A DNA stretch of 64,000 bases from Pseudomonas putida (GTDB taxonomy: Bacteria > Pseudomonadota > Gammaproteobacteria > Pseudomonadales > Pseudomonadaceae), in NCBI RefSeq assembly GCF_002025705.1, contig NZ_CP018846.1, positions 5,261,501 through 5,325,500 on the forward strand, read 5' to 3'. Made by a program: the position numbers and the translations under genes. Each line of letters opens with the position of its first letter. The first letter of the stretch is position 1. The notes under the pieces are model-generated. The model was given only the letters and a program-made list of their open reading frames with translations, had not been told where the DNA came from and searched no databases. This document shows positions 1 through 64,000 of this stretch, piece by piece.

Positions 1-1
1 G

Positions 2-820
2 GCCGTGCGTGGCCGGGTCGATCAGGTAAAAGGCGAGCAATTGCCGCCAGCCCTGCAGGACCGCGCCTTCAAAGGCAAGGTCTACCGCCTGGCAGAACTG
101 GTGGTCGATGTGCCCAGCCTGCTCGCCAACCTGGCCGAACTGGCCGGTGACAGCCTGCTCGCAGGCGAACATATCGAACCGTTGCGCGAGGGCGACGAAC
201 TGGTCGGCCTGTGCGTCGACGCCCGCGAAATCCGCGCCCAGCGCATCGTTCTCAGCGCCGGTGCTGGCACCGCAGACTTGCTGCATGCCCTTGGCCTGCA
301 GCAACCTGCCATGCAGACCCGGCCGTTGCACATGGTCCTGGCCAAGGGGCCAAACCTCAAGCCGTTGTATGCGCACTGCCTGGGCGGTGGACCAAAACCG
401 CGTGTGACCGTCACCACCCACCCTGCCGCGGATGGCCAGTGGGTCTGGTACCTTGGCGGCGATATCGCCGAGGCCGACGGCGTAGCCCGCGAACCCGCCG
501 CGCAGATTGCCGCGGCGCAGAAAGAAATCGCCAGCCTGCTGCCCTGGGTCGATCAAAGCCAGGTGCGCTGGGCGACCCTGCGCGTCGATCGCGCCGAGCC
601 CGCGCAGTCCGGCCTGGTCCGCCCCGACAACGCCTTCCTCGCCGAGCAGCAGCGCCTGCTGGTGGGTTGGCCGACCAAACTGGCATTGGCACCGGACTTC
701 AGTGACCGCGTACTGGCCAGCCTCGAGCGCGATGGTGTGCGCCCAACGGCCCAGGCCGACCTCGCCGGCTTGCCGCGCCCGGCCCTGGGTGTGCCAGCCT
801 GGGAGCAACTGCTGCCATGA
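2..820 (+). CDS. FAD-dependent oxidoreductase, DAAO/glycine-oxidase-like (5' truncated)
   Basis: C-terminal part of an FAD-dependent amine or amino-acid oxidoreductase of the DAAO fold. The open frame runs back through the left edge, so the N-terminal dinucleotide-binding GxGxxG is outside the window; a GTG at 5 is probably internal. Visible features fit the substrate-binding and C-terminal FAD-contacting half: an RIVLSAGAGTADLL segment typical of the strand leading to the isoalloxazine site, and a C-terminal LLVGWPTKLALAPDFSDRVL stretch. The stop overlaps the start of the downstream aldo/keto reductase (ATGA), so the two are translationally coupled and probably act in one catabolic step. The substrate cannot be read from this fragment. 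Confidence 0.75.
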   Translation, partial: AVRGRVDQVKGEQLPPALQDRAFKGKVYRLAELVVDVPSLLANLAELAGDSLLAGEHIEPLREGDELVGLCVDAREIRAQRIVLSAGAGTADLLHALGLQQPAMQTRPLHMVLAKGPNLKPLYAHCLGGGPKPRVTVTTHPAADGQWVWYLGGDIAEADGVAREPAAQIAAAQKEIASLLPWVDQSQVRWATLRVDRAEPAQSGLVRPDNAFLAEQQRLLVGWPTKLALAPDFSDRVLASLERDGVRPTAQADLAGLPRPALGVPAWEQLLP

Positions 821-1629
821 CCTTGCCAACCTTGCATGGCTTGCACCGCCCCCTGGGCAGCACCGGTTTCAAGGTTTCGCCGCTGGGTCTGGGCACGGTC
901 AAGCTGGGCCGCGACCAGGGCGTCAAATACCCCAATGGCTTCACCATCCCTGGCGATGACGAAGCCCGCCTGCTGCTGGCCCAGGCCCGCGAACTGGGTA
1001 TCAACCTGATCGACACCGCCCCGGCCTATGGGCGCAGTGAAGAGCGCCTTGGGCCGCTGCTACGCGGCCAGCGTGATGAGTGGGTGATTGTCAGCAAGGT
1101 GGGTGAAGAGTTCGACAACGGCCAGTCCAGCTTCGACTTCAGCGCCGCCCACACCCGCCGCTCGGTGGAGCGCAGCCTGCGCCGCCTGGAAACCGACCGT
1201 ATCGAACTGGTGCTGGTGCACTCCGATGGCAATGACCTGGAAATCCTCGAGCAGCAGGAGGTCTACCAGACCCTCGCCGAACTCAAGCAGGAAGGCAAGA
1301 TTCTCGGTTATGGGCTTTCCGGCAAGACCGTCGCCGGTGGCCTGAAGGCGCTGGAACAAGGCGATTGCGCCATGGTCACCTACAACCTCAACGAGCAGGC
1401 AGAACGCCCGGTGCTGGACTACGCTGCCGAACACGGCAAGGCCATTCTGGTGAAGAAGGCGTTGGCCAGCGGGCATATCTGCCTTGCCCCAGGGGTCGAC
1501 CCGGTGCAGGCCAGCTTCGAGCTGTTGTTCGCCCACCCGGGCGTGAGCAGTGCTATCGTCGGCACCATCAATCCGTTGCACCTGGCCCACAACGTGGCCA
1601 CCGTCGCCCGCATCCTGGGCCGGCATTGA
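817..1629 (+). CDS. Aldo/keto reductase
   Basis: Soluble NADPH-dependent oxidoreductase of the aldo/keto reductase superfamily, 270 residues, a usual size for the short subfamily. The catalytic tetrad can be placed: Asp66 and Tyr71 in the segment LIDTAPAYGRSEE, Lys94 in VIVSKVG and His135 in LVLVHSDG. The C-terminal cofactor-binding part contains SSAIVGTINPLHL. The start ATG overlaps the stop of the preceding flavoprotein by four bases, which indicates one transcript. The natural carbonyl substrate is unknown; the pairing suggests it handles an aldehyde or keto product of the upstream oxidase, which is inference. Confidence 0.9.
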   Translation: MTLPTLHGLHRPLGSTGFKVSPLGLGTVKLGRDQGVKYPNGFTIPGDDEARLLLAQARELGINLIDTAPAYGRSEERLGPLLRGQRDEWVIVSKVGEEFDNGQSSFDFSAAHTRRSVERSLRRLETDRIELVLVHSDGNDLEILEQQEVYQTLAELKQEGKILGYGLSGKTVAGGLKALEQGDCAMVTYNLNEQAERPVLDYAAEHGKAILVKKALASGHICLAPGVDPVQASFELLFAHPGVSSAIVGTINPLHLAHNVATVARILGRH

Positions 1630-1684
1630 GTTGCCACCCAGCCAAGCTGGGCCTGGAGACTGACCCGACGCAAGGAGGAGCCTC

Positions 1685-2653
1685 GTGGCGCGTACGCTGA
1701 TCCGCAAGAACCCGAGCAACTTCAAGACACTGCCGCTGCATGTCGAAGCCACCCCCGAAGGCCTGGTCTACCAGAGCATCGGCATGCCCCTGAACTTCGC
1801 CCAGACCCAACAGCGACGGCGCGCCATCCAGCTGGCCGACCAGCAGCGCTTCGTGGTCGAACTGGCCAACCTGGGTGTTTCCGTGCGCCTGACCCTGCAT
1901 TGGCAGCACCGTGATTACTGGGTGCTGGTGAGGCAACGCCGCCAGGACCGCGGTGACGTGGTACTGAAGCTGATTTCCGGGTATGTCCCCGCCCAGGAGC
2001 TCAACCTGCCGCTGCACACCGCCGTCCAGGAAGTGGCTGAAGAATGCTTGCTGGAGACCCCGGAAGGCTGGTTGAGCGGGCGCTTCAACGACACCTGGCT
2101 GCCAGCACCCTATGCCGCCGCGCTGCATTACCGCGAAGCCTTGCCCTTCGTGCTGACGCCGGAGTCGGGGGCTGCCCGCCCGGTGCACTGCGGCAATCTG
2201 ATGTTGCTGGAACGGCCACGGGCCTATGTGCACTTGCCGACCGCTTCACTGCAGCTGATCTACGACATGCGCCTGCAGGTACCCAGGGAAGCCAAGAAAC
2301 TCAGCCTGTTCCACGTCGATGAGCGGCTGGAGGGCGACCAGCTGGTAGCGCGGCTCAACCGCAAGCGGCCGGATCTGTACCTGATGCCGGTACAGGATGG
2401 GCAGCCGTTGGCCGAGCTGTACACGCTGAAAAAAGATGAGCTGGTGCCGGCGAGTACCCGCGGGCTGTACCTGGCCGAGAGCTTTGCCAGGCAGGAAGGC
2501 TGGGTGGTGGCCGATGAGCGGGTTCGCTGGAAGGACTGGGTCAAGCAGCAAGGGCTGGTGGAGCGCAAGGTGGCGCCGGCTTCGCATTTGCAGCGCTTTG
2601 GCGACAAGGCGCGAGCACTGCTGGAGCGCGCCCGCACTTCACTTCATAAGTAG
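1685..2653 (+). CDS. Conserved protein of unknown function with a degenerate Nudix-like box
   Basis: 322-residue cytosolic protein that I do not recognise as a named family. It starts at GTG behind a very strong ribosome-binding site (AAGGAGGAG at 1672-1680). There is no signal peptide or membrane segment. Around residues 98-123 the stretch SGYVPAQELNLPLHTAVQEV followed by AEECLLE resembles a Nudix box: G-x5-E, then QEVAEE in place of REUxEE, but with the Arg replaced by Gln, the later Gly replaced by Leu and the spacing two residues too long. It may be a Nudix-fold protein with altered or lost hydrolase activity. It is 55 bp downstream of the aldo/keto reductase and converges on hldE. Confidence 0.7.
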   Translation: MARTLIRKNPSNFKTLPLHVEATPEGLVYQSIGMPLNFAQTQQRRRAIQLADQQRFVVELANLGVSVRLTLHWQHRDYWVLVRQRRQDRGDVVLKLISGYVPAQELNLPLHTAVQEVAEECLLETPEGWLSGRFNDTWLPAPYAAALHYREALPFVLTPESGAARPVHCGNLMLLERPRAYVHLPTASLQLIYDMRLQVPREAKKLSLFHVDERLEGDQLVARLNRKRPDLYLMPVQDGQPLAELYTLKKDELVPASTRGLYLAESFARQEGWVVADERVRWKDWVKQQGLVERKVAPASHLQRFGDKARALLERARTSLHK

Positions 2654-2656
2654 CTG

Positions 2657-2680
2657 TTGGGGGCTGCTTTGCAGCCCCAA
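2657..2680. terminator. Stem-loop between convergent genes
   Basis: GC-rich hairpin (TTGGGG-GCTGC / GCAGCCCCAA around a TTT loop, one bulged G) in the 34-bp gap between two convergent genes. No T-run follows on either strand, so it may be a weak bidirectional terminator or a transcript-stabilising hairpin. Confidence 0.45.
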
Positions 2681-2687
2681 GGCTTGA

Positions 2688-4109
2688 TCAGTTCTTGCGG
2701 ATCTTCTCGACGATGGCCGTGGTCGAGCTGTTCTCGACCAGCCCCAGCACCTTCACGGTGCCGCCATAGCTCTTGACGATATCGGCACCCACCACCTGAT
2801 CGATACCATAGTCGCCACCCTTGACCAGCACATCCGGCTTGACCTGGCTCAGCAGGTTTTCCGGCGTGCCTTCAGGGAAGCTGATCACCCAGTCCACCGC
2901 CCCGAGGCCGGCCAGCACAGCCATGCGCCGGTCAACGCTGTTGATCGGACGGCCCGGCCCCTTCAGGCGGCTGACCGACGCATCGTCGTTGACCGCGACG
3001 ATCAGGCGATCACCCTGTGCCCGCGCTTGCTCCAGGTAGGTGACATGCCCGGCGTGCAGAATATCGAAGCAGCCGTTGGTGAAGACGATCTTCTCGTTGT
3101 GCGCCCGTGCATCGTCGATGGCCAACAGCAGTTGCTCCAGGCCCAGCACACCGCGCTCGGAGCCTTCCTCACGCTGGATCGCCCGGCGCAGCTCCGGGGC
3201 GCTGATTGCCGCGGTCCCCAGCTTGCCGACCACGATGCCTGCAGCCAGGTTGGCCAGGGCCACGGCGTGCGGCAGGTCTTCGCCTGCGGCAATGGCTGCC
3301 GCCAGGGTAGAGATCACGGTATCGCCGGCACCGGTCACATCGAACACTTCGCGCGCCCGGGCTGGCAAGTGCAGCGCAGGCTGGCCGGTGCGCAGCAGGG
3401 TCATGCCGTGCTCGCCACGGGTCACCAGCAGCGCCCCAAGGTCCAGGTCCTGCAGCAATTGCAGGCCTTTTGCGACCAGCTCGGCCTCATCGGCGCAGCG
3501 GCCGACGATGGTCTCGAACTCGCTGAGGTTCGGGGTGATCAGGCTGGCGCCACGGTAGATGGAAAAATCCTTGCCCTTGGGGTCCGCCAGCACCGGGATA
3601 CCCTTGGCACGTGCGGCCTGGATAAGGCTCTGGTGGTTCTTCAGCGCGCCCTTGCCATAGTCGGACAGTACCAGGACCTTGACGCCTTCAAGCAACGTGT
3701 CGACTTCAGCACCCAGCGACAGCGGGTCGGTGGCGAACGGCTCTTCGAAATCGATGCGCAGCAATTGCTGGTGACGGCTCATGACCCGCAGCTTGACGAT
3801 GGTCGGCTGGTGCGCGATGCGCTGGAAGACCGAACGTACGCCAGCGGCCTGCAGGCTGTTGGCGAGGCTGTCGGCGGCTTCGTCCTGGCCGGTGACACCG
3901 ATCAGCGCGGCTGGTGCGCCGAGGGCGGCGATGTTCAAGGCAACGTTGGCCGCGCCGCCGGGGCGATCCTCGATCTGATCGACCTTGACCACCGGTACTG
4001 GCGCTTCAGGCGAGATACGCGAGGTACCGCCATGCCAGTAGCGGTCAAGCATGACATCGCCGACCACCAGTACCGGGGCTTGATCGAAACGCGGCATGGA
4101 CAACTTCAT
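2688..4109 (-). CDS. hldE: Bifunctional heptose-7-phosphate kinase / heptose-1-phosphate adenylyltransferase
   Basis: Cytosolic bifunctional enzyme making ADP-heptose for the LPS inner core: it phosphorylates D-glycero-D-manno-heptose 7-phosphate at C1 and later adenylylates the 1-phosphate. The start at 4109 ([10 protein letters not shown]) gives 473 residues, the usual length; the frame remains open 41 codons further upstream but that extension has no family similarity. The N-terminal PfkB-type kinase has the GGAANVA motif (51-57) and the DVTGAGDT motif with catalytic Asp263. The C-terminal cytidylyltransferase-type domain has [13 protein letters not shown] with the HxGH signature at 352-355. 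It lies directly downstream of msbA on the same strand, as in other pseudomonads. Confidence 0.97.
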
Positions 4110-4206
4110 GGGCAACCCATATGGAAATAATGAACAGGGGCAGGATATTAGCACAGGGTAGGCGACGGCTTTACGGCCAGATACACCCTGGAAAATTCCC
4201 GTGACA

Positions 4207-4229
4207 ATCGGGGCCGATACGGCCCCGAT
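4207..4229 (-). other. Stem-loop between msbA and hldE
   Basis: Perfect 9-bp stem (ATCGGGGCC / GGCCCCGAT) with a 5-base loop just after the msbA stop. No T-run follows, so it is more likely a processing or stability hairpin, or an attenuating structure, than a classical terminator. Confidence 0.45.
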
Positions 4230-4238
4230 CAAGGCGGG

Positions 4239-6047
4239 TCAGGTAATATCGGCCTTGGCCGGCTCATCCAGGCCCATGGCATGCAGCCGGGCATAATGGC
4301 CATTGGCTGCGAGCAGTTCGGCATGGGTGCCGCGCTCGACCAGACGACCCTGGTCCATCACCAGGATCAGGTCGGCCTTCTCGATGGTCGACAGACGGTG
4401 CGCGATCACCAGCGTGGTGCGGCCCTGCATGACATGATCCAGGGCCGCCTGAATGTGCCGCTCGGACTCGGTATCCAGCGCCGAAGTCGCTTCGTCGAGG
4501 ATCAGCAGCGGCGCATTCTTCAGCAGTGCCCGGGCAATCGCCAGGCGTTGGCGCTGGCCACCTGAGAGCAGCACGCCGTTTTCACCGACTTCGGTATCGA
4601 AGCCTTTTGGCAGGCGGTCGACAAACTCCTTGGCATAGGCGTCTGCGGCTGCCGCTTCGATATCGGCACGTGGGGCGCCCGCCAGGTCGCCATAAGCAAT
4701 GTTGTTGGCCACGGTATCGTTGAACAGGGTGACGTGCTGGGTCACCTGGGAAACATGGCGGCGCAGGTTGCGCAGGCGATAGTTTTCGATCTCCACGCCA
4801 TCGAGCAGGATCTCCCCCTGATCGTGGTGGTAGAAGCGCGGGATCAAGGCCGCCAGGGTCGACTTGCCACTGCCCGAGCGCCCGACCAGGGCGATCATCT
4901 GCCCAGGCTCGGCGACAAAGCTGATATCGCTCAGCACTTCGCGCTCGGTGCCAGGGTAGGTAAAGCTCAGGTTGCGCACTTCGAGGCGGCCTGCCACACG
5001 GTCCTTCTCGACGGTACCCGTGTCGACCTCAGGCTCCTCGTCCAGCTGCTCGAAAATGCTTTCGGCACCGGCCAGGCCTTTCTGGATGGTCGAACTGACT
5101 TCCGACAACTGACGGATCGGCTTGGGCAGCAGGCCTGCCGCCGTGATGTAGGCCACCAGGTCACCAGCAGTGGATTCACCCCGCAGGAACAGCACCAGGA
5201 ACATCAGCGCCGCCATGGCGGTGTAGATCACCAATTGCAGCAGCGGCGTGTACAGCGAGCCGGTCTTGGTCATGTGCAGCTGCTTGTCGGTATTGCTCTG
5301 GCTGGCGTTGCCGAAGCGCTGCCGTTCGTAGGCTTCACCGCCGAAGCTGCGGACCACGCGGTAACCCTGGATGGTCTCGGACGCGACATGCGTCACATCG
5401 CCCATGGCGGACTGGATCTTCTTGCTCTGCTTGCGGAATTTCTTGCTCGCAACGCTGACCATCACTGCGATTACCGGCAGGATGGCGACCATCACCAAGG
5501 TCAGGTGCCAGTTCATCCACAGCAGGTAACCGAACAGGAACACCACTGTCAGACCTTCACGGATAACGACCTTGATCGCATCGGTGGCAGCACCGGTGAC
5601 CATGGTCACGTTGAAGGTGATCCGCGAGATCAGGTGGCCCGAATTGTGGTTGTCGAAGTAGCGGTTGGGCAGTACCAGCAGCTTGTTGAACAGCTCCACG
5701 CGCAGGTCATGCACCAGGCACAGGGAAACCTTGGCCAGGAAATAGTTGCCCAGGAACGAGCCCAGGCCTTGCCATGCCGCGATCAGGATGATCAGCAGCG
5801 GCACCGCCTGCAGCAACTGCAGGTCGCGCAGGTAGGGGACAGTGGGGAACAACACCGCTTCCGGGTTGCTCAGCCCGTCGACGAAATACTTGAGTATCCC
5901 GGCCAGCATGGGCTGGGTCGAAGCAAAGATCACGAAACCGACAATGCTCAGCAGGAAAATGCCGACATAGGGTTTCACATAGCTCAGCAGCCGGAAGTAG
6001 ATCTTCAGGCTGGAAGATTCGCGGTTCTCTGGCGTACTCATGGTCAT
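4239..6047 (-). CDS. msbA: Lipid A-core / LPS flippase, ABC transporter with fused ATPase
   Basis: Inner-membrane half-transporter that flips lipid A-core from the inner to the outer leaflet using ATP. At 602 residues it has the family length. The N-terminal half holds six hydrophobic spans beginning near residue 30. The C-terminal ATPase carries Walker A (GRSGSGKST), the ABC signature (LSGGQRQRLAIARA), Walker B with the catalytic Glu (LLILDEATSALD) and the H-loop (VIAHRLST). It sits between the LPS gene block and hldE, as in P. aeruginosa. Initiation could be at the first Met (6047) or at the Met two codons later; the difference is trivial. Confidence 0.97.
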   Translation of the reverse strand: MTMSTPENRESSSLKIYFRLLSYVKPYVGIFLLSIVGFVIFASTQPMLAGILKYFVDGLSNPEAVLFPTVPYLRDLQLLQAVPLLIILIAAWQGLGSFLGNYFLAKVSLCLVHDLRVELFNKLLVLPNRYFDNHNSGHLISRITFNVTMVTGAATDAIKVVIREGLTVVFLFGYLLWMNWHLTLVMVAILPVIAVMVSVASKKFRKQSKKIQSAMGDVTHVASETIQGYRVVRSFGGEAYERQRFGNASQSNTDKQLHMTKTGSLYTPLLQLVIYTAMAALMFLVLFLRGESTAGDLVAYITAAGLLPKPIRQLSEVSSTIQKGLAGAESIFEQLDEEPEVDTGTVEKDRVAGRLEVRNLSFTYPGTEREVLSDISFVAEPGQMIALVGRSGSGKSTLAALIPRFYHHDQGEILLDGVEIENYRLRNLRRHVSQVTQHVTLFNDTVANNIAYGDLAGAPRADIEAAAADAYAKEFVDRLPKGFDTEVGENGVLLSGGQRQRLAIARALLKNAPLLILDEATSALDTESERHIQAALDHVMQGRTTLVIAHRLSTIEKADLILVMDQGRLVERGTHAELLAANGHYARLHAMGLDEPAKADIT

Positions 6048-6090
6048 CGATACGATATAAAGAGCCCGAATACTATCACACGCTCAGGCA

Positions 6091-6121
6091 TTGAGCCTCC
6101 GGCAGCCTGCTGAGGTATCAT
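6091..6121 (+). promoter_or_regulatory. Possible sigma70 promoter for the kinase-like gene
   Basis: TTGAGC (6091-6096) and TATCAT (6116-6121) separated by 19 bp, in the divergent region between msbA and the kinase-like gene. The predicted start of transcription near 6129 lies downstream of the first possible start codon (6120) and upstream of the ATG at 6147, supporting the latter. The spacing is long, so this is tentative. Confidence 0.3.
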
Positions 6122-6146
6122 GGCTGCCATTTTCGAAGGAGCCCGC

Positions 6147-6809
6147 ATGCGCGCACTTGCCTACTCTGACTACCAAGCCTTGCGCAGAGATGCCGAAGTC
6201 CTAGAAGCAGACGCTTTCGGCGACAAGGTGCTACGCCTGACCGACGGCAACTTCATGAAGCTGTTTCGCCGCAAGCGGCTGATTTCATCGGCAGCACTGC
6301 TTCCCTATGCCAAGCGCTTTGCCAACAATGCGCGGGTTCTGCGTAATCGCGGCATTCCGTGCCCCGAAGTACTTGCTACCTATCGGATCGGCGATATCGC
6401 CCGCGACGTGGTGCACTATCAGCCACTGCCAGGCCTGACTCTGCGCCAGCTGATTGCCGATCCGGCACGGTTCAAGGAGGAAGACCTGCTCCGACAGTTC
6501 GGTCGGTTCGTCGCGAAGTTGCATAACCAGGGGATCTACTTTCGTTCCCTGCACCTAGGCAATGTCGTGATGACTCCGCAGAACGAACTCGGCCTGATCG
6601 ACATTGCCGATATGAAAACCCTACGCCGCCCGCTACGCAAAAGCCTGTGCCTGCGTAACTTTCAGCACATGCGCCGCTACAAGGACGACCACGCTTGGCT
6701 GATGCAGCGTAATGGGGACCTGTTTCTCGAAAGTTACCTTGAGCACAGTGAACACCGCTGGCAGCGCCATACACTCCAGGAGCATCTGGCGACCAGCAGC
6801 AAACCTTAA
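6147..6809 (+). CDS. LPS-kinase-like (KdkA/WaaP-fold) protein, 'toluene tolerance' family, catalytic Asp missing
   Basis: 220-residue cytosolic protein with the fold of KdkA/WaaP-type lipopolysaccharide kinases; its relatives in P. putida are often annotated as toluene tolerance protein and PA4998 occupies the same place in P. aeruginosa. I chose ATG 6147 because AAGGAG lies five bases upstream; the earlier ATG at 6120 has no such site. The catalytic-loop region reads IYFRSLHLGN, where KdkA has an H-x-D-L-x-x-x-N pattern: the loop Asn is kept but the proton-accepting Asp is Ser. The following metal-binding Asp is present (GLIDIADM). Genes on both sides act on LPS core, so a role in core modification is likely, either catalytic by another route or as a pseudokinase. 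Confidence 0.75.
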   Translation: MRALAYSDYQALRRDAEVLEADAFGDKVLRLTDGNFMKLFRRKRLISSAALLPYAKRFANNARVLRNRGIPCPEVLATYRIGDIARDVVHYQPLPGLTLRQLIADPARFKEEDLLRQFGRFVAKLHNQGIYFRSLHLGNVVMTPQNELGLIDIADMKTLRRPLRKSLCLRNFQHMRRYKDDHAWLMQRNGDLFLESYLEHSEHRWQRHTLQEHLATSSKP

Positions 6810-6812
6810 TCG

Positions 6813-8027
6813 TCAGCCAACAGCTTTCGGGGCTTTCTCAGACTTGCCCAGGCACAGCGACAGGACGAACGGCATCCAGACGACCATCCACATGGCGCGT
6901 GCGCGGCCGAATACGGTGAACACGTCAAACTGCATGGCCACTGTGGCGAAGACCCAGATCATCAGGATCGCCATGCCCAGACTTTCGGTGCGATGGCGCC
7001 ACGCGCGATAGCCCAGCCATAGCCACAGCCAGATCCACAGCGCGGTGAATATCACCCCGTACTGCACGGCGGTATCGAGGATCAGGTTGTGGCAGTGGTT
7101 GAAGACCCCTACGGCCGACACCTCATAGGTACTGCTCAGCCCGATGCCCAGCCAGGGGCGTTGCTGAATCAGTGCCAGCGCACTTTTCATCAATTCGAGG
7201 CGCTCGGAATCGCCGCGCATCAGAATTGACGGTTCGAACGCGACCAATGCCACCCCAGCCAATAGCGCCAGCACGGCAAGCACGCGATAAAAACGCCCGC
7301 CCCCCAGCAAGAGCACGACACCGGCCACGGCAGCCAGCGACACGATGGCGCCACGGCTGGCGGTCAAGACCACGAACGCTACCGAACATGCCTGCACCAG
7401 CCCCCAGACAATCCGCCCGCGCAAGCGCTGTGGCCACCATGTGCAGCTCAGCACGACCAGCGCCGCTATGGTATAGGCCGCCGGGTTGGGGTTATCCATG
7501 AAGCCGCCAAAGCCGTACATCCGGTCAATGTCACGCAGTGGATAGGCAATGATGGCGGCCAGCGAATACAGGCCCGCCAGCCCGCCCCAGAGAATCATCA
7601 TGGTCTGTAGCTGGCGATTGAAGGTGCGGCCCCAGACGATCCAGCCAAGCAGCAGCATCAGAAACAACAGCTCGCGCTTGATGTGGGTCAGGTAGCGCGC
7701 GGCATCCTGGCTCCATGCCAACGACACCAGTGACCAGGCGAACAGCAGCAGAAACAGCCACAACTCCCGCCGGTTCAGTACCGTGTAGCGGAACTCGTGA
7801 AAATGACGCACCAGCAGGTAGAGGCAAGGCAGGTAGACAAAGGCAATCAGCAACCAGTTGTAGAACTTCATGGTCGGAGTCAGCATCACTCCGGCAACAC
7901 TCCAGAACAGACCGAGTGCCAGCACCAGGCCGGCGGTACCCAAATGGGTAGATATCGTCCGCAGTTGCTCCGCGCCTTGTGACACGACAGAGCAAATGCT
8001 TAGACGCTGCGGTAAAAACTGACTCAC
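6813..8027 (-). CDS. waaL: O-antigen ligase (WaaL/Wzy-C family)
   Basis: Polytopic inner-membrane protein, 404 residues, with about ten to twelve hydrophobic spans. It would transfer undecaprenol-linked polymer from the periplasmic side to completed lipid A-core. The Wzy_C-type signature is visible in the last third: RPWLGIGLSSTY, then a periplasmic HCHNLILDTAVQYG segment holding the conserved His-Asn. The position between msbA and the outer-core glycosyltransferases matches PA4999. Start GTG 8027 overlaps the stop of the upstream glycosyltransferase as GTGA, so translation is coupled. WaaL and Wzy polymerases are hard to separate by sequence; context favours ligase. Confidence 0.8.
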   Translation of the reverse strand: MSQFLPQRLSICSVVSQGAEQLRTISTHLGTAGLVLALGLFWSVAGVMLTPTMKFYNWLLIAFVYLPCLYLLVRHFHEFRYTVLNRRELWLFLLLFAWSLVSLAWSQDAARYLTHIKRELLFLMLLLGWIVWGRTFNRQLQTMMILWGGLAGLYSLAAIIAYPLRDIDRMYGFGGFMDNPNPAAYTIAALVVLSCTWWPQRLRGRIVWGLVQACSVAFVVLTASRGAIVSLAAVAGVVLLLGGGRFYRVLAVLALLAGVALVAFEPSILMRGDSERLELMKSALALIQQRPWLGIGLSSTYEVSAVGVFNHCHNLILDTAVQYGVIFTALWIWLWLWLGYRAWRHRTESLGMAILMIWVFATVAMQFDVFTVFGRARAMWMVVWMPFVLSLCLGKSEKAPKAVG

Positions 8028-8914
8028 TTCACATCCTTTGCTTTAACATGCTTGAAGACAAAATACCTAAAGCGTTTCCAGGTCACCCGGTTCCAGCGAT
8101 ACACGGGAATGCTGGCGAACAGGGTCCGAGCAAACGGCTTGTCGAACACCACTGATTCCTTCAGCGCTTTGTTAATGATTGCCAGGCGCCCCGACTCATA
8201 GGCGGGGTTATTGATGTAGGGCTCAATGACCTTCAGGTCGTACACCAACTGGCTTTTGTAGGCGGTCTTCGAAATGTTGGTTTCGTGGCGCCTGTACAGG
8301 GTCACGCAGTCCGGCAGGATGTCGACCTGATACCCCGCCTCGGCAATACGCAGGGTCATCTGAAAATCCTGCACCTTGATCGACGGGTCGTACCCCCCCA
8401 CCTTATCGATGGCTTCACGCCGATACATGGCAACTGGCGCGCCAACGGCGTAGGCATCGGCCAGCAACTGATCGAAGCTCATTCGCCGGACCTGGCCGCC
8501 GACCACACCTTTGTTCTTGATCTGCTTACCAGTCGAGTCGATGTAGATCACGCTGGCACCCAGCAGGCCGACTTCTGGGTGCTCCTGCATGTACGCGACC
8601 TGCCGGCGCAAGCGACCGGCCAGCATCACGTCATCGGAATCGTGGGTGATCACGAACTCGCCACGGGCATGGCTCAACGCATTGTTGAGCGCTGCGCTGA
8701 CACCCTGGTTTTCCTGATGGTAGAACTGGAACCCGTGGATCTGCCGCAGCGCTTCGATTCTCTCGGCACTGCTATCGGTGGAGCCGTCGTTGACGACGAT
8801 CACCTCGAAATTATCGTAATCCTGGCTGAGGATGCTGTTAATGCACTCCTCTATGTAAAGCTCATGATTGAAACATGGCACCAGAACTGAAACTAAAGGC
8901 CAGCTCATTTCCAC
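8024..8914 (-). CDS. Family 2 glycosyltransferase, outer-core (WapR-like position)
   Basis: Cytosolic inverting glycosyltransferase of GT-A fold, 296 residues. The N-terminus has the typical LVSVLVPCFNHELYIEECIN start, the nucleotide-binding VIVNDGSTD, and a DSDD metal-binding motif (FVITHDSDDVM). A later VQDFQMTLRIAEAGY stretch supplies the conserved ED-like base region. It occupies the place of wapR (PA5000), a rhamnosyltransferase that adds the sugar accepting O-antigen, but sugar specificity cannot be read here and outer-core transferases vary between strains. The start is GTG 8914 or ATG 8908. Base composition looks slightly more AT-rich than the neighbours, as is common for surface-polysaccharide genes. 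Confidence 0.82.
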   Translation of the reverse strand: MEMSWPLVSVLVPCFNHELYIEECINSILSQDYDNFEVIVVNDGSTDSSAERIEALRQIHGFQFYHQENQGVSAALNNALSHARGEFVITHDSDDVMLAGRLRRQVAYMQEHPEVGLLGASVIYIDSTGKQIKNKGVVGGQVRRMSFDQLLADAYAVGAPVAMYRREAIDKVGGYDPSIKVQDFQMTLRIAEAGYQVDILPDCVTLYRRHETNISKTAYKSQLVYDLKVIEPYINNPAYESGRLAIINKALKESVVFDKPFARTLFASIPVYRWNRVTWKRFRYFVFKHVKAKDVK

Positions 8915-9055
8915 ACCCGCCCCCTGGCAGCTGGTTTTACCGTTAAGAGCCGAACGTGCGCCGGCTCACTGAACTCATTGCAACAGCCAGGTATTGTAAT
9001 GGCAGGCATAGTGTCATCGACCATTGAATGGATACCGCTTTTGTCAGCGCGCACG

Positions 9056-10012
9056 TCAAATTCCAAGCGCCGCACGCAATCTTTCCAACCACCCTATTGG
9101 CGCCTGCTTGCGCAGTGCAGGCTCAAGCTCCCGCACGATTCGTGCGCCGACAGCGGCGAAGCTGAACTGCGTCACTGCCAGATCGCGACCATTGGCCGCA
9201 ATTCGCGCGGCGAGGTCGGGATCGTTGCGCAGCACGGCCAGCTTTTCCTGCAATTGCGGGATGTCGCTGTAGAGCACCACGTTGTGCATATCCTGCAAAC
9301 CCAGGGCGCGGTTCTCTACCTCTCCTTGATCATAGGCAAACAGCACGCAGCCACAGGCCATGGCCTCAAAATTCTTGATCATGTACTCGCCCATGCCGAC
9401 ATCGGCACTGACGAAAAAGCGAATGCGATTGAGGGTGTTGCAGTAGTCTTCACCCGACTTGGTGCGTGTCACCACCAGGTTTTCGACCCGCCCCAACTCA
9501 TCGAGCAGCGCCTTGCGCCCGCTGTAGGCGACACTGTTGGTGCTGCCGACGAATGCCAGTTCAATGTCACGCTCACGGCCTTGATCGGTCAGCAGTTGCT
9601 CGTCGTAACCCTTGGGCACGAACACCGCGTCGAAACCTTCCTGGCGCAGGCGCTCGCTGACCATGTAGCCCGAACTGATCACCCGTGCCCACGGCAGCTT
9701 GCGGTAATGCGCGCTGAACTTGCCTGTGTATTTGCAAGGGATGTAATTCTGGTAGGCGTCGTGCTCCAGAATGACCAGGTTCGGCACCGTGCGAATGAAG
9801 GCGACCTGACGGATTTCTTGCTTGAAGCGCAGGAAAAAGACAATGCGGTCATAACGCTCGACCTGCACTTCACGCTTGAAATAACGGCGCAGGTTGCGCT
9901 GGTCTTCGCTGGTCAGCCAGCGCAGGTCGCATTCACAGTTGGCCGCGACGCCGTCGTACAGGCGATCGAGGATCGCACGCTGTTCCTTCTGTACCAGAAA
10001 TAGGATCTTCAT
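9056..10012 (-). CDS. ssg: Glycosyltransferase of the Ssg type (family 1-like)
   Basis: 318-residue cytosolic protein beginning MKILFLVQKEQRAILDRLYD. The C-terminal half holds the GT-B donor-site pattern: ELAFVGSTNSVAYSGRKALLDEL, then GMGEYMIKNFEAMACGCVLF, where the Glu-Ala-Met-Ala-x-Gly element binds the nucleotide sugar. The equivalent gene at this position (PA5001, ssg) is known to be needed for LPS and exopolysaccharide synthesis in other pseudomonads. It is separated from the GT2 gene by about 140 bp and follows the deacetylase by 37 bp. The sugar transferred is not predictable from this sequence. Confidence 0.8.
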   Translation of the reverse strand: MKILFLVQKEQRAILDRLYDGVAANCECDLRWLTSEDQRNLRRYFKREVQVERYDRIVFFLRFKQEIRQVAFIRTVPNLVILEHDAYQNYIPCKYTGKFSAHYRKLPWARVISSGYMVSERLRQEGFDAVFVPKGYDEQLLTDQGRERDIELAFVGSTNSVAYSGRKALLDELGRVENLVVTRTKSGEDYCNTLNRIRFFVSADVGMGEYMIKNFEAMACGCVLFAYDQGEVENRALGLQDMHNVVLYSDIPQLQEKLAVLRNDPDLAARIAANGRDLAVTQFSFAAVGARIVRELEPALRKQAPIGWLERLRAALGI

Positions 10013-10049
10013 TGCTTTCCTTGGGCGCTATGCGCCATCGCGGTCAGGT

Positions 10050-11453
10050 TTACAGCTCACGCCGCCAGAACAATTCGTGCCGGCGCACGGCCTTGCGGAA
10101 GAACTCGTTCTCTCCGTAAGGCGACGCTCGACGCCCTGCCAGCCAGCGCTGCAACAACCGGCGCAGGCGACGCTTGAACGGCGCCCGGGGCTGCAGGTCG
10201 TGCATCATGCCCAAGGCCATGGCCTTGTCACGCTGGGTAGCTACATCCAGCAGCAACGCGCACGGCGCCCAAGCCTGCTCGGCGCTCAGTTGCGGCGGCA
10301 AGGCCACGCCATCGCCGCTGTCGCCCATTGGCCAGCGGTCGTTGTCATGCAGGTGGTTGGCGTAGCACAGCAGCGTCTGCGGCTGCCAGGCCAGGCCTTG
10401 CAAGGCCTCCATGACTGCTGCCTGGGCACAGACATGATCAGGATGCGGATCGAGCTGCGGATGCGGCATGACCAGCACTTCGGGCCTGGCCATTTCCAGC
10501 AGGGCCCGCAGATCAGCCAGCAGGTTGTGCCAGGTTGGCGCACCATCGCGGTCGGCCGGCAGCGGGAACGGGTTGAACTGGCGGAACGGGCGAATATCGA
10601 CCATGTCCGCTTCACGGGACGCGGCAGGCTGATCAGGGGCCGCCTGCATGGCGGGCAGCTGCAGGCAGAAATACCCTAACTGCACGCAGCGGGACTCTGG
10701 CACACCAGCCCAACGCGGTACGGCGATGCTGTCCCAGGCGCGCAGGCGGCCCTTCAAGCGGGCAGCCTCTGACTTGCCAAGGCCCATCTGCTGATAGTGC
10801 TCGGCCTCGATCTCACCCGCAGTCAGGGTCACCACCCAGGTTTCGTCCGCCTGGCTGTACAAGCCATAAGCAGCCAGCTCGGCATCATCGGCATGCGGCG
10901 CGATGACCATCACGCGGCGGCGCTGCAGCTCGACGCTGGGGGTTATCCACAGGCGTGGCTCACCCTGCAGCCGGCAATATCGCCCGCGCAGATGTAGCGT
11001 GCCCGCCTGCAAAGGTGCCGCCATCCCGGTGAGGTTGAGGAAGCGCAGCCCATCGACACCGCGTTCGAACGTTTGCCGATCATCAGCTTCGCCGCCGCGC
11101 AGCTCTACATGTGGATCGAGGAAGCGCCCCAGCCAGCCACTTTTCACCCGCACTTCAAGGATCAGGGTTTCATCACCCTGCAACGCCGTGTCCACCTTGA
11201 GCAGCCCATCGCGCAGCACAGCCGGCGCTTCGTGGCTCAGTTCGCCGAAGCGGTAGGCGTAATCCTCGCCTGGCGCATAGAACAGGTGATCGGCGAACCA
11301 GGCTTCGTGCGCAGCCCAGAGCAGCGGCAACAGCAACAGCGGCAGCCACCACCAGGAGAAGACGCCCAGCGCCAGCAGCACGGCCAGGCTGGCCAGCAAA
11401 CCCAGGCGCTTGTTGCGCCGGTGGCGCTTGAGTAACTGCTGCTTGCGGCTCAC
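10050..11453 (-). CDS. dnpA: PIG-L family de-N-acetylase, membrane anchored (DnpA-like)
   Basis: Membrane-anchored zinc-dependent deacetylase of the LmbE/PIG-L family, 467 residues from the GTG at 11453. An earlier TTG (11483) is open but lies inside the upstream gene. Two adjacent hydrophobic segments near the N-terminus (from about residue 18) anchor it. The first zinc motif is VMVIAPHADDAELAAYG and the second is HPQLDPHPDHVCAQ, the HxxD/H pattern of the family. The corresponding P. aeruginosa gene (PA5002) is called dnpA, linked to antibiotic persistence. In an LPS cluster the likely substrate is an N-acetyl sugar of the core or its lipid-linked precursor; that is inference. GTGA overlap with the Mig-14 gene shows coupling. 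Confidence 0.85.
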   Translation of the reverse strand: MSRKQQLLKRHRRNKRLGLLASLAVLLALGVFSWWWLPLLLLPLLWAAHEAWFADHLFYAPGEDYAYRFGELSHEAPAVLRDGLLKVDTALQGDETLILEVRVKSGWLGRFLDPHVELRGGEADDRQTFERGVDGLRFLNLTGMAAPLQAGTLHLRGRYCRLQGEPRLWITPSVELQRRRVMVIAPHADDAELAAYGLYSQADETWVVTLTAGEIEAEHYQQMGLGKSEAARLKGRLRAWDSIAVPRWAGVPESRCVQLGYFCLQLPAMQAAPDQPAASREADMVDIRPFRQFNPFPLPADRDGAPTWHNLLADLRALLEMARPEVLVMPHPQLDPHPDHVCAQAAVMEALQGLAWQPQTLLCYANHLHDNDRWPMGDSGDGVALPPQLSAEQAWAPCALLLDVATQRDKAMALGMMHDLQPRAPFKRRLRRLLQRWLAGRRASPYGENEFFRKAVRRHELFWRREL

Positions 11454-12346
11454 GCCTGGAATACCGGCACAGGGTTGCACCAACGGTCCTTGTACTCCCG
11501 GTCGGCACGGCCGAACGAGAAACGCAGGGGTTTGTTACGCGCACGGGCATCTTCCCAGGCTGCCTGGGTGTTGAGGAAGCTCAGCACACTACCCGGGCTG
11601 AAGGCCTTGGTTTCCGGGTCGACACCGCCGTTGATGTATTCGACGCTGATCCACTCGGGTGCCTCGACGCGATACACCAGCTGAATGGCGATCGGCTTGT
11701 CATCGAGCATCAGCACCGAGCCGATCAGCAGTTCACGCAGGCGCTCCAGCACATCGGCCATGCGCTCGGCACCGGTGGCCGGGAAGCCCCAGCGGCGCTG
11801 GAACAGGTCGCAGTACATGGCAGCGATCTGCTGCGCGCTGAAGTCGCTGATCGGGCGCACCACGCCACCCGCTTCTTCCAGCAGGCGCAATTCGCGGCGC
11901 TGGTTGTAGCGGAACTTCTTCGACAGGTCTTCATGGGCACGGGCCATGGCCAGCTGCTCCTTCTGCACCTTGAGGCCTCTGAAACGGCCCTGGTTCAGTT
12001 CGGACAGGTAGCGTGCGGCATGGCGCAACGGCGCGCCGGCATCAGCCGCCGCCGGCAGGATGATCTCGGCATTGCCAAGGTCGAACAGGGCCTTCTTGCC
12101 CGCACGCTTGAGCACGTCCTTGGAAAGCGCCAGATGACGGCCCCAGGTCGCAATGGCCGCGGTCAGCTCACCCGCCTGGTACCAGCCCAGATAGCGCACG
12201 GGAATCTGTGCCAGGTCCGCCAGTTGCTCGACCACCAATGGGTGCGTCGCTACGCTGCCACCAAAGCGCGCCCACGCCTCTGCGTAGGCTGTCGCGTCGA
12301 TGACCCGCCAGCCGCGCTCGCGGATGGCTTGAACATGATTGAGCAT
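11450..12346 (-). CDS. mig-14: Mig-14 family protein (FemAB/GNAT-like fold)
   Basis: 298-residue protein of the Mig-14 family, known from Salmonella and from PA5003 as a contributor to resistance against cationic antimicrobial peptides. The C-terminal half has a GNAT/FemAB-like acyltransferase arrangement, including LLIGSVLMLDDKPIAIQLVY and PLRFSFGRADREYKDRW. No signal peptide is seen. The start ATG at 12346 shares its A with the stop TGA of the upstream glycosyltransferase (TGATG), a tight coupling; a TTG one codon earlier is less likely. Its place inside the LPS operon supports an envelope-modifying role, but the donor and acceptor are not known. Confidence 0.82.
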   Translation of the reverse strand: MLNHVQAIRERGWRVIDATAYAEAWARFGGSVATHPLVVEQLADLAQIPVRYLGWYQAGELTAAIATWGRHLALSKDVLKRAGKKALFDLGNAEIILPAAADAGAPLRHAARYLSELNQGRFRGLKVQKEQLAMARAHEDLSKKFRYNQRRELRLLEEAGGVVRPISDFSAQQIAAMYCDLFQRRWGFPATGAERMADVLERLRELLIGSVLMLDDKPIAIQLVYRVEAPEWISVEYINGGVDPETKAFSPGSVLSFLNTQAAWEDARARNKPLRFSFGRADREYKDRWCNPVPVFQA

Positions 12347-13476
12347 CAAGCCTTCCCCACCAGCTCACGAACTTGTGGCAACTGCCAGAACGCTTCGCGC
12401 ACAGCCTGGTCGGAGAAACGCTCGTGCAGCCGCCGCAGCATATGCGTGGCACAGGCTTCACGCTGCTGTGCATCCAGCGCAGCCATGTGCCGCAGGGCCT
12501 GCGCCAGTTGCGCGGCATCGGCCAGTGGGAACAGCACGCCAACCCCTTCGACCACTTCGCGCGCACCGCCGCAAGCCGTGGCCAGCACCGGTACGCCGGC
12601 GACCATGGCTTCAAGCAGGACCATGCCGAACGGCTCATGGTCGGAGCTCAGGGCAAACACATCGAAGGCCTGGAAATAACGACGGGCATCCGCCACCTGG
12701 CCGAGAAAGTCCACCTGCCCGGCAATGCCAAGCTCGCCAGCCAGCGCCTTGAGCTCGGCCTCCAGGCGGCCCTTGCCAAGGATGGCCAGGCGTGCGCCGG
12801 CAGGCAGGCCTGGCAGCGCCTCGGCAAAGCCACGCAGCAGAGTCGCCTGATCCTTGTCAGGGTGCAGGCGACCGACATTGCCGACCACCCATGCCTGGGC
12901 ATCCAGGCCCAACGCCGCACGGGCCTCGGCACGGGGTACCAGGGCCGCTTGCAGGGCGTCGATATCGATACGGTTGTACAGCGTCTGGATACGCTCGGCA
13001 GGCCACTGCGGCAGACACCGGCGCATGTCGTCACGCACCGCATCCGACACGCCCAGCAGGCTCAGGCGCTTGCTGAACAGGTTGGCGAAAATCCGCCGGC
13101 CCTTGCGTTCGTAGTCGCCAAATGCATGGTGCACACCGATCACCGGCAAGCCGGTGCCCAGCAGCGCGACATAGATCGGCTTGAAACGGTGAGCGATGCA
13201 GAAGCTGAAATTGCGCTCGGCCGCGATGCGCCGCAGGGCACGAATCGCACCGAGTTTCAGACCACGCACGGCCTTGGAGCTGAATTCGAGAAACAGCACC
13301 TCGTCCGACGCACAGCCGGCCGCAACCTGCGGGTCGGCGGCGCCAGTGAGGAACACAGTGGTGACCTTGTAGCCGCTGCCCTGGAACAGGCTGGCGTACT
13401 GACGGGCACAATCGAGGAATGGCCCGTCATAGCCATGGCAGAACTGCAGGATCCGCGCTTCAGAGCGGCTGGTCAT
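12346..13476 (-). CDS. wapH: Family 4 glycosyltransferase, LPS core (WapH-like)
   Basis: 376-residue GT-B glycosyltransferase. The N-terminal Rossmann domain holds PVIGVHHAFGDYE; the C-terminal donor-binding domain starts with VGNVGRLHPDKDQATLLRGF, continues with RLAILGKGRLEAEL, and includes SSDHEPFGMVLLEAMVAGVP, the E-x7-E element of retaining family-4 enzymes. The position equals PA5004 (wapH), described as an outer-core glucosyltransferase, so the symbol rests on synteny. The first 17 bases overlap the 3' end of the carbamoyltransferase gene, giving one transcription unit from 15217 down to at least 10050. Confidence 0.82.
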   Translation of the reverse strand: MTSRSEARILQFCHGYDGPFLDCARQYASLFQGSGYKVTTVFLTGAADPQVAAGCASDEVLFLEFSSKAVRGLKLGAIRALRRIAAERNFSFCIAHRFKPIYVALLGTGLPVIGVHHAFGDYERKGRRIFANLFSKRLSLLGVSDAVRDDMRRCLPQWPAERIQTLYNRIDIDALQAALVPRAEARAALGLDAQAWVVGNVGRLHPDKDQATLLRGFAEALPGLPAGARLAILGKGRLEAELKALAGELGIAGQVDFLGQVADARRYFQAFDVFALSSDHEPFGMVLLEAMVAGVPVLATACGGAREVVEGVGVLFPLADAAQLAQALRHMAALDAQQREACATHMLRRLHERFSDQAVREAFWQLPQVRELVGKA

Positions 13477-15217
13477 AGGCGGCTGCGCCGTCCTTCACGA
13501 CCAGGATGTCTTCCATGATCAGGTACTGCAGGTCCGAACCGAAGAACATGTTCAGCGCATCGGTCGGCGAGCAGATCATCGGCTCGCCACGGCGGTTCAG
13601 CGAGGTGTTCAGCGAGACGCCGTTGCCGGTCAGGTCTTCCAGCGCCTTCATCATGTCGTAGTAACGCGGGTTGTACTCGCGCTTGAGCACCTGGGCACGC
13701 GAGGTACCGTCCTCGTGGACCACTTCCGGCACACGGGTCTTCCACTCTTCAGCCACTTCGAAGGTGAAGGTCATGAACGGCGCCGGGTGGTCGACCTTGA
13801 TCATCTGCGGGGCGACGGTGTCGAGCATCGACGGGCAGAAAGGTCTCCAGCGCTCGCGGAACTTGATCTGGTGGTTGATGCGGTCAGCCACACCTTCGAC
13901 GCTCGGGCAGCCGATGATCGAACGGCCACCCAGCGCGCGCGGGCCGAACTCCATGCGGCCCTGGAACCAGGCCACCGGGTTGCCATCGACCATGATCTGG
14001 GCGATCTGCTGCGGCATGTTGTCGAGCTTGCGCCACTTCGGCTGGTCCGGGTGACGGGCACAGGCGGCGATCACGTCTTCATTGGAGTACGAAGGGCCGA
14101 GGTAGACGTGCTCCATCTTCTCGACCGGCACGCCACGGGCGTGGGACACATAGGCGGCCGCACCGACCGCAGTGCCGGCGTCGCCGGAAGCCGGCTGAAC
14201 GAACAGCTCTTTCACGTCCGGGCGGGCAATGATCTTCTGGTTGAGCTTGACGTTCAGCGCACAGCCGCCGGCGAAGGCCAGCTTGCCGGTTTCACGCAGG
14301 GTGTCGCCCAGGTAGTGGTCGATCATCTGCAGCGCCAGTTTCTCGAACAACGCCTGCATGCTGGCCGCGTAGTGGATGTACGGCTCGTCGGCGATGTCGC
14401 CTTCGCGCTTGGGCCCCAGCCATTCGATCAGCTTCGGCGAGAAGTAGAAGCCCTTGCCCTTCTCTTTATAGCGGCGCAGGCCGATGACGTTGGCGTACTC
14501 GGTGTTGATCACCAGCTCGCCGTTTTCGAAGCTGGCCAGACGGGAGAAGTCGTACTTGCTGGCATCGCCGTAGGGCGCCATGCCCATGACCTTGAACTCG
14601 CCATCGAGCATTTCGAAACCGAGGAACTCGGTGATCGCGCCGTACAGGCCACCCAGCGAATCCGGATCGAAGAATTCCTTGATCTTGTGGATCTTGCCGT
14701 TTTCGCCGTAGCCGAAGAAAGTGGTGGCGTACTCACCCTTGCCGTCGATGCCAAGGATCGCGGTCTTCTCTTTGAAGCCCGAGCAGTGGTAAGCGCTGGA
14801 AGCGTGTGCCAGGTGGTGTTCGACCGGCTCGATCTTGACCTTTTTCGGGTCGAAGCCCAGTTGCTCCAGGCACCAGACGATCTTCTTGCGGTAGCGCTTG
14901 TAGCGACGATTGCCCATCAGGATCGCGTCGAGGGCGCGGTCCGGGGCATACCAGTAGCGTTTGGCGTAGTGCCAGCGGGCCTTGCCGAACAGGCTGATCG
15001 GGGCGAACGGAATGGCCACCACGTCGACGTCGGATGGCTTGATGCCGGCTTGTTCCAGGCAGAATTTCGCCGACTCGTAGGGCATGCGGTTCTTCGCATG
15101 CTTGTCACGCACGAAGCGCTCTTCTTCGGCGGCGGCAATCAGTTTGCCGTCGATGTACAGGGCCGCGGAAGGGTCATGGCTAAGGGCGCCGGACAGGCCA
15201 AGAATCGTCAATGCCAA
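13460..15217 (-). CDS. wapO: Carbamoyltransferase of LPS core (NodU/HypF family)
   Basis: 585-residue cytosolic carbamoyltransferase that uses carbamoyl phosphate and ATP to O-carbamoylate a sugar. Visible family features: LGLSGALSHDPSAAL at the N-terminus (Kae1-like ATP-binding fold), the metal-binding HHLAHASSAYH, an ILGIDGKGEYATT phosphate loop, AFAGGCALNVKLNQ, and the C-terminal YrdC-like GRMEFGPRALGGRSI that binds carbamoyl phosphate. The syntenic PA5005 product (WapO) is assigned to 7-O-carbamoylation of inner-core heptose II, and the same role is likely here. It appears to be the first gene of the minus-strand LPS operon; a REP pair lies upstream. Confidence 0.87.
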   Translation of the reverse strand: MALTILGLSGALSHDPSAALYIDGKLIAAAEEERFVRDKHAKNRMPYESAKFCLEQAGIKPSDVDVVAIPFAPISLFGKARWHYAKRYWYAPDRALDAILMGNRRYKRYRKKIVWCLEQLGFDPKKVKIEPVEHHLAHASSAYHCSGFKEKTAILGIDGKGEYATTFFGYGENGKIHKIKEFFDPDSLGGLYGAITEFLGFEMLDGEFKVMGMAPYGDASKYDFSRLASFENGELVINTEYANVIGLRRYKEKGKGFYFSPKLIEWLGPKREGDIADEPYIHYAASMQALFEKLALQMIDHYLGDTLRETGKLAFAGGCALNVKLNQKIIARPDVKELFVQPASGDAGTAVGAAAYVSHARGVPVEKMEHVYLGPSYSNEDVIAACARHPDQPKWRKLDNMPQQIAQIMVDGNPVAWFQGRMEFGPRALGGRSIIGCPSVEGVADRINHQIKFRERWRPFCPSMLDTVAPQMIKVDHPAPFMTFTFEVAEEWKTRVPEVVHEDGTSRAQVLKREYNPRYYDMMKALEDLTGNGVSLNTSLNRRGEPMICSPTDALNMFFGSDLQYLIMEDILVVKDGAAAYDQPL

Positions 15218-15317
15218 GGGATTAGCCTCTTCATTCGGTAGAGATGCGCCAGCGGCCTCATGGGCGGGTGGCGGCTAAAGGGCGAGATTATAACGCAAAC
15301 ATCGCAGGCTGCGCGGC

Positions 15318-15455
15318 CGTTGTAGGAGCGGCCTTGCCGGGGCGCCGGACCGGTTGTAAAGGGGCGCGAAGCGGGCCCGGATTTCAGCTTCGCAGCAGAA
15401 ACCGCCGGGGCTGCCTCGCAGCCCTTTCACGACACGAGGCCGCTCCTACAAGGGC
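15318..15455. repeat. Inverted REP pair
   Basis: Two inverted copies of the TTGTAGGAGCGGCC end (15320-15333 and 15438-15451) enclose smaller hairpins, in the 250-bp gap between the carbamoyltransferase gene and rlmJ. This is the P. putida type of intergenic palindrome. Confidence 0.75.
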
Positions 15456-15467
15456 TCGCACTGCCGG

Positions 15468-16304
15468 CTATTCGGCGATCAGCCAGTCCATGCGGAAGCT
15501 GCCGGCAGTCTGCGCCAGCTCCTTGGCCAGCCAGGGCAACAATTCGCGCAGTTCTTCCTCCAGCCCCCAAGGCGGGTTGGCGATTGCCAGGCCAGAGCCA
15601 TTGAGGCCCTGCGGGCTGTCCTGATGATGCACATACAGCTCGACCCGCAGCAGCTTTGGCGCGCCGGTACTGGTCAGGTCCTGATAGAAGCGGGTCAGCG
15701 AGCGCTGGTCCTTGATCGGGTACCAGATGGCTGCGACGGTCTGGCGCATGCGGCCGATCGCCTCTTTCATCGAGGTGGTGCAGCGCTTGAGCTCGTCGGC
15801 CTGCTCGAAAGGCGGGTCGATCAGCATGATTGCGCGCTTTTCCTGCACGGGCAGCAAAGCCCGTGGCACATGCCAGCCTTCACCCAAGTGCACGACCACG
15901 CGCGGGTCTTTCTTCATGTTCTCTTTGAGCAGCGGCCCGTCTTCGGGGTGCTTTTCGTTGAGCAGTGCACGGTCCTGCTCGCGCATCAGGCGGCGGGCCA
16001 GCTCGGGCGAACCCGGGTAGTAGCGCAGCTCACCATCGGCATTCAGGCGCTTGATGATACGCAGGTAGTCCGCAGCCATGGCCGGGATGTCATCGCGGTT
16101 CCACAGGCGTGCGACACCTTCGAGGTATTCGCCGGTGCGGGTCGCCTGGTCGCCTTGCAGGTCGTACAGGCCGAGGCCTGCGTGGGTGTCGATGTAGGCG
16201 AACGGCTGCTCCTTGCGCGACATCAGGGCGATGAGGCGGGTCAGCACGATGTGTTTGAGGACGTCGGCATGGTTGCCGGCGTGGAAGGCGTGACGATAGT
16301 TCAT
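15468..16304 (-). CDS. rlmJ: 23S rRNA (adenine2030-N6)-methyltransferase
   Basis: 278-residue SAM-dependent methyltransferase acting on A2030 of 23S rRNA. The start at 16304 gives the characteristic N-terminus MNYRHAFHAGNHADVLKHIV; a longer open frame upstream runs into a REP element and is not used. SAM-binding region: YIDTHAGLGLYDL; N6-adenine methylase catalytic motif: MLIDPPFEQADEL (DPPF). The length agrees with E. coli RlmJ (280 residues). It stands as a single gene between two REP pairs, so it is probably monocistronic. Confidence 0.95.
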   Translation of the reverse strand: MNYRHAFHAGNHADVLKHIVLTRLIALMSRKEQPFAYIDTHAGLGLYDLQGDQATRTGEYLEGVARLWNRDDIPAMAADYLRIIKRLNADGELRYYPGSPELARRLMREQDRALLNEKHPEDGPLLKENMKKDPRVVVHLGEGWHVPRALLPVQEKRAIMLIDPPFEQADELKRCTTSMKEAIGRMRQTVAAIWYPIKDQRSLTRFYQDLTSTGAPKLLRVELYVHHQDSPQGLNGSGLAIANPPWGLEEELRELLPWLAKELAQTAGSFRMDWLIAE

Positions 16305-16368
16305 GGCAACTCCTGCGAAGGCGGCAAGTTTACCTTGCCTTGCGGGCGGAGTCAGGTCCGGACTGCTG

Positions 16369-16478
16369 ATCGGCGGCACCTGCTTCGCGGGTAAACCCGC
16401 CCACAGGGACTCCACGGCACTCAAGTGCTGCGCAGCTCCTGTGGGAGCGGGTTTACCCGCGAAGCAGGCGCCGCCGAT
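16369..16478. repeat. Inverted REP pair
   Basis: Arms of about 34 bp (left from 16369, right ending 16478) built on CGCGGGTAAACCCGC, flanking a short spacer. Located between putP's 3' end and the rlmJ start. Confidence 0.85.
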
Positions 16479-16488
16479 TCAACGGCAA

Positions 16489-17967
16489 TTACTTGTCGGC
16501 GTGGTACGCCGCATCAGCGGTTTCGAAGCGCTGCACCATCGCCTGCGACGGGCTGCCCAGCTTGCTCACCACGATGATGGCGATGCTCGCCAGCAGGAAG
16601 CCCGGGATGATTTCGTACAAGCCCCAGGTATCGATCTGCTTCCACAGGATCACTGTCAGCGCACCGACCACGATGCCGGCCAGCGCACCATTACGGGTCA
16701 TGCCCTTCCACAGTACCGAGATCAGCACCACCGGCCCGAAGGCAGCACCGAAGCCGGCCCAGGCGTAGGCCACCAGGCCCAGCACGCGGTTTTCCGGGTT
16801 GGCAGCCATGGCAATGGCGATCAGGGCCACGGCCAGCACCATCAGGCGGCCGACCCAGACCAGTTCACCCTGCGAAGCATTCTTGCGCAGGAAGGCCTTG
16901 TAGAAGTCCTCGGTCAGGGCACTGGAGCAGACCAGCAACTGGCAGCTCAGGGTACTCATGACCGCTGCCAGGATGGCCGACAGCAGCACACCGGCGATCC
17001 ATGGGTTGAACAGGATCTTGGCCAGCTCGATGAACACGCGCTCATGGTTCTCGGTGACCGGGCCCGCCAGGTCAGGGTGTGCAGAGAAGTAGGCGATACC
17101 GAAGAAGCCTACGGCGCAGGTACCGCCCAGGCACAGGATCATCCAGGTCATGGAAATGCGGCGAGCCTTGGCGATCGACTTCACCGAGTCGGCAGCCATG
17201 AAGCGCGCCAGGATGTGCGGCTGACCGAAATAACCCAGGCCCCAGCCCATCAGCGAGATGATGCCGACGAAGGTTGCACCCTTGAGCATGTCGAAGTTGG
17301 CCGGATTCTGCGCTTCGATAGCGAGGAAGGTGGTATCGAAGCCACCGGTGGAGATCAGCACGATCACCGGCGTGAGGATGAGCGCAAAGATCATCAGCGA
17401 GGCTTGCACGGTATCGGTCCAGCTCACTGCCAGGAAACCGCCGACGAAGGTGTAAGCGATGGTTGCTGCAGCACCGGCCCACAGGGCGGTCTCGTACGGC
17501 ATGCCGAAAGTGCTTTCGAACAGGCGAGCACCGGCAACGATGCCAGAGGCGCAATAGATGGTGAAGAACACCAGGATGACGATCGCCGAGATGATCCTCA
17601 GCACGCCGCTGTTGTCTTCGAAGCGGCTGGAGAAGTAGTCCGGCAAGGTCAGCGCATCACCATTGTGCTCGGTCTGCACGCGCAGACGGCCGGCGACGAA
17701 CAACCAATTCAAGTAGGCGCCGACGGTCAGGCCGATGGCGATCCAGGCTTCGGAGAGGCCGGAAAAGTAGATGGCGCCCGGCAGGCCCATCAGCAGCCAG
17801 CCGCTCATGTCGGAAGCACCGGCAGAGAGCGCGGTGACCACGCTGCCCAGGCTGCGCCCGCCGAGAATGTAGTCGGAAAGGTTGTTGGTGGCGCGATAGG
17901 CCGCGAAGCCGATCAGCACCATTGCCGCGATGTAGATCACGAACGTGATCGTTAGTGGATTGCCCAT
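16489..17967 (-). CDS. putP: Sodium/proline symporter
   Basis: Inner-membrane secondary transporter of the SSS family that imports L-proline with Na+; 492 residues and about thirteen hydrophobic segments, the usual size. Typical PutP segments are visible: NNLSDYILGGRSLGS near the N-terminus, SAGASDMSGWLLMGLPGA in TM2, the GWGLGYFGQPHILARFMA loop and STLSCQLLVCSSALTEDF. It is transcribed divergently from putA, and the shared intergenic region carries clustered GTTGCA boxes for PutA, so induction by proline through release of PutA is expected. Confidence 0.97.
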   Translation of the reverse strand: MGNPLTITFVIYIAAMVLIGFAAYRATNNLSDYILGGRSLGSVVTALSAGASDMSGWLLMGLPGAIYFSGLSEAWIAIGLTVGAYLNWLFVAGRLRVQTEHNGDALTLPDYFSSRFEDNSGVLRIISAIVILVFFTIYCASGIVAGARLFESTFGMPYETALWAGAAATIAYTFVGGFLAVSWTDTVQASLMIFALILTPVIVLISTGGFDTTFLAIEAQNPANFDMLKGATFVGIISLMGWGLGYFGQPHILARFMAADSVKSIAKARRISMTWMILCLGGTCAVGFFGIAYFSAHPDLAGPVTENHERVFIELAKILFNPWIAGVLLSAILAAVMSTLSCQLLVCSSALTEDFYKAFLRKNASQGELVWVGRLMVLAVALIAIAMAANPENRVLGLVAYAWAGFGAAFGPVVLISVLWKGMTRNGALAGIVVGALTVILWKQIDTWGLYEIIPGFLLASIAIIVVSKLGSPSQAMVQRFETADAAYHADK

Positions 17968-18000
17968 GTGTGTGCCCTGGCGTTTGTTTTTATCTCATGC

Positions 18001-18255
18001 GCAACCGCCTTCAAGACGGTTGCACCCAGGCGGCGAATGCTATGCAACAACGCAAAGTCGGTGCAACCATTTTTCATTTGCAAGTTGCACCCCGCCGTGC
18101 AGTTTCGGAAAAAACCTGTTTTTTGCTTCTTTTTGGAGCAAAAACGGCGTTTCCCATAAGAAAATGCACCGTAATGGTTTCTTTTTAGCCTGTAGGAAAT
18201 ATCACCAGACGAGTTGCACCTTTTCCTTAAAAAAATCGGGTTGCACCTGGTTGCA
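18001..18255. promoter_or_regulatory. put control region with seven PutA operator-like boxes
   Basis: Exact GTTGCA hexamers occur at 18019-18024, 18084-18089, 18213-18218, 18240-18245 and 18250-18255 on the plus strand and at 18043-18048 and 18062-18067 on the minus strand. GTTGCA is the established core recognised by the ribbon-helix-helix domain of E. coli PutA. Most are followed by CC or AC, extending the match to GTTGCACC. The boxes split into one cluster near putP and one near putA; the last two are 10 bp apart, one helical turn. Between them is AT-rich sequence that probably holds both promoters. The gap (17968-18325) contains no gene. Confidence 0.85.
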
Positions 18256-18325
18256 CCCGAAAACGGCTACAGCTAATCTTGGCGCAGCTTAAGCCACAAC
18301 CGTGGCAATAATGAGGATAAGAAAA

Positions 18326-21300
18326 TTGGCGACGACCACCCTTGGGGTCAAACTTGACGACCCGACCCGTGAGCGACTCAAAGCAGCTGCGCAGTCCATC
18401 GACCGCACGCCGCACTGGTTGATCAAGCAAGCGATCTTCAATTACCTGGAGAAGCTCGAGGGTGGCGCAACCCTGACCGAACTCAACGGTCACGCCAACA
18501 ACCTGGCCGATGACGCTGGTGAAGTGCAGCCAGACCACGCCCACCAATGCTTCCTCGAATTTGCCGAAAGCATCCTGCCGCAGTCGGTACTGCGTTCCGC
18601 AATCACCGCCGCCTACCGCCGCCCCGAGCAGGAAGTGGTGCCGATGCTGCTGGAGCAGGCGCGCCTGAGCGCCCCGCTGGCCGAAGCCACCAACAAGCTG
18701 GCCGCCGGCATCGCGGAGAAACTGCGCAATCAGAAGAGTGCTGGCGGCCGTGCCGGCATCGTCCAGGGCCTGCTGCAGGAATTTTCCCTGTCGTCCCAGG
18801 AAGGCGTTGCCCTGATGTGCCTGGCCGAAGCCCTGCTGCGCATCCCTGACAAAGGCACCCGCGACGCCTTGATCCGCGACAAGATCAGCAACGGCAACTG
18901 GCAGCCGCACCTGGGCAACAGCCCGTCGCTGTTCGTCAACGCCGCCACCTGGGGCCTGCTGCTGACCGGCAAGCTGGTATCCACCCATAACGAAGCCGGC
19001 CTCACCTCCTCGCTGACCCGCATCATCGGCAAGAGCGGCGAACCGATGATCCGCAAGGGCGTCGACATGGCCATGCGCCTGATGGGTGAGCAGTTCGTGA
19101 CCGGTGAGACCATCGCCGAAGCCCTGGCCAACGCCAGCCGCTTCGAAGCCAAGGGCTTCCGCTACTCCTACGACATGCTTGGCGAAGCCGCACTGACCGA
19201 GCATGACGCACAGAAATACCTGGCGTCCTACGAGCAGGCAATTCACTCGATCGGCAAAGCGTCCCATGGCCGCGGCATCTATGAAGGCCCGGGCATCTCG
19301 ATCAAGCTGTCGGCCCTGCACCCACGCTACAGCCGCGCCCAGTACGAGCGCGTGATGGAAGAGCTGTACCCACGCCTGCTGTCGCTGACCCTGCTGGCCA
19401 AGCAGTACGACATCGGCCTGAACATCGACGCCGAGGAGGCCGACCGCCTGGAGCTGTCCCTCGACCTGCTCGAGCGCCTGTGCTTCGAGCCGGCCCTGGC
19501 TGGCTGGAACGGTATCGGCTTCGTTATCCAGGCCTACCAGAAACGCTGCCCGTACGTGATCGACTACGTCATCGACCTGGCCAAGCGCAGCCGCCACCGC
19601 CTGATGATCCGCCTGGTAAAAGGCGCCTACTGGGACAGCGAGATCAAGCGCGCCCAGGTCGAAGGCCTGGAAGGCTACCCGGTCTACACCCGCAAGGTGT
19701 ACACCGACGTATCCTACGTAGCCTGTGCCCGCAAGCTGCTGGCCGTGCCGGAGGCGATCTACCCGCAGTTCGCCACCCACAACGCCCACACGCTGTCGGC
19801 CATCTACCACATCGCCGGCCAGAACTACTACCCGGGCCAGTACGAGTTCCAGTGCCTGCACGGCATGGGCGAACCGCTGTACGAACAGGTTGTAGGCAAG
19901 ATCGCCGACGGCAAACTGAACCGTCCATGCCGTGTGTACGCCCCTGTCGGCACCCACGAAACCCTGCTGGCCTACCTGGTCCGCCGCCTGCTGGAAAACG
20001 GCGCCAACACCTCGTTCGTCAACCGTATCGCCGACCACTCGATCTCCATCCAGGAACTGGTCGCCGACCCGGTCACCAGCATCGAACGCATGGGCACCCA
20101 GGAAGGCAGCATCGGCCTGCCGCACCCACGTATCCCGCTGCCGCGCGAGCTCTATGGCAGCGACCGCGCCAACTCGGCCGGCATCGACATGGCCAACGAA
20201 CACCGCCTGGCGTCGCTGTCCTGCGCCATGCTGGCCACTGCCAACAACGACTGGAAAGCCACCCCACTGCTGGCCTGCGCCGCCAGCGAAGTTGCTGCCG
20301 TACCGGTACTCAACCCGGCGGACCACCGCGACGTGGTCGGCCACGTGCAGGAAGCCACCGTTGCCGACGTCGACAATGCCATCCAGTGTGCACTGAACGC
20401 CGCGCCGATCTGGCAGGCCACCCCACCGGCCGAGCGTGCTGCAATCCTCGAACGCACCGCCGACCTGATGGAAGCCGAAATCCAGCCGCTGATGGGCCTG
20501 CTCATCCGCGAAGCCGGTAAGACCTTCGCCAACGCCATCGCCGAAGTGCGCGAAGCCGTGGACTTCCTGCGCTACTACGCGGTGCAGGCACGCAATGACT
20601 TCAGCAACGACGCCCACCGCCCGCTGGGCCCGGTGGTGTGCATCAGCCCGTGGAACTTCCCGCTTGCGATCTTCACCGGCCAGGTAGCCGCAGCCCTGGC
20701 TGCCGGTAACCCGGTGCTGGCCAAGCCTGCCGAGCAGACCCCGCTGATCGCTGCCCAGGCCGTGCGCCTGCTGCTGGAAGCCGGTATTCCGGAAGGCGTG
20801 CTGCAACTGCTGCCAGGTCGCGGCGAAACTGTCGGCGCCGGCCTGGTCGGTGATGAGCGCGTCAAAGGCGTGATGTTCACCGGCTCCACCGAAGTCGCCC
20901 GCCTGCTGCAGCGCAACGTCGCTGGCCGCCTGGACAACCAGGGCCGGCCGATCCCGCTGATCGCCGAAACCGGCGGCCAGAACGCAATGATCGTCGACTC
21001 CTCGGCGCTGACCGAGCAGGTGGTGATCGACGTGGTGTCCTCGGCCTTCGACAGTGCCGGCCAGCGTTGCTCGGCCCTGCGTGTACTGTGCCTGCAGGAA
21101 GACTCCGCCGACCGCGTGATCGAAATGCTCAAGGGCGCCATGGCCGAGAGCCGCCTGGGTTGCCCGGACCGCCTGGCCGTGGACATTGGCCCGGTGATCG
21201 ACGCCGAAGCCAAGGCTGGTATCGAGAAGCACATCCAGGGCATGCGCGAGAAAGGCCGCGCGGTCTACCAAGTCGCAATCGCCGATGCAGCCGAGATCAA

Positions 21301-22279
21301 GCGTGGCACCTTCGTGATGCCAACCCTGATCGAGCTGGACAGCTTCGACGAGCTGAAGCGTGAGATTTTCGGCCCGGTGCTGCACGTGGTGCGCTACAAC
21401 CGTCGCAACCTCGACCAGCTGATCGAGCAGATCAACGCCTCCGGCTACGGCCTGACGCTCGGCGTGCACACCCGCATCGACGAGACCATCGCCAAGGTGG
21501 TGGAAACCGCCAACGCCGGCAACATGTACGTCAACCGCAACATCGTTGGCGCCGTGGTGGGCGTGCAGCCGTTCGGTGGTGAAGGCCTGTCCGGCACCGG
21601 TCCGAAAGCCGGCGGCCCGCTGTACCTGTACCGCCTGCTGTCGACCCGCCCGGCCGACGCCATTGGCCGTCACTTCCAGCAGCAGGATGGTGAAGGCCAG
21701 CCGGACCGTGCCCTGCACGACCAACTGATCAAGCCGCTGCACGCCCTGAAGGCTTGGGCCGAGAGCAACCAGCAGGCCGAACTGGCCGCACTGTGCAACC
21801 AGTTCGCCGGCCAATCGCAGAGCGGCATCGCCCGCCTGCTGCCCGGCCCGACCGGCGAGCGCAACACCTACACCATCCTGCCGCGCGAGCACGTGCTGTG
21901 CCTGGCAGACAACGAGGCCGACCTGCTGGCGCAGTTCGCAGCCGTGCTGGCCGTCGGTAGCTCGGCGGTGTGGGCTGACGGCGAGCCAGGCAAATCCCTG
22001 CGCGGCCGCCTGCCGAAGGAACTGCAGGCCAAGGTCAAGCTGGTGGCAGACTGGAACAAGGATGAAGTGGCGTTCGACGCTGTCATCCACCATGGCGACT
22101 CGGATCAGCTGCGTGGCGTGTGCCAGCAGGTGGCCAAGCGTGCCGGGGCGATTGTCGGTGTACACGGGCTGTCCAGCGGCGACCACCAGATTGCGCTGGA
22201 GCGCTTGGTGATCGAGCGCGCGGTGAGTGTGAACACTGCGGCGGCGGGCGGTAACGCCAGCCTGATGACCATTGGCTAA
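18326..22279 (+). CDS. putA: Trifunctional proline dehydrogenase / P5C dehydrogenase / put repressor
   Basis: Flavoenzyme oxidising proline to glutamate in two steps (proline to P5C with FAD, then P5C to glutamate with NAD+) and repressing put genes when not membrane-bound. I take the TTG at 18326 as start: it gives MATTTLGVKLDDPTRERLKA, matching the E. coli N-terminus, behind GAGGATAA; earlier GTG 18302 and ATG 18311 lack this. The product has 1317 residues. Ribbon-helix-helix domain: 1-47. Proline dehydrogenase core: YQKRCPYVIDYV, VKGAYWDSEIKRAQ and RRLLENGANTSF. Aldehyde dehydrogenase part: Glu in IAETGGQNAMIV and Cys in SAGQRCSALRVL. An intrinsic terminator follows. Confidence 0.96.
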   Translation: MATTTLGVKLDDPTRERLKAAAQSIDRTPHWLIKQAIFNYLEKLEGGATLTELNGHANNLADDAGEVQPDHAHQCFLEFAESILPQSVLRSAITAAYRRPEQEVVPMLLEQARLSAPLAEATNKLAAGIAEKLRNQKSAGGRAGIVQGLLQEFSLSSQEGVALMCLAEALLRIPDKGTRDALIRDKISNGNWQPHLGNSPSLFVNAATWGLLLTGKLVSTHNEAGLTSSLTRIIGKSGEPMIRKGVDMAMRLMGEQFVTGETIAEALANASRFEAKGFRYSYDMLGEAALTEHDAQKYLASYEQAIHSIGKASHGRGIYEGPGISIKLSALHPRYSRAQYERVMEELYPRLLSLTLLAKQYDIGLNIDAEEADRLELSLDLLERLCFEPALAGWNGIGFVIQAYQKRCPYVIDYVIDLAKRSRHRLMIRLVKGAYWDSEIKRAQVEGLEGYPVYTRKVYTDVSYVACARKLLAVPEAIYPQFATHNAHTLSAIYHIAGQNYYPGQYEFQCLHGMGEPLYEQVVGKIADGKLNRPCRVYAPVGTHETLLAYLVRRLLENGANTSFVNRIADHSISIQELVADPVTSIERMGTQEGSIGLPHPRIPLPRELYGSDRANSAGIDMANEHRLASLSCAMLATANNDWKATPLLACAASEVAAVPVLNPADHRDVVGHVQEATVADVDNAIQCALNAAPIWQATPPAERAAILERTADLMEAEIQPLMGLLIREAGKTFANAIAEVREAVDFLRYYAVQARNDFSNDAHRPLGPVVCISPWNFPLAIFTGQVAAALAAGNPVLAKPAEQTPLIAAQAVRLLLEAGIPEGVLQLLPGRGETVGAGLVGDERVKGVMFTGSTEVARLLQRNVAGRLDNQGRPIPLIAETGGQNAMIVDSSALTEQVVIDVVSSAFDSAGQRCSALRVLCLQEDSADRVIEMLKGAMAESRLGCPDRLAVDIGPVIDAEAKAGIEKHIQGMREKGRAVYQVAIADAAEIKRGTFVMPTLIELDSFDELKREIFGPVLHVVRYNRRNLDQLIEQINASGYGLTLGVHTRIDETIAKVVETANAGNMYVNRNIVGAVVGVQPFGGEGLSGTGPKAGGPLYLYRLLSTRPADAIGRHFQQQDGEGQPDRALHDQLIKPLHALKAWAESNQQAELAALCNQFAGQSQSGIARLLPGPTGERNTYTILPREHVLCLADNEADLLAQFAAVLAVGSSAVWADGEPGKSLRGRLPKELQAKVKLVADWNKDEVAFDAVIHHGDSDQLRGVCQQVAKRAGAIVGVHGLSSGDHQIALERLVIERAVSVNTAAAGGNASLMTIG

Positions 22280-22303
22280 CGCCAGGGGCTGCTGATGAAA
22301 AAG

Positions 22304-22325
22304 GAGAGCTTCGGCTCTCTTTTTT
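22304..22325 (+). terminator. Intrinsic terminator of putA
   Basis: GAGAGC-TTCG-GCTCTC hairpin with a stable UUCG tetraloop followed by six T residues, 24 bases after the putA stop. Confidence 0.92.
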
Positions 22326-22350
22326 ATGGGCGCATGTCTTGAGATGGTTG

Positions 22351-22584
22351 GCGCCTGATAGATCGAGCGCCTCCCCCGCGCTGCGCATCGCGGATAAATC
22401 CGCTCCTACATTTGTTGCAACGCGGCCATGCCTGTCAGGTCATGGTTGTCAGCCTTGTTTGTAGGGCTCAATTCATGCGCCAGGGCGGGCAACCATGGCG
22501 CAACAGGTTCGGCACGTTGCAACAGATGTAGGAGCGGATTTATCCGCGATGCGCCGCGCGGGCGGCGCTGGATTTCATAGGCGC
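22351..22584. repeat. 234-bp near-palindromic REP-containing element, copy A
   Basis: Two inverted arms, each starting at GCGCCT and containing CGCGGATAAATCCGCTCC, then TTGTTGCAACG or its variant, then an inner CATGGTTG segment, around an asymmetric centre of about 30 bases. A second copy with the same centre, in the same orientation, is at 52687-52925. The element lies between putA and the acyl-CoA dehydrogenase gene. No coding potential is seen. The size and long terminal inverted repeats fit a BIME or MITE-like unit. The remainder of the 433-bp gap (22585-22712) shows no other feature beyond the leader of the next gene. Confidence 0.8.
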
Positions 22585-22712
22585 TGAAACAACCAAGACA
22601 GGCACCTGTATGCCCCCACCCTTTCTATAGCCATATCACCCAAACCTATTAACCTCCCTCCACCCTGCCCCACCACCTAGACTCGGCTGACGCCCGCTCA
22701 AGGACCGCCCCC

Positions 22713-24515
22713 ATGCCCGAGACCCTGCTCAGCCCCCGCAACCTCGCCTTCGAACTTTACGAAGTCCTCGACGCCGAGGCCCTGACCCAGCGCCCGCGCT
22801 TCGCCGAACACAGCCGCGAAACCTTCGACGCGGCGCTGTCCACCGCGCGTACCATCGCCGAGAAGTTCTTCGCTCCGCACAACCGCAAAGCCGACGAGAA
22901 CGAGCCGCGCTACGTAGACGGCCGTGCCGAGCTGATCCCTGAAGTGAAACCCGCCGTCGACGCGTTCCTCGAAGCCGGCTTCCTCAACGCCAACCGCGAT
23001 TTCGAAGTTGGTGGCATGCAGTTGCCCAGCCTGGTCTCGCAGGCCTGCTTCGCCCACTTTCAGGCCGCCAATGCCGGCACCACGGCCTACCCGTTCCTGA
23101 CCATGGGCGCGGCCAACCTGATCGAGAGCTTCGGCACCGACGAGCAGAAGCGCCTTTACCTGCAGCCGATGATCGACGGCCGCTACTTCGGCACCATGGC
23201 GCTGACCGAACCACACGCAGGCTCTTCGCTGGCCGATATCCGTGCCCGCGCCGAACCCGCGGGCGACGGCACATATCGCCTCAAGGGCAACAAGATCTTC
23301 ATCTCTGGCGGCGACCACGAGCTGTCGGAAAACATCGTGCACATGGTGCTGGCCAAGCTGCCGGACGCACCGCCTGGTGTTAAGGGTATTTCGCTGTTCA
23401 TCGTGCCTAAGTATCTGGTCAACGACGACGGCAGCCGTGGCCCACGCAACGATGTGCTGCTGGCCGGACTGTTCCACAAGATGGGCTGGCGCGGTACCAC
23501 CTCCACCGCGCTGAACTTTGGCGACAACGGCCAGTGCGTCGGCTATCTGGTCGGCCAGCCGCATCAGGGCCTGGCGTGCATGTTCCAGATGATGAACGAG
23601 GCGCGCATCGGTGTTGGCATGGGTGCAGTGATGCTCGGTTACGCCGGTTACCTGTATTCGCTGGAATACGCTCGCCAAAGGCCACAAGGCCGCCTGGCGG
23701 ACAACAAGGACCCGCAAAGCCCGGCCGTGCCGATCATCGAGCACACCGATGTAAAACGCATGCTGCTGGCGCAGAAGGCCTATGTGGAAGGCGCCTTCGA
23801 CCTGGGTTTGTACGCTGCGCGACTGTTCGACGACACCCATACTGCCAGCGACGAGAACGTACGCAAACAGGCCCAGGAGCTGCTCGACCTGCTGACCCCG
23901 ATCGTCAAGTCCTGGCCCTCGGCCTTCTGCCTCAAGGCCAACGAACTGGCAATCCAGATTCTCGGCGGCCACGGCTACACCCGCGAGTACCCAGTGGAGC
24001 AGTACTACCGCGACAACCGCCTGAACCCTATCCACGAAGGCACCGAGGGCATCCAGTCACTTGACTTGCTGGGCCGCAAGCTGGCGCAGAACAACGGTGC
24101 AGGCCTCAAGCAACTGATCCGGCTGATCGCCGCCACCGCCGAACGCGCCAGCCATCATCCGGGCCTGGACACCCTGCGCCAACCACTGGAGCAACTGGTC
24201 AACCGCCTGCAGTCGGTAACGCTTGCCCTGCTCGGCGACCTGGCCCAGGGCAAGATCGCCGGTGCCTTGGCCAACTCTGCCCTGTATCTCAAGGCCTTCG
24301 GCCACTGCGTAATCGGCTGGCGCTGGCTGGAACAAGCCATCCACGCCGAACTAGGCTTGCTCAAGGGCAACCCCGTCGACCGCGATTTCTACCTCGGCAA
24401 ACTGCAGGCCGCACGTTATTTCCTGACCTGGGAAATTCCTGGCTGCCATAATGAGCTGGCATTGCTCGAGGCGCGCGACGACACGTGCCTTGCCATGCAA
24501 GACGGGTGGTTCTAG
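22713..24515 (+). CDS. Acyl-CoA dehydrogenase, long (FadE5/DmdC-type)
   Basis: 600-residue FAD enzyme of the acyl-CoA dehydrogenase superfamily, long subgroup with an extra C-terminal domain. Seen: N-terminal helical domain; flavin-binding middle strand GTMALTEPHAGSSLADIRAR with FISGGDHELSEN; C-terminal catalytic segment LNPIHEGTEGIQSLDLLGRK with the expected catalytic Glu; and IQILGGHGYTREYPVEQYYR. It would catalyse alpha,beta-dehydrogenation of an acyl-CoA in the cytosol. DmdC (3-methylmercaptopropionyl-CoA dehydrogenase) belongs to the same subgroup, so chain length and substrate remain open. The stop is 31 bp before the TldD-like gene, suggesting co-transcription with a surprising partner. 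Confidence 0.9.
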   Translation: MPETLLSPRNLAFELYEVLDAEALTQRPRFAEHSRETFDAALSTARTIAEKFFAPHNRKADENEPRYVDGRAELIPEVKPAVDAFLEAGFLNANRDFEVGGMQLPSLVSQACFAHFQAANAGTTAYPFLTMGAANLIESFGTDEQKRLYLQPMIDGRYFGTMALTEPHAGSSLADIRARAEPAGDGTYRLKGNKIFISGGDHELSENIVHMVLAKLPDAPPGVKGISLFIVPKYLVNDDGSRGPRNDVLLAGLFHKMGWRGTTSTALNFGDNGQCVGYLVGQPHQGLACMFQMMNEARIGVGMGAVMLGYAGYLYSLEYARQRPQGRLADNKDPQSPAVPIIEHTDVKRMLLAQKAYVEGAFDLGLYAARLFDDTHTASDENVRKQAQELLDLLTPIVKSWPSAFCLKANELAIQILGGHGYTREYPVEQYYRDNRLNPIHEGTEGIQSLDLLGRKLAQNNGAGLKQLIRLIAATAERASHHPGLDTLRQPLEQLVNRLQSVTLALLGDLAQGKIAGALANSALYLKAFGHCVIGWRWLEQAIHAELGLLKGNPVDRDFYLGKLQAARYFLTWEIPGCHNELALLEARDDTCLAMQDGWF

Positions 24516-24546
24516 GGGGAGCCACCGTGAAAACGGAGGCTTGTGC

Positions 24547-25989
24547 ATGTTCGATTCCAGCGCCCTGCTGCGCCAGCGCTTTGCCGCGCTACGCAGCACG
24601 GCCGAGTTGTTTTCCCTGCGCCATGTGAAACAGTCGCACCAGGCGCTTTCGGTTCGCCGCAATGTGGCCGAACCACCCCACTTCAGCCAGGACGAGGGCG
24701 CCATGCTCACGGTGCGGGTCAATGGCGTGGAGGCCTATGCGGCCACCGCCGACCTGTCACAGGCCGGCCTGCAAAGGGCACTGGAGCAGGCCGAGGCACT
24801 GGCCCGGCAGGTTGCCCGGCACAGCCTGCTCGACCTGCGCGAGCAGCCGGTGACCAGCGCCCGCCACGACCATGTTTCGCCCAATTTTGACCAACCCGTG
24901 CCAAACCTGGCCGACTGCCTTGGCCTGCTCGCCGCTGAATCGGCCAGCGTGCCGAAGGACACCCGCCTGGTGGACTGGCAGGCCAGCCTGGGCCTGAGTC
25001 TGGTCGAGCAGACCTACCTGAACTCGGCCGGCGCCGAGCTGCGCCATGCCCAGCGCTTCCTGTTCCCGGGCCTGAGCGTCACCGCCAGCGACGGCCAGGA
25101 CAGCCAGAGCCGCAGCCTGGGCCGCGACAACTTCGGCCAGCAAGGCGGTTTCGAGATCATCGAACGCTGCGGCCTGGTCGGCGCCGCCCGTCAGGTCGCC
25201 GACCAGGCGCTGCAGCTGCTGCTGGCGCCGAACACCCCAAGCGGCCCGCGTGACCTGCTGCTGATGCCCGACCAGATGATGCTGCAGATCCACGAGTCCA
25301 TCGGCCACCCACTGGAGATGGACCGCATCCTCGGCGACGAGCGCAACTACGCAGGCACCAGCTTCGTCAAAGCCAGTGACTTCGGCCACCTGCAGTACGG
25401 CTCCAGCCTGCTCAACGTGACCTTCGACCCGACCATTGGCGAAGAACTGGCCAGCTACAGCTTCGATGATGACGGCACAGCAGCGAGCAAGCAGTTCCTG
25501 ATCCGCGATGGCCTGCTGCTGCGCCCGCTGGGTGGTGCGCTGTCGCAGTTCCGCTCGGGCCTGGACGGAGTTGCCAACAGCCGCGCCTGCGGCTGGAACC
25601 GCGCGCCGATCGACCGCATGGCCAACCTCAACATCGAGCCCGGCGATCAGCCTCTCGACCAGCTGATCCAGGGCATCGAGCACGGCATCCTGATGCGCAC
25701 CAACCGCTCGTGGTCCATCGACGATGCACGCAACAAGTTCCAGTTCGGCTGCGAATGGGGCCAACTGATCGAAAACGGCGAGCTCAAGGGCATCGTCAAG
25801 AACCCCAACTACCGTGGCATCTCCGCACAGTTCTGGCGCAACCTGGCGGCGGTCGGCGACCGCAGCACCTTCCAGGTCCTGGGCACGCCCAACTGCGGCA
25901 AGGGCGAACCCAACCAGGTGGTGCGGGTCGGGCATGCCTCGCCCGCCTGCGTATTCCGCCAGATCGACGTATTCGGAGGGGACGCCTGA
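24547..25989 (+). CDS. TldD-like metalloprotease, non-canonical subgroup
   Basis: 480-residue member of the TldD/PmbA family, cytosolic zinc peptidases that act as TldD-TldE heterodimers on unfolded or modified peptides. The zinc motif HESIGH is at residues 249-254, followed by PLEMDRILGDERNYAGTSFV; canonical TldD has HEAVGHGLEGD, so this is a different branch. The start ATG 24547 has CGGAGG seven bases upstream; the frame is open 32 codons earlier, inside the previous gene. The C-terminus has YRGISAQFWRNLAAVGD and a GTPNCGKGEPNQ segment typical of the family. The next gene, overlapping TGATG, supplies a TldE-like partner. Confidence 0.88.
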   Translation: MFDSSALLRQRFAALRSTAELFSLRHVKQSHQALSVRRNVAEPPHFSQDEGAMLTVRVNGVEAYAATADLSQAGLQRALEQAEALARQVARHSLLDLREQPVTSARHDHVSPNFDQPVPNLADCLGLLAAESASVPKDTRLVDWQASLGLSLVEQTYLNSAGAELRHAQRFLFPGLSVTASDGQDSQSRSLGRDNFGQQGGFEIIERCGLVGAARQVADQALQLLLAPNTPSGPRDLLLMPDQMMLQIHESIGHPLEMDRILGDERNYAGTSFVKASDFGHLQYGSSLLNVTFDPTIGEELASYSFDDDGTAASKQFLIRDGLLLRPLGGALSQFRSGLDGVANSRACGWNRAPIDRMANLNIEPGDQPLDQLIQGIEHGILMRTNRSWSIDDARNKFQFGCEWGQLIENGELKGIVKNPNYRGISAQFWRNLAAVGDRSTFQVLGTPNCGKGEPNQVVRVGHASPACVFRQIDVFGGDA

Positions 25990-27308
25990 TGAAACACCTT
26001 TTCCAGACCCTGGTCGCCGCCGTGCAAGATGCCCTGCAACCTGGCGAGCAGTTCACCCTGGGCTTCAGTGCCGAGCAGTCGCAGTTCGTGCGCTTCAACC
26101 ACGCCAAGGTGCGCCAGGCCGGCGAGGTGAGCCAGGCCAGCGCGCAACTGCGGTTGATCCGTGACGGCCGCCAGGCAGAACAGCAGGTGACCCTGAGTGG
26201 TGACGCACAGCTTGACCTGCAACGCCTGAGCGCAGCCCTGGAGCAGTTGCGCCAGACTCTGCCGCTGCTGGCCGTCGACCCGTACCTGCGCCTGGACGAC
26301 AACGCCTGGCACAACCTCAGCCAGCAGGATCAACCGCTGCCCGAGCTGGATCAGGTACTGGCTCTGCTCGACCGTGAGGCTGGCGACCTGGACCTGGTTG
26401 GCATCTACGCCGCCGGCCCGATCTGCCGAGGCTTTGCCAGCTCGTTCGGAGCATTTGGCTGGCACCAGGCCAACAGCTTCAACTTCGACTGGAGCCTGTT
26501 CCACAGCAATGGCCAGGCCGTGAAAGCCAACTATGCCGGCCAGCAGTGGAGCGCCGACGATTTCACCGCCCGCCTGCGCCAGGCTCGGGAGCAGTTGGGT
26601 TTCCTCGGCCGCCCGGCCGTTACCCTGAAACCTGGCAGCTACCGTGCCTACCTGGCGCCTGCGGCCATGGACGAAATCGCCGGCATGCTCTGCTGGGGCG
26701 GTTTCTCCGCGCAGGCACTGGCCACGGGCAACAGTGCCCTGCAGCGCCTGTACAACGGCGATGCGCAACTGCACCCGCTGGTCAGTTTCAGCGAGCAGGT
26801 CAGCGGCTCGCTGAGCCCGGCATTCTCCGACGAGGGCTCGCCGCGCCTGGATGTACCGTTGATTCAGCAGGGTAAAGCGTTGCAGCGGCTGGTCAGTGCC
26901 CGCAGCGCAGCGGAATTCGAGCTGCTGGCCAATGGTGCCGACAGCTACGAGTCGCCGTGCGCGCTGAGCCTGGCACCGGGCAGCTTGCCCAGCGAGCAGG
27001 TCCTTGAGCGGCTGGGCACCGGGCTGTACATCAGCAACCTGTGGTACCTGAACTACTCTGACCTGCCAGCCGCACGCATGACCGGGCTGACCCGCTTCGC
27101 CACGTTCTGGGTGGAAAACGGCGAGATCCAGGGGCCGGTGAGCACCATGCGCTTCGATGACAGCCTGTACAGCCTGCTTGGCAGCCAGCTGGAGGACCTG
27201 ACCCAGGAGCGCGAGATGATCCTGTCGACCAGCACCTACGGGCAGCGCAGTACCGGGTCGAGCCATCTGCCGGGGGCGCTGGTCAAAGGGCTGACCCTGA
27301 CATTGTGA
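25989..27308 (+). CDS. TldE/PmbA-like partner subunit
   Basis: 439-residue PmbA/TldE-family protein. The N-terminal domain has the common FSAEQSQFVRFNHAKVRQAG segment; the middle contains YRAYLAPAAMDEIAGMLCWGG, where a metal-binding HExxxH would be in TldD but is absent, as expected for the non-catalytic TldE subunit. The C-terminus has the TGLYISNLWYLNYSDLPAARM family signature and GALVKGLTLTL at the end. Its start codon overlaps the stop of the TldD-like gene by one base, strongly implying a 1:1 complex. I do not see a peptide precursor gene nearby that could be a dedicated substrate. Confidence 0.87.
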   Translation: MKHLFQTLVAAVQDALQPGEQFTLGFSAEQSQFVRFNHAKVRQAGEVSQASAQLRLIRDGRQAEQQVTLSGDAQLDLQRLSAALEQLRQTLPLLAVDPYLRLDDNAWHNLSQQDQPLPELDQVLALLDREAGDLDLVGIYAAGPICRGFASSFGAFGWHQANSFNFDWSLFHSNGQAVKANYAGQQWSADDFTARLRQAREQLGFLGRPAVTLKPGSYRAYLAPAAMDEIAGMLCWGGFSAQALATGNSALQRLYNGDAQLHPLVSFSEQVSGSLSPAFSDEGSPRLDVPLIQQGKALQRLVSARSAAEFELLANGADSYESPCALSLAPGSLPSEQVLERLGTGLYISNLWYLNYSDLPAARMTGLTRFATFWVENGEIQGPVSTMRFDDSLYSLLGSQLEDLTQEREMILSTSTYGQRSTGSSHLPGALVKGLTLTL

Positions 27309-27317
27309 TTGGCATTA

Positions 27318-27397
27318 CCGGCCCTATCGCGGCTAAAGCCGCTCCTACAGGGGATATGCGATTCCTGTAGGAGCGGCTTTAGCCGCGATAGGGCCGG
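27318..27397. repeat. REP pair with 34-bp perfect inverted arms
   Basis: Arms at 27318-27351 and 27364-27397 are exact reverse complements of each other (core GCGGCTAAAGCCGCTCC), with a 12-base loop. It lies between the TldE-like gene and the MFS gene and could form a stable transcript hairpin. Confidence 0.92.
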
Positions 27398-27417
27398 CAC
27401 AGACAAAAGAGGACGTC

Positions 27418-28845
27418 ATGCCAGATCGAGCACCGCTGGACCCCACCACCGCCCGCTGGATCCCCTGGGTGGTGGCCATCGCTTTCTTCATGCAGTCCCT
27501 GGACGGCACCATTCTCAACACTGCCCTGCCGGCCATGGCCCGCTCACTGGCCGAAGACCCGCTGCGCATGCAGGGCGTGATCATCGCCTACATGCTCACC
27601 GTGGCCCTGTTGATCCCCGCCTCTGGCTGGATTGCCGACCGCTTCGGCACCAAGCGCATCTTCTTCAGCGCCATCCTGCTGTTCAGCTTCGGCTCGCTGC
27701 TGTGTGCCACGGCCAACAGCCTCGGTTTCCTGATTTTCGCCCGCATCGTGCAGGGACTGGGCGGTGCGCTGATGCTGCCGGTCGGGCGCCTGGTGGTGCT
27801 GCGCGCCTACCCGCGTACCGAACTGGTGAGGATCATGAGCTTCATCACCATCCCCGGCCTGCTCGGCCCGCTGCTGGGCCCGACCCTGGGCGGCTGGCTG
27901 GTGGAAATCCTCAGCTGGCACTGGATCTTCCTGCTCAACCTGCCAGTCGGTGCGCTGGGCTGCTATGCGGTATGGAAGTTCATCCCCGACCTGCGCGGGG
28001 TCGAGCGCACCCGCTTCGACGGCCCCGGCTTCATCCTGTTCGGCGCCGCGATGGTGCTGATCACCATCGCCATGGAGGGCCTGGGCGAGCTGCACCTGCC
28101 ACACCTGCGGGTGATGTTGCTGTTGTTCGCCGGCATGGCCTGCCTGGCCGCCTACTGGCTGCGCGCCGGCCGCGACCCAGAGCCGCTGTTCTCGCCCAGC
28201 CTGTTCCGCGTGCGTACCTTTGCCATCGGCATCCTCGGCAACCTGTTCTCGCGCCTGGGCAGCGGCGCCCTGCCGTTCCTGGTGCCGTTGTTGCTGCAGG
28301 TAGCGCTGAGCTATTCGCCGGCCCAGGCCGGCATGAGCATGATTCCGCTGGCCGCCTCGGCGATGATCGCCAAGTCCGTCGCCCGGCCACTGATCGAGCG
28401 CCTGGGTTACCGCATCGTGCTGACCGGCAACACCTTGCTGCTGGGCATCCTGCTGGCCAGCCTGGGCCTGGTCGATGAACAGACGCCTTATGCCGTGCTG
28501 CTGGTGCAGCTGGCCCTGCTCGGTGCGGTCAACTCGATGCAGTTCACGGCGATGAACACGGTGACCCTGATCGACCTCGACGACGCCAGCGCCAGTAGCG
28601 GCAACAGCCTGCTGTCGGTGGTCGCACAGCTGTCGCTGAGCCTCGGCGTGGCCTGCGCCGGTGCCTTGCTCGGCGGTTTCACCGCAGCGGGCAGTGCCGA
28701 AGGCGTGGAGACCACCTTGGGCGCCTTCCAGCTGACCTTTGTGACCATCGGGGTGATGGCCATGCTGGCGGCGGCGATCTTCCTGCAACTGTCGCCGACG
28801 GACGGAAGGCGTGCCCGTCGTCCGGAACAACACATGGAGTCGTAG
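27418..28845 (+). CDS. MFS multidrug exporter, DHA2 (MdtD-like) family
   Basis: 475-residue polytopic inner-membrane protein with about fourteen hydrophobic segments, expected for drug:H+ antiporter family 2. Typical elements are FMQSLDGTILNTALPAMA in TM1 (motif D1), GWIADRFGTKRIFF in the first cytoplasmic loop (motif A), and LGPLLGPTLGGWLVEILSWHWIF (motif C and following). It most resembles MdtD of the E. coli mdtABC cluster, but stands alone here. The substrate is not predictable. It begins 20 bp after a REP hairpin, and dbpA follows 64 bp downstream. Confidence 0.88.
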   Translation: MPDRAPLDPTTARWIPWVVAIAFFMQSLDGTILNTALPAMARSLAEDPLRMQGVIIAYMLTVALLIPASGWIADRFGTKRIFFSAILLFSFGSLLCATANSLGFLIFARIVQGLGGALMLPVGRLVVLRAYPRTELVRIMSFITIPGLLGPLLGPTLGGWLVEILSWHWIFLLNLPVGALGCYAVWKFIPDLRGVERTRFDGPGFILFGAAMVLITIAMEGLGELHLPHLRVMLLLFAGMACLAAYWLRAGRDPEPLFSPSLFRVRTFAIGILGNLFSRLGSGALPFLVPLLLQVALSYSPAQAGMSMIPLAASAMIAKSVARPLIERLGYRIVLTGNTLLLGILLASLGLVDEQTPYAVLLVQLALLGAVNSMQFTAMNTVTLIDLDDASASSGNSLLSVVAQLSLSLGVACAGALLGGFTAAGSAEGVETTLGAFQLTFVTIGVMAMLAAAIFLQLSPTDGRRARRPEQHMES

Positions 28846-28909
28846 GGCGAATGGCCATGAGGCTGGTAGACTGTGCGGCATTTTTCGCTTCGCACCGCAG
28901 GCCCGCCTC

Positions 28910-30295
28910 GTGACCACCGAATCCACCGCCTTTGCCACCTTGCCGCTGTCCTCTGCCATGCTGGCCAACCTGGACGCCCTCGGCTATGCCTCGATGACGC
29001 CGATCCAGGCCCAGAGCCTGCCGGTCATCCTGCGTGGCCAGGACCTGATCGCCCAGGCCAAGACCGGCAGCGGCAAGACCGCCGCCTTCGGCATCGGCCT
29101 GCTCAACCCGATCAACCCGCGCTACTTCGGCTGCCAGGCGCTGGTGCTGTGCCCCACCCGCGAGCTCGCCGACCAGGTGGCCAAGGAGCTGCGCCGCCTG
29201 GCGCGCGCCGAGGACAACATCAAGATCCTCACCCTCTGCGGCGGCGTGTCGCTGGGCCCGCAGATTGCCTCGCTGGAACACGGTGCGCACATCATCGTCG
29301 GCACGCCGGGGCGCATCCAGCAACACCTGGACAAAGGCACCCTGGTGCTCGACGGCCTGAACACCCTGGTGCTGGACGAAGCCGACCGCATGCTCGACAT
29401 GGGTTTCTTCGACGCTATCGCCAGCATCATCGGCAAGACCCCGTCGCGCCGCCAGACCCTGCTGTTCTCGGCCACCTACCCGGCCGGCATCGAGCAGCTG
29501 GCTGCCGACTTCATGCGCAAGCCGCAACAGGTCAAGGTTGAAAGCCTGCACGCCGACAACCAGATCGAGCAGCGTTTCATCGAGATCGACCCGCAGCAGC
29601 GCCTGGATGCCGTCACCCGTGTGCTTGGCCACTACCGCCCGCAATCGTGCGTGGCGTTCTGCTTCACCAAGCAGCAGTGCGAGGACGTGGTTGCCCACCT
29701 GACCGCCAAGGGCATCGTCGCCCAGGCCCTGCACGGCGACCTGGAACAGCGTGACCGCGACCAGGTGCTGACCATGTTCGCCAACCGCAGCAGCTCGGTG
29801 CTGGTAGCCACTGACGTGGCGGCCCGCGGCCTGGATATCGATGGCCTGGACATGGTCATCAACGTCGAGCTGGCCCGTGATGCCGAGATCCATGTGCACC
29901 GCGTGGGCCGCACCGGCCGTGCTGGCGAGAAAGGCGTCGCGGTCAGCCTGGTGGCGCCGGCCGAAGGCCACCGTGCCCAGGCCATTGAAGACCTGCAGAA
30001 AAGCCCGCTGCGCTGGGACCAGCTGGATAGCCTGAAGAACCAGGGCGGCGCGCCACTGCTGCCGCTGATGAGCACGCTGTGCATCGCCGCCGGGCGCAAG
30101 GACAAGCTGCGCCCGGGCGACATTCTGGGCGCGCTGACTGGTGATGCCGGGATCCCGGGCAAGCAGGTGGGCAAGATCGCCATCTTCGACTTCCAGGCCT
30201 TTGTTGCTGTGGAGCGGGCACTGGCCAAGCAGGCCATGCAGCGGCTGAACAGCGGCAAGATCAAGGGCCGCGCCCTGAAAGTCCGTATCGTCTGA
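28910..30295 (+). CDS. dbpA: ATP-dependent RNA helicase DbpA
   Basis: DEAD-box helicase involved in 50S subunit assembly, targeted to hairpin 92 of 23S rRNA by its C-terminal RNA-binding domain. I take GTG 28910 as start (VTTESTAFATLPL), giving 461 residues, close to E. coli DbpA (457); an open frame 33 codons further upstream lies mostly in the preceding intergenic region. Motifs in order: Q motif MTPIQAQSLP, Walker A AKTGSGKT, PTRELADQ, DEAD in [21 protein letters not shown] and HRVGRTGRAG. The last 70 residues fit the DbpA RNA-binding domain (DKLRPGDILGALTGDAGI, then VGKIAIFDFQAFVAVE). Confidence 0.95.
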   Translation: MTTESTAFATLPLSSAMLANLDALGYASMTPIQAQSLPVILRGQDLIAQAKTGSGKTAAFGIGLLNPINPRYFGCQALVLCPTRELADQVAKELRRLARAEDNIKILTLCGGVSLGPQIASLEHGAHIIVGTPGRIQQHLDKGTLVLDGLNTLVLDEADRMLDMGFFDAIASIIGKTPSRRQTLLFSATYPAGIEQLAADFMRKPQQVKVESLHADNQIEQRFIEIDPQQRLDAVTRVLGHYRPQSCVAFCFTKQQCEDVVAHLTAKGIVAQALHGDLEQRDRDQVLTMFANRSSSVLVATDVAARGLDIDGLDMVINVELARDAEIHVHRVGRTGRAGEKGVAVSLVAPAEGHRAQAIEDLQKSPLRWDQLDSLKNQGGAPLLPLMSTLCIAAGRKDKLRPGDILGALTGDAGIPGKQVGKIAIFDFQAFVAVERALAKQAMQRLNSGKIKGRALKVRIV

Positions 30296-30303
30296 CCTAT
30301 TTT

Positions 30304-30435
30304 GGGGCCGCTTCGCGGCCCTTTCCGACCGGTCCGGCGCCCCGGCAAGGCCGCTCCTGCAGGAATATGCGATCCCCTGTAGGAGCGGCCTTGCCGGGGC
30401 GCCGGACCGGTCGGAAAGGGCTGCAAAGCAGCCCC
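30304..30435. repeat. REP pair with 45-bp inverted arms and outer hairpins
   Basis: Arms 30319-30363 and 30376-30420 are reverse complements apart from about one mismatch. Each is flanked on the outside by its own small hairpin (GGGGCCGC-TTC-GCGGCCC and GGGCTGC-AAA-GCAGCCC). It occupies nearly the whole gap between dbpA and the BaiN-like gene. Confidence 0.92.
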
Positions 30436-30458
30436 GGCAATTCTGAAGAGGTAACACC

Positions 30459-31640
30459 GTGCACTCCACCGACGTGATCATCCTCGGCGCCGGCGCCGCC
30501 GGCCTGATGTGCGCCCAGCTCAGCGCCCGCCGTGGCCGCCGGGTGCTGCTGCTCGACCACGCCAACAAGCCCGGCAAGAAGATCCTCATGTCTGGCGGCG
30601 GCCGCTGCAACTTCACCAACATGTACACCGAGCCGGGCAACTTCCTCTCGCACAACGCGCACTTCTGCAAGTCGGCCCTGGCTCGCTATACCCAATGGGA
30701 CTTCATCGAGCTGGTAGCCAAGCATGGCGTGCCGTACCACGAGAAGAAACTCGGCCAGCTGTTCTGCGACAACAAGGCCAGCGACATCCTCGACATGCTC
30801 CTGGCCGAATGCGACGACGCCGGCGCCGAGATCCGCATGCACACCAGCATCGAACAGATCGAGAAGACCGAAACCGGCTACCTGCTGCAGACCAGTGGCG
30901 GCCAGTTCGCCTGCCAATCGCTGGTGATCGCCACCGGCGGCCTGTCAATCCCGACCCTGGGTGCCACCGGTTTCGGTTACCAGGTGGCCCGTCAGTTTGG
31001 CCACACCCTGCTGCCGACCCGCGCCGGGCTGGTGCCGTTCACCATCACCGAGCCCCAATTGAAGGCGCTGTGCACCGAGTTGTCGGGCACCTCGCTGGAC
31101 TGCACCGCCAGCTGCAATGGCACCAGTTTCCGCGAGAACCTGCTGTTCACCCACCGCGGCCTCAGTGGCCCGGCGATCCTGCAGATCTCGTCGTTCTGGG
31201 AGGCTGGCGACACGGTGGAGATCAACCTGCTGCCAGATCGCGATGCACTGACCTGGCTGCAGCAGGTGCAAGCCGAGCGCGCCAACGCCGAACTGAAGAC
31301 CGTGCTGGGCGAGGTGTTCACCCGCAAGCTGGCCAACCTGCTGGCCGAGCAGTGGTTCGAATCCCGGCCGTTGAAGCAGTACACCCCGGCGGAACTGGCG
31401 CAGATCGCCGAAAAACTGGCGAACTGGCAGGTGGTGCCGGCCGGCACCGAAGGCTACCGCACCGCGGAAGTCACCCTCGGTGGCGTGGACACCCGCGAAG
31501 TGTCGTCCAAGACCATGGAATCGCTGAAAAGCCCCGGCCTGTATTTCATCGGCGAAGTGCTCGACGTCACTGGCCACCTGGGCGGTTTCAATTTCCAGTG
31601 GGCCTGGGCATCCGCCAACGCCGCTGCGCAGTTCGTGTAG
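30459..31640 (+). CDS. BaiN/YhiN-family FAD-dependent oxidoreductase
   Basis: 393-residue flavoprotein of the HI0933/YhiN/BaiN family. The N-terminal FAD-binding Rossmann motif is VIILGAGAAGLMCAQLSARR, followed by the family signature KPGKKILMSGGGRCNFTN. A second FAD region is SLVIATGGLSIPTLGATGFG, and the C-terminus has FIGEVLDVTGHLGGFNFQWA, closing the FAD site. The biochemical role of most members is unknown; BaiN itself acts on a bile-acid intermediate in gut clostridia, which is unlikely here. GTG 30459 follows GAAGAGG. It is probably transcribed alone, separated from dbpA by the REP structure. Confidence 0.88.
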   Translation: MHSTDVIILGAGAAGLMCAQLSARRGRRVLLLDHANKPGKKILMSGGGRCNFTNMYTEPGNFLSHNAHFCKSALARYTQWDFIELVAKHGVPYHEKKLGQLFCDNKASDILDMLLAECDDAGAEIRMHTSIEQIEKTETGYLLQTSGGQFACQSLVIATGGLSIPTLGATGFGYQVARQFGHTLLPTRAGLVPFTITEPQLKALCTELSGTSLDCTASCNGTSFRENLLFTHRGLSGPAILQISSFWEAGDTVEINLLPDRDALTWLQQVQAERANAELKTVLGEVFTRKLANLLAEQWFESRPLKQYTPAELAQIAEKLANWQVVPAGTEGYRTAEVTLGGVDTREVSSKTMESLKSPGLYFIGEVLDVTGHLGGFNFQWAWASANAAAQFV

Positions 31641-31655
31641 AGTAGAATCCATTCA

Positions 31656-31688
31656 GCAGCACGGAACGCTTCTTGCTGGCCGTGCTGC
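31656..31688 (+). other. Stem-loop in leader of the YccS-like gene
   Basis: GCAGCACGG pairs with CCGTGCTGC across a 15-base loop, between the BaiN-like gene and the membrane protein gene. No T-run follows; it may be a weak terminator or a leader structure. Confidence 0.4.
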
Positions 31689-31723
31689 AATGCATTCATT
31701 CGATCACTGCCTAGCAGGCCATC

Positions 31724-33907
31724 ATGTCATCGAGTTCGTTCCGTCAGTCACTGCGTCGCCTGTGGGGCCAAGACAAGTTCAGCTACAGCATCCGGGTCAC
31801 CATCGCCCTCACCGGCAGCCTGGCCCTGTGCTGGTACCAGAACGAGATGGCGCTGCTGATTCCGCTGTTCCTCGGCATCATCGCCAGCGCCCTGGCCGAG
31901 ACCGATGACAGCTGGCAAGGCCGCCTCAGCGCCCTGGCCGTTACCCTCACCTGCTTTGCCATCGCCGCGCTGGCGGTCGAGTTGCTGTTCCCCTACCCGT
32001 GGATCTTCGTCATCGCCCTGGCGCTGGCCGCGTTTGGCCTGACCATGCTCGGCGCCCTTGGCGAGCGCTATGGCGCGATTGCTTCGGCAACGCTGATCAC
32101 TTCGGTGTACACCATGATCGGCGTGGACCAGCGTGGCGGAATGGTCACCGACTTCTGGCACGAGCCGATGCTGCTGGTGGCGGGCGCGGCCTGGTACGGC
32201 TTGCTCTCAGTGCTGTGGCAGGCGCTGTTTTCCAACCAGCCGGTGCAGCAGAGCCTGGCCAAGCTGTTCTTCGAACTTGGCAGCTACCTCAAGCTCAAGG
32301 CCAGCCTGTTCGAGCCGATCCGCAACCTCGATGTCGAGGCCCAGCGCCTGGCGCTGGCCCAGCAGAATGGCAAAGTGGTGGCGGCGCTCAACGCGGCCAA
32401 GGAAATCATCCTGCACCGGGTCGGCAACAGCCAGCCGAATTCCAAGGTCAGCCGCTACCTCAAGCTGTACTTCCTGGCCCAGGACATCCACGAACGGGTC
32501 AGCGCCTCGCACTACCCCTACAACGCCCTGAACGAAGCGTTCTTCCACAGCGATGTGATGTTCCGCTGCCAACGCCTGCTGCGCAAACAAGGCGCATCCT
32601 GCCAGGAGCTGGCCCGCTCGATCCGCCTGCGCCAGCCTTTCGTGCTGGCCACAGGTTTCGCCGAGGCACTGGAAGACCTCAACGCCTCGCTTGAACACCT
32701 GCGCATCCAGAGCAACCCGGCCTGGCGTGGCCTGCTGCGTTCGCTGCGTGCCCTGGCCGCCAACCTGGCGACCCTCGACCGCCTGCTCAGCGCCGCCAGC
32801 AACCCCGACAGCCTGGCCGATGCCAGCGACAGCAGCCTGCTCGACCGCTCGCCACGCACCCTGAAGGACGTATGGACGCGCCTGCGCACCCAGCTGACGC
32901 CGACCTCGCTGCTGTTTCGCCACGCCCTGCGCCTGCCACTGGCGCTGTCGATCGGTTACGGCATGGTGCACCTGATCCACCCGACCCAAGGCTACTGGAT
33001 CATCCTCACCACACTGTTCGTCTGCCAGCCCAACTATGGCGCCACCCGGCGCAAGCTGGTGCAGCGGATCTTCGGCACGGCGGTCGGCCTGACCGTCGGT
33101 TGGGCGCTGTTCGACCTGTTCCCCAACCCGGTCATCCAGTCGCTGTTCGCCGTGGCTGCGGGCGTGGTGTTCTTCGTCAACCGCACCACCCGCTACACCC
33201 TGGCCACGGCTGCAATCACGCTGATGGTGCTGTTCTGCTTCAACCAGATCGGCGATGGCTATGGCCTGTTCCTGCCGCGCCTGTTCGACACCTTGGTCGG
33301 CAGCCTGATCGCCATCCTCGCAGTATTCCTGTTCCTCCCCGACTGGCAGGGCCGGCGGCTGAACAAGGCGCTGGCCAACACCCTGGCCTGCGCCAGCGTT
33401 TACCTGCGCCAGATCATGCAGCAATACGCCCACGGCAAGCGCGACGACCTCGCCTACCGCCTGGCCCGGCGCAACGCCCACAACGCCGATGCGGCGCTGT
33501 CGACCACACTGGCCAACATGCTCATGGAGCCTGGGCATTTCCGTAAGGAAGCCGATGTCGGTTTCCGCTTCCTGGTGCTGTCGCATACCTTGCTCAGTTA
33601 CCTGTCAGGGCTGGGCGCGCATCGCGATACAGCCTTGCCGGCAGAGGTGCAGGAGCAGTTGATCGATGGCGCCGGGCAAAGCGTGGCCAATAGCCTGGAC
33701 GAAATTGCCAATGGCCTGGCGGCGCGGCTGCCAGTAGCGATTCACAGTGACGCCGAAGAGGCGCTGGCCAATGCCCTGGAGCAAATGCCGGAAGAGCTGG
33801 ATGAACATCAGCGGTTGGTGCAGACGCAGCTGGCGTTGATCTGCCGGCAGCTGGGGCCTTTGCGCACGCTGGCTGCACACCTGATCAAAGAGGCACCGTC
33901 AGCCTGA
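31724..33907 (+). CDS. yccS: YccS/YhfK-type inner-membrane protein (FUSC family)
   Basis: 727-residue integral membrane protein of the YccS family, related to aromatic-acid exporters of the FUSC superfamily. Two hydrophobic blocks are visible, one near the N-terminus (about residues 25-170, ending before the cytosolic region that starts WQALFSNQPVQQSL) and one near residues 395-540, separated and followed by long helical soluble domains; this duplicated layout is typical. The motif GYWIILTTLFVCQPNYGATRRK precedes the second block. The transported substrate, if any, is unknown. A perfect REP hairpin immediately follows the stop and may end or protect the transcript. Confidence 0.85.
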   Translation: MSSSSFRQSLRRLWGQDKFSYSIRVTIALTGSLALCWYQNEMALLIPLFLGIIASALAETDDSWQGRLSALAVTLTCFAIAALAVELLFPYPWIFVIALALAAFGLTMLGALGERYGAIASATLITSVYTMIGVDQRGGMVTDFWHEPMLLVAGAAWYGLLSVLWQALFSNQPVQQSLAKLFFELGSYLKLKASLFEPIRNLDVEAQRLALAQQNGKVVAALNAAKEIILHRVGNSQPNSKVSRYLKLYFLAQDIHERVSASHYPYNALNEAFFHSDVMFRCQRLLRKQGASCQELARSIRLRQPFVLATGFAEALEDLNASLEHLRIQSNPAWRGLLRSLRALAANLATLDRLLSAASNPDSLADASDSSLLDRSPRTLKDVWTRLRTQLTPTSLLFRHALRLPLALSIGYGMVHLIHPTQGYWIILTTLFVCQPNYGATRRKLVQRIFGTAVGLTVGWALFDLFPNPVIQSLFAVAAGVVFFVNRTTRYTLATAAITLMVLFCFNQIGDGYGLFLPRLFDTLVGSLIAILAVFLFLPDWQGRRLNKALANTLACASVYLRQIMQQYAHGKRDDLAYRLARRNAHNADAALSTTLANMLMEPGHFRKEADVGFRFLVLSHTLLSYLSGLGAHRDTALPAEVQEQLIDGAGQSVANSLDEIANGLAARLPVAIHSDAEEALANALEQMPEELDEHQRLVQTQLALICRQLGPLRTLAAHLIKEAPSA

Positions 33908-33914
33908 GTTATTC

Positions 33915-33960
33915 CTGTTCCGGCCTATTCGCGGGTAAACCCGCGAATAGGCCGGAACAG
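33915..33960. repeat. Perfect 21-bp inverted repeat (single REP palindrome)
   Basis: Arms 33915-33935 and 33940-33960 are exact reverse complements around TAAA, with GCGGG/CCCGC at the tip. It lies between convergent genes and probably serves as a shared hairpin for both transcripts. Confidence 0.9.
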
Positions 33961-33970
33961 AGCGTCGAGA

Positions 33971-34708
33971 TCAGAAGCCATGCTGGTGTAGCAGCCTTGC
34001 ATAGCTGCCATCAGCTTTCATCGCCGCGATAGCTTGCTCGAACCGTTCGACGATCTGCTGGTGATCAGGGTGCTTCAGGCTGACCAGAATATGCAGGCTA
34101 TTTTCCCCCAGCAGCGGCTCCATCAGCGTCACGCCATCGCGCACCTGCTGCGGCTCGCGCTGCAGGTTGTAGCGCGCCACGTATTCGTCCTCAACTGCCA
34201 GGTTCACCCTTCCGGCTGCCAGCATGCGCACGGCGGTAGAGAAATCGCGCACCTCCACCTTATTCAAGCGAGTATCGCCATCAAACGCCGGTGAATAGGC
34301 ATAGTCGCGCACGACCGCAATGCTGTAGGGATAAAGGTCAGCCTGATGCTTGTAACGGAACGTGTCGCCCTTGCGCTTGAGCAGGCGAATGCGATTGCTC
34401 AGGTAGCCCTCGGAAAACTGCCCGATCTGTTTACGCGCATCGTTATACCAGGCGCTGATCAGCACGTCATAGCGCCCGTCGCCAATGCCCATCAATGCCC
34501 GCGCCCACGGCACTTCCTCGTAGCCGCTGGCATACCCGGCGCGGGCCAGTGCCGTGGTGACCAGGCTGGTAGCCAGACCGCCGCCAGGCATCCCGCTGTC
34601 AGTGAACGGTGGCCAGTTGTCGGCTACCAGCCGCAGCCTGTCCTGGCCAAATGCAGGTGCTGCCAGGAGCGCACCCAACAAACCTAACGCGCAAAGCAGT
34701 GGCCGCAT
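33971..34708 (-). CDS. Periplasmic substrate-binding protein, SBP_bac_3 type (orphan)
   Basis: 245-residue exported protein of the amino-acid-binding family. The chosen start (MRPLLCALGLLGALLAAPAFG) gives a clean Sec signal peptide and is preceded by AAAAGGA; 21 more codons are open upstream but would spoil the signal. Mature part: LRLVADNWPPFTDSGMPGGG, typical of lobe 1, and GRYDVLISAWYNDARKQIGQ at the hinge side. No permease or ATPase gene is adjacent, so it may serve a transporter encoded elsewhere or act as a periplasmic sensor or enzyme-like protein. The ligand is unknown. Confidence 0.85.
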   Translation of the reverse strand: MRPLLCALGLLGALLAAPAFGQDRLRLVADNWPPFTDSGMPGGGLATSLVTTALARAGYASGYEEVPWARALMGIGDGRYDVLISAWYNDARKQIGQFSEGYLSNRIRLLKRKGDTFRYKHQADLYPYSIAVVRDYAYSPAFDGDTRLNKVEVRDFSTAVRMLAAGRVNLAVEDEYVARYNLQREPQQVRDGVTLMEPLLGENSLHILVSLKHPDHQQIVERFEQAIAAMKADGSYARLLHQHGF

Positions 34709-34876
34709 GCAGAAGTCCTTTTGCAGTGGGAGGCACACGCTGTGGAAGGCGAATCGCAGATGAGAGTACACAAAGGCCGCTGTGTGGGGCAGCGGACAAT
34801 AATGTCATTTAGCCTCTATTTTGGCCGTGACTGGAAAATTTGCGATGATCCGTCATCAATTTCAGGAGTTACCACC

Positions 34877-35350
34877 ATGTCCATCCACTGGCTCTGCAAG
34901 CATCACTCCGACCTCGACAAACATGAGCTCTACGCCATTCTGCAACTTCGTACCGCCGTATTCGTGGTCGAACAGCGCTGTGCCTATCAGGAAGTCGATG
35001 GCCAGGACCTGGCGGGCGACACCCTGCACCTGATGGGCTGGCAGGATGACAAGCTGGTGGCCTACCTGCGCCTGCTCGATCCGCAGTTGCAGGGTGGCGA
35101 TGTGGTCATCGGGCGGGTAGTGACTTCACCTGACGCGCGCGAACTGAAACTCGGGCATCCGTTGCTGATGAAAGGGCTGGAAGCAGCCGGCCACTGCTGG
35201 CCTGGGACGCCGGTTTACCTGTCGGCCCAGGCACATCTGCAGGGTTTCTATGCCCGGCACGGTTTCGAGGTGGTGGGCGAGCAATACCTGGAAGACGACA
35301 TCCCGCATATCGGCATGCGCAAGGTCACGGATACCCCAGTACTTCCCTGA
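34877..35350 (+). CDS. elaA: ElaA-type GNAT acetyltransferase
   Basis: 157-residue GNAT N-acetyltransferase of the ElaA family. The start MSIHWLCKHHSDLDKHELYA (ATG 34877, preceded by AGGAG at 34864-34868) is the family N-terminus; a longer frame open from 34721 overlaps the divergent gene's promoter. The conserved LRTAVFVVEQRCAYQEVDGQ follows, then GRVVTSPDARELKLGHPLLM, which provides the acetyl-CoA pyrophosphate loop. The substrate of ElaA proteins is not established. Its last 26 bases overlap the 3' end of a convergent gene. Confidence 0.92.
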   Translation: MSIHWLCKHHSDLDKHELYAILQLRTAVFVVEQRCAYQEVDGQDLAGDTLHLMGWQDDKLVAYLRLLDPQLQGGDVVIGRVVTSPDARELKLGHPLLMKGLEAAGHCWPGTPVYLSAQAHLQGFYARHGFEVVGEQYLEDDIPHIGMRKVTDTPVLP

Positions 35351-35621
35351 TCTGCCGCAGGTGGCGGATGATCCACTGCTTGTCGATCGCCCCCCAGTCA
35401 TGGATGCGGTAATGCCCGGCATGGTTGCGCGCACCTTCCTGCTGCTCGAACTCGCAGACGATATCCAGGTCGGCAAGTGCGGCAATAGTGTCCTGTGCCG
35501 TGCGCCGCGGCATGCCGGTGGCCTCCATCAGCGCCGGCACGCTGGTGGCGGTCTGGCTGTCGATCAGCCAGGCCACGTACAGGCGGCGGTAGAAACTGCT
35601 CTTGGTCTTGCTCACATCCAT
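35325..35621 (-). CDS. Small winged helix-turn-helix protein
   Basis: 98-residue probable DNA-binding protein made almost entirely of one winged-helix domain: SVPALMEATGMPRRTAQDTI is the helix-turn-helix, with Arg-Arg-Thr in the recognition helix, and HAGHYRIHDWG fits the wing. No ligand domain is present. It converges with elaA, sharing 26 bp at the 3' ends, and starts 12 bp downstream of the metallopeptidase gene's stop on the same strand, so the two are probably co-transcribed. Targets are unknown. Confidence 0.8.
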   Translation of the reverse strand: MDVSKTKSSFYRRLYVAWLIDSQTATSVPALMEATGMPRRTAQDTIAALADLDIVCEFEQQEGARNHAGHYRIHDWGAIDKQWIIRHLRQIREVLGYP

Positions 35622-35633
35622 GCTGCGTGATCC

Positions 35634-36134
35634 TTACAGGTTGCCCGGCAACTCCCGATAGGTCAGGTAGACGCGCAGGTCGAATTCCAGTTGGTGGTAA
35701 GCCGGCTCCATGTGCCGGCAGAGCTGGTAGAACGCCTTGCTGTGATCGCGCTCGCGCAAGTGCGCCAGCTCGTGCACCACGATCATGCGCAGGAACTCCG
35801 GCGCCGCCTCCTTGAACAGCGAGGCGATACGGATTTCCTTCTTCGCCTTGAGCTTGCCGCCCTGCACCCGCGATACCGCAGTATTGAGCCCCAGGGCCCT
35901 GTGGGTCAGGTCCAGGCGGTTGTCGAACAGCACCTTGTCCAGGTTTGGCGCACTGCGCAGGTATTGCTGGCGCAGGTCCTGGGCATAGCCGTACAGCGCC
36001 TTGTCGCTCTGCACGTCATGGCGGCCGGGGTAGCGGCGCTGCAGGTACTCGCCCAGGCGGTCGCTGTCGATCATCTGCCGCACCTGCTCCTGCAGGTGCG
36101 GTGGGTAGGCTTGCAAATAGCGTAATACGGTCAT
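35634..36134 (-). CDS. YgjP-type zinc metallopeptidase (M48/WLM-like, DUF45)
   Basis: 166-residue protein of the YgjP/DUF45 family. The start MTVLRYLQAYPPHLQEQVRQ is preferred over one 13 codons upstream because the family begins here. The zinc-binding motif is intact: VVHELAHLRERDHSKAFYQL, with HExxH and a third His ten residues after the first pair. Cytosolic, no signal peptide. The physiological substrate is unknown. It forms a probable operon with the small winged-helix gene 12 bp downstream and is 39 bp from the response-regulator gene's stop upstream on the same strand. Confidence 0.9.
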   Translation of the reverse strand: MTVLRYLQAYPPHLQEQVRQMIDSDRLGEYLQRRYPGRHDVQSDKALYGYAQDLRQQYLRSAPNLDKVLFDNRLDLTHRALGLNTAVSRVQGGKLKAKKEIRIASLFKEAAPEFLRMIVVHELAHLRERDHSKAFYQLCRHMEPAYHQLEFDLRVYLTYRELPGNL

Positions 36135-36173
36135 GGCATGGCATTCGGCGTAACGAATGCCGATTCTAGCCAA

Positions 36174-38294
36174 TCACGGCCGCAGCCAGGGAAAAATCGC
36201 CGGGAAGCCAGTGGCATCAACAGCCGTCATCGGGTGCGCGACCAGAAAGCCCTGCACGTAAGCGCAACCGTTTGCCTTCAGCCACGCAGCCTGGGCCTGT
36301 GTTTCAACACCCTCTGCGATCACGGTGATGCCGTAGTCCGCGCACAGGCCGATGACGCTGCGCACCAACGCGGTATCCGCCGCCGAGTCCGGCAGGCGCG
36401 CCACCAGATGGCGGTCCAGCTTCAACGTGTCGATAGGCAGGTCGCGCAACATGCGCAGCGAGCAGTCGCCAGCACCGAAATCGTCCAGTGCCACACGCAC
36501 GCCCAGCTCGCGCAGGCGGTGAATCTGTTTGATCGCCGTGTCGATGTTGTACATCAGCGAGGTCTCGGCCACTTCGACCTCAAGTTGCGCCGGGTCGAGC
36601 TGGTAATCCTGAATCACCCGCTGCAATTCATCGACCAGGCTAGGCATGGAAAACTGCGCCCGGCTCAGGCTGATACCCAACACCAGCTCTGGGGCGAAAC
36701 ACTGGCACCAGGCCTGACGCTGCGCGGCCCCCTGGCGATAGATCCAGCTGGCCAGACGGTTGATCAGCCGTGCTTCCTCCAGCAAGGGTATGAACAGCCC
36801 TGGCGGCACATCGCCAACGCTCGGATGCTGCCAGCGCAGCAGGGCCTCGAAACCTCGTAGCTGGCCATCGGCAAAGGCCACCTGGGGTTGGTACACGAGG
36901 CTGAAATCCTGGGCCTCGATGGCATTGCGCACGCTGTCCTCAAGCATCAGCCGTGAGCGGGCGCGACCGTTGAGTTCCTGATCATAGAAGCGATACTGCT
37001 GGCGACCGGCCTGCTTGGCTGCGTACATGGCCGTGTCGGCGGCGCGCAGCAGGCCTTCGACATTGCCGCCACAGTCGGGATAGGTGGCGATACCAATGCT
37101 GACCCCCAGGCACACATCCAGCCCCTCCACCTGCTGCTGGATCGACACCCGCTCGAGCAGCTTCTCGGCATGGCGCCCGGCCTGTTCCGGGTAGGGCAAG
37201 CCGTCGAACAGCGCGGTGAACTCATCACCGCCCATGCGCGCCAGCAGCGCCTCGCTGCCGAGGCAGTCCTTGATCTGCTCGGCCACCCAGCGCAGCACCC
37301 TGTCTCCGGCCTCATGGCCCAACGAGTCATTGATCCGCTTGAAGCCGTCCAGGTCCATGTACATCAGGGCCTGAACCTTGTTCGAGCGCTCGCCGCGCAG
37401 CAATACGCCTTCGGCGGCCTGGTAGAACCCGCGGCGGTTGAGCAGCCCGGTCAAGGGGTCGGTCACCGCCTGGTATTCGAGTTGCTGATGCAGGTTGCGC
37501 TCCACCGACATGTCCAGCACCGTGACCACCATGGCCTGCTGCTCCGCCGGCAACGGCGCGCATGACAGTGCCACAGGCACCAGCTGCCCACCTGGGAGGC
37601 GCAGGTGGGCATCATGAACCCGCACGATCTGCCGCGCGAGGTAGGCGTTGTGGAACTCGGATTCGCTCCACAGGGTGGCGTTGGCCAACTGCAGCAGATC
37701 GAGCAGGTTGGCACCCTGCAGTTGCTCGACCGGGGTATGCATCAAGCGCGAGATCGCCGGGTTGGCAAAGCTGATGACGCCCTCGGCATCCACCACCAGG
37801 ATGCCTTCGGCGGCATTCTCGAGGATCGAGGCATTGAACGCCCGGGCGGCTTCCAGCTCGCGCGTCAGCCGCTGCAGCATGCGCCGGTTACGCTGCTGGT
37901 CCAGCTGTGCCTGCACCTTGGGCTTGAGTATCTGTGGGTCGAACGGTTTGAACAGATAATCCACAGCACCGCTGGCATAACCCTTGAGCACGGCAGCATC
38001 GGACTGCTCGTTGGCGGTGAGGAATATGATCGGGGTTAGCCGGGTTCGCTGGCTGCCGCGCATCAGGCGCGCCACTTCGAAACCGTCCATTTCGGGCATC
38101 TGCACATCGAGCAGCACCAGATCGACCTCGTGCTCAAGCAACGTACCCAAGGCTTCCATCCCCGAGCTTGCGGTCAATACGTGCCAATCGTTGCGCGCCA
38201 GCAAGGCCCGCATGCTAATGAGGTTTTCCGGGTAATCGTCTACCACCAGGAGAACCGACTTGCCATCCAGTGGTTGAGGGTAAGCGCCATCCAT
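36174..38294 (-). CDS. Response regulator with PAS, GGDEF and EAL domains
   Basis: 706-residue cytosolic cyclic-di-GMP signalling protein. Receiver domain about 10-125 with the phospho-acceptor Asp near residue 62 (LVLLDVQMPEMDGFE); PAS about 155-275 (ILVVDAEGVISFANPAISRL); GGDEF about 285-440 with intact MGGDEFTALFDG near 356; EAL about 455-700 with FEALLRWQHP near 483, VAETSL, ALDDFGAGDCSLRML and VIAEGVETQ. Two deviations: the inhibitory RxxD site before GGDEF is absent, and the conserved metal-binding Asn of the EAL domain is Ser (GISLSRAQF). The cognate histidine kinase is not in the window. Confidence 0.92.
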   Translation of the reverse strand: MDGAYPQPLDGKSVLLVVDDYPENLISMRALLARNDWHVLTASSGMEALGTLLEHEVDLVLLDVQMPEMDGFEVARLMRGSQRTRLTPIIFLTANEQSDAAVLKGYASGAVDYLFKPFDPQILKPKVQAQLDQQRNRRMLQRLTRELEAARAFNASILENAAEGILVVDAEGVISFANPAISRLMHTPVEQLQGANLLDLLQLANATLWSESEFHNAYLARQIVRVHDAHLRLPGGQLVPVALSCAPLPAEQQAMVVTVLDMSVERNLHQQLEYQAVTDPLTGLLNRRGFYQAAEGVLLRGERSNKVQALMYMDLDGFKRINDSLGHEAGDRVLRWVAEQIKDCLGSEALLARMGGDEFTALFDGLPYPEQAGRHAEKLLERVSIQQQVEGLDVCLGVSIGIATYPDCGGNVEGLLRAADTAMYAAKQAGRQQYRFYDQELNGRARSRLMLEDSVRNAIEAQDFSLVYQPQVAFADGQLRGFEALLRWQHPSVGDVPPGLFIPLLEEARLINRLASWIYRQGAAQRQAWCQCFAPELVLGISLSRAQFSMPSLVDELQRVIQDYQLDPAQLEVEVAETSLMYNIDTAIKQIHRLRELGVRVALDDFGAGDCSLRMLRDLPIDTLKLDRHLVARLPDSAADTALVRSVIGLCADYGITVIAEGVETQAQAAWLKANGCAYVQGFLVAHPMTAVDATGFPAIFPWLRP

Positions 38295-38447
38295 GCTGCT
38301 TCTCTTGTTTGACCGACTTCGACGTGCTATTGGATCCGATTAATACTCTAGACCTGCGGTTCCGACAAGCAATGCAATCAGATCGCTATCAGTGAATAAG
38401 TTTCACGGTAGCCGACTAACGGTACCCTTGCAGCATTTTCGACGCAT

Positions 38448-38475
38448 AAAAAAACCCGCATCGCTGCGGGTTTTT
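38448..38475 (-). terminator. Intrinsic terminator of the fba transcript
   Basis: CCCGCA-TCGC-TGCGGG hairpin with A7 on one side and T5 on the other, 18 bases after the fba stop. On the minus strand the seven T residues follow the stem; it could also work in the other direction. Confidence 0.92.
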
Positions 38476-38493
38476 CAGGGCTGGACCTGTGGA

Positions 38494-39558
38494 TCAGTTG
38501 ACCTTGGCGGCCAGCTCACCTTTCAGATAGCGCTGGAACATGCCTTCCAGGGAGATCGGCTTGATCTTCGAGGCATTGCCGGCAGTGCCGAAAGCTTCGT
38601 AACGGGCGATGCACACGTCACGCATGGCCTTCACGGTTTCACCGAAGAACTTGCGTGGGTCGAACTCGCTTGGGTTCTGAGCCATCAGGCGGCGCATGGC
38701 ACCAGTAGAGGCCAGGCGCAGGTCGGTGTCGATGTTGACCTTGCGCACGCCGTGCTTGATACCTTCGACGATCTCTTCGACCGGTACGCCGTAGGTTTCT
38801 TTGATGTCGCCGCCGTACTGGTTGATGATCGCCAGCCACTCTTGCGGTACCGAGGAAGAACCGTGCATCACCAGGTGGGTGTTAGGGATGCGCTTGTGGA
38901 TTTCCTTGATGCGGTCAATGGCCAGCACGTCACCGGTAGGTGGCTTGGTGAACTTGTAAGCACCGTGGCTGGTACCGATGGCGATGGCCAGGGCGTCCAC
39001 CTGGGTCTTCTTGACGAAGTCGGCGGCCTCTTCCGGGTCGGTCAGCATCTGGCTGTGGTCCAGCACGCCTTCGGCACCAATGCCGTCTTCTTCACCGGCC
39101 ATGCCGGTTTCCAGCGAACCCAGGCAGCCCAGCTCGCCTTCCACCGAAACGCCGCAGGCGTGGGCCATGGCCACGGTCTGCTGGGTAACGCGGACGTTGT
39201 ACTCGTAGTCGGTCGGGGTCTTGCCGTCTTCGCCGAGCGAGCCGTCCATCATCACCGAGCTGAAGCCCAGCTGGATGGAACGCTGGCACACGTCAGGGCT
39301 GGTGCCGTGGTCCTGGTGCATGCACACCGGGATGTGCGGGAATTCTTCGATGGCGGCCAGGATCAGGTGGCGCAGGAACGGGGCACCGGCGTATTTGCGG
39401 GCGCCGGCCGAAGCCTGGACGATCACCGGGGAGTCGGTCTTGTCAGCCGCTTCCATGATGGCGCGCATCTGCTCGAGGTTGTTGACGTTGAAAGCCGGAA
39501 CGCCGTAACCGAACTCGGCGGCGTGGTCCAGCATCTGGCGCATGCTAATGAGTGCCAT
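38494..39558 (-). CDS. fba: Fructose-1,6-bisphosphate aldolase, class II
   Basis: Zinc-dependent aldolase, 354 residues, interconverting fructose 1,6-bisphosphate with dihydroxyacetone phosphate and glyceraldehyde 3-phosphate. Start at 39558 ([17 protein letters not shown]); a further 42 codons are open upstream but unlike the family. Zinc ligands are visible in [13 protein letters not shown], and [11 protein letters not shown] is the adjacent barrel strand. Fluorescent pseudomonads generally lack phosphofructokinase, so this enzyme would mainly run in the gluconeogenic direction. It closes the tkt-epd-pgk-fba cluster. Confidence 0.96.
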
Positions 39559-39658
39559 TGTGTATCTCTCTCCCGACAAGCGTCGTTTGTTTCGTGCAAG
39601 CCTGCCGCAGGGGCGGTTGCTGTTCAAGTAGTGTGGGCCGCCTGTGCGGCCCGGCCAG

Positions 39659-39988
39659 TCACGGTGCCTTGCAGCCCCGCCCAATCAGATCGTTGGTTGC
39701 CACCCAGTACACCAGGCCTTCTTCGCCCTTGGTGTGGAAGGCCAGCACGCCATCGCTGTACAGCGCGCCAGAGGCGCCCGGCTCGGACTTGAGCCTGTAG
39801 ACCTGGTCGCCGCCGCCGAGGCGTACGTCAACCTGGTCCCGTTGAGCATCCGCGAAGCGCCACAGCACTTCGGTCTGGGTGTCGCAAACCCAGCGGGTCC
39901 AGTTGTCCGCCGGGGCGGAAGGTGCAGGTTGTATCAGCGAGCATCCTGCCAGTGTCGCCAGGGCCATCGAGGCCAGCAGCGCTTTCAT
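39659..39988 (-). CDS. MliC-family lipoprotein, probable C-type lysozyme inhibitor
   Basis: 109-residue lipoprotein. The start [20 protein letters not shown] gives a lipoprotein signal with lipobox LAGC. The mature part fits the MliC/PliC fold: [13 protein letters not shown], then [20 protein letters not shown] and [11 protein letters not shown], matching the pattern Y-x-L ... SGxxYSDG ... W/H-x-KG-E. MliC proteins block host or predator c-type lysozymes from the inner face of the outer membrane. It sits between pgk and fba on the same strand, an odd place for a defence protein. Confidence 0.75.
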
Positions 39989-40064
39989 TACATATCCTCT
40001 AGATGACCACATAGCGGTCGCTTGGTTGCCTGCCCCGACGAAACGCTCGGTGCCGCTATTCGCT

Positions 40065-40283
40065 TCAAGGGCAACCCGGCGCCTGGCGCTGGTGTTCTTC
40101 GTCATACTTTTCCAGGCCTTCCGGGCCTACGCGCTTGCTGATGACCGGCACAGTCTCGGCCTGCCACTCGGACTGGTAGCAACCGCCCTTGGGCGGCTGC
40201 GCCGGGTCGGCATCCGACGACGGCCCGCTGGAGCAGGCGCCCAGCAGGCCGGCCAGGATCATCACAGGCAATTGTTTGACCAT
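40065..40283 (-). CDS. Small hypothetical lipoprotein
   Basis: 72-residue predicted lipoprotein: MVKQLPVMILAGLLGACSSG gives an H-region and lipobox LGAC. The mature part is about 45 residues, rich in Pro and charged residues, with two further Cys (GGCYQSEW and APGC) that could form a disulfide. I do not recognise the family. It begins 32 bp after the pgk stop and is followed by the MliC-like lipoprotein, all on the same strand. Confidence 0.7.
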   Translation of the reverse strand: MVKQLPVMILAGLLGACSSGPSSDADPAQPPKGGCYQSEWQAETVPVISKRVGPEGLEKYDEEHQRQAPGCP

Positions 40284-40315
40284 CAGGCCGCTCCCTTTGC
40301 CAGGCGCCACCATTG

Positions 40316-41479
40316 TCAGGCTTTTGCCCGCTCTTCCAGGATCGCCACGGCTGGCAGCACTTTGCCTTCGACGAACTCGAGGAAGGCACCGCCACCGGTA
40401 GAAATGTAGGAGATATCCTTGCTGACGCCATATTTGTCGATAGCGGCCAGGGTGTCGCCACCACCGGCGATGGAGAACGCAGCGCTTTCAGCGATGGCCT
40501 TGGCCAGCACCTTGGTGCCGTTGCCGAACTGATCGAACTCGAACACGCCGACCGGGCCGTTCCACAGGATAGTCTTCGACGACTTCAGCAGCTCGGCGAA
40601 ATTGGCGGCAGTCTGCGGGCCGATATCCAGGATCATGTCGTCGGCAGCTACGTCAGCGATAGCCTTGACGGTCGCTTCGGCAGTTTCGGCGAACTCTTTG
40701 GCAACCACGACGTCGACCGGCAGCGGCACGCTGACCTTGGCGGCGATGGCTTTGGCGGTTTCGACCAGGTCAGGCTCGTACAGCGACTTGCCAACCGGGT
40801 GGCCGGCAGCGGCCAGGAAGGTGTTGGCGATGCCGCCACCGACGATCAACTGGTCACAGACGCTGCTCAGGCTGTTCAGCACGTCCAGCTTGGTCGACAC
40901 CTTGGAGCCGGCGACGATGGCCGCCATTGGCTTGGCCGGGGCCTTCAGGGCCTTGCCCAGCGCGTCCAGCTCGGCCGCCAGCAGTGGACCGGCGGCAGCG
41001 ACCTTGGCGAACTTGGCCACGCCATGGGTGGAGCCTTCGGCACGGTGAGCGGTGCCGAACGCGTCCATGACGAACACGTCGCACAGGGCGGCGTACTGCT
41101 GTGCCAGCTCGTCGGCGTTTTTCTTCTCGCCCTTGTTGAAGCGCACGTTCTCGAACAGCACCAGGTCACCTGCGTTCACTTGAACGCCGCCCAGGTAGTC
41201 GGCAACCAGCGGCACTTCGCGGCCCAGGGCCTTGCTCAGGTAGTCGGCAACCGGCTTGAGGCTGTTCTCGGCAGAGAACTCACCTTCGGTCGGGCGGCCC
41301 AGGTGCGAGCAGACCATTACCGCCGCACCCTTTTCCAGGGCCAGCTTGATGGTCGGCAGCGCTGCCAGGATACGCGCATCGCTGGTTACCACACCGTCCT
41401 TCACAGGCACGTTGAGGTCTTCGCGGATCAGTACGCGCTTACCTTGCAGGTCGAGGTCGGTCATCTTCAACACGGTCAT
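40316..41479 (-). CDS. pgk: Phosphoglycerate kinase
   Basis: 387-residue cytosolic glycolytic and gluconeogenic enzyme transferring phosphate between 1,3-bisphosphoglycerate and ADP. The N-terminal substrate domain has [15 protein letters not shown] and [13 protein letters not shown]; the hinge and nucleotide domain show [33 protein letters not shown] and the terminal [16 protein letters not shown]. It begins 12 bp after the epd stop, so it is co-transcribed with epd and probably tkt. Confidence 0.97.
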
Positions 41480-41491
41480 GAATGCAGTCCT

Positions 41492-42553
41492 TCAGGGCTG
41501 TTTGCTGCGGGTTGGGTGGACGACGTGCAGATAATGTTCGGCAACGTCGAGCATACGGTTGGCGAACCCCCATTCGTTGTCGAACCAAGCCAGCAGGTTC
41601 ACCAGGCGAGGGCCTGAAACGCGGGTCTGGCTGGCATCGACGATGGCCGAATGCGGGTCATGGTTGAAATCACAGCTGGCGTGAGGCAGCTCGGTGTAGG
41701 CCAGCAGGCCTTTGAGCGGGCCGCTCTGCGCGGCCTCGCGCAGCACCCGGTTGACCTCGGCCGCACTGGTGTCGCGGGCAGTCTGCAGGGTGATGTCCAG
41801 GCACGAGACGTTGACGGTCGGCACGCGTACCGCTTTGGCCTGGATTCGCCCGGCAAGTTCCGGAAGCAGGCGTTCGATGCCGCGCGCCAGACCAGTGGAC
41901 ACCGGGATCACCGACTGGAAGGCCGAACGCGTGCGGCGCAGGTCTTCGTGGTGATAGGCGTCGATCACCGGCTGGTCGTTCATCGCCGAGTGGATGGTGG
42001 TGATCTGCACGTACTCAATGCCGAATGCCTGGTCCAGCACGCGCAGCAGCGGTACGCCGCAGTTGGTGGTGCAGGAGGCATTGGACACCAGGCGTTCGCT
42101 GCCGGTCAGGCAGCCCTGGTTGATGCCATAGACCACCGTGGCATCGACATCGGCCTCGCTGGCCATGGGCTGCGAGAACAACACGCGCGGCGCGCCGGCA
42201 TCGAGGAAACGCTGGCCATCGGCGCGGGTGTGGTAGACACCAGAGCACTCCAGCACCAGGTCGACACCCAGGTCGGCCCAGTCGATGCCTTCAGGGGTGG
42301 CACTGCGCATGACTTTCACGCAGTCGCCATTGATATGCAGACAGTCGCCATCGACCTTCACCTCGCCGGGGAAACGCCCGTGGGTGGAGTCGAAGCGTGT
42401 CAGGTATTCGATGCTGGCCTGATCGGCCAGGTCGTTCAGCGCAACGATCTCGAAACCGGCCTTTGCCCCCCGCTCGAACAGTGCGCGCAGGACACAGCGG
42501 CCGATGCGGCCATAACCGTTGAGTGCAACTTTGTAAGGACGCGGGTGGGGCAT
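41492..42553 (-). CDS. epd: Erythrose-4-phosphate dehydrogenase (GapB/Epd)
   Basis: 353-residue NAD-dependent enzyme of the GAPDH family. N-terminal Rossmann motif KVALNGYGRIGRCVLRALFE; catalytic Cys in LVSNASCTTNCGVPLLRVLD; and SAMNDQPVIDAYHHEDLRRT, where the replacement around the active-site loop distinguishes Epd from glycolytic GAPDH. It oxidises erythrose 4-phosphate to 4-phosphoerythronate, the first step of DXP-independent... pyridoxal phosphate supply through PdxB. The location between tkt, which makes erythrose 4-phosphate, and pgk fits this. Some relatives keep GAPDH activity, so residual glycolytic function is possible. Confidence 0.9.
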   Translation of the reverse strand: MPHPRPYKVALNGYGRIGRCVLRALFERGAKAGFEIVALNDLADQASIEYLTRFDSTHGRFPGEVKVDGDCLHINGDCVKVMRSATPEGIDWADLGVDLVLECSGVYHTRADGQRFLDAGAPRVLFSQPMASEADVDATVVYGINQGCLTGSERLVSNASCTTNCGVPLLRVLDQAFGIEYVQITTIHSAMNDQPVIDAYHHEDLRRTRSAFQSVIPVSTGLARGIERLLPELAGRIQAKAVRVPTVNVSCLDITLQTARDTSAAEVNRVLREAAQSGPLKGLLAYTELPHASCDFNHDPHSAIVDASQTRVSGPRLVNLLAWFDNEWGFANRMLDVAEHYLHVVHPTRSKQP

Positions 42554-42581
42554 TGGTGGCTCGCTAACGCATGATGGCTAT

Positions 42582-42670
42582 TGGGGCCGCATTGCGGCCC
42601 ATCGCGACGCAAGGCCGCTCCTGCAGGGTACGGTGTACGCCATACCTTGCAGGAGCGGCCTTGTATCGCG
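42582..42670. repeat. Inverted REP pair
   Basis: Left arm from 42603 (CGCGACGCAAGGCCGCTCCTGCAGG) is mirrored, with small mismatches, by the arm ending at 42670; a small GGGGCCGC hairpin precedes it. Located between the tkt stop and the epd start. Confidence 0.8.
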
Positions 42671-42706
42671 AAACGAGGGCAACGCCCTCGCCTCGCACAG
42701 TCAGAA

Positions 42707-44704
42707 TCAGTCTTCCAGCAGTTCTTCGGCGGTGCCCAGGATGTTTTCCAGGGTGAAGCCGAATTCCTCGAACAGTGCAGCGGCCGGAGCCGACTCTCCG
42801 TAGGTGGTCATGCCGATGATACGACCTTCCAGGCCAACGTACTTGTACCAGAAGTCAGCGTGGGCGGCTTCGATGGCGATGCGCGCTGCAACTTCGACCG
42901 GCAGTACCGACTGCTTGTAGGCAGCATCCTGAGCATCGAACACGCTGGTGCAAGGCATGGAAACCACGCGCACCTTGCGGCCCTGCTCGGTCAGCTTGGC
43001 TTGCGCCTGCACGGCCAGGCCCACTTCGGAACCGGTGGCGATCAGGATCAGCTCAGGCTCGCCGGCGCAGTCTTTCAGCACGTAACCACCACGGGCGATG
43101 TCGGCGATCTGCTGGGCGTCGCGGTCCTGGTGCTGCAGGTTCTGACGCGAGAAGATCAGCGCCGATGGGCCGTCCTTGCGCTCCAGGGCGTTTTTCCAGG
43201 ACACGGCCGATTCGACCGCGTCGGCTGGGCGCCAGGTATCCAGGTTCGGCGTGCTGCGCAGGCTGGTCAGCTGTTCGATCGGCTGGTGAGTCGGGCCGTC
43301 TTCGCCCAGGCCGATGGAGTCGTGGGTGTAGACGTGGATCACACGCTGCTTCATCAGCGCCGACATGCGCACGGCATTGCGGGCGTATTCCATGAACATC
43401 AGGAAGGTCGCGCCGTAAGGCACCAGGCCGCCATGCAGGGCAACGCCGTTCATGATCGCGGTCATGCCGAACTCGCGCACGCCGTAGAACACGTAGTTGC
43501 CGCTGGCATCGTTGGCTTCGACGCCCTTGCAACCTTTCCACAGGGTCAGGTTGGAACCGGCCAGGTCAGCCGAACCGCCGAGGAACTCAGGCAGCATCGG
43601 GCCGAAGGCATTAAGCGCGTTCTGGCTGGCCTTGCGGCTGGCGATGGTTTCACCTTTGGCAGCCACTTCGTTGATGTAGGCCTGGGCCTTCTCGCTGAAA
43701 TCGGCCGGCAGCTCGCCGCTTTCACGACGCTTGAACTCGGCAGCCAGTTCCGGGAAGGCCTTGGCGTACGCGTCGAAACGCTGGTTCCAGTCGGCTTCGG
43801 CCTTGGCACCGGCAGCTTTGGCGTCCCACTCGGCGTAGATGTCGGCCGGGATTTCGAACGGACCGTGGTTCCAGTTCAGTTCCTTGCGGGCCAGGGCGAT
43901 TTCGTCGTTGCCCAGCGGTGCACCGTGGCAGTCTTCCTTGCCCTGCTTGTTCGGCGAGCCGAAACCGATGATGGTCTTGCAGCAGATCAGGGTCGGACGG
44001 TCGCTCTTGCGCGCAGTGTCGATGGCCATCTTGATTTCGTCGGCATCGTGGCCGTTGACGTTACGGATGACCTGCCAGTTGTACGCTTCGAAGCGCGCCG
44101 GGGTGTTGTCGGTGAACCAGCCGTGCACTTCACCATCGATGGAGATGCCGTTGTCGTCGTAGAAGGCGATCAGCTTGTTCAGGCCCAGGGTGCCGGCCAG
44201 CGAGGCGACTTCGTGGGAGATGCCTTCCATCATGCAGCCGTCGCCGAGGAACACATAAGTGTTGTGGTCGACGATGTTATGGCCGTCACGGTTGAACTGG
44301 GCGCCCAGGACCTTCTCAGCCAGAGCAAAGCCCACGGCGTTGGCCAGGCCTTGGCCCAGCGGGCCAGTGGTGGTTTCTACGCCTGGGGTGTAGCCGAACT
44401 CGGGGTGGCCCGGGGTGCGGCTGTGCAGCTGGCGGAACGATTTGAGGTCATCGATGGTGACGTCGTAGCCGGTCAGGTGCAGCAGCGAGTAGATCAGCAT
44501 CGAACCGTGGCCGTTGGACAGCACGAAGCGGTCACGGTCAGCAAACTTCGGGTTGCTCGGGTTGTGTTTCAGATAGTCGCGCCAAAGCACTTCGGCGATA
44601 TCCGCCATGCCCATGGGGGCACCTGGGTGGCCGCTGTTGGCCTTTTGCACGGCATCCATGCTGAGGGCACGAATGGCGTTGGCACGTTCACGACGGCTGG
44701 GCAT
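42707..44704 (-). CDS. tktA: Transketolase
   Basis: 665-residue thiamine diphosphate enzyme of the pentose phosphate pathway. The N-terminus [20 protein letters not shown] is followed by [14 protein letters not shown] with the catalytic His. The ThDP motif is [20 protein letters not shown] ... FYDDN. The pyrimidine domain includes [20 protein letters not shown] and [20 protein letters not shown]. It is the first gene of the minus-strand cluster and is divergent from the SahR-like regulator; the 24-bp palindrome between them could therefore influence tkt as well. Confidence 0.97.
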
Positions 44705-44868
44705 CGCTTATCTCCTGGGGCTTGAAAGAGGTGGTGTTACGAAAAAAGGCGGCCATTTTCGCCCACTGCGGGGGCCGGGGGCAATGACGGATGGTCGCAG
44801 TTGGGGGATTTTCCTGTGATTGGCCTGCATTACGGCGAAAAAACCGCCAGGCTCACCCGCCCATCAGC

Positions 44869-44892
44869 CAATATCAAAACTTTTTGATATTG
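44869..44892. promoter_or_regulatory. Perfect 24-bp palindrome, probable SahR operator
   Basis: CAATATCAAAA and its exact reverse complement are separated by two bases, in the region between tkt and the ArsR-methyltransferase gene. The site ends three bases before the -35 box of the regulator's promoter. ArsR-family dimers bind such AT-rich inverted repeats, and SahR regulators are known to control their own and neighbouring methionine-cycle genes. No second copy was seen near ahcY or metF. Confidence 0.75.
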
Positions 44893-44895
44893 ATC

Positions 44896-44924
44896 TTGCG
44901 GGGGCAGCCTTGCCTGTCTAGACT
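44896..44924 (+). promoter_or_regulatory. Sigma70-type promoter of sahR-metK
   Basis: TTGCGG (44896-44901), a 17-bp spacer and TAGACT (44919-44924). Transcription would begin near 44931, only about two bases before the ATG at 44933, and no ribosome-binding site is present there, so the message may be leaderless. Confidence 0.6.
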
Positions 44925-44932
44925 GCCGCCCC

Positions 44933-45925
44933 ATGAACCTTCGCGCGCAACCGATCCCTCAGCAAAGCGACACACTGGCCGCCCTGTGCAAGGCCAGTGG
45001 CGATGAGCTGCGTCTGAACGTGTTGCGCGCCCTGGCCAGTGATTCGTTCGGCGTGCTGGAGCTGGCGCAGATCTTCGACGTCGGCCAGTCAGGCATGAGC
45101 CACCATCTCAAGGTGCTGGCCCAGGCCGATCTGGTGGCCACGCGACGCGAAGGCAATGCGATCTTCTACCGCCGCGCCCTGCCCGATAGCCAGCGCTTCG
45201 GCGGGCGTCTGCACATGGCCCTGCTCGACGAGGTCGACGACCTGACCTTGCCGGAAGATGTCCAGGCACGCATCGCTCAGGTGCAGCAACGCCGCGCCGC
45301 CACCAGCCAGGACTTCTTCCTGCGCGTGGAAGAGAAATTCCGCGCCCAGCAAGACCTGATCGCCGGTTTGCCGCAATATCGCGAGAGCCTGCTGGCGCTG
45401 CTCGACAAGCTGAACTTCGCGCCGGCCGCCAGCGCGCTGGAAGTCGGCCCTGGCGATGGCGGCTTCCTGCCAGACCTGGCACGGCGCTTCGCCAAGGTCA
45501 CTGCCCTGGACAACAGCCCGACCATGCTCGAGCTGGCACGACAGGTCTGCGAACGCGAACGTCTGAGTAATGTAAACCTGCAGTTGGCCGATGCACTGGG
45601 TGCAACGGATGTGGAAGCCGACTGCGTTGTGCTGAACATGGTCCTGCACCATTTCAGCGACCCGGCCCTGGCCCTGCGCCAGCTGGCCAAACGGGTGAAG
45701 GCGGGCGGCAGCCTGCTGGTCACCGAACTGTGCAGCCATGACCAGGGTTGGGCGCGGGAAGCCTGCGGCGACCTCTGGCTCGGTTTCGAGCAGGACGACC
45801 TGGCCCGTTGGGCCACTGCAGCCGGGCTGGCCCCCGGGGACAGCCTCTATGTGGGCTTGCGTAACGGTTTCCAGATCCAGGTCCGCCATTTTCAGCGGAC
45901 GGCTGGCGACACTCACCATCGGTAA
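44933..45925 (+). CDS. sahR: ArsR-family regulator fused to SAM-methyltransferase-like domain (SahR-like)
   Basis: 330-residue repressor. The N-terminal winged helix spans about 15-90, with SFGVLELAQIFDVGQSGMSH as the helix-turn-helix region. The C-terminal part has a methyltransferase Rossmann fold: motif I ALEVGPGDGGFLPDLA, then VTALDNSPTMLELARQV and VVLNMVLHHFSD. This architecture is that of SahR, known in Proteobacteria as an S-adenosylhomocysteine-responsive repressor of methionine-cycle genes; the fold would be used for sensing. metK follows after 19 bp, supporting this role. A catalytic methyltransferase function is not excluded. Confidence 0.85.
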   Translation: MNLRAQPIPQQSDTLAALCKASGDELRLNVLRALASDSFGVLELAQIFDVGQSGMSHHLKVLAQADLVATRREGNAIFYRRALPDSQRFGGRLHMALLDEVDDLTLPEDVQARIAQVQQRRAATSQDFFLRVEEKFRAQQDLIAGLPQYRESLLALLDKLNFAPAASALEVGPGDGGFLPDLARRFAKVTALDNSPTMLELARQVCERERLSNVNLQLADALGATDVEADCVVLNMVLHHFSDPALALRQLAKRVKAGGSLLVTELCSHDQGWAREACGDLWLGFEQDDLARWATAAGLAPGDSLYVGLRNGFQIQVRHFQRTAGDTHHR

Positions 45926-45944
45926 ATTTTAGGAACCCGTCGAG

Positions 45945-47135
45945 ATGAGCGAATACTCCCTTTTCACCTCCGAGTCCGTGTCCGAAGGGCATCCGGACAA
46001 GATCGCCGACCAGATTTCGGACGCGGTCCTTGATGCCATCATCGCCCAGGACAAATACGCCCGCGTTGCGTGCGAAACCCTGGTCAAGACCGGTGTCGCC
46101 ATCATCGCCGGCGAAGTCACCACCTCTGCCTGGGTCGACCTGGAAGAGCTGGTGCGCAAGGTCATCATCGACATCGGCTACAACAGCTCCGACGTCGGCT
46201 TCGACGGCGCCACCTGCGCCGTGATGAACATCATCGGCAAACAGTCGGTGGACATCGCCCAGGGCGTCGACCGCTCCAAGCCGGAAGACCAGGGTGCGGG
46301 CGACCAGGGCCTGATGTTCGGCTACGCCAGCAACGAAACCGACGTGCTGATGCCAGCGCCTATCTGCTTCTCGCACCGTCTGGTCGAGCGCCAGGCCGAA
46401 GCACGCAAGTCCGGCCTGCTGCCGTGGCTGCGCCCGGACGCCAAGTCGCAGGTCACCTGCCGCTACGAGAACGGTAAGGTAGTCGGCATCGACGCCATCG
46501 TTCTGTCGACCCAGCACAACCCTGAAGTCTCGCAAAAAGACCTGCAGGAAGCGGTGATGGAGCTGATCGTCAAGCACACCCTGCCGGCCGAGTTGCTGCA
46601 CAAGGGCACCCAGTACCACATCAACCCGACCGGCAACTTCATCATCGGTGGCCCGGTGGGTGACTGCGGCTTGACCGGCCGCAAGATCATCGTCGACTCC
46701 TACGGCGGCATGGCCCGTCACGGTGGTGGCGCGTTCTCCGGCAAAGACCCATCCAAGGTCGACCGCTCCGCCGCCTACGCCGGCCGCTACGTGGCCAAGA
46801 ACATCGTTGCCGCTGGCCTGGCCGAGCGTTGCGAGATCCAGGTGTCCTACGCCATCGGCGTGGCCCAGCCGACCTCCATCTCGATCAACACCTTCGGCAC
46901 CGGCAAGGTCTCCGACGACAAGATCATCCAGCTGGTGCGCGAGTGCTTCGACCTGCGTCCGTACGCCATCACCAAGATGCTCGACCTGCTGCACCCGATG
47001 TACCAGGAAACCGCTGCTTACGGTCACTTCGGCCGCGAACCGCAGCAGAAGACTGTCGGCGACGACACCTTCACCACCTTCACCTGGGAGCGCACCGACC
47101 GCGCCCAGTCGCTGCGTGACGCTGCCGGCCTGTAA
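45945..47135 (+). CDS. metK: S-adenosylmethionine synthetase
   Basis: 396-residue cytosolic enzyme making S-adenosylmethionine from methionine and ATP. Signatures seen: [20 protein letters not shown] at the N-terminus, the hexapeptide [12 protein letters not shown], and [20 protein letters not shown], the phosphate-binding loop. Start ATG 45945 has TAGGAA upstream and is 19 bp from the SahR-like gene, so both share the promoter upstream of sahR and likely its autoregulation. A strong intrinsic terminator follows. Confidence 0.97.
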
Positions 47136-47156
47136 TTTTCCTACAGCGGTAAATGA

Positions 47157-48971
<1,815 letters not shown>

Positions 48972-49102
48972 GTTTTAACAAAATCCGCTGTAGGTAAATG
49001 CCACGATTACCCCAGAAATATCCAACAAGGGTTCCTAAATCGTCAAAAGCAAGGCAGGATTTGCCCCATCTTTTGCTGCCCCGCCCCCTCAAGGAGGCTC
49101 TG

Positions 49103-49495
49103 ATGAAATTGATTTCCACCCTGGCTCTGTTGACCACACTTGGACTCGCTGCCGGTGTTGCCCAAGCCGCCCAGCCCGACGCGGGCCTGACCGGTTGCGC
49201 CGCCAAGCGCAGTGCCATCGAGAACCAGTTGAAAATCGCCCGCGACCACGGCAACAGCGACCAGGTGGCAGGGCTCGAGGAAGCATTGCGTGGCGTTGAC
49301 AATTGCACCGACGCCAGCCTGCGCAAAGAGCGCGAGCAGAAAGTGCTCGATGCTCGTCACGAAGTGGCACAGCGCGAGAAAGACCTGAAAAAGGCCGAGA
49401 AAAAAGGCGACGCGGAGAAGATCAACAAGCGCAAGGACAAGCTTGCCGAGTCCCGCAAAGAACTGCAGGAAGCCGTGGACGACCTGGACCGCTGA
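49103..49495 (+). CDS. DUF1090 family periplasmic protein
   Basis: 130-residue exported protein of the DUF1090 family (E. coli YqjC relatives). The start MKLISTLALLTTLGLAAGVA has a typical Sec signal ending AQAA, and AAGGAGG lies six bases upstream. The mature part begins with GCAAKRSAIENQLKIARDHG, keeps two Cys (GCAAK and DNCTD) likely joined by a disulfide, and continues as a Lys/Glu-rich coiled coil (VAQREKDLKKAEKKGDAEKI). Function unknown. It stands alone between ligB and a convergent cytochrome gene. Confidence 0.88.
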   Translation: MKLISTLALLTTLGLAAGVAQAAQPDAGLTGCAAKRSAIENQLKIARDHGNSDQVAGLEEALRGVDNCTDASLRKEREQKVLDARHEVAQREKDLKKAEKKGDAEKINKRKDKLAESRKELQEAVDDLDR

Positions 49496-49502
49496 TCTTG
49501 CC

Positions 49503-49528
49503 TGATCGCCTGTTGACGCAGGCGATCA
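49503..49528. terminator. Bidirectional stem-loop between convergent genes
   Basis: TGATCGCCTG pairs perfectly with CAGGCGATCA across a six-base loop. It lies between the DUF1090 gene and the cytochrome gene, and its right arm includes the latter's stop codon. No clear T-run. Confidence 0.55.
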
Positions 49529-49972
49529 ATGATTGCGGAATTCGGTATGGCACGCCTTGCACGCCGCCTCGACCTTGTCCATCGGTGCCTTCAATTGCGC
49601 CGCATCCAACGGCTGGGCCCGCGTCACGTCGACCAGCTCACCGGTCACGCCCTCAAGTTGCCGGGCAAGGTCATGGAAACGCGCCTGCCGCTCCCACACC
49701 TCCGCTCGCGCGCTACTGTCGCCCTCATCGCGCACCTGGGGAAAATGCTGCCACGGCGCGTGGGCCAGGCCATCGAGCTTCAATGCGCCATCGGCGAACT
49801 TCACCCCATCGAAGGGCAACCGGCCGCGCAACATGCCACCCAAGTCTTCGCTGGTCTTGAGCATGTCCTTGAAGATTGCCTTGCGCTTGCCCAGCGGCGA
49901 GTTCGGGTCGACCCGGTCACAGGCCGTCAGGGCAAGGGCAGCAAGCAGTACTACGGTCAATCGCTTGAACAT
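49526..49972 (-). CDS. Cytochrome c'-type lipoprotein
   Basis: 148-residue predicted lipoprotein: MFKRLTVVLLAALALTACDR has lipobox LTAC (a GTG three codons earlier is a possible start). The mature part is helical, with GKRKAIFKDMLKTSEDLGGM as the first helix and a single C-terminal heme site CKACH, the placement seen in class II cytochromes c'. The sixth ligand position is not identifiable. It could be an electron carrier or gas-binding protein tethered to the outer or inner membrane. No redox partner gene is adjacent. Confidence 0.82.
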   Translation of the reverse strand: MFKRLTVVLLAALALTACDRVDPNSPLGKRKAIFKDMLKTSEDLGGMLRGRLPFDGVKFADGALKLDGLAHAPWQHFPQVRDEGDSSARAEVWERQARFHDLARQLEGVTGELVDVTRAQPLDAAQLKAPMDKVEAACKACHTEFRNH

Positions 49973-50091
49973 CACGGTCACTTCAGCCTACGCAAAGGGG
50001 CGGCCAGTATCGCCGCCTGTCAGGCAAAGACCAATAGCCACATAAAACACAAGGGCGAATCTTCATGTTCGCCAGCCATAGGTACCCACTG

Positions 50092-51243
50092 ATGAAATCT
50101 GCCCTGCGCCATTTGGCCTGGACACTCCCGGCACTCGCTTTGCTGGTCGGCTGCAACGGCGGCGAGAACGCCAAGCCCGAGCCTCACGCCATCGCCACCT
50201 ATGCCCCGGCCACCTGGAAAGACCTGCCTGCGGTCAGCGATGAAGACCTGATGGCCGGCTTCTATGCCTGGCGCAGCGGCTGCGAGAAGCTCAAACGCGA
50301 CCCGGTGTGGGCCGCCACCTGCGAAGCAGCCGGCAGCAACACGGCCAGCGCCGCCCAAGTACGTACCTTCCTGGAGCAGAACCTGCAGGTCTATGGCCTG
50401 CGTTCGGCCGATAACAACGCCAACGGCCTGATCACCGGTTACTACGAGCCCGTCTACCCTGGCAGCCTGAAGCGCACCGAAGCGGCACACGTGGCAGTTT
50501 ATGGCGTACCCGATGACATGATCGTGGTCGACCTGGCCAGCGTGTACCCCGAACTCAAGGGCAAGCGCCTGCGTGGCCGCCTGGACGGTCGCGTGCTCAA
50601 GCCCTACGACACCGCCGAGGTGATCAGCCGCGACGGCGTCAAGGCGCCCGTGCTGGCCTGGCTGACCGATCCGATGGACCTGCAGTTCCTGCAGATCCAG
50701 GGCTCAGGCCGGGTCCAGCTGGAAGATGGTCGCCAGCTGCGCCTCGGCTATGCCGACCAGAACGGCCACCCCTACCGCCCAATCGGCCGCTGGCTGGTGG
50801 AGCAAGGCCAGTTGAAAAAAGAAGACGTGACCATGGGCAGCATCCACGCCTGGGCCATGGCCAACCCGCAGCGCGTACCGGAACTGCTGGCCAGCAACCC
50901 CAGCTACGTGTTTTTCAGTGCCCGCCCGGACAGCAACGAAGGGCCGCGCGGTTCGCTGAACGTGCCGCTGACAGCAGGCTACAGCGTGGCCATCGACCGC
51001 AAGGTGATCCCCCTGGGCAGCTTGCTGTGGCTGTCGACCACACGCCCCGACGGCACGCCGGTGGTGCGCCCGGTGGGTGCTCAGGATACCGGTGGGGCTA
51101 TTGCTGGCGAAGTGCGAGCGGACCTGTTCTGGGGGACCGGGCCTGAGGCCGGTGAACTGGCGGGCAACATGAAACAGCAGGGGCAGATCTGGATGTTGTG
51201 GCCTAAAGGCAAGCCGCTGCCTGAAGTGCCGAAAGTGCTCTGA
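50092..51243 (+). CDS. mltA: Membrane-bound lytic murein transglycosylase A
   Basis: 383-residue lipoprotein cleaving peptidoglycan between N-acetylmuramic acid and N-acetylglucosamine with formation of a 1,6-anhydro end. The start MKSALRHLAWTLPALALLVG gives a signal with lipobox LVGC; nine extra codons upstream are open but would mask it. MltA domain: LITGYYEPVYPGSLKRTEA and FLQIQGSGRVQLEDGR. C-terminal 3D domain: PVGAQDTGGAIAGEVRADLF, containing the catalytic Asp region. Located in the outer membrane facing the periplasm. Confidence 0.96.
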   Translation: MKSALRHLAWTLPALALLVGCNGGENAKPEPHAIATYAPATWKDLPAVSDEDLMAGFYAWRSGCEKLKRDPVWAATCEAAGSNTASAAQVRTFLEQNLQVYGLRSADNNANGLITGYYEPVYPGSLKRTEAAHVAVYGVPDDMIVVDLASVYPELKGKRLRGRLDGRVLKPYDTAEVISRDGVKAPVLAWLTDPMDLQFLQIQGSGRVQLEDGRQLRLGYADQNGHPYRPIGRWLVEQGQLKKEDVTMGSIHAWAMANPQRVPELLASNPSYVFFSARPDSNEGPRGSLNVPLTAGYSVAIDRKVIPLGSLLWLSTTRPDGTPVVRPVGAQDTGGAIAGEVRADLFWGTGPEAGELAGNMKQQGQIWMLWPKGKPLPEVPKVL

Positions 51244-51255
51244 TATTTGCCGGGT

Positions 51256-51343
51256 GCTTCGCGGGCAAGCCCGCTCCCACAAGTACTGCACAGATCTCCA
51301 GGCCTGTGGAGACCCTGTGGGAGCGGGTTTACCCGCGAATCAG
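51256..51343. repeat. Inverted REP pair
   Basis: CTTCGCGGGCAAGCCCGCTCCCACA and its inverse (GTGGGAGCGGGTTTACCCGCGAA) bracket a short GGCCTGTGGAGACC region, between the convergent mltA and MAPEG genes. Confidence 0.85.
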
Positions 51344-51354
51344 GCGACTCGGTA

Positions 51355-51747
51355 TCAGACCGATACCACGAAGAAGGCCACGATGATCGCCAGCCCGGCA
51401 AACCACACCAGCGACCGCAAAGCAGCCCAATCGGCCAGGTAGCAGATGATGTACAGCAAACGGCTGGTGATATACATCACCCCCAGCACATCCTGGGTCA
51501 CCTGCTCGGCATTGCCGACGATATCCGCCACCAGTACTGCCGCAGCAAAAGCCGGGAAGGCCTCGTAGCCATTCTGCTGCGCAGCATGGGCACGCCGTGG
51601 CAGGCCCGACAAGGTGTCGAGAAAGGCGCGCGGATCATGATTGTCCTTCAGGCCGAAACGACCACTGCTCACCTTGGCCATCAAGGCACACAGCGGGTTC
51701 AACAGCAGCGCGATCAGGATGCACCACAGGGCAACGGTCATGCTCAT
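51355..51747 (-). CDS. MAPEG-family membrane protein
   Basis: 130-residue inner-membrane protein with four hydrophobic helices, the size and layout of the MAPEG family (microsomal glutathione transferase and related). The segment LLNPLCALMAKVSSGRFGLK is followed by NHDPRAFLDTLSGLPRRAHA and AQQNGYEAFPAFAAAVL, the conserved R-A-x-A-x-x-N-x-x-E-x-F-P pattern. Bacterial members often lack a known substrate. It is 21 bp downstream of the EamA transporter gene on the same strand and probably shares its transcript. Confidence 0.88.
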   Translation of the reverse strand: MSMTVALWCILIALLLNPLCALMAKVSSGRFGLKDNHDPRAFLDTLSGLPRRAHAAQQNGYEAFPAFAAAVLVADIVGNAEQVTQDVLGVMYITSRLLYIICYLADWAALRSLVWFAGLAIIVAFFVVSV

Positions 51748-51768
51748 GACTCCTTGTTCGAAAATGGG

Positions 51769-52602
51769 TTAGAGCTTCATCACCAGCATGCCCGCCAGGA
51801 CCAGCCCGCAAGCTAGGAGTCTCGGCCCGCCAAAAGGTTCTTTGAGGTAGCGCATGCCCAGCAGCACCACCAGGATCACACTCAACTCGCGCAAGGCCGC
51901 CGCTTCGGCCACCGAGCCCAGGTGCATGGCCCACAGCACCAGTGCGTAGCTGAACAGCACGCAAAAGCCCACCGCCAGCCCCAGCCGCCACTGTGTACGC
52001 CAGAACAGCACGAACGGCGCCCGCCGCGCCACGCCGGCCAGCAGCGGGAATGGCCAGGCACTGAGCAGCGTCAACCACACCAGGTAGTCCCAGGGTTTAC
52101 CCCACAACCGCACCGCCTGGCCGTCGAACCAGGTGTAGCAGCCGATGCACAGACCGATCAACGCCACCACCGGCAACATCGACCAAGGCAACCGGTCGCC
52201 CCCGCCGCCCTGCCACAACAGGCAAGCCATGCCACATGGGATCAGCAGGATGCCGATGATCTGCTGCTGGCTGAGCGACTCACCGGCAAACGCCAGGGTC
52301 AGCCCCAGCACCACCAGCGGCGACAGCCCGCGCATCAGAGGATAGACCAGCCCCAGGTCACCGACCCGATAGGCCTGGATCAGCAGAAACCGGTATACCT
52401 GTTCGGCCAGCGCCGACGCCAGCAGCCAAGGCCAGATCCCGGCAGGCGGGAACTCGGTGAAGGCCACGGCGAGCACGGCAAACACCAGCGCCACTACATC
52501 CATGCTGGCAATCACCAGCAGGCGCTCGCCGCTGAATTTGATCAGGGTGTTCCAGGTCGCGTGCAGCAGGGCGGCGACCAATACCAGGGAAGTTGCCAGC
52601 AC
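51769..52602 (-). CDS. EamA/DMT-family transporter
   Basis: 277-residue polytopic membrane protein with ten hydrophobic segments and two EamA repeats, the family of drug/metabolite transporters. I chose GTG 52602 (first residues MLATSLVLVAALLHATWNTL), preceded by AAGGA; the open frame extends 55 codons upstream into a REP element and lacks family similarity. Typical motifs: ATWNTLIKFSG in TM1, LMRGLSPLVVLGLTLAFAGE at the end of the first repeat and LRELSVILVVLLGMRYLKE in the second. Substrate unknown. Confidence 0.85.
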   Translation of the reverse strand: MLATSLVLVAALLHATWNTLIKFSGERLLVIASMDVVALVFAVLAVAFTEFPPAGIWPWLLASALAEQVYRFLLIQAYRVGDLGLVYPLMRGLSPLVVLGLTLAFAGESLSQQQIIGILLIPCGMACLLWQGGGGDRLPWSMLPVVALIGLCIGCYTWFDGQAVRLWGKPWDYLVWLTLLSAWPFPLLAGVARRAPFVLFWRTQWRLGLAVGFCVLFSYALVLWAMHLGSVAEAAALRELSVILVVLLGMRYLKEPFGGPRLLACGLVLAGMLVMKL

Positions 52603-52686
52603 GCCTTTGGGTCCTTGTGACGTTTTTGAGGGATGAATATATAGCGTTGGGGGGCGAGTTGCCTGTGATGTGTTCGCCGATGGAGA

Positions 52687-52925
52687 TTCAGCGCCCTTGA
52701 GACCGAGCGCCGCCCGCGCGGCGCATCGCGGATAAATCCGCTCCCACATTTGTTGCAACGTGGCCATGCCTGTCAGGCCATGGTTGTCAGCCGGTTTGCA
52801 AGCCTCAAGTCATGCGCCAGGGCTGGCAACCATGGCGTAACAGGTTCGGCACGTTGCAACAAATGTGGGAGCGGATTTATCCGCGATGCGCCGCGCGGGC
52901 GGCGCTCGATCTCACAGGCGCTGAA
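52687..52925. repeat. 239-bp near-palindromic REP-containing element, copy B
   Basis: Starts with TTCAGCGCC (52687) and ends with its inverse GGCGCTGAA (52925). The two arms match over about 75 bp with only a few differences, then less perfectly to a CCATGGTTG/CAACCATGG inner stem, around an asymmetric centre with CTCAAGTCATGCGCCAG. The same centre is found in copy A at 22351-22584. It fills most of the 493-bp gap between the EamA gene and the antiporter gene; the rest of the gap (52926-53095) shows only the presumed promoter and leader of the antiporter. Confidence 0.85.
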
Positions 52926-53095
52926 AATGTTGTGGCATGCGCCTGGCCGCCATAATGCGTCCTCTAGCAGTGAATACCCGGAACGATTCCAACAATCCCG
53001 GTCAAATCCTGTGTCCCGAGACCCTTGCCAGATCATCAAAGAACTGCCCGAGTCATTCGGGTAACGACTTGGAAGCCATTGTCACAGGAATCGGG

Positions 53096-54331
53096 ATGCT
53101 TGAATTAGTTGCCGCGTTTATCTGCCTCACCACCCTCCTCACCTATGTAAATTACCGTTTCATCGGCCTGCCGCCCGCCATCGGCGTGATGGTCACGGCG
53201 TTGCTGTTCTCCCTGATGTTGCAGGGCCTGAGCCTGATCGGCTTTCCTGGCCTGGAAGAACGCGTCGAAGGCCTGATGAACCAGATCGATTTCAATGACC
53301 TGCTGATGCACTGGATGCTGGCGTTCCTGCTGTTCGCCGGCGCACTGCACGTCAACCTCAGCGACCTGCGCAGCTACCGCTGGCCGATCGGCCTGCTGGC
53401 CACCCTGGGTGTGCTGATCGCCACCGTAGTGATCGGCTACCTGTCGCACTGGGTGTTTGCCCTGTTCGGCTGGCAGGTGCCACTGATCTATTGCCTGCTG
53501 TTCGGCGCACTGATCTCCCCGACCGACCCGATCGCCGTGCTGGGCGCACTGCGTACCGCCAACGCCTCCAAACCCCTGAAAACCACCATCGTTGGTGAAT
53601 CGTTGTTCAACGACGGTACCGCTGTCGTGGTGTTTACCGTGCTGCTGGGCATCATCCAGCTGGGCGAAACGCCGAGCATCTCAGACACCGCCCTCCTGTT
53701 CGCCCGCGAAGCCATTGGCGGCGTGCTGTTCGGCGGCGTGATCGGCTATGCCACCTACCGCATGATCAAGAGCGTCGAGCAGTACCAGGTCGAGGTCATG
53801 CTGACCCTGGCATTGGTGATCGGCGGTTCGGCAATGTGCTACGAGCTGCACGTTTCGGCGCCGATCGCCATGGTGGTCGCCGGCCTGATCATCGGCAACC
53901 TGGGGCGCAACCTGGCGATGAACGACATGACCCGCCGCTACATGGACGGTTTCTGGGAACTGATCGACGACATGCTCAATGCCCTGCTGTTCGCCCTGAT
54001 CGGCCTGGAGCTGTTGCTGCTGCCGTTCAACTGGCTGCACCTGGCGGCGGGCGGCGTGCTGGCACTGGCCGTGCTGCTGTCGCGCCTGCTGACCGTGGCG
54101 CCGGCGATCGTGCTGTTGCGGCGCTGGCGGCCCGTGCCGAAAGGCACCGTACGGGTACTGACCTGGGGTGGGCTGCGTGGCGGGGTTTCGGTGGCCCTGG
54201 CGCTGTCGCTGCCTTTGGGCGAGGAACGTGACCTGCTGCTGTCGATCACCTACATCGTGGTGTTGTCATCGATCCTGGTGCAGGGCTTGAGCATTGGCCG
54301 GGTGGTGCGCAAGGTCAGCACACAGCCTTGA
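53096..54331 (+). CDS. CPA1-family Na+/H+ antiporter (NhaP-type)
   Basis: 411-residue inner-membrane antiporter of the monovalent cation:proton antiporter-1 family, with about twelve hydrophobic segments. Start ATG 53096 (MLELVAAFICLTTLLTYVNY) is preceded by AGGAA; 53 more codons are open upstream but begin outside the family's N-terminus. Key motif: LISPTDPIAVLGALRTA and VGESLFNDGTAVVVFTVLLG, where the Asp of FNDG is the expected ion-binding residue, and the late WGGLRGGVSVALALSLP with conserved Arg. Exports Na+ or K+ in exchange for protons; exact specificity unknown. Confidence 0.9.
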   Translation: MLELVAAFICLTTLLTYVNYRFIGLPPAIGVMVTALLFSLMLQGLSLIGFPGLEERVEGLMNQIDFNDLLMHWMLAFLLFAGALHVNLSDLRSYRWPIGLLATLGVLIATVVIGYLSHWVFALFGWQVPLIYCLLFGALISPTDPIAVLGALRTANASKPLKTTIVGESLFNDGTAVVVFTVLLGIIQLGETPSISDTALLFAREAIGGVLFGGVIGYATYRMIKSVEQYQVEVMLTLALVIGGSAMCYELHVSAPIAMVVAGLIIGNLGRNLAMNDMTRRYMDGFWELIDDMLNALLFALIGLELLLLPFNWLHLAAGGVLALAVLLSRLLTVAPAIVLLRRWRPVPKGTVRVLTWGGLRGGVSVALALSLPLGEERDLLLSITYIVVLSSILVQGLSIGRVVRKVSTQP

Positions 54332-54338
54332 GCATGCC

Positions 54339-54442
54339 GGGGCCGCTTTGCGGCCCAATCGCGACACTAGGCCGCTCCTACAATGGATTGCGTGCTTCTG
54401 CAGGAGCGGCCTTGTGTCGCGATTGGGCTGCAAGGCAGCCCC
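54339..54442. repeat. Inverted REP pair with outer hairpins
   Basis: Outer hairpins GGGGCCGC-TTTGCGGCCC (54339-54356) and GGGCTGCAAGGCAGCCCC (54425-54442) flank inverted copies of the AATCGCGACACTAGGCCGCTCCTA type. It separates the convergent antiporter and thioesterase genes. Confidence 0.88.
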
Positions 54443-54449
54443 AGAATAG

Positions 54450-54851
54450 TCACTCGACCGCGGAGTCCGGGAACTGATCCTGGACATACTTGATCTCGGT
54501 TCGCCCATGGGCTGCCGGCAAGCCATCGTCGCCCAGGTTGACGAAGACCATCTTGTCGACTGTCAGGATGCTCTTGCGGGTGATCTTGTTGCGCACTTCG
54601 CACTTGAGGGTGATCGACGTACGGCCAAACTCGGTGGCAGTGATGCCCAGTTCGATGATGTCGCCCTGGCGCGAGGCACTGACGAAGTTGATCTCCGACA
54701 TGTACTTGGTCACCACGCGCTGGTTGCCCAGCTGGACGATGGCATAGATTGCCGCTTCTTCGTCGATCCAGCGCAGCAGGCTGCCGCCGAACAGCGTGCC
54801 GTTGGGGTTGAGGTCTTCGGGTTTTACCCATTTGCGGGTGTGAAAGTTCAT
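54450..54851 (-). CDS. Acyl-CoA thioesterase (YciA-type hotdog fold)
   Basis: 133-residue hotdog-fold thioesterase that hydrolyses acyl-CoA to free acid and CoA. The N-terminal NPNGTLFGGSLLRWIDEEAA contains the helix with the catalytic Asp, as in YciA/BACH enzymes (G-x-x-FGG-x-x-M/L-x-W-I-D). MSEINFVSASRQGDIIELGI matches the following strand. Single gene, divergent from ahcY; the intervening region carries the ahcY promoter and riboswitch. Confidence 0.88.
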   Translation of the reverse strand: MNFHTRKWVKPEDLNPNGTLFGGSLLRWIDEEAAIYAIVQLGNQRVVTKYMSEINFVSASRQGDIIELGITATEFGRTSITLKCEVRNKITRKSILTVDKMVFVNLGDDGLPAAHGRTEIKYVQDQFPDSAVE

Positions 54852-54940
54852 CTGTACTCCTGACCTGCTTGGCTAACGTGAAGTAATGATGGCAGAGCGG
54901 CCGCCAGCGCTCCATTGAACATCGACTATCGTCGCGATAA

Positions 54941-56557
<1,617 letters not shown>

Positions 56558-56606
56558 GCGGCAGGCTTGAAGCTAACCGCTTCAATGCCAAACCTGAACG
56601 ATGCCC

Positions 56607-56638
56607 AAGCCAGATCGGCCATCACCGATCTGGCTTTT
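56607..56638 (+). terminator. Intrinsic terminator of ahcY
   Basis: AGCCAGATCGG pairs perfectly with CCGATCTGGCT (11 bp, 6-base loop), and four T residues end the run. It lies 50 bases after the ahcY stop and 45 before metF, so metF is expressed by read-through or by an unseen promoter. Confidence 0.9.
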
Positions 56639-56682
56639 ACTTGCAGCGTGCTGCTTGAGGCTTGCTGCTCGAGGAACGCCAG

Positions 56683-57528
56683 ATGTCCCAAGAACGCCGT
56701 TACAGTTTCGAGTTCTTCCCAACCAAGACCGACGCCGGTCACGAAAAGCTGATGGGCGTTGCCCGCCAGCTGGCCGCGTACAACCCGGACTTCTTCTCCT
56801 GCACCTATGGTGCCGGTGGCTCCACCCGCGATCGCACGCTGAACACCGTGCTGCAGCTGGAAAACGAAGTTAAGGTCCCAGCCGCACCGCACCTGTCATG
56901 CGTCGGCGACACCAAGGACGAGCTGCGCGCCTTGCTGGCCGAGTACAAGGCTGCCGGCATCAAGCGTATCGTCGCCCTGCGTGGCGACCTGCCTTCGGGC
57001 ATGGGCATGGCCAGTGGCGAACTGCGTTATGCCAGCGACCTGGTCGAGTTCATCCGCCAGGAAACCGGCGACCACTTCCACCTGGAAGTTGCCGCCTATC
57101 CGGAAATGCACCCACAGGCGCGCAACTTCGAGGTCGACCTGGGCAACTTCGTGCACAAGGTCAAGGCCGGTGCCGACAGCGCCATCACCCAGTATTTCTT
57201 CAACGCCGACAGCTACTTCTACTTCGTCGAACGCGCACAGAAGATGGGTGTGGACATCCCGGTGGTGCCCGGCATCATGCCGATCACCAACTACAGCAAA
57301 CTGGCACGCTTCTCCGATGCCTGCGGCGCCGAGATCCCGCGCTGGATCCGCAAGCAACTGGAAGCCTATGCCGACGATACCGCCAGCATCCAGGCCTTTG
57401 GCGAAGAAGTCATCACCCGCATGTGCGAGCAACTGCTGCAAGGCGGCGCACCAGGCCTGCACTTCTATACCCTTAACCAGGCCGAAGCGAGCCTGGCGAT
57501 CTGGAACAATCTGAAGCTGCCACGCTGA
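56683..57528 (+). CDS. metF: 5,10-Methylenetetrahydrofolate reductase
   Basis: 281-residue FAD enzyme reducing 5,10-methylene-THF to 5-methyl-THF for homocysteine methylation. The start MSQERRYSFEFFPTKTDAGH is the family N-terminus, with the catalytic Glu in EFFPTKT; seven codons upstream are open but lie beyond the RBS GAGGAA. Other features: DFFSCTYGAGGSTRDRTLNT, RIVALRGDLP and TQYFFNADSYFYFVERAQKM. Together with ahcY and metK it completes most of the methyl cycle encoded in this window. Confidence 0.96.
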   Translation: MSQERRYSFEFFPTKTDAGHEKLMGVARQLAAYNPDFFSCTYGAGGSTRDRTLNTVLQLENEVKVPAAPHLSCVGDTKDELRALLAEYKAAGIKRIVALRGDLPSGMGMASGELRYASDLVEFIRQETGDHFHLEVAAYPEMHPQARNFEVDLGNFVHKVKAGADSAITQYFFNADSYFYFVERAQKMGVDIPVVPGIMPITNYSKLARFSDACGAEIPRWIRKQLEAYADDTASIQAFGEEVITRMCEQLLQGGAPGLHFYTLNQAEASLAIWNNLKLPR

Positions 57529-57622
57529 AACTTTTTGACAGCAACAGATTCAGAAACAATTGAGGCTTTAGTCGTAGACTAGGGCCTTGATTATTTACTG
57601 GTTCTGACAGGTGTCCTCTGCA

Positions 57623-58699
57623 ATGCAACATTTCTTGCCATCACGTCACCAGCTCGTGTACCTGGCATTCGGCCCGGCCACCTATCACCAGGAAGCCTGT
57701 TTCAGCATCGTCAGCGCCCTCGCGCATCTGGGAAACAGTGCCAACCCAGCCATCGACATCCAGGTCTATACCGACAATGCCGAGCCTTACGGCAAACTGC
57801 CGGTGGTTGTCCATCTGCTCGACGAGGCTACTCGCAACGCCTGGAACAAGCCCCACGGCTATCACTTCCGCAGCAAGCATGTGCTGATGCGCCAAGTGCT
57901 ACAGCAACATCCTCAGGCCGTGCTGATCGACACCGATACCTTCTTCCGCAAGTCGCCACTGCAGCTGTTCCAGCGGGTCAAACCCGGCACTCTGCTATGC
58001 AACGCCATCGGCGCGCGCTACGGCGAAAATCAGAAGTGCCTGCTGTACACGAACCTGCTCAGCATTCTCGAATCGCGCGGCCTGGCTGACTGCCAGATGC
58101 CACTGGTCAACTCGGGCGTGATCGGGCTGTGCGCCGAGGACATCGATGTCCTGGACCGCTCCATTGCCATGATGGACGAGTTCTATCCGTTGGTCCGCAC
58201 CGCCTACACCCTGGAAGAGTTCTGCCTGGCGGTGGCCGCTTATCGCAAGTTGGAGCTGGCCGAATGTACCGACGTCATTCACCACTACTGGAGCCGCAAG
58301 GCCCAGTTCCGCGCCAAGATCCAGGCCTGGCTGCATAAGCACGGCGATGACCCACTGGGCGCAGCGGCCCTTGCCGATGTGCTATTGGTCAACGACCAGC
58401 TGCCACGCCCACCAACCCTGCAACGCCTGTGCTACAAGGCCTTGAGCTTGACCATGCCCAGCCGGGAGCGGCAGTTCGTGCGCGAACTGCTATATGGCTG
58501 CTACCCGTACCCCAACGAGTTCGATCGCGCCTGTGCTACGGCATGGTGGGACAAGGCACTGGAGAACCTCAACGAACGCTACGGGCGCATCGAACCCGAG
58601 CAGTTGCGCCAGTGCTTGCGCCACCCAAGCCTGCGCCTGTCACTGGGCGGCCGACGCAAGGATATCGAGGCACACCTGCTGCGTTCCTCCCATCGCTGA
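57623..58699 (+). CDS. Glycosyltransferase-like protein with DxD motif
   Basis: 358-residue cytosolic protein without signal peptide or membrane span. The segment AVLIDTDTFFRKSPLQLFQR has the D-x-D of GT-A nucleotide-sugar transferases, and MPLVNSGVIGLCAEDIDVLD resembles the acceptor-side N-S-G motif of family 8-like enzymes. A typical enzyme of the Glyco_transf_8 or related family is likely, but the donor is unknown. It is not part of the LPS cluster and has no sugar gene beside it. Start is ATG 57623; GTG 57611 is possible. Confidence 0.7.
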   Translation: MQHFLPSRHQLVYLAFGPATYHQEACFSIVSALAHLGNSANPAIDIQVYTDNAEPYGKLPVVVHLLDEATRNAWNKPHGYHFRSKHVLMRQVLQQHPQAVLIDTDTFFRKSPLQLFQRVKPGTLLCNAIGARYGENQKCLLYTNLLSILESRGLADCQMPLVNSGVIGLCAEDIDVLDRSIAMMDEFYPLVRTAYTLEEFCLAVAAYRKLELAECTDVIHHYWSRKAQFRAKIQAWLHKHGDDPLGAAALADVLLVNDQLPRPPTLQRLCYKALSLTMPSRERQFVRELLYGCYPYPNEFDRACATAWWDKALENLNERYGRIEPEQLRQCLRHPSLRLSLGGRRKDIEAHLLRSSHR

Positions 58700-58764
58700 T
58701 GCTGCCACTCGAGGGGGGGCTATCTTCACTGGCCTTGCCCTTGGTGAGCACGTAATCTCGCGCC

Positions 58765-59553
58765 ATGCCACACATCGCCCATCTGCTGTGCACCCTGCTG
58801 CTCGCCTGCCTGAGCCCGATGGCGCTGGGCGAGCGGCTGCGCCTGGTCAGCGACGACTGGGCACCGTATGTGTACCGTGATGGCGACCGGGTCAGGGGGA
58901 TTGATTACGAAGTCACCACCGAAGTGTTCCGCCGCCTGGGTGTGGAGGTGGACTGGCAGCTCCTGCCGTGGAAGCGTTGCCTGGCCTTGGTGGAGCAAGG
59001 GCTTGCTGACGGGGTGATGGACGTTTTTCAGGTCGAGTCGCGTAAAACGTACCTGGTCTACCCGGCTGAGCCCATGTCCGATGTCGAGTTCGTGCTGTTT
59101 CAGGCCAGTGACCGGCGCCATGCCATCCACCAGCTGAATGACCTTGCCGGCCTGACCGTCGGCACTTCGCCGGGCTACGCCTACGACACGGCATTCAACG
59201 AATCCACAGATTTTCGCCGCGAAACCGCGCCGAGCCACGAAGCCAATTTCGGCAAGCTCATACGCGGGCGCATCGATCTGCTGGTCACCGACCGCATGGT
59301 CGGGCGTTACTTGCGCCATCAGCTTGGCCTCGAACAGCAAGTGGAAGAGCTGCCCCTTGTCATCAGCCGTCAGCCGCAATATCTGGGCCTGGCACGCAAA
59401 CCCGGGCGCGAACAACTGGCGCTGGCGTTTACCGAAGAGCTGCGCCGCTTCAAGCAGGAACCGGCATTCGAGGCGATTATCGAACACTACATCGGCGACG
59501 CTGGTGATCTTGTCGGCGCCGTTGAGCAGCAGGAAAGCAGCACGCTGCGCTAG
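58765..59553 (+). CDS. Periplasmic substrate-binding protein, SBP_bac_3 type (second orphan)
   Basis: 262-residue exported protein of the solute-binding family 3. The signal peptide [20 protein letters not shown] is followed by [19 protein letters not shown], the typical first strand and ligand loop. [20 protein letters not shown] and [16 protein letters not shown] fit lobe 2. No permease or ATPase gene is linked, as with the other orphan near 34 kb, to which it looks moderately similar. The ligand is unknown; roles outside transport, for example as a sensor-associated protein, are possible. Confidence 0.82.
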
Positions 59554-59771
59554 CTCTGTTATACTCGGGCCTTCCCGCCCGGCTCACGCCCGGACGCTCG
59601 GCCTCGCAACAGGCATCCCGATCGGCATTGACGCACCTTTGCGTCCACCCTCCGCTTCCCGGATGTGCAGTGAAAGCCCAGCTGGACCGGACGCGATCGC
59701 ATCCCTTGGATGCCCGTCGCGCCAGGCAGAACATCCCAACGGGCCCAGCCCCCACGAGAACAGGATTGCCC
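59554..59771 (+). promoter_or_regulatory. Long leader region of rhlE
   Basis: 218-bp region without a gene. A TATACT hexamer at 59560-59565 could be a -10 box, which would give a 5' leader of about 200 nucleotides, a length seen for other DEAD-box and cold-shock genes whose leaders control translation. No convincing -35 or conserved RNA motif was recognised. Confidence 0.35.
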
Positions 59772-61673
59772 ATGTCCTTTGCTTCCCTCGGTCTCTCCGA
59801 GGCTCTTGTCCGCGCTATCGAGGCAGCGGGCTACACCCAGCCGACCCCGGTGCAACAGCGGGCCATTCCCGCCGTGTTGCAAGGCCGCGACCTGATGGTT
59901 GCCGCACAGACCGGTACTGGTAAGACCGGCGGCTTCGCCTTGCCGATCCTCGAGCGCCTGTTCCCGGCCGGCCACCCCGACAAGTCCCAACGGCACGGCC
60001 CGCGCCAACCTCGCGTACTGGTCCTGACCCCGACCCGCGAACTCGCCGCCCAGGTTCACGACAGTTTCAAGGTGTACGCCCGCGACCTGCCACTGGTCAG
60101 CGCCTGCATCTTCGGCGGTGTTGGCATGAACCCGCAGATCCAGGCCATTGCCAAGGGTGTCGACGTGCTCGTCGCCTGCCCGGGGCGCCTGCTCGACCTG
60201 GCCGGCCAAGGCAAGGTCGACCTGGCCCACGTGGAAATCCTGGTCCTCGACGAAGCCGACCGCATGCTCGACATGGGCTTCATTCATGACGTCAAGAAGG
60301 TCCTCGCCCGCCTGCCAGCCAAGCGCCAGAACCTGCTGTTCTCGGCAACCTTCTCCAAGGACATCACCGACCTTGCCGACAAGCTCCTGCACAACCCGGA
60401 GCGCATCGAGGTCACCCCGCCGAACACCACCGTCGAGCGTATCGAACAGCGCGTCTACCGCCTGCCGGCCAGCCACAAGCGCGCCTTGCTGGCGCACCTG
60501 ATCACGCTGGGTGCCTGGGAGCAGGTGCTGGTGTTCACCCGCACCAAGCACGGCGCCAACCGCCTGGCCGAGTACCTGGAAAAGCACGGCCTGACCGCCG
60601 CCGCTATCCACGGTAACAAGAGCCAGAACGCCCGCACCAAGGCACTGGCCGATTTCAAGGCCAACAATGTGCGCGTGCTGGTGGCCACCGACATCGCCGC
60701 CCGTGGTCTGGACATCGATCAGCTGCCCCACGTGGTCAACTTCGAGCTGCCGAATGTCGAGGAAGACTACGTGCACCGCATCGGCCGTACCGGCCGTGCC
60801 GGGCGCTCGGGCGAAGCCATCTCCATGGTCGCGCCGGATGAAGAGAAGCTGCTCAAGAGCATCGAGCGGGTCACCAAGCAGAAGATCCCCGATGGCGACT
60901 GGATGGGCTTCGATGCCAGCCAGGTAGAGGCCGAAAAGCCTGAGGTGCGCGAGCGCCAGCAGAACAGCGGCCGCGGTGGTCGCAACCAGCAGCAGGCCCG
61001 TGGCGAAGGCAGCAAAGACGCCAATGGCGGCCGCAAGGACAAGGGCAAGGACAAAGGCAAGGCCAAGCAGCAGGCTGCAGACAAGCCGGCGGACAAGGAA
61101 AAGTCCGGCGACAAGCAGCAACCGCGCAAGCCGCGTGACAAGAAGCCGCGCCAGCAGCAACAGGCCAGCAACGCCCCTGCAGCGAAAGCATCTGCCGACC
61201 GTGATCCGGAAGAGTTCCTGGACGACGATATCGACAACTTCGGTAACCGCGCCGACTACGTCAGCCCTTACCAGAACGGTAAAGGCCAAGGCCGCAACCG
61301 CCGTCCAGGCGGCGCAGGTCAAGGCCAGGGCCAAAGCCAAGGCAGCGGCCAGCGCAGCAACAACGGCGGCGGCCAAGGCCAGGGCCGCAATGCGGGCGGC
61401 CAGCAGCGCAGCGCCAGCGGCGACAAGCGCCCGCGCAACAACAATGGTGGCGGTGCCCGTCGCGACAACAATGGCGGTGGCCGTAACCGCTCGGCCGGCC
61501 GTGACGATGCCTCTCGCCAGGAGCCAGCAGTACGCAGCACCCGCGAACAGCACCAGCCGGTGATCATCCGCAAGGAATCCAAGCTCGATCGTTACCCGAC
61601 GCCCGAGCAACTGGACGACCTGCCGAGCCGCCCTCGCGGCGAGCGCCCTGCACTGCTCACCCGCAAGGGCTGA
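59772..61673 (+). CDS. rhlE: DEAD-box RNA helicase RhlE with long basic tail
   Basis: 633-residue ATP-dependent RNA helicase. Start [20 protein letters not shown] (ATG 59772); 48 open codons upstream are leader. Motifs: TPVQQRAIP (Q), AQTGTGKT (Walker A), [20 protein letters not shown] (DEAD), [19 protein letters not shown] and [10 protein letters not shown]. From about residue 385 the protein is disordered and low in complexity, first Gln/Arg/Gly, then Lys/Pro/Ala, then Gly/Gln/Asn/Arg repeats ([20 protein letters not shown]). Such tails bind RNA non-specifically and promote condensates. Role: RNA decay and ribosome assembly, known in pseudomonads to matter at low temperature. Confidence 0.95.
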
Positions 61674-61689
61674 GCTGAGCATCAGGCAT

Positions 61690-61721
61690 AAAAAAACGCC
61701 GCCCAATGGGCGGCGTTTTTT
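61690..61721. terminator. Bidirectional intrinsic terminator
   Basis: CGCCGCCC-AAT-GGGCGGCG hairpin with a poly-A run on the left and T6 on the right, located between convergent rhlE and yceI; it should stop both transcripts. Confidence 0.95.
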
Positions 61722-61737
61722 ATTGCCTGAGCAATGT

Positions 61738-62316
61738 TTACTTCTGCTTCACACCTTCGACACTGATGTCCAGGTCCAGGGTCTGCGAAGTCGGGCCTGG
61801 GCCTTTGATGCCGAAGTCGTTCAGGTTCAGGGTGGTAGTAGCGTTGAAGCCTGCGCGCTCGCCGCCCCACGGGTCCTTGCCCTCACCGTTGAAGGTGGCC
61901 TTGAAGGTCACCGGCTTGGTCACGCCGTGCAGGGTCAGGTCGCCGGTCACGTCCGCAGTCTTGGCACCGGTCGATTTGACGGCGGTGGAGACGAACTTGG
62001 CATCCGGATACTTGCTGACGTCCAGGAAGTCTTTGCTGGCGATGTGCTTGTCACGCTCGGCATGGTTCGACCAGACACTGGCAGTCTTCAGGTCGACGTT
62101 GATCTTGCTGGCCTCAGGCTTGGCGCTGTCCCAGGAGAAGTCGCCGCTGAAGTCCTTGAAGGTGCCATGGATGAAGCTGTAGCCCAGGTGGCTGATCTTC
62201 CAGTCGACGAACGCGTGCTGGCCTTCCTTGTCGATCTTGTACTCGGCAGCCATGGCCTGGCCGGCGGAGAACAGAGCGGTACCGAGCGCCAGAGCGGCAA
62301 AAGTCTTTTTCAACAT
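61738..62316 (-). CDS. yceI: YceI-family periplasmic lipid-binding protein
   Basis: 192-residue exported protein with a lipocalin-like barrel that binds an isoprenoid chain. The start [20 protein letters not shown] gives a Sec signal ending AMAA; GGAAG(T)AAGG precedes it, and a longer frame open from 62391 starts inside the next gene. Mature part: [40 protein letters not shown] and the terminal [11 protein letters not shown]. It is encoded just downstream of the cytochrome b561 gene (34 bp), a frequent pairing that suggests a quinone-related role. Confidence 0.94.
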
Positions 62317-62350
62317 CCTTACTTCCTTCCTATGCAATTGAGGTTGAGAG

Positions 62351-62902
62351 TCAAGCTTTGCGGCCCAGCATGCGGGCCAGGGTCGCGTCACGGTCGATGA
62401 AATGGTGTTTCAGGGCGGCCAGGGCGTGCAGCACGGCGAAGATCACCAAGCCCCATGCCAGCCACAGATGAATGACGCCGGCCAGGTCCGCCTGATCAGG
62501 CAGGTCGCTGATCAGCGCCGGCACGTCGAACAGGCCGAATACCGGGATGCCGACTCCGTCAGCAGTGGAAATCAGGTATCCGGCGATCATTACCGCAAAC
62601 AGCCCCAGGTACAGTGCCAGATGCCCCAGCTTGGCCGCCACGCGGGTCAGTGCCCCGTGGTTGGCCGGTGCCGGTGGTGGCGGGCTGATGAAACGCCAGA
62701 CCACGCGCAACAACATCACCGCCAGCAATACCAGGCCGATGCTCTTGTGCAGGTCAGGGCCGGCCTTGCGCCACGGGTCGTAGTAGTCGAGACCGACCAT
62801 CCACAGCCCCAGGCCAAACAAGCCGAAAACTGCCAAGGCAACGCCCCAGTGCAGGACGATGCTGACCACGCCATAGCGAGAAGGTGAATTGCGCAGTTGC
62901 AT
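62351..62902 (-). CDS. Cytochrome b561-type membrane protein
   Basis: 183-residue inner-membrane di-heme cytochrome with four transmembrane helices. Likely heme-ligating His residues are visible in helix 1 ([14 protein letters not shown]), helix 2 ([14 protein letters not shown]) and helix 4 ([20 protein letters not shown]). It exchanges electrons with quinol, and in E. coli CybB acts as a superoxide:quinone oxidoreductase. It lies upstream of yceI in one operon. The upstream 165 bp are AT-rich, with no site I can name. Confidence 0.9.
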
Positions 62903-63067
62903 GATGACGTGGTTCCCCGTGAAAGCTGTGCACAGACTAACGCGTAACGTATCGAATAAAAGATTAAAAAATTGCTTTGGATTATCTAAAAATCCGATAG
63001 TTAGTGTGCGAGTTTCCTATTAAGGAAACATTAACAATAGTCGGAGAGTTAGACGTTTCCAGTGCCG

Positions 63068-63138
63068 GCCTCTTCGCGGGTAAACCCGCTCCCACAAGTG
63101 CTGCGACATGTGGAAGCGGGTTTACCCGCGAAGAGGCC
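63068..63138. repeat. Inverted REP pair
   Basis: Inverted arms of GGCCTCTTCGCGGGTAAACC type, ending at 63138, bracket a short CACAAGTGCTGCGACATGTG stretch. It lies between the cytochrome b561 gene and the amine oxidase gene. Confidence 0.88.
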
Positions 63139-63148
63139 AGTGCTGGTA

Positions 63149-64000
63149 TCAGTCTGCTTTGGCCTGGTTATCGGTCACAGGCTTCTTGGCAGGCGCGGAC
63201 TTGGCCGTGGCCTTTTTTGTCTCGACCGCCTTGTGCGCCTGCTTGGCCGCAGGTTTTGCCGCAGGCTTGTGCGCCGGTGCATGCTTGGCCGGTGCTGCCT
63301 TGGTCGCGGCGGGCTTGGCCGGCTCTTCCTTGGCGATTTCTGCAGGTGCGGGGGTAGCAGGGGCAGCTGCAGGAGCAGGAGCCGGTGCGACTTCCTCGAC
63401 CTTGGCAACCGGCGCAGCCTTCACTTCAGGCTTGTCAGCGCCACCAAACAGGCGCGAGAAGAACCCGCCGCTGTCTTTCTTCGCCACCGCTGCGCCCGCC
63501 GTCGCCGCTGCCGCAACGGTTGCGGCCTTGGCCGGGTCGAACGACTTGCCAGCGAGCAGGTCCTGCACCTGGCTGGCAGCGCGCTGGCCACTGCGCAGAG
63601 CCCCTTCAAGGGTACCCGGATACAGCGCATCAGTGTGCTCACCGGCAAAGGTGATGCGCTGCACCGGGCGCTCCCACAGGCGCCAGTACTTGCTGATCTG
63701 CCCCGGGCCATAAGCCAGGTAAGCACCACCGGTGCCAGCATCGACGCTGTAACGCTTGACCTCGTAACCGGTGAATGCGCCACGGGCCTGTGGATAGAAC
63801 GCATGCAGGCGGATCAGTACCTGGTCGACCATCTGTTTGTCGCCAAAGGCCTGCAGCAGGCGCGCATTGTCGCCCGACAGGTTGATCACCACATTGGCGC
63901 CGCCTTTGAGCGCCGGCTCGATCCACAGCATGCCGAGGCCGGCGTTACTGAAGATCTCGCCCGACATGCGTGCGCGGCTTTCCCATACAGGCTGTTTGAA
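63149..64000 (-). CDS. Flavin amine oxidase with Lys/Ala/Pro-rich C-terminal tail (5' truncated)
   Basis: C-terminal 283 residues of a flavin monoamine oxidase family protein; the frame is open to the right edge, so the FAD-binding N-terminus is outside. The visible catalytic-domain end includes KRYSVDAGTGGAYLAYGPGQ, ITFAGEHTDALYPGTLEGAL (the FAD-contacting AGEHT) and RSGQRAASQVQDLL, which ends a normal amine oxidase. About 130 further residues follow, made mostly of Ala, Lys and Pro (for example KPAAKPAAKQAHKAVETKK), like histone H1 or AlgP. This extension is absent from ordinary family members. Substrate and purpose of the tail are unknown. Confidence 0.85.
   Translation of the reverse strand, partial: FKQPVWESRARMSGEIFSNAGLGMLWIEPALKGGANVVINLSGDNARLLQAFGDKQMVDQVLIRLHAFYPQARGAFTGYEVKRYSVDAGTGGAYLAYGPGQISKYWRLWERPVQRITFAGEHTDALYPGTLEGALRSGQRAASQVQDLLAGKSFDPAKAATVAAAATAGAAVAKKDSGGFFSRLFGGADKPEVKAAPVAKVEEVAPAPAPAAAPATPAPAEIAKEEPAKPAATKAAPAKHAPAHKPAAKPAAKQAHKAVETKKATAKSAPAKKPVTDNQAKAD

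Follow-up and report, generated by a model that had tools for sequence, protein, structure and literature searches.

The element analysed here has several described counterparts. In Pseudomonas fluorescens SBW25, according to the sections of PMC3116915 available to us, the REPIN and RAYT system combines two inverted REPs, an ssDNA hairpin, dispersed copies and a cognate RAYT in the same genome, and these features recur in our element. TIRtrons, published in 2013 (PMC3733652, available in part), are structures of P. putida and P. fluorescens in which a degenerated GTAG-1 unit stands next to a stem-loop unrelated to it, and the same excerpt speaks of “hundreds of these bizarre structures” in the two species; for P. 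putida and P. entomophila it also describes tail-tail REP dimers, in some of which the spacer ends are complementary, and for other species REP dimers set within longer palindromes. The orthoswitch, as set out in the accessible text of PMC3686654, is a change of REP class at orthologous RAYTs with the link between REP and RAYT kept.

We analysed a 64,000-nucleotide stretch of a P. putida genome (the window). A first-pass annotation had placed two near-palindromic copies in it, at 22,351-22,584 (copy A) and 52,687-52,925 (copy B, + strand), with long inverted arms, REP cores, an inner CATGGTTG stem and an asymmetric centre; both copies are real and lie at these positions, every one of these parts is present in each, and the arms pair without gaps over 48 nt at 96% complementarity in copy A and over 76 nt at 96% in copy B. 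As single strands, copies A and B fold at -97.1 kcal/mol (z -13.4) and -133.4 kcal/mol (z -21.9), values that 0 of 200 shuffles equalled in either case; like REPINs, both window copies form a single-strand hairpin beyond chance. The reading we prefer, to which we give a probability of about 0.7, is that copy A is one of about 100 non-autonomous, RAYT-mobilised, stem-extended REPINs, later reworked in place.

The sharply conserved unit of copy A covers about 22,363-22,572 and is bordered by degenerate outer-arm sequence that weakens with distance. To the left is putA (proline dehydrogenase / aldehyde dehydrogenase; 18,302-22,279, + strand), the neighbour that marks the orthologous site, with a terminator-like hairpin (22,302-22,326) at its 3′ side directly before the left outer arm (22,328-22,362; read from the sequence and the outer-arm consensus). 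There follow the left constant stem (22,363-22,386; consensus TCGAGCGCCGCCCGCGCGGCGC, mutated here, from sequence and family consensus), the left REP (22,387-22,409; GTAGGAGCGGATTTATCCGCGAT on the - strand, its GTAG tag toward the centre, read from the sequence) and the left inner arm (22,410-22,458; GTTGCAACG...CATGGTTGTCAGC, from sequence, consensus and fold). Beyond the asymmetric centre (22,459-22,486; sequence and consensus), the right half contains an inner arm (22,487-22,527; ...CAACCATGGC...CGGCACGTTGCAACA, from sequence, pattern search and consensus), a REP (22,528-22,550; GTAGGAGCGGATTTATCCGCGAT on the + strand, read from the sequence), a constant stem (22,551-22,572; GCGCCGCGCGGGCGGCGC then TGGA, from sequence and flank consensus) and a degenerate outer arm (22,573-22,608; sequence and flank score), which has letters in common with the orthologous site of genome G302; the next gene encodes an acyl-CoA dehydrogenase (22,713-24,515, + strand). 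In copy B the REPs are at 52,725-52,747 (-) and 52,865-52,887 (+), as judged from sequence, arms and fold. The element thus has the two inverted REPs of a REPIN, each a GT(A/G)G tag with a palindrome, and because a constant stem adjoins each REP on the outside, the whole unit folds as one nested ssDNA hairpin. Rfam at gathering scores over the window gave nothing but an SAH riboswitch aptamer (RF01057, 55,031-55,127, + strand, 65.3 bits against a cut-off of 37), away from the element, and no match to the element was found in plasmid and phage records.

The annotation had also spoken of a two-copy family, which is true inside the window only: the own genome (G000; 6,137,024 bases in one contig) gave 82 full-length and 2 partial copies. 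The first element search matched at least 40 places, every scored place among them; pattern searches contributed 60 more stretches, and a scan of all collected DNA gave the 84 places. There are 168 exact arms (REP plus outer stem) in the genome, 139 of them within the 84 places and 29 elsewhere, so the total is probably about 90-100 elements. Long copies are therefore abundant in the genome-wide search that the annotation had called for, which did not return simple REPs only; among the places listed the same REP also pairs at close range, in doublets spaced by 34-43 bp. Read inward, the consensus of the 82 copies consists of a degenerate outer arm, TCGA, a constant GC-rich stem (GCGCCGCCCGCGCGGCGC) with most positions more than 90% conserved, an inward-tagged GTAG REP, an inner arm and a short asymmetric centre, which is about 38 nt longer in 7 of the 82; read outward, the outer flanks follow a loose consensus that weakens with distance. 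The REP-to-REP distance is about 142 bp, or 181-186 bp in the longer copies, versus 71 bp for GI, and since this spacing is above ordinary REPIN length we class the element as a variant REPIN.

Among the 75 shorter cores the mean pairwise identity is 0.871 and the maximum 0.950; no two of those compared are identical, so nothing points to very recent spread. The loop variants of the left and right REPs agree in 72 of 78 copies (Fisher p 9e-14), and arms differ by 1.79 within copies versus 2.74 between copies (68 pairs; reached by 0 of 5,000 permutations). REPs are thus more alike within a doublet than between doublets, as in REPINs, which suggests copying, or homogenisation, of the doublet as a whole. 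Judged with an approximate ORF rule, the copies lie close to the 3′ ends of genes (the distance from stop to core has a median of 38.5 bp and is below 80 bp in 80 of 98 measurements), and the gene setting of the 82 copies is convergent in 30, tandem in 38, divergent in 5 and undecided in 9. Three further ideas were set aside. Maintenance of copy-specific palindromic outer flanks by compensation was weak (score 9.74 within copies versus 7.58 between, z 5.5), with the own flank the best partner in just 7 of 81 copies (one copy dropped); orientation by replichore showed a lean (18/28 versus 22/14, with the terminus assumed at 3.07 Mb) that we do not claim; and a count of 18 ORFs spanning the core, the product of a crude GC3 filter, was not used.

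Three proteins of the own genome match PF01797, and all three score as REP-associated tyrosine transposases; two of them carry other REPs. The third (L031:1426-1881, - strand) is preceded at 108 bp by a full element and followed at 8 bp by a half-element. It scores 159.8 bits for NF047646 (cut-off 80), has the HxH and Tyr motifs and aligns with E. coli TnpArep 4er8 (E 1.1e-7); compared by eye with the subclass 2.5 signature given in the accessible part of PMC6006769, WQ and YI[VI]ANP fit, and DHIH stands against DH[LF]H. As with REPINs, a RAYT in the same genome carries the same REPs, though with the minority loop variant: its REPs have a TTCA loop, and among the 139 collected arms TTTA accounts for 89 versus 46. 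Similarly, as in a TIRtron, a REP joined directly to an unrelated stem-loop flanks the tyrosine transposase gene, the published sequences being known here by description. Because this gene sits between a full copy and a half-copy, the short element looks like the RAYT unit without its gene, and this RAYT, beside the copy at genome position 2,132,088, is the likely mobiliser in trans. A classical MITE of a DDE-type insertion sequence with terminal inverted repeats would also have long inverted repeats and many dispersed copies; the repeats here contain GTAG REPs, the linked gene is a Y1-type transposase and no target duplication was found (none was readable, the junctions examined being too diverged), and we regard this already disfavoured origin as highly improbable. 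The two RAYT genes with other short REPs lie at genome positions 5,127,460-5,127,774 (L032) and 5,558,681-5,558,995 (L033); the REPs of L032 are joined to different stem-loops (TGAGGGCGAAGCCCTCA and GGGCCGCAAAGCGGCCC), so the combination of REP and stem-loop looks modular.

The association extends to related RAYTs. Among 17 other RAYT rows at 68% identity or more, which include some proteins twice, 9 have an element match of at least 80 bits within 1,500 bp, 3 have weak matches (37-38 bits) and 5 have no match above 23 bits. Half-elements are found on both sides of the gene in P. plecoglossicida (L134/L216), Pseudomonas sp. CM27 (L133) and genome G158 (L211). In L211, L131 and L133 the upstream half is matched more closely by an inverted right half than by a left half, so describing the short element as the RAYT unit minus its gene is an approximation. 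In a tree of 67 RAYTs, sampled from 40 of the 80 loci of one set plus the loci of a 50-genome relative search, an arm by loose match is present in 11 of 13 members of one supported clade (99/92) and in 3 of 54 elsewhere; the arm label requires 5 changes (4 or more when supported branches alone count), versus 12.9 when shuffled. RAYT relatives themselves are common, being present in at least 46 of the 50 chosen genomes. Some genomes speak against the link: G335 has 86 exact arms and no RAYT relative at E<=1e-15 among the matches listed, an instance of copies that outlast or lack their transposase; in G116 (146 exact arms) and G123 (18), the best RAYT locus of each is without an arm.

A query of the own class detected the family in at least 28 of 398 genomes of the genus, the own genome included (E<=1e-25, two scored candidates per genome); for the wider family this count is a minimum, since G302, G354 and G230 carry arms and were missed. 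In the own genome 135 of the 139 arms are GGATTTATCC (89) or GGATTCATCC (46). The pattern of another class accounts for 3 of the 168 arms, two of which make one whole element at 3,408,672-3,408,910, with REP GGCCTTGCGTC, another inner arm and the same outer stem. This lone element (in L355, genome 3,408,000-3,409,600) may be left over from an earlier population. All arms belong to other classes in G354 (62), G302 (23) and G123 (18), and the outer stem is kept: those of G123 are all of the GGCCTTG type, those of G354 are GAGCCTTGCTC in all but 9, and those of G302 are of the GAGC..AGCTC type in 21 cases, the other two, at copy A’s site, being GGCCTTGCGTC. The REP at the arm-bearing RAYT is of the commonest class among the elements listed in G203, G140 and G291 (in the last, 24 of 38 listed elements), and in G397 it is of the class found at the three element sites read. 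In G203, facing arm pairs with different REP types lie at C1:3,590,227-3,590,355 and 5,802,500-5,802,737.

The flanks of copy A’s site are widespread, the stretch being matched in at least 395 of the 398 genomes (own included). When this site was compared in 36 other genomes, outer arms were present in 8 (in G078 as the right-arm motif only) and absent from 28, so that the comparison of empty sites proposed at first pass does not place the copies at positions ancestral in all relatives. G230 and G302 each share one flank specifically with copy A: the left flank of G230 scores 35 (8.2±3.8 for other copies) and the right flank of G302 scores 29 (9.7±4.3), a level that 0 of 160 null scores reached in both cases, and despite the shared flank both genomes have a GGCCTTGCGTC core at this site. 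The opposite flanks are unshared (null scores as high in 32 of 160 for the right flank of G230 and in 125 of 160 for the left flank of G302), and G140, G354, G116 and G123 show no clear sharing of either flank here.

A second survey covered 12 own sites in 10 genomes, and in 50 of the 120 combinations, at 8 sites, both flanks were among the matches listed. Arms are present in 8 of these 50 site-genome pairs and there are none in 42; among 20 loci found from one flank, 10 were resolved on both sides, 1 of them with arms, and G140 has an arm at 2,031,691 with one flank only. At site 4,315,857, G397 shares the flanks (null scores as high in 10 of 160 on the left and in 0 of 160 on the right) and has a GAGCCTTGCTC core. 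At site 1,296,024, G230 shares both flanks (0 and 0 of 160) and keeps the arms only, flank sharing is weaker in G397 (3 and 15 of 160) and G116 (1 and 9 of 160), G123 has a chimeric left-right core with unshared flanks, and G354 does not clearly share either flank. G397 is also occupied at 3,896,001, with weak sharing (40 and 7 of 160). As a side observation, the 1,296,024 site of G116 (L319) contains two tandem elements with a single stem between them. Could the family be a passive repeat, that is, bidirectional terminators or mRNA stabilisers selected as hairpins and homogenised by recombination, with only an incidental link to RAYTs? The position near gene 3′ ends, the gene settings of the copies, the very stable fold and the short hairpin that replaces the element at 1,296,024 in three genomes without it would fit; the lack of any arm in most site-genome pairs, and RAYT genes that bear element arms, together with the REP class of their own genome in those genomes that were compared, make it quite unlikely that no mobiliser is involved.

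In-place exchange, for which the sites are ranked by copy-specific flank sharing with a different core, appears best supported at 4,315,857 and at copy A and is likely at 1,296,024. The same classes could instead have arrived by independent insertion at hot spots, with different-class elements repeatedly entering the same intergenic gap and no exchange in place. Such insertion would agree with the preference for gene 3′ ends, with several shared sites whose flanks are no more alike than the family consensus, and with the one-sided sharing in each genome at copy A; the copy-specific outer-arm letters shared at copy A (by G230 and G302) and at 4,315,857 (by G397), where on one side or both 0 of 160 null scores reached the same level, argue against it. 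We consider it unlikely as a general account, though live for part of the pattern.

Changes within the core were found at copy B’s site. In G158 the left flank is the same (0.912 identity over 125 nt), the centre is 0.945 identical to that of copy B after inversion and 0.728 in its present orientation, and the right REP and stem are gone; in G176 the outer arms are kept and the core is gone, and the other eight genomes read have no arm. Inversion and loss between arms, here and in G230 at 1,296,024, together with the left-right chimera in G123, are what one would expect if the RAYT, rather than host recombination, swapped or flipped hairpin cores between copies as cassettes; the same products are expected, however, if long inverted arms recombine or if template switching occurs between them, and we think catalysis by the transposase improbable, somewhat more so than hot-spot insertion.

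Under our preferred reading, a mobilised REPIN later reworked in place, the RAYT would excise and insert the element as a single strand, by analogy with TnpA-REP and IS200. The frame would then persist in place, and the core, to judge from the species compared, would be inverted, lost or exchanged for one of another REP class, most likely by recombination (gene conversion) between the shared arms. A review of 1988 reportedly proposed that REPs evolve by gene conversion. We infer mobilisation from association and rework from comparison. The first-pass suggestion of a non-autonomous unit moved by a RAYT encoded elsewhere holds in part: copies are dispersed and variably occupied, their REPs are alike within a copy and the genome’s own RAYT carries the arms, but no excision or insertion was seen. 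More tentatively, and at somewhat less than even odds, the fixed hairpin frame may act as a docking site and the REP core as an exchangeable, invertible cassette, so that after a change of RAYT specificity copies would be overwritten in place, not decayed, and a whole REP population could switch class without new insertions. With its constant-stem frame around different cores at shared sites, the element is relevant to the way in which bacterial REP repeats switch type, and presence at a site or the orientation of a centre need not date or orient an insertion.

Compared with the REPINs of SBW25, as described in the available sections of PMC3116915, the element is distinguished by its length of 210-240 bp, by the constant stem that borders each REP on its outer side and by outer arms that fade. 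It resembles TIRtrons, by the description in the accessible part of PMC3733652, in having a REP plus stem-loop as the terminal inverted repeat of a tyrosine transposase gene; relative to that account, the gene-less doublet unit, the class change with a constant stem and the apparent in-place exchange and core inversion are additional. The R6 repeat of P. fluorescens Pf0-1 (177 bp, with 34 bp inverted repeats and 50 copies) is likened by its description in the part of PMC2718517 available, not by sequence. In the orthoswitch model, as the excerpt of PMC3686654 has it, old REPs stay and decay, whereas some sites here appear to hold a new class in the old frame; GTAGGAGCGGATTTATCCGC is absent from the 22 PF classes in Table 1 of that paper, and a 14-base REP core had no match in the papers searched. 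As far as the accessible texts go, arms made of a REP and a stem-loop (PMC3733652) and REP class switching at orthologous RAYTs (PMC3686654) are already published. In-place class exchange in a conserved frame, together with core inversion, was not found in what was covered of the open papers searched; as they appear from the comparison of genomes, in-place exchange and core inversion are the two features that take this element beyond ordinary REPINs.
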